Under the pieces are notes generated by a model, which was not told the origin of the DNA, made no database searches, and saw nothing but the letters and a program-made list of their open reading frames with translations. Both the position numbers and the translations under genes were made by a program. A DNA stretch of 53,753 nucleotides, from NCBI RefSeq assembly GCF_000719475.1, contig NZ_JOGO01000045.1, forward strand, positions 1 through 53,753, in the 5' to 3' direction. Positions 1-53,753 of this stretch are shown here, piece after piece. Position 1 is the stretch's first letter. Each line of letters starts with the position of its first letter. The stretch comes from Streptomyces sp. NRRL F-5630 (GTDB lineage Bacteria > Actinomycetota > Actinomycetes > Streptomycetales > Streptomycetaceae).

Positions 1-347
1 GCGGAGGGGGGCGGCTTGCGGAGGAGGTTGCTCCCCGACGTGACGGGCCTTCGGCGAGGGACCGCCCCCCTGTCGGGCCCGGCCGGTACAGGGGCGTGGC
101 ACGGGCGCGGCCGTGTCCCCCTGCTGCCCGCGGACACCCCTCGTACGGCCCCCGCCCCCTTGCGCCGCACCGCCCGCCGTGCCACCACGAGGGGAGAACG
201 ACTCGCGGAACGGGAAGGCCCGTACCGCGACCCCGCACCGATCCGCACCACAGGAAGACCGCACCGACCGCACCACCGGAAGCCGCACCACCACGTATCC
301 GCTCCGGGTCCGCACGCGCGCGGGCCCCGGACCCGAAGGGCTGCACC
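1..347. other. Upstream region of ptsH
   Basis: No convincing gene is seen here. Open frames crossing the stretch have random-looking Arg/Pro-rich translations and continue in the wrong frame over ptsH. The stretch presumably holds the ptsH promoter and leader, but I could not pick a clear -35/-10 pair. Confidence 0.5.
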
Positions 348-629
348 ATGGCTGAGCGTCGCGTCACCGTCGGCTGGCCGGAGGGCCTCCACGCCCGTCC
401 CGCCTCCCTCTTCGTGCGGGCATCGACCGCCACCGGACTCCCCGTGACCGTCGCCAAGAGCGAGGGCGAAGCGGTCAACGCCCGCTCCATGCTCGCGGTG
501 CTCGGCCTCGGCGTGCAGGGGGGCGAGGAGATCAGGCTGAGCGCGGAGGGAGAGGGGGCCGAGGAGGCTCTGGACCGGCTCGCGAAACTCGTGGCCGAAG
601 GGCTCCAGGAACTTCCTGAAACCGTTTAG
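348..629 (+). CDS. ptsH: HPr family phosphocarrier protein
   Basis: HPr is the cytoplasmic phosphocarrier of the sugar phosphotransferase system: it takes phosphate from EI-P and passes it to sugar-specific EIIA domains. The 93-aa product has the usual HPr length. The active-site histidine is His15 in EGLHARPAS, and the regulatory-serine position is Ser47 in NARSMLAVLGLG; both are hallmark HPr segments. The ATG at 348 is chosen because homology begins there; longer frames upstream are unlike any HPr. The gene stands alone, followed immediately by a very strong hairpin. A GntR-type regulator lies downstream on the other strand. Whether Ser47 is phosphorylated cannot be told from sequence. Confidence 0.95.
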   Translation: MAERRVTVGWPEGLHARPASLFVRASTATGLPVTVAKSEGEAVNARSMLAVLGLGVQGGEEIRLSAEGEGAEEALDRLAKLVAEGLQELPETV

Positions 630-631
630 AG

Positions 632-692
632 AATGCGCGGGTGGCCCGGACGCGCGGAATTGTTCCGCGCGGGCTTGGGCCACCCGCGCATT
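632..692 (+). terminator. Bipartite intrinsic terminator of ptsH
   Basis: A perfect 16-bp stem (632-647 with 677-692) encloses a second perfect 9-bp stem (651-659 with 663-671) with a 3-nt loop. It starts 2 nt after the ptsH stop codon and is followed by TTTCCC rather than a long T tract, as is common for actinobacterial terminators. Confidence 0.85.
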
Positions 693-891
693 TCCCGGAC
701 GTGCACGCCGGTAAAGGCCCACCAAAAACACGCCCCACTACGGGCGGGGAATTCCCGCCGGGACGGCGAACGCGGCGACACCCCGGTCCCGCGTGGCGCA
801 TCCCTTTGTATACGGCCCCCGTGTTAATGCCGATGGCCCGGATTGTTTACGGGATGTTGCGAAGTCCTCACGCGGCCGGACCCGCGCCGCC

Positions 892-1575
892 TCACCACGC
901 GGGGGCCTCCTCGGGTTCGCGCCCCGGCGGGCGGCGCGGCGGGCGCGGGCCGGGGACGCGCACGCGGTGGGCGCGGCGCGCGCGATCGGCGTGCTGCGCG
1001 GTGAGCGCGCGCGCCCGCTCCGCGTCGCCGCGCGCCACCGCGTCGACGATCGCGCCGTGCTCGGCCCAGGACTCCTGGGGATGGGCGGGCGACTCGACCA
1101 CGTACATCCACGCGATCTTGTGCCGCAGCAGGGTCAGCAGCGAGGTCAGGGTCTCGCTCGCGCTGGCCTGGACGAGCGTCTCGTGGAACCAGCCGCCCAG
1201 CGAGCGCAGGTCCTCCTCCTGCCCCCGGCGCGCCCGCTCCTGCCCCAGTCTGACGAGGCCGCGCAGTACCTTGAGGTGCGCCTCGGTCCTGCGCTGCGCG
1301 GCACGCGCCGCGCACAGCGGCTCCAGGAGCAGCCTGGTCTCCAGGACGTCCACGGCCTCCTGCGCCCCCGGCTCTGCGACATGGGCCCCGGCGTGCCGCC
1401 GCGTCACCACGAAGCCCTCCGCCTCCAGCGTGCGCAGCGCCTCCCGCACCGGCACCCGGGAAACCCCGTATCTCCGCGCGAGCAATTCCTCCGTGAGCCG
1501 GCTTCCCCGCTCGTACACGCCCGAGACGATATCGTCCCTGATCGCCGTGCATACCGAGTGCGCGGGAATGCTCAT
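892..1575 (-). CDS. GntR-family transcriptional regulator, FCD (FadR-like) subfamily
   Basis: Predicted DNA-binding repressor or activator of 227 aa. The N-terminal winged helix (about residues 1-75) includes the recognition segment RYGVSRVPVREALRTLEAEG and a following wing. The C-terminal two thirds is helical and resembles the FCD ligand-binding domain (segment GGWFHETLVQAS). The ATG at 1575 is preferred over an upstream in-frame ATG at 1638 because GGAGG lies at good spacing before it and GntR homology begins there. The last 20 residues are Pro/Arg-rich and poorly conserved-looking. The target is unknown; the convergent neighbour ptsH is not necessarily regulated by it. Confidence 0.88.
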   Translation of the reverse strand: MSIPAHSVCTAIRDDIVSGVYERGSRLTEELLARRYGVSRVPVREALRTLEAEGFVVTRRHAGAHVAEPGAQEAVDVLETRLLLEPLCAARAAQRRTEAHLKVLRGLVRLGQERARRGQEEDLRSLGGWFHETLVQASASETLTSLLTLLRHKIAWMYVVESPAHPQESWAEHGAIVDAVARGDAERARALTAQHADRARRAHRVRVPGPRPPRRPPGREPEEAPAW

Positions 1576-1796
1576 GACCCGACCTCCGCATTCATCACCG
1601 CGAAACGCCGCCGTTGGGCGTCCGCGAGGTGACTCCATTAGAGCAGTGCCCCGGGAGAACAGCGAAGAATTCCTCAGGAGAGAGAGAATTCACCGGATGC
1701 CTTCGGGTTCGGCGCGCTGTTTACGGGCGGTTCGCGTCGAAAAGGGCGGGGTGCGTCGCGGCGCCGGCGCGAGCCCGCGACCCGCACGCGGAATGC

Positions 1797-1826
1797 CGAA
1801 AGCCCCCGGGGGGCCGGGGGCTTTCG
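1797..1826 (-). terminator. Intrinsic terminator of the M23 peptidase gene
   Basis: A near-perfect hairpin: CGAAAGCCCCCGG pairs with CCGGGGGCTTTCG around a short GC loop. It lies about 90 bp beyond the stop of the M23 gene at 1913 on the minus strand. It sits inside the 337-bp stretch 1576-1912, which otherwise holds only the upstream region of the GntR gene. Confidence 0.75.
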
Positions 1827-1912
1827 AGTGCGCCAGGAGGGCGCGGGGCCTGCGGGGCCGAGGCGAGGACGCGCCGACGGCGCGAGGCCCGCGGGGCCGG
1901 CGCGAGGGCGGC

Positions 1913-2686
1913 TCAGATGTCGATGCCGTGGCCGCGCAGGTAGGCGAGCGGGTCCATGTCGGAGCCGTACTCCGGGCTCGTGCGGGCCTCGAAGTGCAGG
2001 TGAGGGCCCGTGACGTTGCCCGTGGCACCGGAGACGGCGATCTGCTGACCGGCCGTCACGCTCTGCCCGACCGCGACGGTGGCGGCGGTGAGGTGCCCGT
2101 ACTGCGTGTACGTCCCGTCCTGCATCCGCAGGACCACCTCGTTGCCGTACGCGCCGCCCCAGTCGACCTTCACGACCGTCCCGGCGCCGACCGCGTGCAC
2201 GCTCGTGCCGCTCGCCGCGTGGAAGTCGATGCCGGTGTGACTGCCTGACGACCACAGGGAACTGCTGGCGTGGTAACCGGTGGAGACGTACGAGCCGGGG
2301 ATCGGCAGGACGAAGGTGTTGAGGCGCTCGCGCTCGGCGGCCCGCGCGGCCCGCTCCTTCGCCTCCTTCTTCCGCTCGGCCTCGCGCTTCGCCTTCGCGG
2401 CCGCCTTGCTCGCCTCGGCCGCCGCCTTCGCCTCGGCGGCGTCCTGCTCGGCGGCGGAGTGCACGAGGGACGCCTGTGTGGCGATCTCCTGGGCGACGCT
2501 GTCGAAGCCGATGACACGGGTGAGGCCGGTGTCCGGGCCCTCGTGGCTCGCGGCGTGCGCGGGGGCCGCGAGAGTGCCGACGACGGAACCGGTCGTGAGC
2601 GCGGCGAGTCCGGCCACCTTCGCTCCGGTACGGGACGCTCGGACGGCAGGGCGACGGTGCCTGCCCATGGGGCGCGTGAACGCCAT
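1913..2686 (-). CDS. Secreted M23-family (LytM-type) metallopeptidase
   Basis: A predicted extracellular or wall-bound endopeptidase that would cut peptidoglycan cross-bridges or stems. Residues 1-45 form a Sec/Tat-like signal peptide (basic N-terminus, hydrophobic core, cleavage near PAHA). Residues about 65-122 are an Ala/Lys/Glu-rich coiled coil. The C-terminal M23 domain (about 125-257) keeps the zinc ligands His150 and Asp154 (SHTGIDF) and the HxH pair ending at His231 (GPHLHFE), plus His198. These residues make it look catalytically competent. The ATG at 2686 is used; a second ATG at 2668 is possible. Its leader carries a c-di-AMP riboswitch, which fits a cell-wall hydrolase. Confidence 0.92.
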   Translation of the reverse strand: MAFTRPMGRHRRPAVRASRTGAKVAGLAALTTGSVVGTLAAPAHAASHEGPDTGLTRVIGFDSVAQEIATQASLVHSAAEQDAAEAKAAAEASKAAAKAKREAERKKEAKERAARAAERERLNTFVLPIPGSYVSTGYHASSSLWSSGSHTGIDFHAASGTSVHAVGAGTVVKVDWGGAYGNEVVLRMQDGTYTQYGHLTAATVAVGQSVTAGQQIAVSGATGNVTGPHLHFEARTSPEYGSDMDPLAYLRGHGIDI

Positions 2687-2700
2687 GAAGCGGCTGTTCC

Positions 2701-2850
2701 TTTCCTTCCCTCTCGCCTACCGGGTTAGCTGACGGGTTCGGAGCAGGAAGGTCTCCTACGGACACCGGCGGACGGCGTCCGATTCACCCCATGGGACACA
2801 TGGGTCCCCGGCTCCCGGGTACAAGCCCCGGAACTCGGCGAAGGCTGTCC
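2701..2850 (-). promoter_or_regulatory. ydaO/yuaA-type c-di-AMP riboswitch
   Basis: The minus-strand leader of the M23 gene contains the conserved blocks of the actinobacterial ydaO/yuaA element: GGGGTGAATC near 2779-2790, then the block TCCGAACCCGTCAGCTAACC and GGTAGGCGAGAGGGAAGG near 2703-2745, just before the start codon. In Streptomyces this riboswitch class precedes wall-hydrolase genes (rpfA and NlpC/P60 or M23 genes) and switches them off when c-di-AMP is high. Limits are approximate because the 5' helices were judged by eye. Confidence 0.85.
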
Positions 2851-3319
2851 GCTGCCGCGGGCGCGGCGCATACCTGACGAACAGCCGGAGTGACGCTAAG
2901 CGGGACAACACTTCCGCAACAACCGCAACCGCGCCTTTGTTGCTCATGCCACACCCCAGACAGGCCGTCATGCACCCAATACGGACACGGCCGCGTCCGC
3001 GGCCCGGACGGCTCCGGACCCGTGCCGGCCCCCTGAGCGCCCGTGTCCGGACAAAGCCCCACAGCCACCGCCGGTACGGACCCACTCGTCGCGGCCCCCA
3101 CCGCCGCGCGCACGCCTGCCGGGCCCTCAACCGCCCGCAGTCGTCGGGCAGGAGGGAAAGCAGGCGGCCTGTGGGAGCGGGAGCGGGCACCGCCCAGCAC
3201 ACGACAAGCACCACCGAGCGGAACAGGCACCGCCCAGCACAGAGCCAGGCAATGCCTGCACAGGGCAGGCGCCACCGAGCGCCGCTGCCGTCCCGGTCGC
3301 GCCCGCCCCGCAGGGCATC
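2851..3319. other. Intergenic region with short imperfect repeats
   Basis: No gene is supported. A 16-mer GGCACCGCCCAGCACA occurs at about 3186 and again 40 bp later, and a CACCGAGCG element also recurs (about 3212 and 3272), giving a degenerate 40-60-bp repeat pattern next to the end of the M16 gene. The promoter of the riboswitch-controlled M23 transcript should lie near 2880-2960. Confidence 0.45.
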
Positions 3320-4729
3320 TCAGCCCTGCACCACCGTCACCTCCCCGATCCCCAACTCCCGCACGGGGTCGGCGATCTGTGCCGCGTCTCCCACCAGGAC
3401 CGTCACGAGGCGGTCCGCGGGGAAGGCGTTCACGACGGCGGCCGTGGCCTCCACCGTGCCCGTCTCGGCGAGGCGGCGGTAGAAGGCGGCCTGGTAGTCG
3501 TCGGAGAGTTGCTGCTCGACCTGGTCGGCGAGCGTGCCCGCGACGGCCGCTGCCGTCTCGTACTTGAGCGGCGCGACGCCCACGAGGTTCTGCTCGGCCG
3601 TCTCGCGCTCGGCGTCGGTGAGCCCGCCCGCCGCGAGGTCGCGCAGCACCTTCCACAGGTCGGCGAGCGCGGGCCCGGTGGACTCGGTGTCGACCGAGCC
3701 GCTGATGGCGAGGAGCGCGGCCCCCGGGGCGAGGCCCGTTCCCTCGGCCGGCCTCCCGGACCGCAGCACCTGCCCGAAGGCCCGTACCCCGTACGTGTAG
3801 CCCTTCTCCTCGCGCAGCACCCGGTCGAGGCGCGAGGTCAGCGTGCCGCCCAGGCAGTAGGTGCCGAGCACCTGCGCCGCCCACACCGGGTCGTGCCGGT
3901 CCGGTCCCGTACGGCCGATGAGGAGCTGGGTCTGCACCGAGCCCGGCCGGTCGACGATGTAGACGCGTCCGGTGTCGTCCGAGGTGATCGGGCTCATGGG
4001 CGGCGAGGCGGGGGCGGAGCCCTGCCATGTGCCGAGGCTCTCGGCGAGCAGCGCGTCGAGGTCGGCTCCCGCGAAGTCGCCGACGACGACCACGGTGGCG
4101 GTGGCCGGGTGCACGTACCGCTCGTACAGCTCCCGTACGGCCTTCGCGCCGATCGCCTCGACGGTCTCCGCCGTGCCCTGCCGGGGGCGGGAGAGGCGGC
4201 TGCCGGCCGGGAAGAGCCGCGCGAACAGCTCCTTGGCCGCGCGGCGCGCCGGGTTGGCGGCCTCGTGCGGGATCTCGTCGAGCCTGTTGCGTACCAGTCG
4301 CTCGATCTCGGACTCGGCGAAGGCGGGGGCGCGCAGGGCCTCGGCGAGGAGGTCGAGACCCTTGGCCAGGCGGGAGACCGGCACTTCGAGGGAGAGCCGG
4401 AGCCCCGCGTGGTCCGCGTGCGCGTCGAGGGTCGCGCCGCAGCGCTCCAGTTCGGCGGCGAATTCCTCGGCGGAATGCTTGTCGGTGCCCTCGGTGAAGG
4501 CGCGCGCGAGGATCGTGGCGAGGCCGTCGAGGCCCCGCGGCTCGGCGTCGAGCGGAACGTCGAGCAGCACCTCCACGGCGACGAGCTGCTGGCCCGGGCG
4601 CTCGCAGCGCAGCAGGGTCAGGCCATTGGACAGGGTGGAGCGCTCCGGTGCGGGGAAGGCCCAGGGCTTGGCGGGACCCGGCTGGGGGCGCGGGTGGAAC
4701 TCCATGGTGCTCTGCACGGCTTCGCTCAC
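3320..4729 (-). CDS. M16-family peptidase-like protein, zinc motif absent (regulatory partner)
   Basis: A 469-aa insulinase/mitochondrial-processing-peptidase fold protein. Segments typical of M16 include NGLTLLRCE, RLVRNRLDEIPHE and GTYCLGGTLTSRLDRVLREE. At the position of the HxxEH zinc motif it reads LATILARAFTEGT, so it should not bind catalytic zinc. Such proteins usually pair with an active M16 subunit. The GTG start at 4729 overlaps the stop of the upstream M16 gene by 4 bp (GTGA), indicating translational coupling and a 1:1 complex. An in-frame ATG at 4705 is less likely. The substrate is unknown; peptide processing at or near the membrane is a guess from family knowledge. Confidence 0.88.
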   Translation of the reverse strand: MSEAVQSTMEFHPRPQPGPAKPWAFPAPERSTLSNGLTLLRCERPGQQLVAVEVLLDVPLDAEPRGLDGLATILARAFTEGTDKHSAEEFAAELERCGATLDAHADHAGLRLSLEVPVSRLAKGLDLLAEALRAPAFAESEIERLVRNRLDEIPHEAANPARRAAKELFARLFPAGSRLSRPRQGTAETVEAIGAKAVRELYERYVHPATATVVVVGDFAGADLDALLAESLGTWQGSAPASPPMSPITSDDTGRVYIVDRPGSVQTQLLIGRTGPDRHDPVWAAQVLGTYCLGGTLTSRLDRVLREEKGYTYGVRAFGQVLRSGRPAEGTGLAPGAALLAISGSVDTESTGPALADLWKVLRDLAAGGLTDAERETAEQNLVGVAPLKYETAAAVAGTLADQVEQQLSDDYQAAFYRRLAETGTVEATAAVVNAFPADRLVTVLVGDAAQIADPVRELGIGEVTVVQG

Positions 4730-6093
4730 TGCTGTGCCGCCTCCTCGTCCTGGTCGGTGGCCGCTTCCTCGGCGGCGGGGGTCTGCTCCGGCGCGGTGGG
4801 CTCGTAGACGAGGACCGCGCGGTTGTCCGGGCGCAGCCGGGCGGCGGCGATCTCGCGCACCTCGTCGGCGGTGACCGCGAGGAGGCGGTCCACGGCGGTG
4901 AAGGCGAGCTGCGGGTCGCCGAAGAGCACGGCGTAGCGGCAGAGCTGGTCGGCGCGGCCGGCGACGGTGTCGAGCTGGTCGAGCCACTCGCGCTCCAGCT
5001 GGGCCTGGGCGCGCTCCATCTCCTCGGCGGTGGGGCCCTCTTCGGCGAAGCGGGCCAGCTCCTCGTCCACGGCCGCCTCGATCGCGGGGATCTCGACCCC
5101 CGCGCTCGTCTTGACGTCCAGCCAGCCGAGCGAGGGGGCGCCCGCGAGCCGCAGCAGCCCGAACCCGGCCGCGACGGCCGAACGGTCGCGGCGCACGAGG
5201 CGGTTGAAGAGCCGCGAGGACTCGCCGCCGCCGAGGATGGTGAGCGCGACATCGGCGGCGTCCCCGGCGCGGGTCCCGTCCTCGGGGAGCCGGTAGGCGG
5301 CCATGAGCGCGCGCGAGGGCACGTCCTCGCGCACCGTCTCGCGCAGCTGGCCGCCCATCACGTCGGGCAGCGAGCCGTCCCGCGGCGGCTGCTTGCCGTC
5401 GTGGCCGGGGATCGAGCCGAAGTACTTCTCGACCCAGGCGAGGGTCTGCTCCGGGTCGATGTCGCCGACGACGGAGAGGACCGCGTTGTTCGGCGCGTAG
5501 TAGGTGCGGAAGAAGGCGCGGGCGTCCTCCAGGGTCGCCGCATCGAGGTCCGCCATGGAGCCGATGGGGGTGTGGTGGTAGGGGTGGCCCTCGGGGTAGG
5601 CGAGCGCGGTGAGCCGCTCGAAGGCGGTGCCGTAGGGCACGTTGTCGTACCGCTGGCGGCGCTCGTTCTTGACCACCGCGCGCTGGTTGTCCAGGGACTC
5701 CAGGTCGAGCGCGGTGAGCAGGGAGCCCATGCGGTCGGCCTCCAGCCACAGCGCGAGCTCCAGCTGGTTCGACGGCATGGTCTCGAAGTAGTTGGTGCGC
5801 TCGAAGCTCGTCGTGCCGTTGAGGGAGCCGCCCGCGCCCTGGACCAGCTCGAAGTGCCCGTTCCCCTTGACCTGCGCGGAGCCCTGGAACATCAGGTGCT
5901 CGAAGAGGTGGGCGAGGCCGGTGCGTCCCGCCACCTCGTGGCGCGAGCCGACGTCGTACCAGAGGCAGACGGCCGCCACCGGGGTCAGGTGATCCTCGGA
6001 GAGGACCACGCGCAGTCCGTTGGCGAGCCGGTGCTCCGTCGCGGTCAGACCGCCGGAGCCGGCCCGCTCGGTGGCCGTGTCACCCATGGGCAT
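4726..6093 (-). CDS. M16-family zinc metallopeptidase, catalytic subunit
   Basis: A 455-aa peptidase of the insulinase/pitrilysin/MPP-beta type. The inverted zinc motif is intact: His62-Leu-Phe-Glu65-His66 (AHLFEHLMFQG), with the usual downstream acidic ligand region. The Arg/Tyr segment of the second half is present as GGGESSRLFNRLVR. GAAGGG sits 6 nt before the ATG at 6093, so that start is preferred over the ATG at 6099, which abuts the Shine-Dalgarno, and the ATG at 6084. It is the first gene of a two-gene operon with the zinc-less M16 partner and is divergent from parC. The C-terminus is Glu/Ala-rich. Confidence 0.92.
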   Translation of the reverse strand: MPMGDTATERAGSGGLTATEHRLANGLRVVLSEDHLTPVAAVCLWYDVGSRHEVAGRTGLAHLFEHLMFQGSAQVKGNGHFELVQGAGGSLNGTTSFERTNYFETMPSNQLELALWLEADRMGSLLTALDLESLDNQRAVVKNERRQRYDNVPYGTAFERLTALAYPEGHPYHHTPIGSMADLDAATLEDARAFFRTYYAPNNAVLSVVGDIDPEQTLAWVEKYFGSIPGHDGKQPPRDGSLPDVMGGQLRETVREDVPSRALMAAYRLPEDGTRAGDAADVALTILGGGESSRLFNRLVRRDRSAVAAGFGLLRLAGAPSLGWLDVKTSAGVEIPAIEAAVDEELARFAEEGPTAEEMERAQAQLEREWLDQLDTVAGRADQLCRYAVLFGDPQLAFTAVDRLLAVTADEVREIAAARLRPDNRAVLVYEPTAPEQTPAAEEAATDQDEEAAQQ

Positions 6094-6099
6094 GTACAT

Positions 6100-6650
6100 C
6101 CCTTCGTGTCGCCGAACCGCTCGTGGCCGCCGCGAGGCGCCGGGGCGTGCTCGTCGTACAGCTGTCGAGTCGGAGCGCTGTTGTCTCGTCGCGCTGTCAC
6201 TCTATGCAACCGCACCGACGAGCGGGGAAGTTCCCGCCTCCGGACTTCTTCCCCACGGATCGGCGCAGGGGGCGCACGGGAGTCGTTCGCGCCCACGCCA
6301 CGCGCCGGTCGGGTACGTACCCGCGCGCCGCTCCGGTACGCGCGGAGGAGGCGGGCGGCGCCGTACGAAGTGGACACGCCGCCCGCCGCCTCGCGGCAGG
6401 TACGAACGGCGAGGGAGGACACGCCGAAGCGGGCGCCGCCGCTCGCTCCCGGGACCGGCGCGACCCCCGTGCGACGGAGGTCGGCGCCCTCGCCGGAAGT
6501 GCCCCCTCGCTCCGGCTCCGTGGGCCCGCGACGGCTTCCGCGGACGGGTCGAGGTCGGGACTGTCGGCGCGGCGGTCCACAATGGTCCGCGTCAGTACAG
6601 CCGCAGTACAGCCGATGCCGTGACGAGAACGCGAAGGAGCCGCAGCAGCG
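6100..6650. other. Divergent promoter region between M16 operon and parC
   Basis: A 551-bp region without a supportable gene. It must contain promoters for the leftward M16 operon and rightward parC. It is somewhat less GC-rich near 6165-6215. I could not assign specific -35/-10 elements with confidence. Confidence 0.45.
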
Positions 6651-9119
6651 ATGGCCCGCCGCAGCACGAAAACCCCGTCTCGGGGCACCTCCCGGGCCGA
6701 CGAGGCAGACTTCGAGGAGAGAATCCTCGACATCGACGTCGTCGACGAGATGCAGAGCTCCTACCTGGAGTACGCGTACTCCGTGATCTACTCCCGGGCC
6801 CTCCCCGACGCCCGGGACGGCCTGAAGCCGGTGCAGCGACGCATCGTCTACCAGATGAACGAGATGGGTCTGCGGCCCGAGCGCGGCTACGTCAAGTGCG
6901 CGCGCGTCGTCGGCGAGGTGATGGGCAAGCTCCACCCGCACGGGGACGCCTCCATCTACGACGCGCTCGTCCGCATGGCGCAGTCCTTCTCCATGCGGGT
7001 CCCGCTCGTCGACGGGCACGGCAACTTCGGCTCGCTGGGCAACGACGACCCGCCGGCCGCCATGCGGTACACCGAGTCCCGCATGGCCGACGCGGCGATG
7101 CTGATGACGGAGTCGATCGACGAGAACACCGTCGACTTCGCGCCCAACTACGACGGCCAGGAGCAGGAGCCCCTCACCCTCCCGGCCGCCTACCCGAACC
7201 TGCTGGTCAACGGCGCCTCCGGGATCGCCGTCGGTATGGCGACGAACATGGCGCCGCACAACCTCGGCGAGGTCGTCGCCGCCGCGCGCCACCTGATCCG
7301 CCATCCGAACGCGGATCTCGACACGCTCATGAAGTACGTGCCGGGACCCGACCTGCCCACCGGCGGGCGCATCGTGGGCCTCGCGGGCATCCGCGACGCC
7401 TACGCGAACGGGCGCGGCAGCTTCAAGACCCGCGCCACCGTCGCGGTGGAGAACGTGACGGCGCGCCGCAAGGGCCTCGTGGTGACGGAACTGCCGTTCA
7501 CGGTGGGCCCCGAGAAGGTCATCGCGAAGATCAAGGACCTCGTCGGCTCGAAGAAGCTCCAGGGCATCGCGGACGTCAAGGACCTCACCGACCGCGAGCA
7601 CGGACTGCGACTCGTCATCGAGATCAAGAACGGCTTCGTGCCCGAGGCCGTGCTCGAACAGCTCTACAAGCTGACGCCGATGGAGGAGTCCTTCGGCATC
7701 AACAACGTGGCCCTCGTGGACGGTCAGCCGCTCACGCTCGGCCTCAAGGAGATGCTGGAGGTCTACCTCGACCACCGCTTCTCCGTCGTGCGGCGGCGCA
7801 GCGAGTTCCGGCGCGCGAAGCGCATGGACCGGCTGCACCTCGTGGAGGGCCTGCTCGTCGCGCTCGTCGACATCGACGAGGTCATCCGCCTCATCCGCTC
7901 CAGCGAGAACTCGGCGGAGGCGAAGCAGCGGCTCATCGAGCGCTTCTCGCTGAGCGAGACGCAGACGCAGTACATCCTCGACACCCCGCTGCGCCGGCTC
8001 ACCAAGTTCGACCGGATTGAACTGGAGTCCGAGCGCGACCGCCTCAACGCCGAGATCCAGGAGCTGACGGCGATCCTCGAATCGGACGCCGAACTGCGCA
8101 AGCTCGTCTCCGGCGAACTCGCGGCCGTGGCGAAGAAGTACGGGACGCCGCGCCGCACCGTGCTCCTCGAATCGGGGGACGCCCCGGTCACGGCGATCCC
8201 GCTCCAGGTCGCCGACGACCCCTGCCGCGTCCTGCTCTCCTCGACCGGCGTCATCGCGCGTACGCCGGGCACCGAGCCCTTGCAGGAGGGCTCCGCCAAG
8301 CGCGCCAAGCATGACGTGATCCGTTCCGCCGTGCCCGCGACGGCACGCGGCGAGGTCGGCGCGGTCACCTCGGCGGGGCGGCTGCTGCGCATCACGGTCG
8401 TGGACCTGCCGCAACTCGCCGACGGGGCGGGCCCCTCGCTCGTCGGCGGGGCACCCGTGGCGGAGTTCGTACAGCTTGAGGACGACGAGACGCTCGTGTG
8501 CCTGTGCACGCTGGACGAGTCCTCGCCGGGGCTCGCCATCGGCACGGCGCAGGGCGTCGTGAAGCGGGTCGTGCCCGACTACCCGGCCAACCGCGATGAG
8601 CTGGAGGTCATCACGCTGCGCGAGGGGGACCGCATCGTGGGGGCCGCCGAGTTGCGCACGGGCGAGGAGGACCTCGTCTTCATCACGGACGACGCGCAAC
8701 TGCTGCGCTTCCAGGCCTCAGCGGTACGGCCCCAGGGCCGCCCGGCGGGCGGGGTCGCCGGGGTCAAGCTCGCCGAGGGCGCCAAGGTGCTCTCCTTCGA
8801 CGTCGTCGACCCGGCGGTCGACGCGGCCGTCTTCACGGTGGCCGGCTCGCGCGGCACCCTCGACGACTCGGTGCAGACGACCGCGAAGCTCACCCCGTTC
8901 GACCAGTTCCCCCGCAAGGGCCGGGCGACCGGCGGGGTGCGCTGCCAGCGCTTCCTCAAGGGCGAGGACTGCCTCAGCTTCGCCTGGGCGGGGCCGGTAC
9001 CGGCCCGCGCTGCCCAGCGCAACGGCGCCCCGGCGACGCTGCCCGAGCCCGACCCGCGCCGCGACGGCTCCGGCGTCTCGCTCGACAAGCCGGTCGCCGC
9101 GGTGGCGGGACCGGCCTGA
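6651..9119 (+). CDS. parC: DNA topoisomerase IV subunit A
   Basis: The 822-aa DNA-breaking subunit of topoisomerase IV, which decatenates replicated chromosomes with ParE. The start is ATG at 6651. The winged-helix breakage domain is clear: [29 protein letters not shown] (quinolone-resistance region) and the catalytic tyrosine Tyr140 in AAMRYTESR. The tower/coiled-coil region and a C-terminal beta-pinwheel follow (repeats such as [10 protein letters not shown] and [11 protein letters not shown]). No canonical GyrA-box is seen, and a parE gene lies 9 kb away, so ParC is preferred over GyrA. It is transcribed alone, with convergent cobW-like gene downstream. Confidence 0.94.
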
Positions 9120-9294
9120 CCGGAGGCCGCCGTCCGCGTGCTCGTCCACGGCCTGCCGTGCGTACGGGCCGTGGGCGGCGGGCCTGCTCCGGGGAGGCGG
9201 GCCGGTCTGGGCAGCAGCCCGGCGTCCGGCGAGGGCGGCCGGGCGCCTGGAGGGGACGGCCAGGTCCCGTCGAAGGCGCGCCCTCCGGCTCCGG

Positions 9295-10413
9295 CTAGGG
9301 CGTGAACTCCGGCTCCTCCGCGAGATCCGCCTCCGGGTCCCGCACGTACCTCAGTACGCCCCACATACGGCGCTGGCCGTCCGCGTCCGCTCCCCCGGCG
9401 AGGCTCAACGCGTCGGGCGCGGCGGCGAGTTCCTCCTCGCGGCAGGCGTCGAGTTCCTGGGCGACGCGTGCCGCGTCGATCCCGGCGCCGATGAGGACGA
9501 GTTCGGTGCGGCGGGGCGCGGCCTCGGGCCAGGGCTCGGGGGTGAAGCGCAGGAAGCGGCCCACGGCGTGCACGCCGTAGCGGTGGAGCGGATCCGCGGC
9601 GCCGAAGTCCACGTAGCCCTTGATCCGGTAGAGGCCCTCGGGCCGCCGCTCCAGGAAGGACATGAGGCGTACGGGATCGAGCGGGACCTCGTAGGTCCGC
9701 GCCACGCTCTCGTACCCCTCGTGCAGGTGAGGTGCGGGCTCCTCCTCGGCGCGCAGGTCGTCGAAGGAGAGCTGCCCGCGCCGCTCGGTCACGGGACGGC
9801 GGTCGAAGAGCAGTTCCGGGTCGAGGCGGCCGTGCGTGACGGGTACGACGGCGGCACCGCGCGCCAGGTCCCGTACCTCCGCGAGCAGTTCGGCGCGTGC
9901 GGTGGCGGTGACCCGGTCGGTCTTGTTGAGGACGACGAGGTCGGCGACGGCGAGCCGTGTGCCGAGGCCGGGGTGCCGCGCGCGCGTGGCGGGGAACTCG
10001 GCCGCGTCGACGACCTCCACGAGCCCGCCGTAGACGAGCCGCGGATTGTCACCGGCGAGCACCATACGGACCAGCTCGGCCGGTTCCGCGAGCCCGCTCG
10101 CCTCGATGACGACCAGATCGACGCGCAGCCCTGGGGCGGTGAGCCGGGCGAGCTGTTCGTCCAGTTCGCTCACGTCGACCGCGCAGCACAGGCAGCCGTT
10201 CCCGAGCGAGACCGTTGAACCGGCCTGTCCGGCGACGGCCATCGCGTCGATCTCGATACTGCCGAAGTCGTTGACGAGCACCGCGATCCGGCTGCCCCTG
10301 CTGCTGTGGAGCAAGTGGTTGAGCACCGTGGTCTTCCCGGCCCCGAGGAACCCGGAAAGCACCACGACGGGGATCTGCCGCGGGGCGGCGCGCTCTTGTT
10401 CGTCCGCTGTCAC
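9295..10413 (-). CDS. COG0523/CobW-family GTP-binding metallochaperone-like protein
   Basis: A 372-aa G3E-family GTPase. Walker A is at residues 21-29 (GFLGAGKTT), the metal-binding CxCC motif at 73-77 (GCLCC), and the G4 motif is NKTD. The C-terminal CobW_C domain begins around residue 240 (RPEGLYRIKGYVDF). Members of this family insert or deliver metals such as zinc or cobalt; some are Zur-regulated. No Zur-box-like palindrome was seen just upstream, and no cobalamin genes are nearby, so the metal cannot be assigned. There is no His-rich stretch. The gene is convergent with parC. Confidence 0.9.
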   Translation of the reverse strand: MTADEQERAAPRQIPVVVLSGFLGAGKTTVLNHLLHSSRGSRIAVLVNDFGSIEIDAMAVAGQAGSTVSLGNGCLCCAVDVSELDEQLARLTAPGLRVDLVVIEASGLAEPAELVRMVLAGDNPRLVYGGLVEVVDAAEFPATRARHPGLGTRLAVADLVVLNKTDRVTATARAELLAEVRDLARGAAVVPVTHGRLDPELLFDRRPVTERRGQLSFDDLRAEEEPAPHLHEGYESVARTYEVPLDPVRLMSFLERRPEGLYRIKGYVDFGAADPLHRYGVHAVGRFLRFTPEPWPEAAPRRTELVLIGAGIDAARVAQELDACREEELAAAPDALSLAGGADADGQRRMWGVLRYVRDPEADLAEEPEFTP

Positions 10414-10467
10414 CGTCCCAGCCTACGAACCGCTCCCCGCCGCTCGTCCGCTCGCCCCACCCGCACA

Positions 10468-10489
10468 CCCGAGCCGGGCCCGGCTCGGG
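10468..10489 (-). terminator. Palindrome downstream of the LacI gene
   Basis: A 22-bp perfect palindrome with arms CCCGAGCCGGG and CCCGGCTCGGG lies between the LacI-type gene stop (10574) and the CobW-type gene start (10413). It could end the LacI transcript. The absence of a loop makes it a weaker terminator candidate, and an operator role is also possible. Confidence 0.45.
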
Positions 10490-10573
10490 GACGCCCATGG
10501 GCTCACGCCAGGGTCCGGCGCGGGATTCGGCACGCGTCGCGGCGCGGGTGCCGCACCGGCTTCGGCGCGCGGT

Positions 10574-11581
10574 TCAGCGGGGCGCCTGCCCCGTCGAGCC
10601 CCTGACGACCAGCTCCGGCTCGAACAACAGCTCCTCGGCCGTCGCCGTCGCCCCCGCGATCTGCACCGCGAGCAGGTCGACCGCGGCACGCCCCATCGCC
10701 TCGATGGGCTGGCGCACGGTCGTGAGCGGGGGCTCCGTGCAGTTCATGAAGGCGGAGTCGTCGAAGCCCACGACGGAGACCTCGTCCGGCACCGACAGTC
10801 CGCGCCGCTTCGCCGCGCGGATCGCGCCGAGCGCGTAGGGGTCGCTTGCACACACGAAACCGGTGACGCCCTGGTCGAGGAGCCGGGTCGCGGCGGCCTG
10901 CCCGCCCTCCAGTGAGAACATCGCGCGGACGACGTGCGCCTCGGGCAGTTCGCGGCCCTCCGCGGCGGCGAGTTGCCGGGCGGCGGCGAGCTTGCGCTGC
11001 GAGGGCACGTGGTCGGCCGGGCCGAGGACGAGACCGATGCGCTCGTGGCCGAGCGAGGAGAGGTGCCGCCACGCCTGCTCGACGGCGACCGCGTCGTCGC
11101 AGGAGACGCCGGGAAAACCGAGCTGATCGATCGCCGCGTTGATGAGCACGACGGGGATGCGGCGCTCCGCGAGCCGGCGGTAGTGGTCGTGCGGCGCCTC
11201 GGCCTGCGCGTACAGCCCCCCGGCGAAGACCACCCCGGAGACCTGCTGCTGCAGGAGGAGATCGACGTAGTCGGCCTCCGAGACCCCGCCCTTGGTCTGC
11301 GTGCACAGGACCGGTGTGAGGCCCTGCTGCGCGAGCGCCCCGCCGATGACCTCGGCGAAGGCGGGGAAGATCGGGTTCTGCAACTCGGGCAGAACGAGAC
11401 CGACGAGGCGGGCCCGCTCCCCGCGCAACTGCGTGGGCCGCTCGTAGCCGAGCACGTCGAGCGCCGAGAGCACCGCTTGGCGCGTGTTTTCCGACACCCC
11501 GGGCTTGCCGTTGAGGACCCGGCTCACCGTGGCCTCACTGACTCCGACCTTCTGGGCCACTTGGGCGAGTCGACGCGTCAT
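10574..11581 (-). CDS. LacI/GalR-family transcriptional regulator
   Basis: A 335-aa repressor-type protein. The helix-turn-helix and hinge are at residues 3-55, with the family signature VGVSEATVSRVLNGKPGVSE. A periplasmic-binding-protein-like effector domain follows (segments ARLVGLVLPELQNPIFP and VPDEVSVVGFDDSAFMNCTEP). The ATG at 11581 is preferred over the upstream in-frame ATG at 11734, since LacI proteins begin within a few residues of the HTH. The likely effector is a sugar, but no sugar transporter or hydrolase gene adjoins it. A candidate operator lies just upstream. Confidence 0.93.
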   Translation of the reverse strand: MTRRLAQVAQKVGVSEATVSRVLNGKPGVSENTRQAVLSALDVLGYERPTQLRGERARLVGLVLPELQNPIFPAFAEVIGGALAQQGLTPVLCTQTKGGVSEADYVDLLLQQQVSGVVFAGGLYAQAEAPHDHYRRLAERRIPVVLINAAIDQLGFPGVSCDDAVAVEQAWRHLSSLGHERIGLVLGPADHVPSQRKLAAARQLAAAEGRELPEAHVVRAMFSLEGGQAAATRLLDQGVTGFVCASDPYALGAIRAAKRRGLSVPDEVSVVGFDDSAFMNCTEPPLTTVRQPIEAMGRAAVDLLAVQIAGATATAEELLFEPELVVRGSTGQAPR

Positions 11582-11604
11582 GGCCGAAAGATTAGCGCAA
11601 GGAG

Positions 11605-11619
11605 CGCAAGCGATTTGCG
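11605..11619. promoter_or_regulatory. Candidate LacI-type autoregulatory operator
   Basis: CGCAA-N5-TTGCG forms an imperfect palindrome 23 bp upstream of the LacI gene start, with a further CGCAA at 11596-11600. LacI regulators often bind such sites in their own promoters. The assignment is by pattern and position only. Confidence 0.35.
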
Positions 11620-11735
11620 GGAATCCTGAAAATTTCACCGTTGGCTTCCGCCGGATTCTGCTCGCCGCGCTGCGCACCGTGCGCACGGAACCCGACAGCC
11701 CTTCCCGCGCCGCCTGAGGGACGGCCCCGTTCACC

Positions 11736-11754
11736 TGCGGTTAGGCTCGCCTTC
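11736..11754 (+). promoter_or_regulatory. Leaderless-type promoter with partial iron-box similarity
   Basis: TAGGCT (11742-11747) matches a TANNNT -10 hexamer ending 7 nt before the GTG at 11755, the placement expected for a leaderless transcript. The same 19 bp (TGCGGTTAGGCTCGCCTTC) agree at 13 positions with the actinobacterial DmdR1/IdeR iron box TTAGGTTAGGCTAACCTAA. Iron control of an Fe-S protein would make sense but is unproven. Confidence 0.4.
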
Positions 11755-12699
11755 GTGAGTATCTGCGCCACCGCCTCTCGTGCCCTCGGCGAGCCCCTCG
11801 CCGGGACGGCGGCCACCGCCCGCACCTGGCTCCTCATCGAACAACCGGGCCCGTGGGGTGCCAAGGCCCTGACCTCCAGCCGCCTCGATCCCGCCCTGGG
11901 AAGGCGCCTGGAGGAGGCCGCGCGCGATACCGGCGTGCGCCTCGGACTCATCCGCCGCCCCGGCCGCACTCCGCCCACCCCCGCGCGCCGCGTCTTCGCC
12001 GCGCACGTCGTACCCGGGCAGGGCTGGGTGCACGAGGCGAGCATCGCCTCCGACGAGGCCGCGGAACGACTCCTCGGCCTGGATCTGAAGGCCCTCGGCG
12101 CGGGCGACGCCACCTCCTTCCTCGACCCCGCCGACGGCCTCGCCGGCACCCCCTACACGGGCGCCCCGCTCGTCTGCGTCTGCGCCAACGGCAAGCGCGA
12201 CCGCTGCTGCGCGCTCCTCGGCCGCCCCCTCGCGGCCGAACTGCACGCGGCGGGCACCGAGGGGGTCTGGGAGGTCACGCACCTCGGCGGCCACCGCTTC
12301 TCCCCCACGCTGCTCGTCCTCCCCTACGGCTACGCCTACGGGCGCGCGGACGCCGCCCTGGCCCGCACCGCCCAGCGCGCCGCCGCCTCGGGCCGCGTCC
12401 ACCTCGACGGCTGCCGGGGCCGCTCCGTGTGGGAACGCCCCGAGCAGGCGGCCGAGTTGGCGGTACGGGCCGAGACCGGCGAGGAGCGCGCCGAGGCACT
12501 GACCCTGCACACCCTGCCGCCGGGTGAGGGCTCCGCGGCGCACCTCGTCCGCGTGGACCACGGCGACGGCCGCCGCTGGACGGCCGAGGTGGTGCGTACG
12601 GTCGCCGAGGACGCGCGCCCGGAGAGCTGCGGCGCGGCCCCCGCCCGCACGGCCGGTTTCGAGGTCGTACGGCTGACGGCCCAAGCCTCCTCGCGCTGA
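11755..12699 (+). CDS. Sucrase/ferredoxin-like (Suc_Fer) Fe-S protein
   Basis: A 314-aa protein of the sucrase/ferredoxin-like family, which has a thioredoxin-like fold and binds a 2Fe-2S cluster. Visible ligand candidates are Cys141 and Cys143 (LVCVCANGKRDRCC), Cys151/Cys152, and His176 and His180 (VTHLGGHRFSPTLLVLPYG). The GTG at 11755 is chosen because homologous sequence begins there and a -10-like TAGGCT lies 7 nt upstream, implying leaderless translation. The reaction is unknown; electron transfer or iron-siderophore reduction is possible for related proteins. It is convergent with the symporter gene, and they share a terminator. Confidence 0.85.
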   Translation: MSICATASRALGEPLAGTAATARTWLLIEQPGPWGAKALTSSRLDPALGRRLEEAARDTGVRLGLIRRPGRTPPTPARRVFAAHVVPGQGWVHEASIASDEAAERLLGLDLKALGAGDATSFLDPADGLAGTPYTGAPLVCVCANGKRDRCCALLGRPLAAELHAAGTEGVWEVTHLGGHRFSPTLLVLPYGYAYGRADAALARTAQRAAASGRVHLDGCRGRSVWERPEQAAELAVRAETGEERAEALTLHTLPPGEGSAAHLVRVDHGDGRRWTAEVVRTVAEDARPESCGAAPARTAGFEVVRLTAQASSR

Positions 12700-12705
12700 A
12701 CGCCG

Positions 12706-12755
12706 CTACGGGTGCGGGCGCCCCCCCTCGTGGAGAAGGACGCCCGCACCCGTAG
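12706..12755. terminator. Bidirectional intrinsic terminator
   Basis: A perfect 15-bp stem, CTACGGGTGCGGGCG at 12706-12720 pairing with 12741-12755, encloses a 20-nt loop. It lies 6 bp after the Suc_Fer stop and 38 bp before the convergent symporter stop, so it can serve both genes. Confidence 0.85.
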
Positions 12756-12792
12756 GCCCGCGGCCCGCCGCGCCCGGCCGACGGGGTGACGC

Positions 12793-14385
12793 TCAGACCG
12801 CTCCCGCCCCGGTGAGGGAGCGGACCTCGGTCTCCGCGTGCCGGGCCTCGTCCGGCTCCTCCTTGGACGTGACCGTCCCGATCCACCCGAAGAGGAAACC
12901 GAGCGGGATGGAGACGAGGCCCGGGTTCTCCAGCGGGAAGAGATGGAAGTCGACGCCCGAGACGATGGAGTCGGGGCCGCCGGAGACGACGGGCGAGAAG
13001 AGCACGAGCAACAGCGCGGGCACGAGTCCTCCGTAGACGGACCAGACCCCGCCCCGCATCGTGAACCGGCGCCAGAAGAGCGAGTAGAGCAGGATCGGCA
13101 GATTCGCCGAGGCCGCGACCGCGAAGGCGAGGCCCACGAGGAAGGCGACGTTGAGGTTGCTCACGAGCAGACTCAGCGCGATCGCGAGCACTCCGATACC
13201 GACCGCGGCGAGCCGCGCCACGGCCACCTCGCTGCGCTGCTTGCGCCCGGCGCGGCGCAGCGTCGCGTACAGGTCGTGGGCGACGGAGGCGGAGGAGGCG
13301 AGAGTGATGCCCGCGACAACGGCGAGGATCGTCGCGAAGGCGACCGCCGCGACCACGGCGAAGAGGACCGTGCCGCCCGTGGAGTTCTCACCGCCGCCGA
13401 GGTCGAGGGCGAGCAGCGGGATCGCCGTGTTCCCGGCCGCGTTGGAGCGCCGCACCTCGTCCGAGCCGACGACCGCCGCGGCGCCGAAGCCCAGGATGAT
13501 CGTCATGAGGTAGAAGGCGCCGATGAGCCCGATCGACCACACCACCGAACGCCGCGCCGCGCGCGCCGTGGGCACGGTGTAGAAGCGCGACAGGATGTGC
13601 GGCAGCCCCGCCGTGCCGAGCACCAGGGCGAGACCGAGGCTGATGAAGTCGAAGCGGGAGGTCCAGTCCCCGCCGTACTTCAGGCCCGGCTTGAGGAAGT
13701 CCATGCCGTGGCCGCTGCGTTCGGCGGCGCTCTTGAGGAGCTGGTTCACATCGCCGTGGAAGCGGAGCAGGACCAGGACGGTCAGAGCGATGGCACCGGC
13801 CATCAGGAGCACGGCCTTGACGATCTGGATCCACGTCGTGGCCCGCATCCCACCGAACGAGACGTAGATGATCATGAGCGCGCCGACCCCGATGACGGTC
13901 CAGACCCGGGCCGCCCCGCTCGTGCCCCCGAGGAGCAGGGCCACCAGGGAGCCCGCGCCGACCATCTGCGCGACGAGATAGAGCACCGAGACGGTGACCG
14001 AGGCGGCCCCGGTCGCGACCCGCAGCCGCGGCGCGCTCATCCGCGCGGCCACCACGTCCGCCAGGGTGAACCTGCCGCAGTTGCGCACCAGTTCGGCGAC
14101 GAGCAGCAGAACAACGAGCCAGGCCACGAGGAAGCCGACCGAGTAGAGCAACCCGTCGTAGCCGACGAGCGCGATGAGGCCCGCGATGCCGAGGAAGGAG
14201 GCGGCGGACATGTAGTCCCCCGCGATGGCGAAGCCGTTCTCCATCGGCGTGAAGAGCCGGCCACCGGCGTAGAACTCCTCGGCGGAACCGTGCCTGTTGC
14301 GGCTGACCCAGGTCGTGATGCCCAGGGTGACCACTACGAAGGCGCTGAACAACAGCAGCGCCAGGGTCTCGTGGTTGCTGCTCAA
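12793..14385 (-). CDS. Sodium:solute symporter, acetate permease (ActP)-like
   Basis: A 530-aa membrane transporter of the SSS family with about 13 hydrophobic segments. Typical features are EEFYAGGRLFTPMENGFAIAG near residues 36-57, the conserved GDYMSAASFLG, and TAGLPHILSRFYTVP in the middle. The close similarity of these blocks to ActP suggests uptake of acetate or another short monocarboxylate. The ATG at 14385 overlaps the stop of the upstream DUF485 gene by 4 bp, the usual actP/yjcH pairing. A two-component system gene lies directly upstream on the same strand and may control it. Confidence 0.92.
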   Translation of the reverse strand: MSSNHETLALLLFSAFVVVTLGITTWVSRNRHGSAEEFYAGGRLFTPMENGFAIAGDYMSAASFLGIAGLIALVGYDGLLYSVGFLVAWLVVLLLVAELVRNCGRFTLADVVAARMSAPRLRVATGAASVTVSVLYLVAQMVGAGSLVALLLGGTSGAARVWTVIGVGALMIIYVSFGGMRATTWIQIVKAVLLMAGAIALTVLVLLRFHGDVNQLLKSAAERSGHGMDFLKPGLKYGGDWTSRFDFISLGLALVLGTAGLPHILSRFYTVPTARAARRSVVWSIGLIGAFYLMTIILGFGAAAVVGSDEVRRSNAAGNTAIPLLALDLGGGENSTGGTVLFAVVAAVAFATILAVVAGITLASSASVAHDLYATLRRAGRKQRSEVAVARLAAVGIGVLAIALSLLVSNLNVAFLVGLAFAVAASANLPILLYSLFWRRFTMRGGVWSVYGGLVPALLLVLFSPVVSGGPDSIVSGVDFHLFPLENPGLVSIPLGFLFGWIGTVTSKEEPDEARHAETEVRSLTGAGAV

Positions 14386-14858
14386 CGCCGCACTCCTCGC
14401 GTCATTTCCTGGGTGTCCCAGCGCAGTTCGAGAGCCGCCCGGTCCCGCCGCAGCCGGGCGTGACGCGCATAGGCCCAGGTCAGCAGGAAGGTCGTGGCGA
14501 ACTGCGCGAGCCCCGCCACCATCGCCACGTTGATCACCCCGGCGACCGGCCGCCCCATGAGGTCCGGCGCCATCGTCGCGGCGATCACATAGGCGACGTA
14601 CCAGAGGAAGAACGCCGCGGCAGCCGGGAAGGCGAAGCTGCGATAACGGCGACGCACTTCCTGGAAAGCGGGGCTGTGCTGCACCTCCAGGTAGACGTCC
14701 GCCGCCCGACGGGCCGGCTCCGGCTCGGAGGCGGGTGCGGGAATGACGGGCGTCGAGGCTCCGACACCGTCCACCCCGCCCCAGCCGGAGGCGAGCGAAT
14801 CCCGCCAGGGGTCGTCGAGCCGGACCTGTCCGGCTTCACGACCATCGTGCTTTTCCAC
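14382..14858 (-). CDS. DUF485 membrane protein, symporter partner
   Basis: A 158-aa protein with two hydrophobic helices (around FAFPAAAAFFLWYVAYVIAA and INVAMVAGLAQFATTFLLTW) and a 60-residue Pro/Glu-rich N-terminal tail. DUF485 (YjcH) proteins are regularly co-encoded with ActP-type symporters. The GTG at 14858 is preferred, with AAGGAG 7 nt upstream; a longer in-frame ATG at 14948 would add a region lacking a Shine-Dalgarno. The stop overlaps the symporter start (ATGA). It probably assists assembly or regulation of the transporter. Confidence 0.85.
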   Translation of the reverse strand: MEKHDGREAGQVRLDDPWRDSLASGWGGVDGVGASTPVIPAPASEPEPARRAADVYLEVQHSPAFQEVRRRYRSFAFPAAAAFFLWYVAYVIAATMAPDLMGRPVAGVINVAMVAGLAQFATTFLLTWAYARHARLRRDRAALELRWDTQEMTRGVRR

Positions 14859-14952
14859 CGAACTCTCCTTGTCCGCGGCGAGCTGAGCCGCGAGCACAAG
14901 AATGAGCAGTGCGGAAAGACCCGAGACGCCTGGGACCGGAAATTTCACCCTT

Positions 14953-15738
14953 TCAGGTGAGAGAGGAACCTGGTGGCGTAACTATCCCGTGCAGATAGGC
15001 ATATCGGACGGCCTGGGCGCGATCACGAAGGCCCGCCTTGGCGAACAGATTGTTGATGTGGGTCTTCACCGTGGCGGCTGACACATGGAGCGCGCGTGCG
15101 ATGTCCGCGTTGCTCAGGCCCTGCGCGATGAGCGCCAGCACCTCGGCCTCCCGCGCCGTCAGCCCATCCGGCGGCACAGACCCCGCGGAGCCCGGCGGTC
15201 GGACCGCCGCACGCCCCGCCACCGCGTCTCCCCCGCTCCCGTCCGCCGCCCGGCCAGGCGTCCCCTCTCCCGGTCGGCCGGACGCCCCGGGCGGCGCCGA
15301 AGGATCCGCCGCGGTCTCGTCCGCGATGCGGTCGAGAAGGCGCCGCTGAATCCCGGGAGCGAGCCCCGCCTCGCCGGACAGCACGTCCTCGATGGCACGC
15401 ACGATCTCCTCGCCCCCCGCGTCCTTCGTGAGGTAGCCCCTGGCCCCCGCGCGCAGGGCCGGGAAGAGATCCTGGTCGTCGGCGTACGTGGTCAGTACGA
15501 CAACCTGCGTCCCCGGGTACTCCGCCCGGATCCTGCGCGTGGCCTGCACTCCGTCGCAGCGCGGCATCCGCAGGTCCATCAGGACGACGTCCGGGGCGAG
15601 CTCCCCGACAAGCCGGACGGCCTCGTCCCCGTCCCGTGCCGAGCCCACCACCTCGATCCCCGGCAGCAGACCGAGCAGCATCACGATGCCCTCGCGTACC
15701 ACCGACTGGTCGTCGGCCACCACCACCCGCGCGTTCAC
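14953..15738 (-). CDS. NarL/LuxR-family response regulator
   Basis: A 261-aa response regulator. The receiver domain holds the phospho-acceptor Asp55 (VVLMDLRMPRCDG), acidic pocket Asp9/Asp10, and switch Thr/Lys residues (VVLTTYADDQD; GYLTKDAGG). A LuxR-type HTH covers about residues 195-255 (LTAREAEVLALIAQGLSNADIA). An unusual 45-residue Pro/Gly/Ala-rich linker (about 145-190) joins the two. The ATG overlaps the upstream sensor kinase stop by 4 bp, so they are coupled and form a pair. Divergence from known targets prevents naming the stimulus; the neighbouring symporter operon is a plausible target. Confidence 0.93.
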   Translation of the reverse strand: MNARVVVADDQSVVREGIVMLLGLLPGIEVVGSARDGDEAVRLVGELAPDVVLMDLRMPRCDGVQATRRIRAEYPGTQVVVLTTYADDQDLFPALRAGARGYLTKDAGGEEIVRAIEDVLSGEAGLAPGIQRRLLDRIADETAADPSAPPGASGRPGEGTPGRAADGSGGDAVAGRAAVRPPGSAGSVPPDGLTAREAEVLALIAQGLSNADIARALHVSAATVKTHINNLFAKAGLRDRAQAVRYAYLHGIVTPPGSSLT

Positions 15739-17300
15739 GCCGGAACCCTCAGTCGCACCACGAAGCCTTCCTCACCGTCCTCCGGGGGGCCTGCCGACAG
15801 CGTCCCACCCAGCAGTTCGGCCCGCTCCCGCATGCCTCTCACACCGTAGCCGCTGCCACTCGCCGCCAAATCGGGAACCCCGAGGTCGTCCGGCCCCACC
15901 CTGCTTCCCCCGCCCCGCACACCTTCCGGGCCCACCGGTCCCGCCGCCCCCTCCCCGGCTGCCAGGCGCGTTCCGCCTTCCGCACCCGCGGCCCGCTCCT
16001 CGCCGCGCTCCACCCCTTCGTAGCGCCCGGCCGGCTCGCCCCGCCCAGCCGTCTGTGGGCCCTCGCTCCGCTCACCGCCGCCGTCCCCGGCGAGGCCCTC
16101 ACCGCGCTTGGCCCCGGCCAAGCTCTCACCACTGCCGTCCCCGCCCAGGCCCTCACCACGCCCGGTCCCGTCGAAGCCGCGCCCGGTCCCGCGCAAGCTC
16201 TCGTCACGCCCGTCGAAGCCCCCGCCGCCTTCGGAGTGCTCACGCCGGGCACCCCGCTCCCCCCACGTCTGTCGTCCGGGCCCGTTGCGGACCTCCAGCT
16301 CGACGGCCTCCGGCCCGTAGACAAGACGCAGCCGTGGTCGCGCGCCCGGCGCGTGCTTGCGCACGTTGGTCAGCGCCTCCTGCGCGACCCTCCGCAGCGT
16401 CTGCCCCGCCTCCGCGGCGACGGGCCGCGCCTCGCCCTCGACCCGCAGCACCGTGCCCTCCCGCGCGGCCAGCTCGGCGAGTGCCTCGGCCACGGGAGCC
16501 ATGTCGCCGCGCAGGGCGGAGAGCGCCTGCCGGGTCTCCTCCAGCCCTTCCCGGGCCATTCCCCGTGCCGCGACGACCCGCTCCAGGACCTGCTGGCGGT
16601 CGGCGCCCCGTTCGAGCTGGATTCTGGCCGCCTCCAGGTGCACGAGCTGTGCGGAGAGGCTGTGGGCGAGTACGTCGTGTATCTCCCTGGCGATCCTGGC
16701 CCGCTCCGCGAGCGCCGCGGATTCGGCACGCGCCGCCTGGCTCGCCCCCTCCTCGATGAGCAGGCGGTGCGCGGCCCCCCGCGCCTCCGCGTCGAGCCTC
16801 ATCACAAGCCCGGCCAGGACGAGCCCGCCACAGGTGACCAGTGTCGCGATCCAGTCGTCCCGGTCCGTCACGAAGTACGCACCGAGCCCCAGCATCGCGG
16901 CCGCGCCGCCCCAGCCGAGGGGCAGCCTCTGCAGCGCGACGACCGCCGCCAGGCACCACAGCACGGACGAGGCGGGGTGCCAGTCGAGACCGTAGAAACC
17001 GGCCCCCGCGAGGAGGACGGCCGCCATGCAGGAGACGGCCGCCCGGAGCTGGTGTTCACCGGTCACCCGGAAGAACCGTCGCAGGGCCACGAGCGCGAGG
17101 CCGAGCAGAACGAGACCGCCGATCACCGGGACCGGTCCCGCGTCCGGGTGGAGCTGGTGGCTGACCCACAGGAGGAAGCCCAGGAGCGTGACCCGGACTC
17201 CCCTGGTCGCGGCCGTACGAGCGCCGCTCTCCACCCAGCGGCGGCTCTCCCGCGAGAGCGCCTCGCGCGAGGGCCAGACCGACCAGACGTCCTTCCTCAT
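15735..17300 (-). CDS. HisKA_3-type sensor histidine kinase with glycine-rich ATPase insertion
   Basis: A 521-aa membrane kinase. Four to five hydrophobic helices lie at about 32-168. The dimerisation/phosphoacceptor helix contains His208 (ARIAREIHDVLAHSLS). The HATPase N-box is at 304-316 (RVAQEALTNVRKHA), and the terminal G-box-like segment at 484-500 (GYGVRGMRERAELLGG). Between them, about residues 342-480 are low-complexity Gly/Glu/Arg sequence with repeats such as RGEGLGGDG and RGEGLAGDG, where normal kinases have a short ATP lid. ATG 17300 overlaps the stop of the upstream membrane protein gene. It is the cognate kinase of the downstream response regulator. Confidence 0.92.
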   Translation of the reverse strand: MRKDVWSVWPSREALSRESRRWVESGARTAATRGVRVTLLGFLLWVSHQLHPDAGPVPVIGGLVLLGLALVALRRFFRVTGEHQLRAAVSCMAAVLLAGAGFYGLDWHPASSVLWCLAAVVALQRLPLGWGGAAAMLGLGAYFVTDRDDWIATLVTCGGLVLAGLVMRLDAEARGAAHRLLIEEGASQAARAESAALAERARIAREIHDVLAHSLSAQLVHLEAARIQLERGADRQQVLERVVAARGMAREGLEETRQALSALRGDMAPVAEALAELAAREGTVLRVEGEARPVAAEAGQTLRRVAQEALTNVRKHAPGARPRLRLVYGPEAVELEVRNGPGRQTWGERGARREHSEGGGGFDGRDESLRGTGRGFDGTGRGEGLGGDGSGESLAGAKRGEGLAGDGGGERSEGPQTAGRGEPAGRYEGVERGEERAAGAEGGTRLAAGEGAAGPVGPEGVRGGGSRVGPDDLGVPDLAASGSGYGVRGMRERAELLGGTLSAGPPEDGEEGFVVRLRVPA

Positions 17301-17833
17301 ACACGGTCCTTCGGGCGGGCTGCGCGGTCGTACCGGCGAGCCGGCTTCGGTGTTCCGGAACCCTCACCGTACGTCGGCCCGAGAAGCGCGGCCCGGCGAT
17401 TGAGGAGCAGCCCGCGGGCGAGGAAGGTCGCGGCCAGACCCAGGAGGAGGACGGGTGTGTGCTGCGTTGTCCCGAGCGAGGAACCCACCCCGTAGAGCGC
17501 GACCCGTACCAGGATGCTGCCGCACCACACGGCGCCCGCCATCTTCGTACCGGCGGACCACAGACTCCCGTCCTCCTCCCGCCAGACCCGAGAGGTCCAC
17601 GCCCAGGCGGCACCGGTGAGCAGGCCGGCGAGCACGTTGAGCAGGATGAGGGCGACCGCCACGGAAGGGTGTGCGTCATCGACGAGCCCGGGCTCGCGCA
17701 GCGCGACGACGGCGAGGATGACGGGCAGCAGCCATGGGCGCCGACCGCCGTCGATGCGCTGGGCCCGGAACAGCCTGAACGCGATGAGGACGACCGCCGC
17801 CACGATCAGCAGGATCTCCAGGGCCCCGGACAT
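17297..17833 (-). CDS. Small integral membrane protein of the two-component operon
   Basis: A 178-aa protein with about five hydrophobic segments (for example EILLIVAAVVLIAFRLF, VAVALILLNVLAGLLTGAAW and TPVLLLGLAATFLARGLLL). I do not recognise a named family with confidence; it resembles CcdC/DUF1453-type membrane proteins. The ATG at 17833 is preferred because GGAGG lies 5 nt upstream; an ATG at 17845 overlaps that site. The stop overlaps the start of the histidine kinase gene by 4 bp, so it probably acts with the kinase, perhaps in sensing. Confidence 0.78.
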   Translation of the reverse strand: MSGALEILLIVAAVVLIAFRLFRAQRIDGGRRPWLLPVILAVVALREPGLVDDAHPSVAVALILLNVLAGLLTGAAWAWTSRVWREEDGSLWSAGTKMAGAVWCGSILVRVALYGVGSSLGTTQHTPVLLLGLAATFLARGLLLNRRAALLGPTYGEGSGTPKPARRYDRAARPKDRV

Positions 17834-17934
17834 GTGCGCCTCCATAGGTCGGGGGGTGTCTCGAACACCACCGAAACTACGGAAGGGGCCTGGTCAGGGG
17901 ATCGGAGCCAGGGTGGAAAGCGGGTGGATTCTGT

Positions 17935-17956
17935 TTCTCCACCCCAGGGTGGAGAA
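17935..17956 (-). terminator. Hairpin downstream of parE
   Basis: TTCTCCACCC (17935-17944) pairs exactly with GGGTGGAGAA (17947-17956). A second hairpin (CCGGGA...TCCCGG, about 17957-17980) adjoins it. Both lie between the parE stop at 18025 and the next minus-strand gene start at 17833, so they probably end parE transcription. Confidence 0.55.
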
Positions 17957-18024
17957 CCGGGAAGATCCGGCCTCCCGGGGCGGAGAAACAGCGCCCGATA
18001 CCGACCCGCGCGGCGGGCGGACCG

Positions 18025-20148
18025 CTACGCGTCGATGCGCGAGCGGTCCAGCGTCGCCGCCGAATTGGTGATGAACTCCTTGCGCGGCGCGACCTCGTTG
18101 CCCATGAGCAGGTCGAAGACCTGTTCCGCGCTGTCCAGGTCGTTCATGCTGATGCGCCGCAGCGTGCGGTGCCTGGGGTCCATCGTGGTCTCCGCGAGCT
18201 GGTCGGCGTCCATCTCGCCGAGACCCTTGTAGCGCTGGATGGAGTCCTTGTACCGGACGTTCCTGCGCTCGAAGTCGAGCAGCGTCTCGCGCAGCTCGCG
18301 GTCCGAGTACGTGTAGACGTACTTGTCCTGCCCCTTCTTCGGCTGGCTCAGCTCGATCCGGTGCAGCGGCGGGACAGCGGCGAAGACCCGGCCCGCCTCG
18401 ACCATCGGGCGCATGTAGCGCTGGAAGAGCGTGAGCAGGAGACAGCGGATGTGCGCTCCGTCCACATCGGCGTCCACGAGCAGGATGATCTTCCCGTAGC
18501 GCGCCGCGTCGAGGTCGAAGGTACGCCCCGAGCCGGCTCCTATGACCTGGATGATCGCCCCGCACTCGGCGTTCTTGAGCATGTCCGAGACCGAGGACTT
18601 CTGCACGTTGAGGATCTTGCCCCGGATCGGCAGCAGCGCCTGGAACTCGGAGTTCCGCGCGAGCTTCGCGGTGCCGAGCGCGGAGTCCCCCTCCACGATG
18701 AACAACTCGCTGCGGTCCACGTCGTCGCTGCGGCAGTCGGCGAGCTTGGCGGGGAGCGAGGAGGATTCCAGCGCCGTCTTCCTGCGCTGCGCCTCCTTGT
18801 GCTGACGTGCGGCGATGCGGGTACGGGCGGCTGCGACGACCTTGTCGAGCACCGCGCGGGCCTGCGCCTTCGCGTCTCGCTTGGTCGAGGTCAGGAACGC
18901 CTTCAGCTCCTTGGCCACCACGTTCGCGACGATGCGGTTCGCCGCCGAGGTGCCCAGCACCTCCTTGGTCTGCCCCTCGAACTGCGGCTCGGCGAGTCGC
19001 ACCGTGACGACGGCCGTGAGGCCCTCCAGCGCGTCGTCCTTGACGATGTCGTCCTCGGCGACCCGCAGCAGCTTGGCGCCGCGCAGGACGTCGTTGACGG
19101 TACGCGTGACGGCGCGCTCGAAGCCGGTGACGTGGGTGCCGCCCTTGGGCGTCGCGATGATGTTCACGAAGGAGCGCACGGTGGTCTCGTACCCCGTGCC
19201 CCAGCGCAGGGCCACGTCCACACCGAGGTCGCGGACGACCTCCGTGGGCGTCATCTGCCCGTACTCGTCGAGGACCGGGACCGTCTCCTTGAAGGTGCCC
19301 TGCCCGCTCAGCCGCAGCACGTCGCACACGGCCTTGTCGCGGGCGAGGTACTCGCAGAACTCGCTGATCCCGCCGTCGTAACGGAAGGACTCCTCGCCCT
19401 TGCTCCCGCCCTCGCCGAGGCCGTACTCGTCGCGGACCACGAGGGTGAGTCCCGGCACGAGGAAGGCGGTCTGGCGGGCCCGCTGGTGCAGGGTCTCCAG
19501 CGACAGCTTGGCGTCCTTGAGGAAGATCTGCCGGTCCGCCCAGTAGCGGACCCTGGTGCCCGTGCGGGTCTTCGGGACGCGCTTGGTCTTGCGGAGCCCC
19601 GTGGTGGGCTCGAAGGCGCCCTCGGGCCCCGTGCTCTTGAACTGGCCCGGGACCCCGCGCCGGAAGCTCGTGGTGTGCACCGAGCCACCCCGGTCCACCT
19701 CGACGTCGAGACGCGCGGAGAGCGCGTTGACGACCGAGGCACCGACACCGTGCAGACCGCCGGAGGCCGCGTACGAGCCACCGCCGAACTTTCCTCCGGC
19801 GTGCAGCTTGGTCATGACGACCTCGACCCCGGACAGGCCGGTCTTGGGCTCGACGTCGACGGGGATGCCCCGCCCGTTGTCCCGCACCTCCACGGAGCCG
19901 TCCTCGTGGAGGATCACGTCGATGTGGTCGCAGTAGCCGCCGAGGGCCTCGTCGACGGAGTTGTCGATAATCTCCCACAGGCAGTGCATGAGGCCGCGGC
20001 TGTCGGTCGACCCGATGTACATGCCGGGCCGCTTGCGCACCGCTTCCAGGCCCTCCAGGACGAGCAGGTGCCGCGCGGTGTAATTGGAGTCGTCGCGATC
20101 TGCTCCTGCGAGCAGAGCTGTCGACGACACAGATGTATCGGCGGTCAC
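18025..20148 (-). CDS. parE: DNA topoisomerase IV subunit B
   Basis: The 707-aa ATPase subunit of topoisomerase IV. The GHKL ATPase has LEAVRKRPGMYIG, the metal/ATP asparagine in EIIDNSVDEALGG, and the ATP lid GGLHGVGASVVNALS. The transducer domain follows, then the TOPRIM domain with EGDSALGTAK and the acidic DADVDG metal site. The C-terminal motif RYKGLGEMDADQL and DPRHRTLRRI complete a normal GyrB/ParE fold. There is no GyrB-type insert. The GTG at 20148 has GAGGAG 8-10 nt upstream. It partners with parC at 6651-9119; the two are not adjacent, unlike gyrB-gyrA. Confidence 0.94.
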   Translation of the reverse strand: MTADTSVSSTALLAGADRDDSNYTARHLLVLEGLEAVRKRPGMYIGSTDSRGLMHCLWEIIDNSVDEALGGYCDHIDVILHEDGSVEVRDNGRGIPVDVEPKTGLSGVEVVMTKLHAGGKFGGGSYAASGGLHGVGASVVNALSARLDVEVDRGGSVHTTSFRRGVPGQFKSTGPEGAFEPTTGLRKTKRVPKTRTGTRVRYWADRQIFLKDAKLSLETLHQRARQTAFLVPGLTLVVRDEYGLGEGGSKGEESFRYDGGISEFCEYLARDKAVCDVLRLSGQGTFKETVPVLDEYGQMTPTEVVRDLGVDVALRWGTGYETTVRSFVNIIATPKGGTHVTGFERAVTRTVNDVLRGAKLLRVAEDDIVKDDALEGLTAVVTVRLAEPQFEGQTKEVLGTSAANRIVANVVAKELKAFLTSTKRDAKAQARAVLDKVVAAARTRIAARQHKEAQRRKTALESSSLPAKLADCRSDDVDRSELFIVEGDSALGTAKLARNSEFQALLPIRGKILNVQKSSVSDMLKNAECGAIIQVIGAGSGRTFDLDAARYGKIILLVDADVDGAHIRCLLLTLFQRYMRPMVEAGRVFAAVPPLHRIELSQPKKGQDKYVYTYSDRELRETLLDFERRNVRYKDSIQRYKGLGEMDADQLAETTMDPRHRTLRRISMNDLDSAEQVFDLLMGNEVAPRKEFITNSAATLDRSRIDA

Positions 20149-20588
20149 GCGGTTCGCTCCTCGCTGAATTTTCTTCTGGGGCCTATTGGCTCAACGTCCC
20201 GTCCGGGACGCCGCTCAGAGGGTACCGAGGCCAGGTAGAGCCGCTGTGACGCCACCCTCGCTTCAAACCCACCCTAGTGCAGAATCACACACCCGTTCGA
20301 ACGAGGGGGGCGATGACTCTCATGTCACGTTCCCTTCCAGGCATGAACCATCTAGGCTCCGGGCACGTCCTCATGCACAGACCGGCAATCCAGCCGGGAG
20401 GATGTGACCCTGCACACCATGCGAAACCGTAAAGCACGCACGCTGTAATACGGCACATTCGCCGCCAACCGGCAACGGACAACCGCCCTCGAAGTTTTTT
20501 CGCGAGAGAGGCCGCGAGCGGGAACGTTTTCGGCCTGGTTGGATGTTGACCCTGGTACGACAGCTCGTCGAGCTAGAGAAGAGGCGAC
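20149..20588. other. Divergent promoter region between parE and the small zinc-ribbon gene
   Basis: A 440-bp non-coding stretch, noticeably AT-richer near 20280-20520 than its surroundings. It should contain the parE promoter and the promoter of the 75-aa gene. TTGACC at about 20546 is a -35-like element for the rightward gene, but no matching -10 at normal spacing was found. Confidence 0.45.
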
Positions 20589-20816
20589 GTGACTACTGTT
20601 CTGACACCCGCGAGCCCGCTGACGGCCGCTGACCGCTGCGACCGGTGCGGCGCCCAGGCCTACCTGCGCGTTGTCCTGACCAGCGGCGGTGAACTGCTCT
20701 TCTGCGCTCACCACGGGCGCAAGTTCGAGCCGGAACTCAAGAAGATCGCCGCTGAGATACAGGACGAGACTGATCGCCTGACTGCTCCCAGCACGGCGAG
20801 CGACGAGGAGCACTGA
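20589..20816 (+). CDS. Small conserved zinc-ribbon protein (DUF7455-like)
   Basis: A 75-aa cytoplasmic protein. Cys17 and Cys20 (DRCDRCGAQAY) with Cys39 and His42 (LLFCAHHGRKFEPEL) form a likely zinc site. Similar short proteins are conserved throughout actinobacteria next to hrdB-type sigma genes; their function is unknown. The GTG at 20589 is preceded by GAAGAGG. The gene is monocistronic, ending in a hairpin terminator. Confidence 0.85.
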   Translation: MTTVLTPASPLTAADRCDRCGAQAYLRVVLTSGGELLFCAHHGRKFEPELKKIAAEIQDETDRLTAPSTASDEEH

Positions 20817-20869
20817 GGCTCCAGGTCGCATCCACCCACGACGAGCCGGCACCGGTGTGAGCCGGTGCG

Positions 20870-20901
20870 GCGGGCGGGCCTCCCGAGGGGGACCCGCCCG
20901 C
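20870..20901 (+). terminator. Intrinsic terminator of the zinc-ribbon gene
   Basis: GCGGGCGGG (20870-20878) pairs with CCCGCCCGC (20893-20901) and TTTC follows. It lies 53 bp after the stop at 20816. An additional ACCGG/CCGGT hairpin precedes it. Confidence 0.75.
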
Positions 20902-21032
20902 TTTCGTATGCCTGTGGAAGGCCCGCCCGAGGCCGCATCCGCTCGGTTGCCGCCCTCGGGCCCCCGTACGCCCCCCAGCCCCCTCGAAGGGAGCGCGCGG
21001 TCCTGTGGGACGCCCGCTCCCCCACGAAGCGC

Positions 21033-21866
21033 TCAGCGCTCGCGCAGCCCCTCGCTGTCCGCCACGGCGGAAATGCGCGTGTACACGCCGGGGCTGCCCG
21101 CCTCGGCGCAGCCACTGCCCCAGGACACGAGCCCGATGAGCTTGCCGCCGGACACGAGCGGCCCGCCGCTGTCCCCCTGGCAGGCGTCCTTGCCGCCCTC
21201 CGGCTCCCCCGCGCACAGCATCGTGTCGGCGTCGTAGGCTCCACCACCACTGCCCGGGTAGGCGCTGCCGCAGTCGCTGTCGGGGAGTACCTGGATGTCG
21301 GCGGCGTGCAGGGTGCTGGCGTACGAGCCGCGCCCCGTCGTGTCCCCCCAGCCGTAGACCTGGGCCCGCGCGCCCGCCCGGTAGCCGGGGTCACCGGCGA
21401 GGGCGAGCGGCAGGACGTGGCTCTGCGGCTGGGGCTCCTCCAGCGTCAGCGTGGCCACGTCGCCGGAATTGCTGTCCGGGTCGTAATCCGGGTTGATCCA
21501 CGTCTTCGTCACGCGCGCCTCCGTGCCCGCCCGCCCGGAGAGGTCATCGCGGCCGACGAGCACCCGCAGGTCCTTGAGCCGGCTCAGGGGGACCCCGAGG
21601 ACCTTCCCGCTGAGGCAGTGGGCTGCCGTGGCGACCGTGCGGGGCCCGACGAGGACCCCGCCGCAGTACTGGCCCGAGCGCTCCGCCCCGAAGCGGCTGC
21701 GGCTGGAGAGGGCCACCACCCAGGGATGATCGGCCACCGCCACCTGCTTGCCGCCGACGATCACTCCGTCGGCGGCGGCCGGTCCTGGGACGAGGACGGG
21801 GCTGAGCGCAGCGGCGGTGGCGAGCACTCCCGCGCTCACCCGGGTGCGAAGTCCGCGAAGCGGCAT
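21033..21866 (-). CDS. Secreted trypsin-like serine protease (S1 family)
   Basis: A 277-aa secreted protease. Residues 1-32 are a signal peptide ending near PAAA, with the mature enzyme likely starting at VIVGG or after a short propeptide. The catalytic triad is His83 (TAAHC), Asp136 (SGDVATL) and Ser233 (CQGDSGGP). Asp227, six residues before the serine, matches the S1-pocket Asp189 of trypsin, so cleavage after Arg/Lys is predicted. Six cysteines can form disulfides. The ATG at 21866 is chosen because AAGGAG lies just upstream; a more upstream ATG at 21881 overlaps that site. It stands alone downstream of hrdB. Confidence 0.93.
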   Translation of the reverse strand: MPLRGLRTRVSAGVLATAAALSPVLVPGPAAADGVIVGGKQVAVADHPWVVALSSRSRFGAERSGQYCGGVLVGPRTVATAAHCLSGKVLGVPLSRLKDLRVLVGRDDLSGRAGTEARVTKTWINPDYDPDSNSGDVATLTLEEPQPQSHVLPLALAGDPGYRAGARAQVYGWGDTTGRGSYASTLHAADIQVLPDSDCGSAYPGSGGGAYDADTMLCAGEPEGGKDACQGDSGGPLVSGGKLIGLVSWGSGCAEAGSPGVYTRISAVADSEGLRER

Positions 21867-22005
21867 GCCGTACTCCTTCACTCTGGGTACCGAACTCGCA
21901 CTCAGCGTGATTCAGCCACCCGAGGAGCGCACGCCCAGCCCTGGAGCTTCGGGCAACCGGCCCAATCCGCGCCCCGGACGGGCGACACCACGCGTCCACG
22001 CACGC

Positions 22006-22041
22006 CGAAGGCCCCGCCGGTCGGAACCGGCGGGGCCTTCG
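22006..22041. terminator. Strong terminator of hrdB
   Basis: A perfect 15-bp stem (CGAAGGCCCCGCCGG at 22006-22020 with 22027-22041) and a 6-nt loop, 39 bp beyond the hrdB stop on the minus strand. It also insulates the trypsin gene promoter. Confidence 0.88.
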
Positions 22042-22080
22042 TGGACCTGATCATGGGGGCCGGTCGTCCGGCCCCGCGCG

Positions 22081-23622
22081 TCAGTCCAGGTAGTCGCGCA
22101 GCACCTGGGAGCGCGAGGGGTGCCGCAGCTTGGACATCGTCTTCGACTCGATCTGGCGGATGCGCTCGCGCGTCACGCCGTAGACCTTGCCGATCTCGTC
22201 GAGGGTCTTCGGCTGACCGTCGGTGAGACCGAAACGCATCGAGACGACGCCCGCCTCGCGCTCGGAGAGCGTGTCCAGGACGGAGTGCAGCTGCTCCTGG
22301 AGGAGGGTGAAGCTGACCGCGTCCGCCGGGACGACCGCCTCGGAGTCCTCGATGAGGTCACCGAACTCGCTGTCGCCGTCCTCACCGAGCGGGGTGTGCA
22401 GCGAGATGGGCTCGCGGCCGTACTTCTGGACCTCGATGACCTTCTCGGGGGTCATGTCGAGTTCCTTGGCCAGCTCCTCCGGGGTGGGCTCACGGCCCAG
22501 GTCCTGGAGCATCTGCCGCTGGACACGGGCGAGCTTGTTGATGACCTCGACCATGTGCACCGGGATACGGATGGTGCGGGCCTGGTCCGCCATCGCGCGC
22601 GTGATCGCCTGGCGGATCCACCAGGTCGCGTACGTGGAGAACTTGTAGCCCTTGGTGTAGTCGAACTTCTCGACCGCGCGGATCAGACCGAGGTTGCCCT
22701 CCTGGATCAGGTCCAGGAAGAGCATGCCGCGACCGGTGTAGCGCTTGGCCAGGGAGACCACGAGGCGGAGGTTCGCCTCCAGGAGGTGGTTCTTCGCGCG
22801 GCGGCCGTCCTCGGCGATGATCTCCAGCTCGCGCTGGAGCTTCGGCGCGAGCTTGTCGCTGTTGGCGAGCTTGTCCTCGGCGAAGAGACCGGCCTCGATG
22901 CGCTTGGCCAGCTCGACCTCCTGCTCCGCGTTGAGGAGCGGGACCTTGCCGATCTGCTTGAGGTAGTCCTTGACCGGGTCGGCGGTGGCACCGGCCGCGG
23001 CGACCTGCTGCGCCGGGGCGTCGTCCTCGTCGTCGTCGGACAGAACGAAGCCCTGGCTCTCGCCGCCGGCGGCCGGCTCGGCGGCCTCCTCGCTCTTGCC
23101 CGGCGTCTCCTCGGTGTTCTCCTCGTCGAGGAGCTCGTCCGACTTCTTGCCGGTCTTCTTCGCGGTGGCCTTCTTGGCCGTCGTCGTCTTCTTGGCGGCG
23201 GTCTTGCGGGCCGTCGTCTTCTTGACCGCGGGCTTCTTCTCGGCGGTCTCGTCCTCGACGGTCACCGCTGCGGAGGCGGAGGGAGCGGTCACGGTCGCTG
23301 CCGCGGTCTTCTTGACCGCCGTCTTCGTGGCCACCGTCTTCGTAGCGGTGCGCTTCGCCGGACTCTTCGCTGCGACGCTCTTGCGGGTGCGCTTGGGCTC
23401 CGCGGCACTGACCATCAGCGTCACACCCTCTTCCTCAAGGATTTGGTTGAGGCTGCGCAGTACGTTCTTCCACTGAGTGGCCGGAATCTGGTCAGCTTCG
23501 AAGGCCCGACGCACATCGTCACCGGCGATCTGCCCATTAGCCTTTCCCCGCTCGATGAGCGCCATGACAGACACAGACTCGGCGATCTCCGGCGGGAGCG
23601 TACGGGATGTGCTGGCCGACAC
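22081..23622 (-). CDS. hrdB: Principal RNA polymerase sigma factor HrdB
   Basis: The 513-aa essential housekeeping sigma-70 of Streptomyces. The N-terminal 100 residues match HrdB ([20 protein letters not shown]), followed by a low-complexity Lys/Thr/Ala region (repeats of KKTTAKK type) and an acidic stretch ([12 protein letters not shown]). Sigma regions 1.2-4.2 are complete: region 2 [20 protein letters not shown] and [16 protein letters not shown], region 3 [13 protein letters not shown], and region 4 [20 protein letters not shown]. The GTG at 23622 with upstream AGAGG is the start; the longer frame to 23739 is not supported by homology. An ECF-type promoter candidate lies upstream. Confidence 0.98.
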
Positions 23623-23784
23623 GAACAACCTCTCGGAACGTTGGAAAACGGCTTCCGGCTCTCGCCCGAAGGGCGGGGGCCGACGACCGTCGGTGGGGAT
23701 GACCGACGACGCGGGCGGGCGCCGCGGGGACCACAGCACCGGAACCAGTAGCCGTATTCCCCTGAGCGACTCTCACCTCTTAGG

Positions 23785-23811
23785 TCATCGCGCTGTACCC
23801 GGGAGCGTTAC
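23785..23811 (-). promoter_or_regulatory. Candidate ECF-sigma promoter of hrdB
   Basis: On the minus strand, GTAAC (23807-23811) and CGATGA (23785-23790) are separated by 16 bp, about 160 bp before the hrdB start. ECF-type spacing and an 'AAC' -35 fit recognition by ShbA, the ECF sigma known to drive hrdB in Streptomyces. The rest of 23623-24105 has no supportable gene and includes the whiH terminator. Confidence 0.5.
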
Positions 23812-24051
23812 GCGCAATCTGCGTGGCCCGAGTCACACACCGAATGGACACAAGGAGGCACATAGACGACCATACGCGCTCACCAAATGTTCCGGAGCGG
23901 TCGGTACTGAACAGGGCGAAGGCCCGAGGACACAAGGGGGCACGGAGGTACGAAAGGGCTCCGGTTGCCCGTGGATCTGGGCGGTACGGGCACGACATCG
24001 CTCCGTGCGACGTCACCCCTCTCGCACAGTGGACCCCCGGCCCCCCACAAC

Positions 24052-24091
24052 GCCCGGGGCCCCTCCTCCGTTACGGAGAGGGGCCCCGGGC
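24052..24091 (-). terminator. Terminator of whiH
   Basis: GCCCGGGGCCCCTC (from 24052) pairs with its complement ending at 24091, with an inner TCCG/CGGA stem and a TTA loop. It lies 15 bp beyond the whiH stop on the minus strand and separates it from the hrdB upstream region. Confidence 0.85.
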
Positions 24092-24105
24092 ATGGGTGCA
24101 CGCGA

Positions 24106-24993
24106 CTAGTGCTGCTCGCGCGGCCCCGGAACGACGCGCTCGCCCTCGGGGTGCACCGTGAGCAACTGCCGCATCGCCGCCTCGGCACCGACACCGTCGC
24201 CGGAGGCGAGGGCGTCGACGATGCGGGCGTGGTGGGCGACGGATGCCTCATTGGGACGTTCGCACCCCATCGCGGGGCCACCCGATACATGCAAAGCGGC
24301 GCTCACGATCCCGGAGAGGTGCTCCAGCATGCGGTTGCCACCGATCTGGATCAGCAGGGAGTGGAACTCGGCATCGGCCCGCGAGAACGTGATGCCGTCC
24401 CCCTGACCGAGCGCGTGCCCCATGATCTCAACCATGTCGACAAGTCGCTGCTGCACGTCCTCGCGACCATGCCCGGCGGCGAGCCGCGCGGCGAGCGGCT
24501 CGATGCTCCACCGCAGCTCATTGAGCTCACGGCGCTGATCATCGCGCTGGGGGCCGTAGGCGCGCCATTCGATGATGTCGGGATCGAGCAGGTTCCAGTC
24601 ACTGACGGGACGCACCCGGGTACCCACATTGGGGCGGGCACTCACCAGGCCCTTGGCCTCCAGGACGCGCAGGGATTCCCGCACAACGGTGCGGGACACC
24701 TCGAAACGCTGGCCGATCTCCTCGGGGACGAGGGGACGGTCCGCGCCCAGGTCGCCGGAGACGATCATCTGGCCGAGCTGCTGAACGAGTTGGCCGTGCA
24801 GGCCGCGGCCTCGGCTGGCACCGCCGCGTCGCGGCACCCGGCCAAGCTCCGGCTCCGCGGCACCCCAGGAAGGAACTCCGATCCTGTCCTGGGCGGCCTC
24901 GGCATAGGGGTAGCGGTCGATGTCGCCCGGGCCGGCGAGGCCGGAGTCGGCGGAACGGGCGGCGGTCATCATGGCGTGCGCAACGGTACTCAC
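24106..24993 (-). CDS. whiH: Sporulation transcription factor WhiH (GntR/FCD family)
   Basis: A 295-aa GntR-type regulator needed for sporulation septation in aerial hyphae of Streptomyces. An N-terminal tail of about 60 residues precedes the winged helix (VPEEIGQRFEVSRTVVRESL, then GLVSARPNVGTRVRP). The FCD ligand domain has the metal/ligand segments FSRADAEFHSLLIQ and SVAHHARIVDAL. Identification rests on recognised sequence (LNELRWSIEPLAARLAAGHG), the 295-aa length and its place next to hrdB. The GTG at 24993 is chosen because a sigma-WhiG-type -10 ends 7 nt upstream, implying a leaderless mRNA; longer in-frame starts up to 25302 would lie within the promoter. Confidence 0.95.
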   Translation of the reverse strand: MSTVAHAMMTAARSADSGLAGPGDIDRYPYAEAAQDRIGVPSWGAAEPELGRVPRRGGASRGRGLHGQLVQQLGQMIVSGDLGADRPLVPEEIGQRFEVSRTVVRESLRVLEAKGLVSARPNVGTRVRPVSDWNLLDPDIIEWRAYGPQRDDQRRELNELRWSIEPLAARLAAGHGREDVQQRLVDMVEIMGHALGQGDGITFSRADAEFHSLLIQIGGNRMLEHLSGIVSAALHVSGGPAMGCERPNEASVAHHARIVDALASGDGVGAEAAMRQLLTVHPEGERVVPGPREQH

Positions 24994-25000
24994 AAAGGCT

Positions 25001-25028
25001 TTGTCGGCGTTCTCCTCAACGGCCTTGA
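25001..25028 (-). promoter_or_regulatory. Sigma-WhiG-type promoter of whiH
   Basis: On the minus strand, TCAA (25025-25028), a 16-bp spacer and GCCGACAA (25001-25008) match the FliA/WhiG consensus TAAA-N15/16-GCCGATAA with two mismatches. Known biology: whiH is transcribed by sigma-WhiG in S. coelicolor. Only 7 nt separate the -10 from the GTG, so the transcript should start at the codon itself. Confidence 0.85.
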
Positions 25029-25069
25029 GTTCTTTGGTGAAAAGCACACGAAAGGGTGATCGCTTACCG

Positions 25070-25077
25070 TTGGCCAA
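25070..25077. promoter_or_regulatory. Candidate WhiH autoregulatory site
   Basis: The palindrome TTGGCCAA lies within an imperfect repeat (CGCTTACCG...GACGCTTTAT) about 77 bp before the predicted whiH transcription start. WhiH is known to control its own promoter, but no consensus site is known to me, so this is a position-based guess. Confidence 0.25.
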
Positions 25078-25350
25078 TTGACGCTTTATCGGAAGTTCCC
25101 GAGCAGCAGTCGGGGAGTTGCACGCGATTCCCCTCAGCTTCCCTCTCCACAAGGCATCTTGCGGTACGGTTCGCACCCACCTCCCACCACCGCGGCTGAG
25201 CGTCCCTCCAACGGGCCTTACGCAGCCCTGTTTTCCGGCCGTCGCGAAATCACCCAGCGGAACCACCATCTGCGAAAAGCCCTGTTCGGGCAGCGTGGCC
25301 ACTACTCACGGTGAGAAGCGCACTCTTGTGCGTGTCGCGGGGTGCTCGGG
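25078..25350. other. Intergenic region between whiH promoter and Nudix gene end
   Basis: No gene is supported. The sequence is CT-rich on the plus strand and has no clear promoter beyond the WhiG-type one. Confidence 0.45.
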
Positions 25351-25397
25351 CGGGTCGCACGAGCGACCCGGGCCCCGGGAGGGGCACTCGGGCCCCG
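25351..25397 (-). terminator. Terminator hairpins of the Nudix gene
   Basis: CGGGTCGC (25351-25358) pairs with GCGACCCG (25363-25370) around a 4-nt loop, and a second GC-rich hairpin (GGGCCCCGGG...GGGCCCCG) follows next to it. Both lie within 60 bp beyond the stop at 25409 on the minus strand. Confidence 0.65.
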
Positions 25398-25408
25398 CAG
25401 GACATGCG

Positions 25409-26194
25409 TCAGATCTCAGGGCGCAGCATGGGCGGGTTCAGCAGGGTGGCGCCTCCTGCCCGGAAGAGTTGCGCGGGCCTGCCGCCCTGCCGGGTCGTGG
25501 TCCCGCCGGTGGGCACGAGGAAGCCCGGCGTACCTGTCACCTTGCGGTGGAAATTGCGGGGGTCGAGCACCACCCCCCAGACCGCCTCGTAGACCCGGCG
25601 CAGTTCGCCGACCGTGAATTCCGAAGGGCAGAAAGCAGTGGCGAGCGAGGAATACTCGATCTTCGAGCGAGCGCGCTCGATGCCGTCGGAGAGAATGCGC
25701 GCGTGATCGAAGGCGAGAGGCAGCAGTTGCTCGTCGTCCCGCCCCGCGCCCTCTTCCCCCAGCAGCCGTTCGACCGGCGCCCACGTGGCACCGCTCGCGT
25801 CACCCCCCGCCGTGGGCGAGGGAAGATCGGGGGCGAGCGCGAGGTGGGCCACGCTCACCACCCGCATACGGGGATCACGCCCCGGGTCGCCGTAAGTAGC
25901 GAGTTGTTCCAGGTGCGCGCCGTGCCGTTCCTCGTCGGAGCCGCTCGCGCACTCACCGTCGTGAGCACACAGACCGGTCTCCTCCTCCAGTTCACGCCCC
26001 GCCGCGGCCGCCAGGTCTTCTCCCGGCCGGACGAATCCCCCGGGCAAAGCCCATTGCCCCTGGTACGGAGCCTCCCCTCGACGAACGAGCAATGCCCGCA
26101 GCCCGTTGTGCCGCACCGTGAGCACCACCAGATCGACGGTGACGGCGAAGGGCGGAAAGTCGGAGGGGTCGTAGGGAGCCATGGGACTGATCAT
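25409..26194 (-). CDS. Nudix hydrolase with C-terminal winged helix (NrtR-like)
   Basis: A 261-aa protein. The Nudix box occupies about residues 51-73 (GGFVRPGED, then RELEEETGL with the catalytic Glu residues intact). The C-terminal 80 residues resemble the winged-helix domain of NrtR/ADP-ribose pyrophosphatase-like regulators (SSLATAFCPSEFTVGELRRV and DPRNFHRKV). It could hydrolyse ADP-ribose or NAD-related compounds, or act as a regulator sensing them; the intact box suggests it can hydrolyse. The ATG at 26194 follows AGGTGG at short spacing; the ATG at 26182 is the alternative. No NAD biosynthesis gene is adjacent. Confidence 0.88.
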   Translation of the reverse strand: MISPMAPYDPSDFPPFAVTVDLVVLTVRHNGLRALLVRRGEAPYQGQWALPGGFVRPGEDLAAAAGRELEEETGLCAHDGECASGSDEERHGAHLEQLATYGDPGRDPRMRVVSVAHLALAPDLPSPTAGGDASGATWAPVERLLGEEGAGRDDEQLLPLAFDHARILSDGIERARSKIEYSSLATAFCPSEFTVGELRRVYEAVWGVVLDPRNFHRKVTGTPGFLVPTGGTTTRQGGRPAQLFRAGGATLLNPPMLRPEI

Positions 26195-26422
26195 AGTCGT
26201 CCACCTGACGATAAACACGTCGTTCCCAGAAGCCCGCAGAGCCCCATCCCCTGAAAGAGCCGTCGCCCCCAGCGGCCCCAGCGGCCCCAGATTGCGAACG
26301 AGGCCGCCCGCCTGAACCCGGCACGCGAAGGCCCGGCGTTCCAGGTGGGCCCTGCCTGTGTCCATCCCCGCAGACCGGCGGATCCCGTACGGACAGCCAT
26401 GAACGCCGGAACGCCGGGCCCG

Positions 26423-26478
26423 CCCTCTCGCACTCTCGCCCTCTCGCCCTCTCGCCCTCTCGCCCTCTCGCCCTCTGA
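26423..26478. repeat. 8-bp tandem repeat (CCCTCTCG)n
   Basis: Seven consecutive units: five are exactly CCCTCTCG, the second is CACTCTCG and the last CCCTCTGA. The array lies in the 371-bp intergenic region 26195-26565, about 230 bp upstream of the Nudix start and 36 bp from the next gene's terminator. Such arrays expand and contract by slippage. Confidence 0.95.
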
Positions 26479-26513
26479 GAAATCGTGGGGTGGAAGCGGC
26501 GACACGTGGCCGC

Positions 26514-26552
26514 GGGCCGTCGCTCCCGAGTCGGCATCGGGAGCGACGGCCC
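26514..26552 (-). terminator. Terminator of the debranching-enzyme-like gene
   Basis: A perfect 16-bp stem, GGGCCGTCGCTCCCGA at 26514-26529 with 26537-26552, and a 7-nt loop, 14 bp beyond the stop at 26566 on the minus strand. Confidence 0.88.
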
Positions 26553-26565
26553 GTCGGCCGCGCCC

Positions 26566-28611
26566 TCACGCCCGCAGTTGCAGACGCTCGGGCGCCTCCT
26601 CCACCATCGCGAGCCCCAGCCGGGTGACCCGCGCGGAGAAGCGTTCCCCGGCGACGCCGAGACCGGTCAGCCCCAACTCACCGAGCGGCGCACCACGGAC
26701 CGGGCGCAGCACGACGGACCCCTCGGGGACATCTGGGCGGATGCCCACCAGCCCCACGATCACGTGCACCCCGGCAGCAGCGGCCACGGCGGCCGGCCGA
26801 CAAGCGGCGGGATGCGGCCAGGGCCTGCTCCCCTCCCCCCGCTGCTCACCGGCGAACATCTCCGGCAACCGGTACTCGAAGTGCTCTGCCGCCGCGAGCA
26901 GCCCCCTGAGCAAAGCGTGGGACTGCTTCTCGTAGCCCGCTGCGGCAAGCCCCGTCACGGCGATAGCCGTCTCATGGACTCGCACCGCGCCGCCCCGGTG
27001 CCCGAAGGGGCTGTACCCGTACTCCTTCGCACCGAGACTCCGCAGTCCCCAGCCGCTGTCCATCACCGGGGTACCGACCAGGCGCGCGAGTTGTCCCGTA
27101 CGCGCCGGGTCGAGAAGCGACGGGACCGCTTGGCCCGCCGGGCCCAGGCCGGTGTCGAGCAGGTGCGCCACCGCACTGCCGAGGTGCGGAACCGGGCGCC
27201 CGTCGGTGTCGAGCGCGGCGGGCGGGCGCCCGCCGCCGAGGTCGTCGTACCAGAACTCGTCCTGAAACCGACCCGCGAAATCTGCTGCCCAATCCTGAAG
27301 TTCCTCGCTACCGGGCCGGTTGATCCCGCGCAGGAGTCCGGCTCCGAGGAGGGCGGCACGGTAGGCGTGCGCCTGCGCCTCGACGCGCGCCATGCCGCCG
27401 GTTTCCCGGTCCCGCACGTAAGCGTGTTGTTCTGTCTCGCGCCTGAGCCACACGAGGCAGGATTCAGCGGCCGGGGCGAGTTCTTCGACGACGGACGCGT
27501 CGAGCCCCCACCTCCATGCCTCGGCCAGCAGCGCGGGAAAAAGCAGGGTCGCCTCCACGCTCGTACTCCCTGGCGGCAGGTGGGGGCCGGCGTCCCGCAA
27601 TGGGCCCGGGATACGCCCTTGTTGGGGACCTCGTACCACCTGCGTACGCGCCAGGGCCCGCAAAGTCCCCGCCGCTAGCCGGGTGCCGAGCGGCAGAGCC
27701 ATGCGGGCCGCAGCCAAGGCCTCGGCGGGAGCAAGCCCGCAGCGCCACGGGGCCCCTGCGGCAAGATGCACCTCCCCGGCCTCGCCGGGCTGCCGTACCA
27801 GCAAGGCGTTGAGGTCGTCGAGCGAGGCCCGCAGCAGGGCGGCAGCCCGGGGATCGTCCCCGCAGGCATCGGCCTCGGTGAAGACAGGTGTCGCACCGCG
27901 CGCCACGGGGCGCACGCCACCACGAAGTTCCGGCCGCAGCCGCAACTCGATGGACCGCTTTCCTCCCGGCGGGATCTCCAACTCCCAGCGCAGCAGCCCC
28001 GATGCCGCCACTACATCGGCAGCGGGCGGCTCGGCGAGCAGCGACACCTTGCCCGCGGGGGACGACCACTGCAAGCCGGCACCGTGCACAGAGGCCCCCA
28101 GTGCCGGGGCGCGACGTCCGGCGGCCACGGCTCCGAGTTCCGCCAGATCGCAACCCAGCGTGAGTTCGACCACGAGGCGCAGCGGTCGCACGGACACGCT
28201 GCGCAAGGTGATGCGCTCGCTGCCCTCTGCGTGCCGCTCGCGCTCCACCAGCAGATCGGGGTCGGGCCCCGAGCCGCCGAGCCCTCGCAGCACCCCCGCG
28301 AACCGCGTTCGGTCCGCACCCACCGCACGTGCCTCCACCGGCAGAGGATCCCGCCCCGCGACCTGAAGCCTGCACAGCGAGAGCAACCGCCTCCCCGAGT
28401 GGTAGACGCCCTCAAGCCCTTGCCCGGTCAACTGCCCGTGCTCGGCGGAGATCGCCAGGCCCGGCAGGGCCACGGCAGTCAACGTCCGGTGTGTCGCTGG
28501 AGGTTCCACCGGAGGACGGCCCCGGCCGCCGCCCGGGCCGGGCGCGGGCACCGTTCTCCCCGGGGTGGATCGGTGCTCGCGACCACCGGGTCGGGGTGCG
28601 GTCAAGGACAT
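26566..28611 (-). CDS. Glycogen-debranching-enzyme-like protein (amylo-alpha-1,6-glucosidase type)
   Basis: A 681-aa predicted glycosidase. The N-terminal third resembles the glycogen debranching N-terminal domain (LTGQGLEGVYHSGRRLLSLC; SERITLRSVSVRPLRLVVEL). The C-terminal part looks like the helical (alpha/alpha)6 barrel of GH63/GH133-like enzymes (PMDSGWGLRSLGAKEYGYS-type segments, ETEQHAYVRDRETGG, FGHRGGAVRVHETA). It probably acts on alpha-glucans or trehalose/glycogen-type polymers, but the catalytic acids cannot be placed by eye. The ATG at 28611 is used (weak upstream GGAAGAAG); a longer frame runs to 28716. It is not in an obvious operon with carbohydrate genes. Confidence 0.8.
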   Translation of the reverse strand: MSLTAPRPGGREHRSTPGRTVPAPGPGGGRGRPPVEPPATHRTLTAVALPGLAISAEHGQLTGQGLEGVYHSGRRLLSLCRLQVAGRDPLPVEARAVGADRTRFAGVLRGLGGSGPDPDLLVERERHAEGSERITLRSVSVRPLRLVVELTLGCDLAELGAVAAGRRAPALGASVHGAGLQWSSPAGKVSLLAEPPAADVVAASGLLRWELEIPPGGKRSIELRLRPELRGGVRPVARGATPVFTEADACGDDPRAAALLRASLDDLNALLVRQPGEAGEVHLAAGAPWRCGLAPAEALAAARMALPLGTRLAAGTLRALARTQVVRGPQQGRIPGPLRDAGPHLPPGSTSVEATLLFPALLAEAWRWGLDASVVEELAPAAESCLVWLRRETEQHAYVRDRETGGMARVEAQAHAYRAALLGAGLLRGINRPGSEELQDWAADFAGRFQDEFWYDDLGGGRPPAALDTDGRPVPHLGSAVAHLLDTGLGPAGQAVPSLLDPARTGQLARLVGTPVMDSGWGLRSLGAKEYGYSPFGHRGGAVRVHETAIAVTGLAAAGYEKQSHALLRGLLAAAEHFEYRLPEMFAGEQRGEGSRPWPHPAACRPAAVAAAAGVHVIVGLVGIRPDVPEGSVVLRPVRGAPLGELGLTGLGVAGERFSARVTRLGLAMVEEAPERLQLRA

Positions 28612-28834
28612 CAGGAGGCTTCTTCCGCGTGCCGATCGGGGGACGGAGGCGGGGCGGTGCGCAGGGTCCGAACGACTCCGCCACCGAATGAACGCCCCAA
28701 GGGGGGTACGGGTCACGGGCGAGGGGCAGTTGCCCGATATTCCTCCGTGCGTCCCTCATAGCTGCCTCCCAGATCCGTCAGACCACCGTCCAGCCCTGAA
28801 GATCCTTTCTTCTCCGCCTGTTCACCCTCCTTTC

Positions 28835-28857
28835 GCACCGCACCGCACCGCACCGCA
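28835..28857. repeat. 5-bp tandem repeat (GCACC)n
   Basis: Four perfect GCACC units plus a partial fifth lie in the 257-bp intergenic gap between the debranching-like gene and the DUF4192 gene, 12 bp beyond the latter's stop. Confidence 0.85.
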
Positions 28858-28868
28858 GGACTTTGCCG

Positions 28869-31598
28869 TCATTGCGCGCTGGTCGAAGGCGCGTTGTCAC
28901 TGCCGGGCTGGGAACCGGGTGGCATCACCGTCTGACCGGGCTCCCCCGGGCTTACGGGGCCCTCGTGACCGCCTGCCTCCGGGCCGTCGGCCAAGGGCCC
29001 GTCGTGGCCCCCACCCCCCGGACCCGTCCCGGGGATATCCAGGCTCCCTCGTCCCGAACCGACCTCGGAGGCTTCCTGGTCGCCCCGTACGGGACGGACT
29101 TCGCGGCTGTCCCGACGCTCGCTCTCCGAACCGGACCGCGGAGACTTGTGGCTGCCCCGGGTCTTACGGCTGCCTCCTCCCGAGCCGGGCGCGGACGCCT
29201 CATGGCTCCCCTGCTCCGTACCGGCTGCAAGGCCCGCGACTCCGTTGACCGCAGGGCCCTGTGGCGATGCGTCCGAGCCGGGAACCTCCGGGCACGACCC
29301 GCGGTCCGCCACGGGGGACGTGGTCCGGTCCACGACTTCCCCGCGGTCCGCCTTCCGTTCCTCTCCCCCGGGCCATTTGAGAGCATCCGAGGACTGGGGT
29401 CCGGGGTGCTCTCGCCCGGTCAAGGACGAGCGGTCGACCGCGGCACGACGATCGTTCGCCCCAGGCGTCCCGGCTTCCCGTTCCCTCTGCTCCTGCTCCC
29501 GTTCCCCCGAGTGCGCCCCTTCACAGCCGGGGGTCGATACCGCCAGGCGTCGCCGGGCCCGCGTGTACGCCTCCTTCTCCGCGCCTTCCCTCCGCTTCAC
29601 CACGCTGCGGCCGAGGCGTCCCGGCGCGGCTCCGCCAGGCCGCCCGGCGTCACGTCGCCGCGTCGCCGGCCGAGCGGCGGAGGCCGTACGAGCGGTGGAA
29701 CGGGTACGGCGTCGTGCGCTGCCGCGGCCGTCGGTCGGCCCGCGTTCGGCTTCCTTCTCACCGGGACCACCCTCCGATGTCCCATCGGCGTGGGACGGCG
29801 TTCCTCCCTCCGGTTCACCCGCAGGAGCCGGTCCGGTGCCGTCCGGACGGGAGTCGTTGGGTGCCGAGGCCGGCCCGGCGGGGGGACGACGCATGGCCGA
29901 GTGCTTCGTGCGCCCGCGCAACTGCTGTCGGATCTCGTCAGGTTCGACCCCCTTGTCGAATGCCTGGTCCAAGAGCCCCGCGAACACGTAGTGGGGATCG
30001 ACGGCGAGCGCGAGGTGCAGGGCCAGCCGGGCCTCGCTCTCGTCTCCGAGTGCCCAGGCCGTCCAGCCGACGAGCGAGAGCGGCGCCGCCGCGTGTTCCT
30101 TGTACGAGAGGACACAACGACGCGCGAGAGCACGCCACAGGCGACGCGCGGCGTCGGGGAAGGCGAGAAAACTCGCCGCCTCGTCCCGGGCCTCCCGGTC
30201 CTGGAGACCAATGACGAGCCGCGCGGCCTCCTCATGGGTAAGCGCTTCATCGTCCGCGAGGTCTGCCTCCAGCGGGTCCGAGGGAACAGGCGCCGTCGCA
30301 AGACGAGTGAGCACGTTGTCAAGCAGCCCGACCGTCCCACGCCGGATCTTGAGCACGTTCTCCCGGCTGCTCAGAATCTGCGGCAGGAGGTCGAGGGCGA
30401 CGAGGTCGAGAATCCGCTCCTGGGCTTGGGCGGCGGCGGTGCACCACGGCAGCAATCGGCTCTCCAGGCGCGCGGCGGGGAGCGGACTCGGCATGCCCTC
30501 GTAGACAGAGGTCGCGGCAAGGACCGAGCTTCCAGCCGGCAGCAGGGGGGCGCCCGTCTGTTCCTGCCCTTCCAGCGGGGTCACGTAGGACCAGGAGCGC
30601 CCGGTGGAGACGCACAGTGCTTCGACGACCGGGGCGTCGAAGTGACCGCAGGCGACACGAATGTGCTGGGCGAGGGGACGCAGTCGCTCGCGCACCTCCC
30701 CGGCACCGGCCGGCGGCACGGCGCCGGGCCTGGCCTCTTCCGGCTCCTGGAAGAGGAAGGCGATGACACCATTGGGCGGGGAGCCGCCGCGCCGCTTCCG
30801 CAAGAAACTGGCCACTCCCCTGCCGGGGCCGTCTCCGGGGGAGTCGAGAAGCATCGTGGCTACCCGCTCGGCGGCCTGCGGCCACTGCCCCGGATCGTCC
30901 GGGATACGCAGGGCCGTTCGTCGCCCGAGCCGTCCCCGCTCGCCGTGCAGTGCGAGCAGGACCACGCTGTTGCCGGGCACATAGCCCAGGAGGTAGGGCA
31001 AGGAGTCCGCGAGTTCCGCGAGGGACTTCAGCGAGATCGCCTGCCGTTCCGGCAGCCTTTTACCGGAGGACTCGGCTGCGGGCTGGTCAGCGGAAGGATC
31101 GGCACGGAAAGCCGCGAAAGGAAGGGGTTCGTCCCACGGGTGTGCAGGGTCGCTCTCGGGTGGGCGTCGCTGAGCGGGGACTCGGGGATTGTGGAGTAGC
31201 GAGTCCGGAGAGCCCTCGCCCGCGCGCTGGGCAGGAATAACGGTGTCGGGATCCTGCATCGCCGCAGGGTGGCTCGGCGGTGGGCCGGAGAGGTTTGGTG
31301 TGGCGGCGGGGGCGGACGGCCGGGGCTCAGGCAGGGCGGAAGGCTGTTCCGGACGGACGGGGTGGTCGTGGGCCGCGACGGGTGCGGGGCCCTGAGCAGG
31401 GCCGGAGAGCCGATCCCGAGCAACGTCACAGGGCTGCGGAGGGGACGGGTCCCGGGCTTCGAGGCTGCTCTGCGGCTCAGCGGGCGGGACCGGGGGCCGG
31501 CTGCCCGAGGGAGTGACGGACTGCGCGGTGAGAGGGGTGGGGGGCTGCCCAGTGGAAGGCGTGACGGACGGGTCGGATGCGTCGTTGCGATGCGTCAT
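28869..31598 (-). CDS. DUF4192 protein with long disordered flanks
   Basis: A 909-aa protein of unknown function. Residues 1 to about 180 are Pro/Ser/Ala-rich disordered sequence. A DUF4192 domain follows to about 600 (SLKSLAELADSLPYLLGYVP, GNSVVLLALHGERGRLG, WALGDESEARLALHLALAVD, YVFAGLLDQAFDKGVEPDEI). The last 300 residues are very Gly/Ser/Arg/Glu-rich, without fold. DUF4192 proteins are common in actinobacteria and usually much shorter. The start is ATG at 31598 with no good Shine-Dalgarno; upstream CACAGT at 7-nt spacing would suit a leaderless mRNA. The gene is divergent from the recQ fusion, sharing a 206-bp region with a striking inverted repeat. Confidence 0.82.
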   Translation of the reverse strand: MTHRNDASDPSVTPSTGQPPTPLTAQSVTPSGSRPPVPPAEPQSSLEARDPSPPQPCDVARDRLSGPAQGPAPVAAHDHPVRPEQPSALPEPRPSAPAATPNLSGPPPSHPAAMQDPDTVIPAQRAGEGSPDSLLHNPRVPAQRRPPESDPAHPWDEPLPFAAFRADPSADQPAAESSGKRLPERQAISLKSLAELADSLPYLLGYVPGNSVVLLALHGERGRLGRRTALRIPDDPGQWPQAAERVATMLLDSPGDGPGRGVASFLRKRRGGSPPNGVIAFLFQEPEEARPGAVPPAGAGEVRERLRPLAQHIRVACGHFDAPVVEALCVSTGRSWSYVTPLEGQEQTGAPLLPAGSSVLAATSVYEGMPSPLPAARLESRLLPWCTAAAQAQERILDLVALDLLPQILSSRENVLKIRRGTVGLLDNVLTRLATAPVPSDPLEADLADDEALTHEEAARLVIGLQDREARDEAASFLAFPDAARRLWRALARRCVLSYKEHAAAPLSLVGWTAWALGDESEARLALHLALAVDPHYVFAGLLDQAFDKGVEPDEIRQQLRGRTKHSAMRRPPAGPASAPNDSRPDGTGPAPAGEPEGGTPSHADGTSEGGPGEKEAERGPTDGRGSARRRTRSTARTASAARPATRRRDAGRPGGAAPGRLGRSVVKRREGAEKEAYTRARRRLAVSTPGCEGAHSGEREQEQREREAGTPGANDRRAAVDRSSLTGREHPGPQSSDALKWPGGEERKADRGEVVDRTTSPVADRGSCPEVPGSDASPQGPAVNGVAGLAAGTEQGSHEASAPGSGGGSRKTRGSHKSPRSGSESERRDSREVRPVRGDQEASEVGSGRGSLDIPGTGPGGGGHDGPLADGPEAGGHEGPVSPGEPGQTVMPPGSQPGSDNAPSTSAQ

Positions 31599-31641
31599 GG
31601 AGAGCACTGTGCACGGAAAAGCAAAATTCTTCCTCGCCCCC

Positions 31642-31752
31642 CTGTGGATAACCCCTCGTATTGAGTTTTGTCGCACACGCTCTTTATCTGATCTGCTAAA
31701 TAATCTTGAACTCGTTCATCCGATCATCTCCCGATGAGGGGGTTATCCACAG
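31642..31752. promoter_or_regulatory. Inverted repeat with two TTATCCACA DnaA boxes
   Basis: CTGTGGATAACCCC (31642-31655) and its exact reverse complement (31739-31752) flank an AT-rich 83-bp spacer. Each 14-bp arm contains TTATCCACA, the strict bacterial DnaA-box sequence (Streptomyces oriC boxes are mostly TTGTCCACA, with this as a variant). The arms sit 43 bp and 52 bp upstream of the two divergent start codons. Confidence 0.8.
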
Positions 31753-31804
31753 CTCGTGCAGCCCTCGTTCGCCGGTTGTCGGTCTCATCGGGTTGCATGG
31801 GGGC

Positions 31805-33970
31805 ATGAACGACGAAGACCTCCGCACCACTGCCGACGCAGTCCTCGCCCAGCTGGTGGGCGATTCCACCGGGCGGGCACGGCTGCGCGAGGACCAGTGG
31901 CAGGCCATCGAAGCGCTGGTCGTGCACCACCGCAGGGCCCTGGTCGTGCAGCGCACGGGCTGGGGAAAATCCGCCGTGTACTTCGTGGCCACGGCACTCA
32001 TCAGGCGGCGCGGTGGTGGCCCGACCGTCATCGTCTCCCCGCTGCTCGCCCTCATGCGCAACCAGGTGGAGGCGGCCGCCGCCGCGGGGATCAAAGCACG
32101 CACGATCAATTCGGCGAACCGGGAGGAGTGGGACGCGGTCCAGGAGGAGATCCGCGCCGGAGAGGTCGACGTGCTCCTCGTCAGCCCTGAGCGCCTCAAC
32201 CATCCGGTGTTCCGCGACGAGGTCCTTCCGAGCCTTACTGCGGCGACGGGCCTGCTCGTGGTCGACGAGGCGCACTGCATCTCCGACTGGGGACACGATT
32301 TCCGCCCGGACTACCGGCGGCTGCGCACCATGCTCGCCGAGCTGCCGACGGGGGTGCCCGTGCTGGCCACTACGGCGACGGCGAACGCCCGCGTGACCGC
32401 GGACGTGGCGGAGCAGCTCGGGACCGGCGGTGACGGGGACGGTGCTCTCCTACTGCGTGGTCCGCTCGACCGCGAGAGTCTCAGCCTTGGCGTACTGCCC
32501 CTGCCCGATGCCGCTCACCGGCTCGCATGGCTCGCGGATCACCTCGACGAGCTGCCGGGGTCGGGCATCATCTACACCCTGACCGTCGCCACGGCCGAGG
32601 AAGTGGCCGCGTACCTGCGCCAGCGAGGCCACGAAGTGACGTCGTACACCGGGCGCACGGAGAACGCCGACCGGCTGGAGGCGGAGCAGGCCCTCCTCGC
32701 CAACCGCGTGAAAGCCCTCGTGGCGACCTCCGCCCTGGGTATGGGCTTCGACAAGCCGGACCTCGGCTTCGTGGTTCATCTCGGTGCGCCCTCCTCTCCC
32801 ATCGCCTACTACCAGCAAGTGGGTCGCGCGGGGCGCGGGGTGGAACATGCCGAGGTACTGCTCCTGCCGGGCAAGGAGGACGAGGCGATCTGGAAGTACT
32901 TCTCCTCTCTCGCCTTCCCTCCGGAGGAGCAGGTACGACGGACCCTCGACGTCCTCGCCGGGTCCTCACGGCCGATGTCGACTCAGGCCCTCGAACCCCT
33001 CGTCGATCTGCGGCGCACCAGGCTGGAAGCCATGCTGAAGGTGCTCGACGTGGACGGGGCGGTCCGGAAGGAGAAGGGCGGCTGGACCGCTACCGATCAG
33101 CCCTGGGCGTACGACGCGGAGCGGTACGCCTGGGTGGCCGGGCAGCGGGCGATCGAACAGCAGGCGATGCGTGACTATGTGACGAGCACCGGGTGCCGGA
33201 TGGAGTTCCTGCGTCGTGCGCTCGACGACGAGGCCGCCGCGCCCTGTGGCCGGTGCGACAACTGCGCCGGCTCGCGTTTCAGCACGGAGGTGTCCCCCGT
33301 CGCTCTGACCTCCGCGCACGGCGAGCTGGAGCGCCCCGGGGTAGACGTGGAGCCGCGCCGTATGTGGCCGACCGGTCTGGAGGCCGTCGGCGTCACCCTC
33401 AAGGGGCGCATTCCGGCCTCGCAGCGGGCCGAAACCGGACGGGCGCTTGGCCGGCTCTCGGACATCGGCTGGGGGAACAGGCTCCGCCCCCTCCTCGGCC
33501 CCGACGCACCCGACGGGCCGGTGCCCGACGACGTGTTCCAAGCGGTGGTGGCGGTACTCGCCGACTGGGCCAAGGGACCTGGCGGGTGGGCTTTCGGCGA
33601 GAAGGAAGCGCTCACACGCCCGGTCGGCGTGGTAACGCTTCCTTCCCGAACTCACCCCGAATTGGTGGACTCGCTGGGCAATCGTGTCGCCCGGATCGGT
33701 CAACTGCCCTTCCTCGGCGGACTCGCCCTACGAGAGGACGACGAGCCAAGGCGCGCGCACCGGGGGAACAGCGCGCAGCGACTCCTCTCCCTGCGGGGAG
33801 CCCTCGCCGTGCCCACCCCGCTCGCCGAGGCGCTGACAAAGCATCCCGGCCCGGTCCTTCTCGTGGACGACTTCACGGACACGGGCTGGACGATCGCCGT
33901 GGCAGCCGGACTGCTCAAGGAGGCGGGCGCGAAGGAGGTACTGCCACTGGTGCTCGGGGTCCAGGGCTGA
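31805..33970 (+). CDS. RecQ-family ATP-dependent helicase fused to a phosphoribosyltransferase-type domain
   Basis: A 721-aa protein. The RecQ core has Walker A at 51-56 (TGWGKS, preceded by QR), the DEAH box at 154-157 (VVDEAHCISDWGHDFRP), TATAN motif III, GMGFDKPDL and QQVGRAGR motif VI. A Cys cluster (TGCRMEFL, APCGRCDNC) gives the RecQ zinc site. After a winged-helix-like stretch, the C-terminus carries a PRPP-loop-like motif, VLLVDDFTDTGWT, at 684-696, as in type I phosphoribosyltransferases. The helicase should unwind DNA; the second domain's job is unknown. The ATG at 31805 is chosen because homology starts there. It is divergent from the DUF4192 gene. Confidence 0.92.
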   Translation: MNDEDLRTTADAVLAQLVGDSTGRARLREDQWQAIEALVVHHRRALVVQRTGWGKSAVYFVATALIRRRGGGPTVIVSPLLALMRNQVEAAAAAGIKARTINSANREEWDAVQEEIRAGEVDVLLVSPERLNHPVFRDEVLPSLTAATGLLVVDEAHCISDWGHDFRPDYRRLRTMLAELPTGVPVLATTATANARVTADVAEQLGTGGDGDGALLLRGPLDRESLSLGVLPLPDAAHRLAWLADHLDELPGSGIIYTLTVATAEEVAAYLRQRGHEVTSYTGRTENADRLEAEQALLANRVKALVATSALGMGFDKPDLGFVVHLGAPSSPIAYYQQVGRAGRGVEHAEVLLLPGKEDEAIWKYFSSLAFPPEEQVRRTLDVLAGSSRPMSTQALEPLVDLRRTRLEAMLKVLDVDGAVRKEKGGWTATDQPWAYDAERYAWVAGQRAIEQQAMRDYVTSTGCRMEFLRRALDDEAAAPCGRCDNCAGSRFSTEVSPVALTSAHGELERPGVDVEPRRMWPTGLEAVGVTLKGRIPASQRAETGRALGRLSDIGWGNRLRPLLGPDAPDGPVPDDVFQAVVAVLADWAKGPGGWAFGEKEALTRPVGVVTLPSRTHPELVDSLGNRVARIGQLPFLGGLALREDDEPRRAHRGNSAQRLLSLRGALAVPTPLAEALTKHPGPVLLVDDFTDTGWTIAVAAGLLKEAGAKEVLPLVLGVQG

Positions 33971-34289
33971 GGCACCCGGACATACAAGACGCGGAGAAGC
34001 GGCCATCGAAGCCCCCAGGCTGGATGGCCGGGCCACCACTTGCCACCAGGGAGGTACCGCAAGCGGAGGGCCGGGAGTCGGAGGCATGGAGCGGGGGAAG
34101 GGAAATAGGGAATGCATCGTCAGATATGGGTACTGCCTGACGAATGCTCGTTGCCGCAGCTCTCTCGCCGTACGAGAATTGAAGCCGCTCCCCGTACGGC
34201 GATTCCGGCTCCGGTGCTGCCGTCTGGTGGTGCGCTCTCCCACGTCCCGATTCCGCCCGCAGTGCGGGCGCGTAGCCGAAGGGAGGACC
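33971..34289. other. Intergenic region after the recQ fusion
   Basis: A 319-bp stretch. No gene is supported; open frames running in from the left are in the wrong phase. It includes the GGGAGG Shine-Dalgarno of the next gene. No clear terminator or promoter was found. Confidence 0.45.
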
Positions 34290-35093
34290 GTGACCCTCGG
34301 ATTCGCTCCGTCCGCCGCGTCGAGGAAGACGCCACCACCCCCGTCCACAGCCTCCTCGCCCCTGGTACCGGTGCCGTCCCTGCCCGCCGCGCCGACCGGC
34401 TCACCACCTCGTACGGTCGGCGCGCAGGAGTGGTCCACGGCGAAGGTCCCACTGCTCGGCAACCCCCGGGAAGTCGTGACGGGCCTCTACGAACGCCACC
34501 GGCCGGCGGCCGGGACGGTGGTGGTGGGAGTCCTCGACCCGGACGAACGCCTGCGGGCGAGCGCGTCCTTCACCCGGCGCCCGGGCGAGTCCGACGGCTG
34601 GGTCTGCCGCAATACGCTGCTTGCCCAGCTGCGCCGGGTCCTCCCCCACGACCTGCGCCGAAGAACGCCGGTACGCACAGCGGTGCTGCTGCACTGCCGC
34701 GAGGGCGAGTCACGGTGGACGGTGGAGGACGGCGCCTGGATGTGGGGGCTGCGCGACGCCTGCACGCTGCACGGCCTGCGCTGCGGGGCGTACGTGACGC
34801 TTACCGGCGCGGGCTGGCAGGTTCTCGGCGAAGGGCGTGGCGGCCGCCACCCCCAGCTCGGCTCCCGCGCCACCCTGTTCGTACCTCGTACGGACAAGGT
34901 CTCGCCCCTCCCAGGGCAGTTGGGGCCGCTGCCGGAACAACCTGCCAACCGCGCAGAGCGCTTCGGAGCGGGAACGGAGCTGCCGGAGCAGCGCAAGGGA
35001 CGTACGGAGTCGCTCACGGAACGGGCCGCGGGGCTGTTGTCCCGGCCGATCGACCTCCCGCGGGAACCGTGGCCGCGTACCACCGTGCGTTGA
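34290..35093 (+). CDS. Conserved hypothetical protein
   Basis: A 267-aa protein without a recognised family. A Pro/Ser-rich N-terminal tail of about 45 residues is followed by a compact region (EVVTGLYERHRPAAGTVVVG, VLDPDERLRASASF, GESRWTVEDGAWMWGLRDAC, GLRCGAYVTLTGAGW) and a charged tail. Four Cys residues in the middle are not in a recognisable metal motif. The GTG at 34290 follows GGGAGG at 3-nt spacing; frames further upstream look random. It is convergent with the next hypothetical gene across a perfect palindrome. No function can be inferred. Confidence 0.7.
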   Translation: MTLGFAPSAASRKTPPPPSTASSPLVPVPSLPAAPTGSPPRTVGAQEWSTAKVPLLGNPREVVTGLYERHRPAAGTVVVGVLDPDERLRASASFTRRPGESDGWVCRNTLLAQLRRVLPHDLRRRTPVRTAVLLHCREGESRWTVEDGAWMWGLRDACTLHGLRCGAYVTLTGAGWQVLGEGRGGRHPQLGSRATLFVPRTDKVSPLPGQLGPLPEQPANRAERFGAGTELPEQRKGRTESLTERAAGLLSRPIDLPREPWPRTTVR

Positions 35094-35171
35094 TCCAGGG
35101 CCGTCTTTCGCCCGGACTGCACGCGGCAAGATCTCGCCGACTGCCGACCGGTTACCGCGGACGGCTTGGCT

Positions 35172-35197
35172 CCGCCCGGCCGCCGGCGGCCGGGCGG
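35172..35197. terminator. 26-bp perfect palindrome, probable bidirectional terminator
   Basis: CCGCCCGGCCGCC is followed directly by its reverse complement. The palindrome lies between the convergent genes ending at 35093 and 35210. It has no loop spacer, so an inner tetraloop would have to open. Confidence 0.65.
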
Positions 35198-35209
35198 GGG
35201 CCGTGTCGG

Positions 35210-35800
35210 TCAGACGCCCACGCCCAGCACCGCGTTGACGCGCTGCGGGTCGCCGCAGACGATCAACAGGGTGTCCGCACGCTCGCGGGCGAGGGGCAGG
35301 ACCGTGGCGACGGCGCTGTCCGCGCCACCGTTGAGGGCCACCACGACGACCGGGCGGGAAGCGAGCCGAGCGATGTGCGGGAGGTCGGCGTAGAAGACGT
35401 CGTCACCCGCGTCGTGCTGTGCCCAGTAGGCGGCCTCGCCGAAGGACAGCTCATGGGCCGTCCAAGGGTGCGCCTCGCCTGTGGTCACCACCAGCACCTC
35501 GCCGGGCGCGCGGCCCGAGTCGAGGAGCAGGTCGACGGCCTCTTCGGCGGCATCGAGTGCGCCGTCGGCAGGGGCGGGGATGAGCTGGATCTGGGTGACG
35601 GCCGGAACCGGGGGCTTCGGCTGCTGCTCGCGCTGGGCCGGAGCCGGGCGCAGGGGCCCCGGGCGACCGGGGCGAGACGGCGCCGCGGGACGCGGGCCGG
35701 GTACGGGGCGGGAGGTCTGGGCGCTGCGGCCTGCGGCCGGAGTCGCGCGGGGACCCTTGGCACTCTCGGGAATCTGAGGCTCCTCGGGACTGAGAGGCAT
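35210..35800 (-). CDS. Hypothetical protein with disordered N-terminus
   Basis: A 196-aa protein. The first 65 residues are Pro/Ala/Arg-rich; the rest looks like an alpha/beta fold (GALDAAEEAVDLLLDSG, GEVLVVTTGEAHPWTAHEL, RPVVVVALNGGADSAVATVL, ADTLLIVCGDPQRVNAVLGV). The alternating VVV strands and Gly turns suggest a Rossmann-like or P-loop-derived fold, possibly related to the C-terminal domain of helicases, but no Walker A is present. The ATG at 35800 starts the frame. It lies 67 bp after the rnhB stop on the same strand, so co-transcription with rnhB is possible. Confidence 0.7.
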   Translation of the reverse strand: MPLSPEEPQIPESAKGPRATPAAGRSAQTSRPVPGPRPAAPSRPGRPGPLRPAPAQREQQPKPPVPAVTQIQLIPAPADGALDAAEEAVDLLLDSGRAPGEVLVVTTGEAHPWTAHELSFGEAAYWAQHDAGDDVFYADLPHIARLASRPVVVVALNGGADSAVATVLPLARERADTLLIVCGDPQRVNAVLGVGV

Positions 35801-35867
35801 GACATGACTGGTGGGCTGGTCGCCGGGGTCCGTCCCGGCGATGGTGCCCGTACGGGCGGTCGAACGA

Positions 35868-36569
35868 TCAGAAGTCGAAACCGAGCTGTCCTTCGATCGC
35901 CGCCGGGCTCCCGTCCGTCCCGGCCCGCACCTTCTTCAGATGCCGCCATTGGGGCATTGCGTCGAGGTACGACCAGGAAAGCCGGTGGTACGGGGTCGGG
36001 CCCCGTTCCGCCAGGGCCGTCTTGTGCGCCGGCGAAGGGTATCCAGCGTTGGCGGCGAAGGCGAAGTCTTCGTGTTGCACACCGAGTTCGGCCATCAGGC
36101 GGTCACGGGCGACCTTGGCGAGGACGGACGCCGCGGCGACCGACACGCAGGACTGGTCCCCCTTGATCACCGTGCGGACGTTCCACGGTGTTCCGAGGTA
36201 GTCGTGGTTGCCGTCGAGAATCACCCAGTCGGGACGCACCGGGAGTCCGTCGAGTGCCCGGACGGCGGCGAGCCGCAGGGCGGCCGTCATACCGAGCTCG
36301 TCGATCTCCTCCGGCGAGGCGTGCCCGAGGGAATGAGCGGTGACCCACTTCTCCAGCTCCACGACAAGAGCGTCACGTCGTTTGGGAGTGAGGAGTTTGG
36401 AGTCGGTCAGCCCCTCGGGGGGTCGCCGCAACCCTGTGATGGCGGCGCAGACCGAGACGGGCCCGGCCCAGGCCCCGCGTCCCACTTCGTCGATGCCTGC
36501 CACGACCTTGGCTCCGGTCGTGGCGCGGAGCGAGCGCTCAACGGTGTGGGTGGGTGCTTCGTACGGCAT
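35868..36569 (-). CDS. rnhB: Ribonuclease HII
   Basis: A 233-aa enzyme that nicks RNA in RNA/DNA hybrids and removes single ribonucleotides from DNA. The active-site acids are Asp27 and Glu28 in [14 protein letters not shown], the [10 protein letters not shown] segment, the Asp of [10 protein letters not shown], and the KGD motif in [20 protein letters not shown]. Length and motif order are normal for RNase HII. The ATG at 36569 is used. Upstream lies a decayed ADP-ribosylglycohydrolase. Confidence 0.96.
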
Positions 36570-36669
36570 AGCGGATGACAGCGTACGCGCCCTTCATCCG
36601 GGGCGACACCCCGGCTCCCCTCCGCTGCCGTAATGAGATCTATCGGAGACCTGGCCCCGGCCGGAACGG

Positions 36670-37614
36670 TCATTCGGCGGGTGTCCCGTGGGCGAGTTCG
36701 GCCCAGGCGGGGAGGGGTTCGGTCTGCTCGCGCCAGGCGCGCGGCGGGACGCCCGCAAGGCTCGCCGCGGCGATCCTCCCGACGATGGCGCCGCCGTCTC
36801 GATATCCGCTCCCGCACGGGCGCTCGTCCAGAGCACACGCGCGAAATCGCCGAGCGACCGGGCGGCGGTCCGGATGTTGCAGGGCACCGTGTTTTGGGCC
36901 GTGGCCGGCGCCCGCAGCCCAGGACGACAGCGACGGTGGTGGCGTCGTCGTAGCCGAGTATCGAGGCGGCGCGGCGGGGTCCGAGCTCGACGGCGGTGCG
37001 CGGTACGAGCGCGAGGACGGCGTCGAGCAGCGCCGGGGGCTCCGCCGAGTTGGCCCCGTGGCCGCGACGAGGGCGGCCGTCACCGGATGCCGAGAGGTGG
37101 CACATGCCGAGAGGAAGGCCTGACGCACGGCCCCCTGGGGTCGTCGGCGTACCAGGCTCCGAGTGGAACGACGCGTATTTGCGCCATCATTGCCCCAGGA
37201 TCCCTGGCCGTGGAAAAGCCCGGTGGAGAGTGGGCGCCAGTCCCCTTCACGGACGAGTCAGAGCAGCCGGTTGGCTCCCGGCCCGCAGCCGCGGTCGTGG
37301 TGATGGACGAAGGAGGGGGCGACAACGTCCTCCTTCATCCTCCCCTCTGCGGCCAGGACCGTCACGGCCGAACTGGCCACCTCCGTGTCGTCGGTTCACT
37401 GCCAGGGGCCCGGAGGCAGTTTTCCGGCGGTGAGGCGGGAGCAGTCCTCGGCACTGGCGGTCGCCGGCCTGGAGCGGTTCGGTCGTACGGACGAGGAAGA
37501 CTGCGAGCCGAGTGCGTCGCCGATGCGGAGCCCGCCGAGGCTGGCGCGAGCGCTGGCGAGACGTGCCGGGACGGAGCGGAAATCGAGCGAGGCCGTCCGT
37601 TCCGCGCGGGTCAT
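36670..37614 (-). pseudogene. Decayed ADP-ribosylglycohydrolase (DraG-like)
   Basis: Fragments of one protein can be read in order across all three minus-strand frames. The N-terminal ASLGGLRIGDALGSQ (start ATG 37614) is followed by LPPGPWQ, stop TGA (37396-37398, where TGG is expected), TDDTE (metal-binding motif) and ASSAVTVLAAEGRM. A second in-frame TGA lies at 37258-37260, then LVREGDWR, GQGSWGN and VVPLGAWYADDP. Then come CVRQAFLSACATSRHP, LGPRRAASILGYDDATT, AARSLGDFARVLWTSA and AIVGRIAAASLAGVP, ending PAWAELAHGTPAE. At least four frame changes and two stops are needed. The intact length would be about 310 aa. Former role: removal of ADP-ribose from proteins. Confidence 0.87.
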
Positions 37615-37702
37615 GACCGCATGGCTCTCTCCAAGGCCGGCACCTACGCCCAGGTAGCGGAGAGGAAACGATTCGGCCTCCGCATTCCGCGTCCCGCACG
37701 GC

Positions 37703-38362
37703 TCAGCTGGTCACGCCGTAAGGCTCCGGCTCGCGCCATTTCGCGAAGGGGCGGTCGAGGTGATAGCGGCCGTCCGGGCCGAGTTCCAGACAGCGCGTCT
37801 CACCGTTGTCGGGGTTGGAGAGCGACTCGAATTCGGCCACTGTCCAGTGGAACCAGCGCATACAGAAGAGCCGCATGGTCAGCCCATGCGTGACCAGGAG
37901 CACGTTCGGCGGGTGGTCCGGCGCCTCGAAGCTGCGAAAAAGGCTTTCCAGGAAAGCACCGACGCGGTCGTACACGTCGGCGCCGGACTCACCCTGCGCG
38001 AAGCGGTAGAAGAAGTGGCCGTAGGCGTCTCGGTACGCCTTCTGCAAGCGCACGTCGTCGCGATCCTGCCAATTTCCCCAGTCCTGCTCCCGCAGCCTGG
38101 GCTCCTCGCGGATCCGGACGCGTTCGGGGTCGAGGTGGAAGAGTCGCAGGGTCTCGTGGGTCCTTCGATACGGGGAGACGTAGACGCTGACGCGTTCGTC
38201 GCCGAAGAGCGTGCGCAGCCTGTCCCCCGTGGCGAGGGCCTGGGCGCGCCCCGCAGCGGTCAGGCACAGGGCGTGGTCGGGCTCGCGCTCGTACACACTG
38301 TCGTCAGCGTTGCCGTCGGACTCACCGTGCCGGACCAGAACGATGCGTCGTGGTCGTGCCAT
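37703..38362 (-). CDS. Histidine phosphatase superfamily protein
   Basis: A 219-aa phosphatase/phosphoglycerate-mutase-like enzyme. The catalytic signature is LVRHGES (His12 as phospho-acceptor), with the second histidine in VTHGLTMRLF, arginines YVSPYRRTHETL, and the acid in EEPRLREQDWGN. The substrate is unknown; the family includes broad phosphatases as well as true mutases, and this one lacks other pathway neighbours. The ATG at 38362 is preferred because the RHG motif must sit near the N-terminus; an in-frame start at 38593 is rejected. Confidence 0.9.
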   Translation of the reverse strand: MARPRRIVLVRHGESDGNADDSVYEREPDHALCLTAAGRAQALATGDRLRTLFGDERVSVYVSPYRRTHETLRLFHLDPERVRIREEPRLREQDWGNWQDRDDVRLQKAYRDAYGHFFYRFAQGESGADVYDRVGAFLESLFRSFEAPDHPPNVLLVTHGLTMRLFCMRWFHWTVAEFESLSNPDNGETRCLELGPDGRYHLDRPFAKWREPEPYGVTS

Positions 38363-38457
38363 GCCCTCCAGCCTAGGGCGCGCTCCGCGACGAGGTGCGG
38401 CGGGGCACGCTCCATCCGGAGCAGCCGCTGCACCCGGAAGGCGGGAGCCCGGGCCGG

Positions 38458-39063
38458 TCAGACAGTCCAGGAGGGTTCCAGCCCGACCACGGCACCGTCC
38501 AGGGTGAGGACGTCTTCTTCCGCCTCGGCGCGCGTGGAGAGCCGGTGCAGGCCCTCGGGCCGGTACTTGCCGCGTTCGGCGGTGGACTGCCACATGGACA
38601 GGACAAGGAACTCGCTCCCGGGAGCCTCGGCGAAGAAACCCCGGACCATGCCGGGCGAGCCGGCCATGGCCGGGTTCCAGATGCGGCGCTGGGCGAGAGT
38701 GAAGTGCTCGACGCGCTCGGGCCGTACTCGGGTATGCGCGATCCGGATGAGGTCCACGTCGTGGAAAAGCGGCGCGAAACCTGTCTTCACGTCAAAGCGG
38801 TGATCGAAGAGCACGGCGCGTACCTCGGTGCAGCTGCCCGCCTGAGCAGCTGCGAGCCGCTCGTGGGTGCGGGCCATGAAGGAGTCGTAGAAAGCCCTGC
38901 TCTCCCAGAAGCCGAAGATGTGGGCCTGCCCCGGCCGCTCGCGGCTCCACCCTCCCGCCTGTCCCTTGAATCCCCGTACCTCGGCGAGTTCCGCCCACCG
39001 CCGCTGACCTCGGTCGAACCGGTTCCGGTCGGCGACCTCGCAGCGAATCCACTTGCACAGCAC
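38458..39063 (-). CDS. DUF4937-like (YdbC/monooxygenase-fold) protein
   Basis: A 201-aa protein with two halves. The first contains WIRCEVADRNRFDRGQRRWAE-type sequence and GFWESRAFYDSFMARTHERL; the second repeats a similar ferredoxin-like/ABM pattern (VEHFTLAQRRIWNPAMA, SEFLVLSMWQSTAERGKYRP). This suggests two tandem dimeric alpha/beta-barrel domains, as in DUF4937 proteins. No catalytic residues can be named. The ATG at 39063 begins MLCKWIRCEV. It ends 95 bp upstream of the histidine phosphatase start on the same strand and may be co-transcribed. Confidence 0.75.
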   Translation of the reverse strand: MLCKWIRCEVADRNRFDRGQRRWAELAEVRGFKGQAGGWSRERPGQAHIFGFWESRAFYDSFMARTHERLAAAQAGSCTEVRAVLFDHRFDVKTGFAPLFHDVDLIRIAHTRVRPERVEHFTLAQRRIWNPAMAGSPGMVRGFFAEAPGSEFLVLSMWQSTAERGKYRPEGLHRLSTRAEAEEDVLTLDGAVVGLEPSWTV

Positions 39064-39228
39064 CGCGCCATCGTACGGCGGTGGGGCACGTACCGGTCAT
39101 CCCACGCAAGGGCACCGACATTCGTTCGGTTTCCATGCCACCATGGACAATGCATGTGGCCGACCGCTTATCTGACTGGGCGTCAGGCGAGCGGTCGCAT
39201 CCTCCGTCCCGAGCGAAGGGAAGGCCCG

Positions 39229-39765
39229 ATGGAGAGCTTGAGCAAGGGACTCACAAAGGTCGAGGTCGCCCTCAAATGGGACCCCAGCCCGCATGGCGCC
39301 CCCGGGATGGACCTGGATCTCGTCGCAGCGGTGTTCACGCTGAGGGACCCGCACGGCGCACCGGCCTATGTCGTGTACTTCGACCACCGCGCCCCTGACG
39401 GCACGATCACACTCAACCGCGACAGCCGTACGGGCCAGGGCCTGGGCTTCGACGAGGTCATGGTCCTGGAGCTGAACCGGCTTTCCGAGGCATACGGCAG
39501 GGTCGCGATCGGCGTGGTGATCCAGCAGAACGGCGGACACCGCACCTTCGCGGACGTGCGCGAACCGGGCATCCGACTGCGCGAAGGGTACGAGGAGCTC
39601 GGCCCGGTGGACTTCACGAACGTGGCGGGCGCGACGGCCGCGGTAGTGGCCGAGTTCCGGCGCGGAGAGGAGGGCACGTGGGGCTACCGGCCGACGGTAC
39701 AGGGGTACGACACCGAACTGCCTGACTTCCTGACACTGCTACGCGGCAAGCCCGAGGCCAGCTGA
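39229..39765 (+). CDS. TerD-family protein
   Basis: A 178-aa TerD/TerE-like protein. The hallmark calcium-binding segments are DLDLVAAVFTL (near residue 26) and a later DSRTGQGLGFDE; FADVREPGIRLREGYEELG follows. TerD proteins are cytoplasmic Ca2+-binding proteins tied to tellurite resistance, stress and, in Streptomyces, development. GAAGGGAAGG precedes the ATG at 39229. The gene is single, not in a ter operon here. Confidence 0.88.
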   Translation: MESLSKGLTKVEVALKWDPSPHGAPGMDLDLVAAVFTLRDPHGAPAYVVYFDHRAPDGTITLNRDSRTGQGLGFDEVMVLELNRLSEAYGRVAIGVVIQQNGGHRTFADVREPGIRLREGYEELGPVDFTNVAGATAAVVAEFRRGEEGTWGYRPTVQGYDTELPDFLTLLRGKPEAS

Positions 39766-40142
39766 TCGAGGAGCTGGACACCGGTTTCCCAAAGGCCAGT
39801 GTCGGGGGTGCTGCCGCTCCAGCGATACCCGGAAAGCCTGCCATGGGAGCGCTCCCGGACGCCGCGAGATGATCTAGGACGCGCCACACCGAGCCCCGCG
39901 TTGCTTCGCGCCTGCCCCTGTCACCCTTTCGAAGGAGGATTCGAGCGCAGGACCGTTTCGGCGGATTTTTCGCTGGCAGGATTGCTCTCACGAGGCCCGC
40001 TGCACCACCGCGGACGTTGAAACCTTCGCCGTGGACATGGCCTCGTACGCCCCGGGGGGAGCCGGCCTGGCCGACTCTTCTCCTCCCGGGGTTCTTGGTC
40101 CCGCTCCGCGGTCGTCCCTTTCCCGCCAGTGAGCCGACGCTC
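39766..40142. other. Intergenic region after the TerD gene
   Basis: A 377-bp stretch without a supportable gene. The expected catalytic part of the neighbouring recombinase remnant is not found here in any frame, which supports its truncation. Confidence 0.45.
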
Positions 40143-40526
40143 TCACTCCGGCGGAATCGGTACGGGCACACGGCCGAACTTCTCCTGGCACTCCCGCAGC
40201 CACGCGTGCCGGGGATCGGTCACGTACTCCAGGAAAAGCCGCAGCGCGAGCCGGTACGTGCTGATGGTGGAGAGCCCGATGGGACGCTGGGCGGTGCGGA
40301 GGTGGGCGGAGAGCAGGTGGTCGAGGAAGGCGTCGGCCTGCCCCGGTTCCCACTCCCAGGGATAGCGGTCGGTGTAGACCGCGAAGCGATAGACGAGGTC
40401 CAGTCGCGACTGGACGGTGTACGACGGCAGGGAGCCCGCCCGTTGCTGGCGTGTCCAGCCGTCCAGCATCGCTTCGAAAACCGGCTGGGCATGCGGGCTG
40501 TGGGCTGCAGTCGTCACGACGCGCAC
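40143..40526 (-). pseudogene. Truncated tyrosine recombinase/integrase (N-terminal domain only)
   Basis: A 127-aa open frame resembling the SAM-like core-binding domain of tyrosine recombinases of the kind found in actinobacterial mobile elements (PVFEAMLDGWTRQQRAGSL, VYRFAVYTDRYPWEWEPGQA, LSTISTYRLALRLFLEYV, TDPRHAWLRECQEKFGRVPV). The catalytic domain with RHRY residues is missing: the frame stops after the DNA-contact domain. It is therefore a likely remnant of an integrated element. No att sites or partner genes were recognised. Expression of a stand-alone DNA-binding fragment cannot be excluded. Confidence 0.75.
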
Positions 40527-40872
40527 AACGCGCGAGAGCGGGCGTGGTTACGCCCGGGAAGAGGAGGGACACGCGAAAGGAGACACCAGCGGGTGAAGGG
40601 CTGACCTGCTGGTACTACAAAGAGGCGGGCAAAAGGGTGAGAGCCCAGGGGCACAGCTACTCCCCGGCGGAAGCTGCGGGTCGCGGGGACGGCCGCCCTC
40701 AGGAAGAACGAGGCGGGCATACGAACGAGGCGCGGCACCGGACCTTCCCCGGCGCGGCGGCCCGGTCGAGTCGAGCGCCACAAGCCGACAAGCCCACTCG
40801 GCCAAGACAGCGCACAGGGAGCACGGCTCAGCCGGCGAGCAGGCTCCCCTGCGACTGGGACCCGTCCTCTGG
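40527..40872. other. Intergenic region beside the recombinase remnant
   Basis: No gene is supported. The sequence is purine-rich on the plus strand, with a run of GGAG-like motifs (about 40559-40620), but no downstream frame looks coding. It may be leftover mobile-element DNA. Confidence 0.4.
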
Positions 40873-40901
40873 GGTGCGCGTCCTCCCAGAGGACGCGCAC
40901 C
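40873..40901 (-). terminator. Perfect hairpin far downstream of nrdJ
   Basis: GGTGCGCGTCCTC (40873-40885) pairs with GAGGACGCGCACC (40889-40901) around a 3-nt loop. It is the second of two perfect 13-bp hairpins behind nrdJ and may be a backup terminator or end another transcript. Confidence 0.55.
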
Positions 40902-41035
40902 GGCCGCTCCCAGAGCAGCCCTACCGGCAGCCCCTCCCGAGCGGCCTCGTACGGTACAGCGTCGACCGTAAGCGGGCCGCCGGGGAGCGGCAGGGAAGCG
41001 AAGAGCCCGCGCCCCTCCGGGGCCATCGCATGCCG

Positions 41036-41064
41036 GAGGGGCCGTCCCCCAGGGACGGCCCCTC
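41036..41064 (-). terminator. Terminator of nrdJ
   Basis: GAGGGGCCGTCCC (41036-41048) pairs perfectly with 41052-41064 around a 3-nt loop, 97 bp beyond the nrdJ stop on the minus strand. Confidence 0.82.
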
Positions 41065-41160
41065 TCTCACCCTCGCGCCGCGTCACACACGGTGCGTCGC
41101 GCACACCGATTTCCGCGCCAGGCGCTCACGCCCGGGCCGCGACGTGCGCCAGTCGTGGCG

Positions 41161-44043
41161 TCAGCTGCACCCGCTCGTCGAGCCGCAGCCCTCGCAGATG
41201 TAGCAGGAGCCGGCGCGCTGCATCTTCGTGCCGCAGGAGAGGCAGAGCGGGGCATCGGCGCTGATACCCAGTTGCATCTCGACCAGTTCGGCGGAGGTGT
41301 GGGCCTCGCGCGGGGCCGGAGTGGTGGCCTCGTCGGTGCCCGTCACGACCGTCGTCTTCTTCTGGACCGGTGCGGACTGGGCCAACGTCTCGGTGTCGGA
41401 CTCCTCTTCCGCCGGTTCGTAGGAACCGGTGTCGAGGTGGCGTTGGCGCTCTTCGGCGGAGTGGATACCGAGAGCGGAGCGCGTCTCGAAGGGCAGGAAG
41501 TCCAGGGCCAGGCGCCGGAAGATGTAGTCGACGATGGACTGTGCCAGGCGTACGTCCGGGTCATCGGTCATACCGGCCGGCTCGAAGCGCATGTTGGTGA
41601 ACTTCGAGACGTACGTCTCCAGCGGCACGCCGTACTGGAGACCCACCGAGACGGCGATGGAGAAGGCGTCCATCATGCCCGCCAGGGTCGAACCCTGCTT
41701 GGACATCTTGAGGAAGACCTCGCCGAGACCGTCGTCGGGGTAGGAGTTGGCGGTCATGTAGCCCTCGGCGCCGCCCACCGTGAAGGAGGTGGTGATGCCG
41801 GGCCGGCCCTTGGGGAGGCGCTTGCGCACCGGGCGGTACTCGACGACCTTCTCGACCGCCGCCCGGATGGTCTCCTCGGACTTCTCGGCGATCTCGGCCT
41901 TCTTCTCCTCCTTCTTCTTGGCGGAGAGAGGCTGGCCGACCTTGCAGTTGTCGCGGTAGATCGCGAGGGCCTTGATGCCGAGCTTCCACGCCTCGAAGTA
42001 GATCTCCTCGACCTCTTCGACGGTGGCCGACTCGGGCATGTTGACCGTCTTGGAGATGGCACCGGAGATCCACGGCTGGATCGCCGCCATCATCCGCACG
42101 TGACCCATGGGCGAGATGGCGCGGTCGCCCATGGCGCAGTCGAAGACCTCGTAGTGCTCGGTCTTGAGCGCGGGCGCGTCGACGACGTTCCCGTTCTCGG
42201 CGATGTGCGCGACGATCGCCTCGATCTGCTCCTCCTGGTAGCCCAGGCGGCGCAGGGCCTGCGGGACGGTGCCGTTGACGATCTGCATCGAGCCGCCGCC
42301 GACGAGCTTCTTGAACTTGACCAGGGCGAGGTCGGGCTCGACACCGGTGGTGTCGCACGACATGGCCAGGCCGATGGTGCCCGTCGGGGCGAGCACGCTC
42401 GCCTGCGCGTTGCGGAAACCGTTCTTCTCGCCGATGCGGAGGACGTCCTGCCACGCTTCGGTGGCCGCCGCCCAGACCGGGGTGTCGAGATCGTCCATGC
42501 GGACGGCGACACCGTTGGCGTCGGCGTGCTGCTTCATAACGCGCTTGTGAGCCGTGGCGTTACGGGCGTAGCCCTCGTACGGGCCGACGACCGCGGCGAG
42601 TTCGGCGGAACGGCGGTAGGCCGTGCCGGTCATGAGGGAGGTGATGGCACCGGCGAGCGCACGACCGCCCTCGGAGTCGTAGGCGTGGCCGGTCGCCATG
42701 AGGAGGGCGCCCAGGTTGGCGTAGCCGATCCCGAGCTGGCGGAAGGCGCGGGTGTTCTCGCCGATCTTCTCGGTGGGGAAGTCGGCGAAGCAGATGGAGA
42801 TGTCCATCGCGGTGATGACCAGCTCGACGAGCTTGGCGAAGCGCTCGATGTCGAAGGACTGGTTGCCCTTGCCGTCGTCCTTGAGGAACTTCATGAGGTT
42901 GAGCGAGGCCAGGTTGCACGAGGTGTTGTCCAGGTGCATGTACTCGCTGCACGGGTTCGAGCCATTGATGCGGCCGGACTCGGGGCAGGTGTGCCAGTTG
43001 TTGATGGTGTCGTCGTACTGGATGCCGGGGTCGGCGCAGGCCCAGGCGGCTTCGGCCATCTTCCGGAAGAGGCTCTTCGCCTCGACCTCCTCGATGACCT
43101 CGCCGGTGAGGCGGGAGCGCAGGCCGAACTTCCCGGCGGTCTCGACGGCCGTCATGAACTCGTCGTTGACGCGGACGGAGTTGTTGGCGTTCTGGTACTG
43201 GACGGAGGTGATGTCATCTCCGCCGAGGTCCATGTCGAAGCCCGCGTCGCGCAGGGCGCGGATCTTCTCCTCCTCCTTGACCTTGGTCTCGATGAAGCTC
43301 TCCACGTCCGGGTGGTCGACATCGAGGATGACCATCTTGGCCGCGCGGCGCGTGGCCCCGCCGGACTTGATGGTGCCGGCCGAGGCGTCGGCGCCGCGCA
43401 TGAAGGAGACGGGGCCCGAGGCGTTGCCGCCGGAGGTGAGGAGTTCCTTGGAGGAGCGGATGCGGGAGAGGTTGAGGCCCGCGCCCGAACCGCCCTTGAA
43501 GATCATCCCCTCTTCCTTGTACCAGTTCAGGATCGACTCCATGGAGTCGTCCACGGAGAGGATGAAGCAGGCGGAGACCTGCTGCGGCTGAGGCGTGCCG
43601 ACGTTGAACCAGACCGGGGAGTTGAAGCTGAAAATCTGGTGGAGGAGCGCGTAGGCGAGTTCGTGCTCGAAGATCTCGGCGTCCGCCGGGGAGGCGAAGT
43701 ACTGATTCTCCTCGCCGGACTTCCGGTAGGTCTTCACGATGCGGTCGATGAGCTGCTTGAGCCCGGTCTCGCGCTGCGGGGTGCCGAGGGCCCCACGGAA
43801 GTACTTGCTGGTGACGATGTTGACCGCGTTGACCGACCAGAAGTCGGGGAACTCGACGTCACGCTGTTCGAAGTTGATCGAACCGTCGCGCCAGTTGGTC
43901 ATGACGACGTCACGGAGCTCCCAGCTCACCTCGTCGTAGGGGTGGACCCCCGGCGTGGTGTGGATGCGCTCGACCTTGAGCCCCTTGCCCGCCTTGGTGT
44001 TCTTGCGGGTCCCGCGTGCCGGACCACTCGCCGTCTCTGTCAT
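41161..44043 (-). CDS. nrdJ: Vitamin B12-dependent (class II) ribonucleotide reductase
   Basis: A 960-aa adenosylcobalamin-dependent reductase that makes deoxynucleotides with or without oxygen. Recognisable segments are FNSPVWFNVGTPQPQQVSAC, SGGATRRAAKMVILDVDHPD, the active-site loop NPCSEYMHLDNTSCNLASLN with its redox Cys and Glu, and GTIGLAMSCDTTGVEPD. The C-terminal end carries a Cys-rich tail (LCLSCGTKMQRAG, then CYICEGCGSTSGC) typical of NrdJ. The ATG at 44043 is used. It lies 446 bp downstream of nrdR on the same strand, the known Streptomyces nrdRJ arrangement, repressed by NrdR when dATP/ATP is high. Confidence 0.97.
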   Translation of the reverse strand: MTETASGPARGTRKNTKAGKGLKVERIHTTPGVHPYDEVSWELRDVVMTNWRDGSINFEQRDVEFPDFWSVNAVNIVTSKYFRGALGTPQRETGLKQLIDRIVKTYRKSGEENQYFASPADAEIFEHELAYALLHQIFSFNSPVWFNVGTPQPQQVSACFILSVDDSMESILNWYKEEGMIFKGGSGAGLNLSRIRSSKELLTSGGNASGPVSFMRGADASAGTIKSGGATRRAAKMVILDVDHPDVESFIETKVKEEEKIRALRDAGFDMDLGGDDITSVQYQNANNSVRVNDEFMTAVETAGKFGLRSRLTGEVIEEVEAKSLFRKMAEAAWACADPGIQYDDTINNWHTCPESGRINGSNPCSEYMHLDNTSCNLASLNLMKFLKDDGKGNQSFDIERFAKLVELVITAMDISICFADFPTEKIGENTRAFRQLGIGYANLGALLMATGHAYDSEGGRALAGAITSLMTGTAYRRSAELAAVVGPYEGYARNATAHKRVMKQHADANGVAVRMDDLDTPVWAAATEAWQDVLRIGEKNGFRNAQASVLAPTGTIGLAMSCDTTGVEPDLALVKFKKLVGGGSMQIVNGTVPQALRRLGYQEEQIEAIVAHIAENGNVVDAPALKTEHYEVFDCAMGDRAISPMGHVRMMAAIQPWISGAISKTVNMPESATVEEVEEIYFEAWKLGIKALAIYRDNCKVGQPLSAKKKEEKKAEIAEKSEETIRAAVEKVVEYRPVRKRLPKGRPGITTSFTVGGAEGYMTANSYPDDGLGEVFLKMSKQGSTLAGMMDAFSIAVSVGLQYGVPLETYVSKFTNMRFEPAGMTDDPDVRLAQSIVDYIFRRLALDFLPFETRSALGIHSAEERQRHLDTGSYEPAEEESDTETLAQSAPVQKKTTVVTGTDEATTPAPREAHTSAELVEMQLGISADAPLCLSCGTKMQRAGSCYICEGCGSTSGCS

Positions 44044-44489
44044 GCCGCCTCCTCGTACCAGGCTTCAACGCCTCATAGCGCCTCAGACTTCCGTCCTGGC
44101 GCGGTTTTCTCCGCATTCCCCGGGGCCTCCCGGGGATCATGGGTCCCACGCGTCGCCCACCGTCGGGACGACGCGCACAGGCCCGACCTGGTGCGGAACG
44201 CCAGTGAGACGCTCCAACACCGCTCCCGGGCTTCTTCGCTCGCCCGGGCCCCCGCTTTTCGTTTCTCACCGCGCGCGTGTCCCTCCCCTAAGGAGAGGCG
44301 ATGCACGCTCGGCCGCGCCCCATCACTAGGGGCGCGAGCTTCGATGCAACTACTCAAAGACCTGCTTCGACCACAAAGGGTGACTCAGCTGGCGCGACGG
44401 CACCCTACGGGGGCACCGCCACATCCGGCCTCGTCGCTACTCCAGGAGACTCGGCTACGCCGCGTGAGGGTGGCTGTTCAGGCGTGCAC
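44044..44489. other. Long nrdR-nrdJ intergenic region
   Basis: A 446-bp gap. On the minus strand it contains two hairpins: CGCGCCCC/GGGGCGCG (44314-44336) and CCCGGGC/GCCCGGG (44225-44248). On the plus strand a good Shine-Dalgarno (TAAGGAGAGGCG) stands before an ATG at 44301, but the following 78-codon frame has no coding look. A second nrdJ promoter or attenuation is possible. Confidence 0.45.
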
Positions 44490-44966
44490 TCACTCGCGCA
44501 CGCCCGCCGGGGTGGGAACCTCGGGACGCACGCGTAGCTCGGCGATGGCCGTCTCGAAGTCCTCCAGCGAGTCGAACGCCCGGTACACGGACGCGAACCG
44601 CAGATAAGCGACGAGATCCAGCTCCTGAAGCGGTCCCAGTATGGCGAGACCGACATCGTGAGTACTCAGCTCCGCGTTGCCCGTCGCTCGCAGTGCCTCT
44701 TCGACCCGCTGACCGAGCAGGGCCAGGGCGTCTTCCGTGACGGGGCGACCCTGGCACGCCTTGCGCACTCCGTTGATCACCTTCGTGCGGCTGAAGGGCT
44801 CCGTGACACCACTCCGCTTGATCACCATCAGTGAGCAGGACTCGACGGTGGTGAATCGGCGGGTGCAGTCCGGACACTGTCGGCGACGGCGGATGGCCGC
44901 CCCGTCATCAGTGGTCCGGCTGTCCACGACCCGACTGTCCGGATGCCTGCAGAAGGGACAGTGCAC
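44490..44966 (-). CDS. nrdR: Transcriptional repressor NrdR
   Basis: A 158-aa regulator of ribonucleotide reductase genes. The N-terminal zinc ribbon has two pairs of cysteines ([11 protein letters not shown] and [12 protein letters not shown]), followed by an ATP-cone nucleotide-sensing domain ([46 protein letters not shown]). The GTG at 44966 (VHCPFC) is chosen because NrdR proteins begin there; a GTG at 44978 is nearly on top of its GGAGG and adds four residues. It is first in the nrdRJ unit and has NrdR-box-like palindromes upstream. Confidence 0.96.
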
Positions 44967-45076
44967 GGGACTTCCCACCCTCCAAGACGACGCGACACTC
45001 TGCGCTCACCAGGAACTTGAGCCCCTGGAAGCAGCCCCCAGCATAGGTGATGCCGGAGCCGGTCAGACACCCGGAC

Positions 45077-45122
45077 CACAAGTTCTAGGTTGTGCCACAC
45101 GGTCGACCACTAGATCTAGGGC
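45077..45122 (-). promoter_or_regulatory. Tandem NrdR boxes of the nrdRJ promoter
   Basis: Two palindromes resemble the NrdR-box acaCwAtATaTwGtgt. Box 1 is CACAAGTTCTAGGTTGTG (45077-45094). Box 2 has the perfect core CTAGATCTAG (45110-45119) in CCACTAGATCTAGGGC. Their centres are 29 bp apart, on about the same DNA face, 110-150 bp upstream of nrdR. This suggests autorepression; the promoter probably overlaps the boxes. Confidence 0.8.
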
Positions 45123-45700
45123 CTCGGGTGGCCCCCGCGACGGAAGACAGCCCCCGCGTGTCGCGCCGTCGGCACGGGCCGGGGCAGCCAACGGGCGCGG
45201 CGCGCGGGGCCGAGGGGAAGGCTTCCGGCCCAGACGCCCTGCGCGCCCGGCCGCTGCGCCTGCGGTCCCGTCCGGTGGGCGACCGGACGGGAGGAACCAC
45301 GCGCGCCACCGGGACGCGCACGGAGTGTGACGTTCGGGTGGATGCCCAGTGCGGTGCGAGCGTACGTCGCGCGCGCCGCGCGACGAGGTCGGGGGTGCCC
45401 CAGCCAAGGGCAGGGATGGGTGACAAACTAGGGGCGCCCTTTTCGTCCGGGAGCACCAGCGCGGACGAGGAGCAGGAAACGACCGTTTTCGTCAACGCAC
45501 CACGCCCCGATCCCCACCCCTTCTCGCGCGTCACGCGCTCGGCGCCGCCTCAAGCCGCCTCAAGTGTTCGAGTACGGGCCTTGGTGAAAGGCCCGCAGCG
45601 CAGCACCCAGTTCACGCAATCCCCTTTTACCCACACGAAATAGCCCCGCCTCTATACACCTCAAGCCCCGTTCTCGACAGGTAAGTACGGTTTTTTCACT
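45123..45700. other. Intergenic region between nrdRJ and lexA promoters
   Basis: No supportable gene. A compact hairpin CGGGCCTT-GGTGA-AAGGCCCG lies at 45575-45595, preceded by a direct repeat of GCCTCAAG (about 45547-45562), and could end a small RNA. AT-richer sequence follows, up to the lexA promoter. Confidence 0.4.
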
Positions 45701-45714
45701 CGAACGTGTGTTTG
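45701..45714 (+). promoter_or_regulatory. SOS (LexA) box of lexA
   Basis: CGAAC-GTGT-GTTTG differs by one base from the actinobacterial SOS box CGAACN4GTTCG. It overlaps the -35 of a promoter TTGGCG (45712-45717)-N18-TACCGT (45736-45741), consistent with LexA autorepression. Confidence 0.85.
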
Positions 45715-45777
45715 GCGCAACCTTTCGAAAGCCACTACCGTTGTGCTGCCAGGGAGACCATTCGAGAGGGGCCCAAT

Positions 45778-46566
45778 GTGACCACCACAGCCGACAGTGC
45801 CACCATCACTGCCCAGGACCGCTCCCAGGGACGATTCCAGCCGGCCCGGGCGCTCGGCAATGAGGGCGCCACGCACCAGGAGGGCGGCAAGCCCGCGCGC
45901 TCACTCCCAGGACGACCGCCCGGCATCCGGGCGGACAGCACCGGACTGACCGACCGGCAACGACGGGTCATCGAGGTGATCAGGGATTCGGTGCAGCGAC
46001 GGGGCTATCCGCCGTCGATGCGCGAGATCGGCCAGGCGGTCGGGCTCTCCAGCACCTCCTCCGTGGCGCACCAGCTCATGGCCCTGGAACGCAAGGGCTT
46101 TCTGCGGCGCGACCCGCACCGCCCCCGCGCCTACGAGGTACGCGGCTCGGACCAGCCCAGCCCGCAGCCCGCCGACACCACCGGCAAACCCGCCGCCTCC
46201 TACGTTCCCCTGGTCGGCCGGATCGCGGCCGGCGGTCCGATCCTCGCCGAGGAGTCCGTCGAGGACGTCTTTCCTCTCCCGCGGCAACTGGTGGGCGACG
46301 GCGAGCTGTTCGTCCTCAAAGTGGTCGGCGACTCCATGATCGAGGCGGCGATCTGTGACGGCGACTGGGTCACCGTGCGGCGCCAGCCCGTGGCCGAGAA
46401 CGGCGACATCGTGGCCGCGATGCTCGACGGCGAGGCGACGGTGAAGCGGTTCAAGCGCGAGGACGGCCACGTCTGGCTGCTCCCGCACAACGCCGCGTAC
46501 CAGCCCATCCCGGGCGATGAGGCGACCATCCTCGGCAAGGTCGTCGCCGTCCTGCGGCGTATCTGA
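45778..46566 (+). CDS. lexA: SOS repressor LexA
   Basis: A 262-aa repressor of DNA-damage genes. A 50-residue Ala/Gln-rich tail precedes the winged helix ([39 protein letters not shown]). The self-cleavage site is Ala151-Gly152 in VGRIAAGGP. The catalytic dyad is Ser186 ([10 protein letters not shown]) and Lys223 (ATVKRFKRE). The GTG at 45778 has GAGAGGGG 7 nt upstream; an overlapping ATG at 45776 is followed at once by TGA. An SOS box sits on its promoter. The neighbours nrdR/nrdJ and the DinG helicase are DNA-metabolism genes, but only lexA shows a clear SOS box here. Confidence 0.97.
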
Positions 46567-46904
46567 CCACTACCCCCGGGGCAGGCATCCGCACTGCCTC
46601 CTTCAGCAGGGCCCTGAGACTCACTGCGCCGGTCTCGGGGCCCGTCGCGCGCACGCGGCGGGGAAGCGGAAGCCCCGCAGTCCGCCCCCCGCTGCCGGAT
46701 ATCCGAGCGCGCGAGGCGGGCAGACGGCCTGAGGAAGGCCGACGCACGGCCGGGCCATGACGTCGGCGCACTGGCGGACGGGCTCACGCTACCGAGGTGG
46801 CTGACGGCCGGGCCCCGTACGCTCCCCAGCTCCGCACGTCTCCCGTGCGGGTGCACGCGCGCGGAGGCATCCGCCCAGCCCTCTCCGAGCCCGCAGGGCG
46901 GGCC
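46567..46904. other. Convergent region between lexA and the DinG-type helicase
   Basis: A 338-bp GC-rich gap with no supportable gene. No long perfect hairpin was found; the lexA terminator may be one of several weak GC stems near 46620-46680. Confidence 0.4.
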
Positions 46905-49001
46905 TCACCCGTCCGTGCCAGCGCCCACCTGCTCGCCCGAACCCAGCCCCAGCCCCGGCTCCGCCTCCACAGCCGCAGCCGCAGCCGCAGCCGCAGCGAC
47001 CGTCGTTGCCGTCTCGGTCGTCGCCGCCTTCGCGGCCGCGTCGATCGCCGCGAGGGAGCGGCGGACCTGGTTGCGGTCGTTCGTGTACCAGAAATCGGGG
47101 AGCGAGGCCCGCAGGTAGCTCCCGTACCTGGCCGTCGCGAGACGCGGGTCGAGCACCGCGACCACGCCCTTGTCCCCCGTGGCCCGCACGAGACGGCCCG
47201 CGCCCTGGGCCATCAGCAGAGCCGCGTGCGTCGCGGCGACCGCCATGAAGCCGTTGCCCCCGTTCTGCTCCACGGCCTTCTGCCTCGCGCTCATCAGCGG
47301 ATCGTCGGGGCGCGGGAAGGGAATCCGGTCCATCACGACGAGCTGGCAGCTCGGCCCCGGCACATCCACGCCCTGCCACAGGGACAGCGTGCCGAAGAGG
47401 CAGGTGCGCGGGTCCTCGGCGAAGGCCCGGATCAGCTCACCGAGGGTCTCCTCGCCCTGGAGGAGCACAGGGACGTCGAGCCGGGAGCGCAGTTCCTCGG
47501 CCGCCGCCTGCGCGCCGCGCATCGAGGAGAAGAGCCCCAGCGTCCGACCGCCCGCGGCCTCGACCAGTTCGGTCAGCTCGTCGAACATGTCCGTGCGCGT
47601 GCCTTCGCGCCCGGGCGGGGAGAGGTGGCGCGCCACGTAGAGGATGCCCTGCTTGCGGTACTCGAAGGGCGAGCCGACGTCGATGCCCTTCCAGACCGGC
47701 AGTTCGTCCGTCTCCGGGGCCCCCGAGCCCGCCACCCCCTCCGGGGCGAGGCCGAGCGAGGCTCCGACCCCGTTGAAGTCCCCGCCCAGCTTGAGCGTCG
47801 CCGAGGTCAGCGTCACCGAGCGGTCGGCGAAGAGCTTCTCGCGCAGCAGCCCCGAGACCGACAGCGGCGCGACCCGCAACGAGGCGCCGAAGCGGTCGTG
47901 GCGCTCGCACCACAGCACGTCGTACTCGGAGAGTCCGGTCATCCGCTCGGCCACCCCGTGCACGGACTCGACGGAGGCGAGAGCCTGCTTGCGTACCGCG
48001 TCCTCGTCCTGCACCGAGCGATCGCGGGTGTTGCCGATGGCGGTGATCACCTGCCGGGCCGCGTCGCGGAGCGCGGCGAGCGCGTAGCCGAGATCGTCGG
48101 GCAGCGCTTCGAGCCGCCCCGGCAGCGCCAGCTCCATGACCCGCTCGAAGCCCTCGGCTGCGGCCTGGAAGGCGTCGGCGACCTTCTCGTCGACGAGCTT
48201 CGCGGCACGGCGGGCGGCCCTGTTGACCTGGTTCGGGTTCAGCTCACCGGTGGCGACGTTCGTGACGCGGCCGACGAGTTCGTGCGCCTCGTCGACGATG
48301 AGGACCTCGTGCGAGGGGAGCACGGGGGCGCCCTCGATGGCGTCGATCGCGAGGAGCGCGTGGTTGGTGACGACGACGTCGGCGAGCTTCGCGCGTTCGC
48401 GCGCCGTCTCCGCGAAGCACTCGGCACCGTAGGCGCACCGGCTCGCCCCGAGGCACTCGCGCGAGGAGACGGAGACCTGCGCCCAGGCGCGGTCGGAGAC
48501 ACCGGGGCTCAGACCGTCGCGGTCGCCCGTCTCGGTCTCGTCCGCCCAGTCCCGCAGCCGCAGGAGGTCCTGCCCGAGCTTGCTGGACGGGGCCGCCGCC
48601 TCGAACTGGTCGAAGAGCGCCTCCTCCTCGTCCTTCGGCATGCCCTCGTGGAGGCGGTGCAGGCAGAGGTAGTTGGAGCGGCCCTTGAGCATCGCGTACT
48701 CGGGACGGCGACGCAGGACGGGGTGCAGGGCCTCGACCGTACGCGGCAGGTCGCGCTCCACCAACTGGCGCTGGAGCGCCAGCGTGGCCGTCGCGACGAC
48801 CACCCGCTCCCCGTGCGCCAGCGCGGGCACCAGGTAGCCGAGCGACTTCCCGGTGCCGGTGCCGGCCTGGACAAGGAGGTGGGAACCGTCGTCGATGGCC
48901 GCTTCGACCGCCTCGGCCATGGCCACCTGGCCCGGCCGTTCGGTGCCGCCCACGGCGGCGACGGCGGCGTGCAGGAGCTCGGGGAGTGAGGGCTTCGTCA
49001 T
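46905..49001 (-). CDS. DinG-family ATP-dependent DNA helicase
   Basis: A 698-aa superfamily 2 helicase of the XPD/DinG group. Walker A is at about 46-53 (AGTGTGKS), the DEAH box in IVDEAHELVGRVTN, and the C-terminal motif VI in QGAGRLVRATGDKG. Four Cys residues (YLC near 112, then SSRECLGASRCAYGAECF) probably bind a 4Fe-4S cluster, as in DinG and XPD. It should unwind DNA with 5'-3' polarity and resolve R-loops or damage. The final 40 residues are Ala-rich with gcc-gca repeats and look non-essential. The ATG at 49001 is used. It is not obviously SOS-controlled: no SOS box is seen upstream. Confidence 0.92.
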   Translation of the reverse strand: MTKPSLPELLHAAVAAVGGTERPGQVAMAEAVEAAIDDGSHLLVQAGTGTGKSLGYLVPALAHGERVVVATATLALQRQLVERDLPRTVEALHPVLRRRPEYAMLKGRSNYLCLHRLHEGMPKDEEEALFDQFEAAAPSSKLGQDLLRLRDWADETETGDRDGLSPGVSDRAWAQVSVSSRECLGASRCAYGAECFAETARERAKLADVVVTNHALLAIDAIEGAPVLPSHEVLIVDEAHELVGRVTNVATGELNPNQVNRAARRAAKLVDEKVADAFQAAAEGFERVMELALPGRLEALPDDLGYALAALRDAARQVITAIGNTRDRSVQDEDAVRKQALASVESVHGVAERMTGLSEYDVLWCERHDRFGASLRVAPLSVSGLLREKLFADRSVTLTSATLKLGGDFNGVGASLGLAPEGVAGSGAPETDELPVWKGIDVGSPFEYRKQGILYVARHLSPPGREGTRTDMFDELTELVEAAGGRTLGLFSSMRGAQAAAEELRSRLDVPVLLQGEETLGELIRAFAEDPRTCLFGTLSLWQGVDVPGPSCQLVVMDRIPFPRPDDPLMSARQKAVEQNGGNGFMAVAATHAALLMAQGAGRLVRATGDKGVVAVLDPRLATARYGSYLRASLPDFWYTNDRNQVRRSLAAIDAAAKAATTETATTVAAAAAAAAAVEAEPGLGLGSGEQVGAGTDG

Positions 49002-49109
49002 AGCCAGACCACCCTACGACGCGGCACCGACAGCTCCCGCCGCTCCGTCCACAGGCCCGGTCCCCTCATGCGAGCGCCCCTGTCCGAGGGTGTCCTCTCC
49101 CGTCGCGCC

Positions 49110-51203
49110 TCATTCGGCCTTCGTCCCGCGCCCCCACCTCGCCTGGGGCCGGAACGCGCCCCCGTGCAGCGGGTTCGCCACGATGCCGTGCACCGCCGCG
49201 TGGGGGCGCTCGGAGCGGTCCCGGTAGCCGTCGAGGTGGAGGCGGTTGCGGTTGAGGCAGAGCCGCTCGATCTCGGGGCCGAGGAGTTCGAAGAGCTCGT
49301 AGCGCTCCTTCAGCTCGGGGAAGCGCGCCTGGTAGGCGAGGACCTCGGCGCGGACGAGGCCCCAGAAGTCCTCGTCGGGGACGCCGAGCTGGGTGCGGCA
49401 CAGCGGCGCGAGGTAGCGGAAGACGCCGACGAAGAGACCGGAATGGATGAACTGCGGGAGGAAGGAGGGCTCTTCGGTGAGCAGGATGTCGCGCACCTCC
49501 GCGGGCATGTCCTCGTGCTCCGGAAGCGGTCGCGCGCTGAGGTTGACGTCGTCCACGAAGTCCTTGACCGCGAGTCTCGTGGGAATGTCGCGAGCGTCGA
49601 AGACGACGATCGCGTTCTCGCCGTGCGGCGAGAACACCGTGCCGTGGCGGTAGAGGAAGTGCAGGAGCGGCGGCAGCAGGGCGTCGAAGAGACGATGCAG
49701 CCAGTCGTGCGGCGCGAGCCCCGAGCGCGCGACGAGTTCGGCGACGAAGGCGCGCCCGTCGCGGTCCACCTGCAGGAGAGAGGCGAGGGTCCGCGCGCGT
49801 TCGCCCTTGTCGAGCAGCGGGGCGAGCGGTTCGCGCCAGATCGCGCCGAGGAGTTCCTTGTACTGGTATGGGACCTCGGGCAGCGCGTCGTAGAGGGGGT
49901 GGCGCACGGCGACGGAGGCGACCTCGCCGAGCAGGATCACGCGGCATTCCTCCCGCAGGTAGGGATCGCGGTCGCGTACGGACTGCACCCAGGCCGTGAC
50001 GGCGGGCGCGGCGATCGTGCGGCGGGTCGGCAGCCCGCGCCAGACCAGGGTGTTGAGCACGGAGAGCGGCAGCTTGACCGTGTGCCGAGCGGGGTCGTCC
50101 AGGTTGAGGAAGGTGCGGATGGACTGCTGAGGGAGGCGCCGGGCGCCGTCCGAGGGCAGCGGTATCAGGTCACCGGCGGCGACGCCCGCGGCGTGCAGGG
50201 GCAGCACGGTGCTGTCCCACTGCCAGGGGTGCACGGGCAGGTAGAGGTAGTCGGCGGGGTCGAGGCCGCGCCCGGTCACGACCGCGTCGAAGGACTCGCG
50301 CACGGCGGGCGCGAGTTCGGTGGCGTAGAGCTGCTCGGGCGTGTCGAGGCCGGGGACGCCGCGGTAGGTGGCGAGGTGCCTGCGGACCGCGAGCCACGGC
50401 AGGCGTGCCTCGGCGCGGCCCTCGGGGGCCCAGCGCGCGGCGTCGGATGCGCTGAAGCCCATGCGGCCTTTGTTCAGGACGATCCAGGGGTGCCCCGTCT
50501 GGTGGCCCTCCAGTTCCGCGTACCCGAGTTCGGCGAGGTCCGCGCTGGTCAGGGCGGTGTGGAGGAGGCGCGCGTCGGCGGCGAGCGTCGCGTTCAGCTC
50601 GCGCAGCAGGTGGCCGAGTGTCGCGCCGTCGAGCCCGAGGACGTGGCGGGCGCGGACGAGGAAGTCGAGCGGGTCGGTGGCGGGGTACGGGGCGGTGGGG
50701 GTGCGGTCGTCGCCGGGTCCCCCAGCGCCCGCGGTCTCCTCGGCGCTTCCTGGGCCGAGACGCAGGCTCTCGGGTTCGACCTCCCAGTGGCCGTAGGCGC
50801 TGCGGGCGGCGCGGAAGAGAAGCGCACTCTCCCCCACGGTCTCCCCCGTCTCGCCCCCGCCGTCCCGCACCGCTCCGTCCTGGGCCGTCCCGTCCCTTTC
50901 CGCTCCCTCCCGCGACGTCCCCTCCGGCCGCCCCAGCGGCAACCGGTACGCGCGGTGGTGGAAGGGGACGTCGGGCGCTTCCGGATCTTCCGGGCGGGGC
51001 TCGAAGAGGCCCTCGTACGAGAATTCCGCGACCATCTTGGCGAGCAGTCGCTTCCCGGCCTCGCGCCACAGCTCGGGGGTCAGCTCGGCCGGGGCGAAGA
51101 GCCCGTGCTGCGGGGGGCCCTCGGGGGCGGTGAGGGGCGGGAGCGCGGGCCCGGTGGGCTCGTCGGCGGGTGTCCGGGGACGCGGTGCGGGGAGGTTCTG
51201 CAC
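49110..51203 (-). CDS. IucA/IucC-family NIS siderophore synthetase (second)
   Basis: A 697-aa ATP-dependent synthetase that joins carboxylic acids to amines or alcohols in NRPS-independent siderophore assembly. ATP/substrate motifs are TGHPWIVLNKGRMGFS, YLPVHPWQWD, SIRTFLNLDDPARHTVKLPL, HGTVFSPHGENAIVVFD and AVKDFVDDVNLS. The C-terminal FhuF-like part is typical of IucA/IucC proteins. A Gly/Glu-rich insertion of about 40 residues (near 90-125) is unusual. The GTG at 51203 follows AAGGAG with 6-nt spacing. It is last in a three-gene siderophore cluster and lies 108 bp from the dinG-type gene. The closest functional type (citrate versus succinate, first or second condensation) cannot be set by eye. 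Confidence 0.92.
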   Translation of the reverse strand: MQNLPAPRPRTPADEPTGPALPPLTAPEGPPQHGLFAPAELTPELWREAGKRLLAKMVAEFSYEGLFEPRPEDPEAPDVPFHHRAYRLPLGRPEGTSREGAERDGTAQDGAVRDGGGETGETVGESALLFRAARSAYGHWEVEPESLRLGPGSAEETAGAGGPGDDRTPTAPYPATDPLDFLVRARHVLGLDGATLGHLLRELNATLAADARLLHTALTSADLAELGYAELEGHQTGHPWIVLNKGRMGFSASDAARWAPEGRAEARLPWLAVRRHLATYRGVPGLDTPEQLYATELAPAVRESFDAVVTGRGLDPADYLYLPVHPWQWDSTVLPLHAAGVAAGDLIPLPSDGARRLPQQSIRTFLNLDDPARHTVKLPLSVLNTLVWRGLPTRRTIAAPAVTAWVQSVRDRDPYLREECRVILLGEVASVAVRHPLYDALPEVPYQYKELLGAIWREPLAPLLDKGERARTLASLLQVDRDGRAFVAELVARSGLAPHDWLHRLFDALLPPLLHFLYRHGTVFSPHGENAIVVFDARDIPTRLAVKDFVDDVNLSARPLPEHEDMPAEVRDILLTEEPSFLPQFIHSGLFVGVFRYLAPLCRTQLGVPDEDFWGLVRAEVLAYQARFPELKERYELFELLGPEIERLCLNRNRLHLDGYRDRSERPHAAVHGIVANPLHGGAFRPQARWGRGTKAE

Positions 51204-51410
51204 GAAGGGCTCCTTCGGTGGCGACCGGTGTGCGGACGTGCGCGGGTACGGCGGGAAGCGCAGGCGTACGCGGGAAGGACGGCGACGCGCGCGGGCCGGG
51301 TTCGGGCGGCGCGCCGCGGGAGGTGCGTACCGCTCCCGGGTACCCGCGTCGCGAGAGAGAGTGCGGGCGGGCAGCGTGGCGCGGGAGGAGAGCGGCGGGG
51401 CGCGTAGGTG

Positions 51411-52127
51411 TCAGGCGGGAGGCGTCGGCGCGCGGTCCCTGATCATCAGGGCGGCGCGTTTGTCGGGCAGCTCCAGCTCGCGGTCCTTGCGGTAGTCGGC
51501 GCGCAGGAACGCGGCGACGGAGCGGACGTTGCGCACGTCCGGTTCGGCGAGGACGCGGGTGGTGCGCGGGCAGTGCGCCAGGATCAGCGAGGTGACGGCG
51601 CGCAGCAGCCCCGTGCCGACGCCGCGGCCCCGGTCCGTGCCGCCGCCGAGGAGCAGGTGGACGCCGATGTCGTGCGGGCGCGCCGAGTAGTACGGGGTGA
51701 GGACGTCGTGATCGGCGCGGTAGATCTCCCAGTAGCTCATCGGCCGCCCGTCGAGCAGTCCGAGGCACGGCACGCTGCGGCCGTCGCCCTCGATCTGGGG
51801 GCGGACGTGCGCCTCCGTCACGTCGGGCGGGCCCGCGAGTTCCCAGAAGGCGGCCACTGCGGGGTCGTTCATCCACCCCGTGAGCAAGGCGAGGTCACGC
51901 GGCAGCGTGACGGGCCGCAACCGGAAGAGGCCGTGGGGCGTGGGCACGGGCGCCCAGTCGCCGGGCGGGGTGTCGGCGGCCGAAGTGTCGCCAGGCGGCG
52001 TCGCGTCCTCGGGGGGCGGGCCGGGGCATTCGGCCCTGGCTATGCCGGAAGCCGGCGCCTCGCCGCCCTCGGCGGCGCCGGGCGCGGGTGATGCGGCCCC
52101 CGCGAGGGGGGTGTCCGCTATGGGCAT
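51411..52127 (-). CDS. IucB/AlcB-type GNAT acyltransferase
   Basis: A 238-aa acetyltransferase of the siderophore-type GNAT family. A Pro/Ala-rich N-terminal tail of about 65 residues is followed by FRLRPVTLPRDLALLTGWMN, the YWEIYRADHDVL segment typical of AlcB/IucB proteins, and the acetyl-CoA loop GGGTDRGRGVGTGLLRA. It probably acylates a hydroxylamine (for example N-hydroxylysine or N-hydroxycadaverine) to a hydroxamate. The ATG at 52127 follows GAGGAG. It lies between two NIS synthetase genes, as iucB does in aerobactin operons. Confidence 0.88.
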   Translation of the reverse strand: MPIADTPLAGAASPAPGAAEGGEAPASGIARAECPGPPPEDATPPGDTSAADTPPGDWAPVPTPHGLFRLRPVTLPRDLALLTGWMNDPAVAAFWELAGPPDVTEAHVRPQIEGDGRSVPCLGLLDGRPMSYWEIYRADHDVLTPYYSARPHDIGVHLLLGGGTDRGRGVGTGLLRAVTSLILAHCPRTTRVLAEPDVRNVRSVAAFLRADYRKDRELELPDKRAALMIRDRAPTPPA

Positions 52128-52202
52128 GGGTGCACTCCTCGGTTCGGTGGCGGTACGGGACGGGCTCGGCGGTACGGGTACGGGGCGGGCGGAACGGTGC
52201 GG

Positions 52203-52235
52203 CGCGGGGCCGGGTGGGTGAGGCCCGGCCCCGCG
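52203..52235 (-). terminator. Terminator-like hairpin inside the siderophore cluster
   Basis: CGCGGGGCCGGG (52203-52214) pairs with 52224-52235 around a 9-nt loop. It lies 6 bp beyond the stop of the partial upstream synthetase gene and 76 bp before the acyltransferase start. It may end or attenuate transcription between the two genes. Confidence 0.6.
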
Positions 52236-52240
52236 TGCGC

Positions 52241-53753
52241 TCAGGAGCTGTGCAGCGGGTTGCGGAAACGGACGTATACGGACTGGGTGTCGACGGGGCC
52301 GACGAGTTCGTCGAGGCCGTGCAGCCGCGTGAGCAGGTTCGCCTTGCAGCGCAGGACCGGGCTGTCGAGCAGCAGGGTGGGCAGCCGGGAGCCGAGGGCC
52401 TCGGGGCCGCGCGCGGCTTCGGTGAGGAAGCCGCGCAGCGCGGCGAGGAGCAGGTGTTCGTCGGCGAGGCCCTGGGAGCCGAGGGCCCCGACGAGGCCGA
52501 GGATGTTGTTGATGGCGAGGTAGTAGGTGAAGCGCTCGTCGGTCACGTCGTCGGGGACGAACGTGTCGCTCTGCGTACCGATGCCCGGCAGCCGTCGCTC
52601 CAGCGCCTCGCGGTACGCGTCGCGGAAGTAGTAGCCCTGATTGTCCCGGTACCTGCCGCCGCTCGGCCAGCCGTCGGCGTCGAGCAGGACGACGGTGTTC
52701 TGCTGGTGCGCCTCCAGGGCGACGCCCGCGTGCCCGTCGAGCCAGAGGATGGGGCGAACGACGCGCTCCAGGTAGCGCAGGAACCACTCGGTGGCGACGG
52801 TGCCGCGTGGCCTGCCGGTGCGCTGGGCGAGCCGGGTGACCAGCTCGCTGAGCCGGGAGCGCATGGGCTGCTGGGCCTGCGAGCCGTGCGCGAGGAGCCC
52901 GCTCGGCTCGGCGGGACGCCCGCCGATCGGGGGCAGGGGGCGCGGCGAGACGAGCCCGGCGAGGCAGGCGGCGTCGGTCGCCGGGGTGAAGGGGTTGTGG
53001 CGGATCATGACGTCCACGCCGCGCAGCGGTTCGCCGTCCGGGCCGTCGACGGCGATCCACGCCGGGTCGCGCACGATGTCGAAGCCGGGGTGGGCGGCAT
53101 GCCACTCGGCGCCGAGCCCGGTGCGGAGCAGGCGGTGGACCTCGACACCGCGGTGGAGTTCCTTGCGGAGGTTCTCGCGGCGCGAGTTGGTGATACGCAG
53201 GCCGAGCGAGAGCTTGAGCATCGCCGGGGCCTCGGCGCGGTAGACGGTGCGTACCGAGGAGGTGGGCGACCACGCTTCCCCGTGCGGGCCGAGCGGCGTG
53301 AGCAGCCCCGCCTCGACCAGCGCCTGAGCCTCCGGACGCTGGGCGAGGTCCCGGGCCTGCCAGGGGTGCAGGGGCAGCGCGACGGTGCTGGGCGGGAGGG
53401 TGAGCCCCGGGCCCGCCAGGCGCTCGGTGAGCTGTCCCGCCGAAACGGTCCTGCCGCGCTCGGTCCAGGCCGAGTCGGTGGCGAGGACGTCCTTGTGCAC
53501 GGCCAGCCAGTGGAGCGGGAAGGCACCGCGCAGTTCGGGCGAGTAGAGCCGCGACTCCGCCTCGCTGAGTCCCTGCCTGCTCTTGGGAGTGGGGTGGAGC
53601 GGGTGGCCGAGGAGCAGGGCCTGCTCCGCAGCGAGGAAGGGGGTGGGCGAGTCCTCGGCGTGGCGGCGGCGGAAGGAGAGGAAGACGGCCGTACGGCGTA
53701 CGGAGTCCCTGACCCGTGCCACGAGGTCGTCGTCGGGGGCGGGCGGGGCCTGC
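52241..53753 (-). CDS. IucA/IucC-family NIS siderophore synthetase (first, partial)
   Basis: The frame is open to the right edge of the window, so the N-terminus is missing (504 codons visible). Family motifs are LLLGHPLHPTPKSRQGLSE, VALPLHPWQARDLAQRP, TSSVRTVYRAEAPAMLKLSL, RITNSRRENLRKELHRG and GVALEAHQQNTVVLLD, plus YRDNQGYYFRDAY. These place it in the NIS synthetase family, in a different subgroup from the second synthetase. A GTG at 53722 is in frame but lies inside the expected domain, so the true start is most likely beyond the window. It is first of the visible cluster; further biosynthetic genes (such as a lysine/cadaverine monooxygenase) may lie upstream. Confidence 0.9.
   Translation of the reverse strand, partial: QAPPAPDDDLVARVRDSVRRTAVFLSFRRRHAEDSPTPFLAAEQALLLGHPLHPTPKSRQGLSEAESRLYSPELRGAFPLHWLAVHKDVLATDSAWTERGRTVSAGQLTERLAGPGLTLPPSTVALPLHPWQARDLAQRPEAQALVEAGLLTPLGPHGEAWSPTSSVRTVYRAEAPAMLKLSLGLRITNSRRENLRKELHRGVEVHRLLRTGLGAEWHAAHPGFDIVRDPAWIAVDGPDGEPLRGVDVMIRHNPFTPATDAACLAGLVSPRPLPPIGGRPAEPSGLLAHGSQAQQPMRSRLSELVTRLAQRTGRPRGTVATEWFLRYLERVVRPILWLDGHAGVALEAHQQNTVVLLDADGWPSGGRYRDNQGYYFRDAYREALERRLPGIGTQSDTFVPDDVTDERFTYYLAINNILGLVGALGSQGLADEHLLLAALRGFLTEAARGPEALGSRLPTLLLDSPVLRCKANLLTRLHGLDELVGPVDTQSVYVRFRNPLHSS

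Follow-up and report, generated by a model that had tools for sequence, protein, structure and literature searches.

Inverted DnaA-type boxes between divergent DUF4192 and recQ genes of Streptomyces suggest a promoter element of the DUF4192 gene

The DNA analysed here, called the window, is a stretch of 53,753 bp from Streptomyces sp. NRRL F-5630 in which two genes diverge from a short intergenic region. The minus strand carries a DUF4192 gene (28,869 to 31,598) for a protein of 909 aa that matches Pfam PF13830 with 183.2 bits, above the cut-off, and the plus strand carries the gene of a RecQ-family helicase of 721 aa (recQ; 31,805 to 33,970) that matches TIGR00614 above cut-off. The initial annotation had described the helicase as fused to a phosphoribosyltransferase domain. 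The RecQ part of this description stands, whereas the match to the fused C-terminal domain is weak, with 19.3 bits under a Pfam cut-off of 26.3. The DUF4192 protein of the window is unusually long; the nine relatives that we measured have 382 to 579 aa.

The intergenic region contains a perfect inverted repeat. The 14-bp sequence CTGTGGATAACCCC lies at 31,642 to 31,655 and its exact reverse complement at 31,739 to 31,752; the arms are 83 bp apart, and the repeat ends at the arms on both sides. They stand 43 bp from the DUF4192 start (31,598) and 52 bp from the recQ start (31,805). Both include the nonamer TTATCCACA: the DUF4192-proximal arm, on the minus strand, has it at 31,643 to 31,651 in the DUF4192 sense direction, beginning 53 nt before the ATG, and the distal arm, on the plus strand at the recQ side, has it as an inverted box at 31,743 to 31,751, so that the start-to-start spacing of the pair is 100 bp. 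These are the only exact copies of TTATCCACA in the whole window (0.04 expected from base composition). The spacer (31,656 to 31,738), the length of which varies among relatives, has a GC content of 42%, compared with 71% for the window, and just 0.02% of the 83-mers of the window are equally AT-rich. The repeat, its distances and its AT-rich spacer had been part of the initial annotation and were reproduced exactly on re-checking. Genome-wide (7.06 Mb in 237 contigs), the 14-mer occurs three times, in the two arms and at C107:1006, where the copy fits the pattern of a separate repeat family.

The repeat had been proposed as a link between DnaA and the helicase. We compared the 80 best-scoring of 588 helicase relatives, a set that is biased by this selection, and sorted them by the position of DUF4192: in 48 loci (group A) it is divergent from and adjoins recQ, in 10 (group B) it follows recQ on the same strand, 21 unclassified loci had no DUF4192 match in the sorting comparison, and one (L038) was cut at its start. 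Of the 48 divergent loci, 39 carried the box TTATCCACA in the 300 bp that precede recQ, where it was the most common 9-mer, while 500 permuted 9-mers occurred on average in 0.014 loci (maximum 4). In group B, where the recQ promoter has no adjacent DUF4192 gene, no recQ promoter had the box (0/10). The DUF4192 promoters of the same ten loci all contained TTRTCCACA, as TTATCCACA in nine and as TTGTCCACA in one. Three of the 21 unclassified relatives had TTATCCACA; one initially unclassified locus, L073, proved to possess DUF4192 after all, with a box at −48, and in L005 and L009 the DNA fetched has box-like pairs and did not match DUF4192.

The same association was obtained with two patterns searched in 295 genomes of the genus. 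A gene-independent pattern of two boxes in the same inverted order, 0 to 4 bp apart, matched one site in each of 47 genomes, and the reversed pattern matched none. All of the 30 tight-pair loci fetched from these 47 lie directly upstream of DUF4192; within the DNA fetched, recQ was not matched in three of them and is not divergent in two. The second pattern, which describes the architecture as the box, a GTC near the start, and CATGA, matched in 216 of the 295 genomes (reversed pattern: 0), and among 30 such loci that were fetched, DUF4192 follows directly in 28 and recQ is divergent in 24. Of the two exceptions, L302 is cut by a contig end, and L311 shows neither gene, its genome holding a second architecture match outside the 30 loci. 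The three Streptomyces sets (helicase relatives, tight pairs, architecture) overlap in species, and their counts are therefore not independent. A search of a plasmid collection with the intergenic DNA gave no match. Since the boxes stay with DUF4192 when recQ is elsewhere, missing or not divergent, they belong to the DUF4192 promoter, and we rejected the helicase link as the main reading. This suggests that the two arms are DnaA boxes of the DUF4192 promoter and not of the helicase.

The position of the DUF4192-side box is almost constant. It starts 48 to 50 nt before the ATG in 39 of 48 group A, 9 of 10 group B and 29 of 30 tight-pair loci, and 60 to 61 nt before it in 4, 1 and 0 loci, respectively, with no box at the expected place in 5, 0 and 1, in a count that picks the in-frame ATG best fitting 49 or 60.5 and thereby favours those distances. 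When the distance was instead taken to the first in-frame ATG that follows the last box, the mode was unchanged, with some outliers. L156 was scored as a miss in the distance count, yet its genome (G058) matches the architecture pattern. Among the 82 loci of the three sets with a box, the proximal word is TTATCCACA in 75, TTGTCCACA in 6 and TTTTCCACA in 1. In 78 loci with the box at 48 to 50 nt, a GAYSGT hexamer occupies −12 to −7, and we infer that it is the −10-like hexamer of a leaderless DUF4192 promoter; a TTGACA-like −35 element is absent from the promoter consensus. The distal inverted box has no such fixed place. Start-to-start spacings range between 10 and 100 bp, and many loci have just one strict box, which disfavours a dimeric regulator on a fixed palindrome. 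The window itself is atypical: its proximal box is at −53 (−52 in the relative G010), its genome is not among the 216 with the architecture pattern, its 100-bp spacing class comprises 2 of 295 genomes, and its DUF4192 promoter does not have the conserved GAYSGT at −12 to −7.

Sampling 89 genomes of the class showed DUF4192 in 70. For the class survey we used 70 of 86 listed places, dropping second pieces, partial sequences and further copies, and excluded four loci from the family of the window, leaving 66. In the 300 bp upstream of the DUF4192 domain, YYNTCCACA was found in sense orientation in 36 of the 66 loci and in antisense in 3; in the first 300 nt inside the domain, the numbers were 2 and 0, and permuted cores occurred on average in 0.86 loci (maximum 5). 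In 38 of the 66 loci, representing 21 of 29 families, an in-frame start follows 59 to 62 nt after the beginning of a box with the TCCACA core; the other 28 do not have a box at this distance. Control windows of four nt at other offsets contained a mean of 3.9 loci; the counts were higher at 57, where the window overlaps (20), at 87 to 90, the site of tandem second boxes (12 to 13), and at 74 to 76 (10 to 11). A box at −60 or −61 also occurs in L068 to L070 (including Kitasatospora indigofera) and in the Actinacidiphila locus L053. Outside the family of the window, the boxes are often tandem, in the same orientation and 28 to 32 bp apart (e.g. L177, L185, L186, L165, L200 and L218), compared with the inverted pair in Streptomyces. 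Relative to the start, the box is shifted by 12 bp in the other families compared with Streptomyces, and we therefore rejected the box as a plain −35 element. This shift would correspond to about one helical turn, which suits a protein that touches RNA polymerase. To summarize, the initial finding of DnaA-type boxes is real, with a match to the consensus form and a conservation far above chance; it is stronger than first described in its class-wide conservation and was wrong about the gene concerned.

The recQ gene has a promoter of another kind. Upstream of its start, at 31,776 to 31,798 on the plus strand, TTGTCGGTCTC is followed after 6 bp by TTGCAT, an arrangement that we assign provisionally to the PafBC/RecA-NDp-like type. 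Among 79 relatives examined, 68 could be anchored, and 62 of these have TGTC at one offset from a TTGCAT-like hexamer. The recQ promoter consensus TTGTCAGTGCCATCGGGTTGCATGG resembles the RecA-NDp consensus. Promoters of this type have a TTGTC motif at −26 and a −10 element at constant spacing; recQ has a TTGTCNGTG-like motif at this position and a −10 hexamer, and no −35 element. The motif position agrees with that given for PafBC, −26, in the available part of one study (PMC11804915). According to excerpts of two others, recA and SCO6735 of S. coelicolor have RecA-NDp promoters (PMC5087735), and the PafBC motif of M. smegmatis did not emerge as conserved in S. venezuelae in an initial search (PMC9380542). 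The recQ transcript likely has a leaderless start, and the conserved PafBC-like promoter makes it more likely that recQ is tied to DNA damage than to DnaA.

Which protein reads the DUF4192 box? The preferred actinomycete DnaA box is given as TT(G/C)TCCACA, and the E. coli form as TTATCCACA, in the available part of PMC4285127; the Streptomyces boxes, TTATCCACA or TTGTCCACA, agree with the DnaA consensus of the lineage. The oriC of the window's genome, downstream of dnaA, contains the same extended word, e.g. GTTGTCCACAG and GTTATCCACAGG, which makes DnaA a likely ligand. The base following NNNTCCACA is G in a fraction of 0.66 of 103 sites pooled from 29 dnaA loci and in 0.74 of 43 sites upstream of DUF4192; this comparison is rough, as the segments, taken from 29 of 30 genomes, reach at most 1500 bp beyond the DnaA C-terminal domain, may miss part of oriC and include contigs that end early. 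Four single-contig genomes have 15 to 25 copies of TTATCCACA each; 7 to 9 of these fall within a single stretch of 150 kb, where 0.25 to 0.44 would be expected. DnaA is therefore the best candidate to bind the box of the DUF4192 promoter, as judged from these sequence comparisons.

We favour, with somewhat more confidence than doubt, the interpretation that the repeat is a DnaA-box pair of the DUF4192 promoter and that DnaA at the proximal box controls DUF4192 transcription. Bound to the proximal box, DnaA would sit immediately upstream of a promoter with a −10-like hexamer and no recognisable −35 element, and would touch RNA polymerase and activate the leaderless DUF4192 transcript, repression being less likely. 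A second DnaA on the distal box could stabilise the first. Excerpts of PMC13270200 describe a weak domain I dimer in actinomycete DnaA and a domain II of more than 200 residues in S. lividans DnaA, with the proposal that this domain connects box clusters far from each other. Dimerisation through domain I, together with the length of domain II, might let the spacing of the boxes vary. DUF4192 expression would thereby follow the amount or the nucleotide state of DnaA. The control is probably direct, with activation likelier than repression, and the near-fixed spacing to the start favours such direct control over titration.

Alternatively, a dedicated transcription factor and not DnaA may read (Y)(Y)NTCCACAG, the likeness to a DnaA box being coincidental. 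Outside Streptomyces the first two bases of the box are often CC or TC, which corresponds to a weak DnaA box and keeps another factor with the same word as a rival. The common core there, GTCCACAG, with its degenerate first bases, its sense orientation and its frequent tandem arrangement at 28 to 32 bp, forms an ordered site of the kind that is usual, we presume, for a dedicated activator. On the other hand, 81 of the 82 proximal sites in Streptomyces (TTATCCACA and TTGTCCACA) are known DnaA-box forms (available part of PMC4285127), the word recurs with the same flanking G downstream of dnaA, and in four genomes it is concentrated in one stretch; we consider a dedicated factor unlikely, while giving it real weight.

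The initial annotation raised two further readings. The boxes could titrate DnaA away from oriC in the manner of E. coli datA (according to excerpts) or S. coelicolor D78, with transcription unaffected. Here, too, strong DnaA boxes lie outside oriC, two of them in close proximity, and the S. coelicolor clusters D78, H24 and H69 are titration or inactivation loci, with D78-type clusters outside oriC altering initiation in Streptomyces. A sink, however, requires neither a single gene nor a fixed distance to a start codon nor a shift by one turn between families; many loci have a single strict box, and, whereas D78-type clusters lie near oriC, the DUF4192 site in four single-contig genomes is separated by 1.7 to 2.6 Mb from the cluster densest in TTATCCACA (confirmed as oriC in the window's genome, G000, alone). 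The boxes are tied to one gene and its start. We regard titration as improbable. Still more improbable is the co-control of recQ and DUF4192 by DnaA. One site could serve both divergent promoters, and the recQ-side arm is 52 bp from the recQ start, but the recQ promoter is kept without any box in all ten loci in which DUF4192 is not adjacent, the recQ-side arm is the variable one, and boxes remain where recQ was not found.

By sequence, the DUF4192 protein had only weak matches in the PDB, the best (E 0.01) being the TPR-type chaperone Acl4. With Foldseek, the full-length model had no match under E 0.001, while the N-terminal domain alone had matches under this threshold, and its predicted model shows an MPN (RadC-like) fold. 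The catalytic motif of RadC/JAMM proteins is HxH...SxxD. Among 21 aligned DUF4192 sequences, we found no conserved HxH and no invariant histidine; one histidine, His46, is near-invariant. DUF4192 differs from RadC and other MPN (JAMM) proteins in its low identity to them (7 to 12%) and in its additional TPR-like C-terminal half. The protein is thus predicted to combine a TPR-like half with an N-terminal domain that resembles RadC and lacks the two catalytic histidines.

DnaA is well studied as a transcription factor in E. coli, Bacillus and Caulobacter. Excerpts of PMC8203912 name E. coli nrdAB, B. subtilis sda and C. crescentus ftsZ, mipZ and gcrA as targets, report that DnaA can activate nrdAB by stabilising RNA polymerase, and mention dnaA autoregulation as the sole DnaA-controlled case in actinomycetes. 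As at these promoters, DUF4192 has DnaA boxes in its promoter region, and here the box keeps its place at this single gene in relative after relative; it differs in being an uncharacterised actinomycete gene, recognised here from sequence, with a near-fixed box distance across many families. In titles and abstracts, with most subscription papers outside the scope of the search, no description of DUF4192 control through DnaA boxes was found. A DnaA-box promoter is a known kind of switch, and DUF4192 as its target appears new to the literature searched, in the parts available. The protein is common in the class and is named in one paper of that literature, and the near-fixed DnaA-type box provides one testable target and a first functional clue. 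As a tentative extension, which we think may well not hold in full, DUF4192 could be a DnaA target throughout the actinomycete class. In this view, the protein would be a non-catalytic adaptor that unites a RadC fold with a TPR-like half and acts back on replication or repair, and DnaA would turn its gene on from a box that precedes the leaderless start by four to six helical turns. If so, the initiator would have in DUF4192 an output that is conserved among actinomycetes.

Other DnaA-type boxes were observed in these genomes. In G000, a dispersed intergenic palindromic element has TGTGGAYAA and TTRTCCACA boxes that flank a TCACTC/GAGTGA-type hairpin at a distance of exactly 70 or 71 bp from each other (contigs C3, C6, C11, C13, C24, C33, C43, C46, C56, C65, C68, C100 and C105; e.g. 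L117, L119 and L123), and it also occurs in G010 (e.g. L116 and L118). With both boxes, it was found in 15 copies in G000, 6 in G010 and none in the other 59 of 61 genomes searched; the half-pattern gave 36 and 13 matches, respectively, and none in two controls. This element accounts for much of the 54 copies of TTATCCACA in G000, a number well above the 15 to 25 of four other genomes, and it could titrate DnaA. We rejected the window pair as a mobile element or a member of this family, which has another spacing and the central repeat and was seen in 2 of 61 genomes. In five genomes, the region densest in boxes includes a convergent TTATCCACA pair at a distance of 33 or 42 to 43 bp (G000, C16:13144-13195; G005, 3767285; G171, 3529039; G225, 3606775; G013, 4526183), with homologous neighbours at least for the G000 and G005 sites; this pair is perhaps one of the known oriC-proximal clusters. 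Further TTATCCACA sites with homologous neighbouring ORFs in three genomes each (L096/L261/L264 and L092/L268/L270) are possible additional conserved DnaA-box loci.
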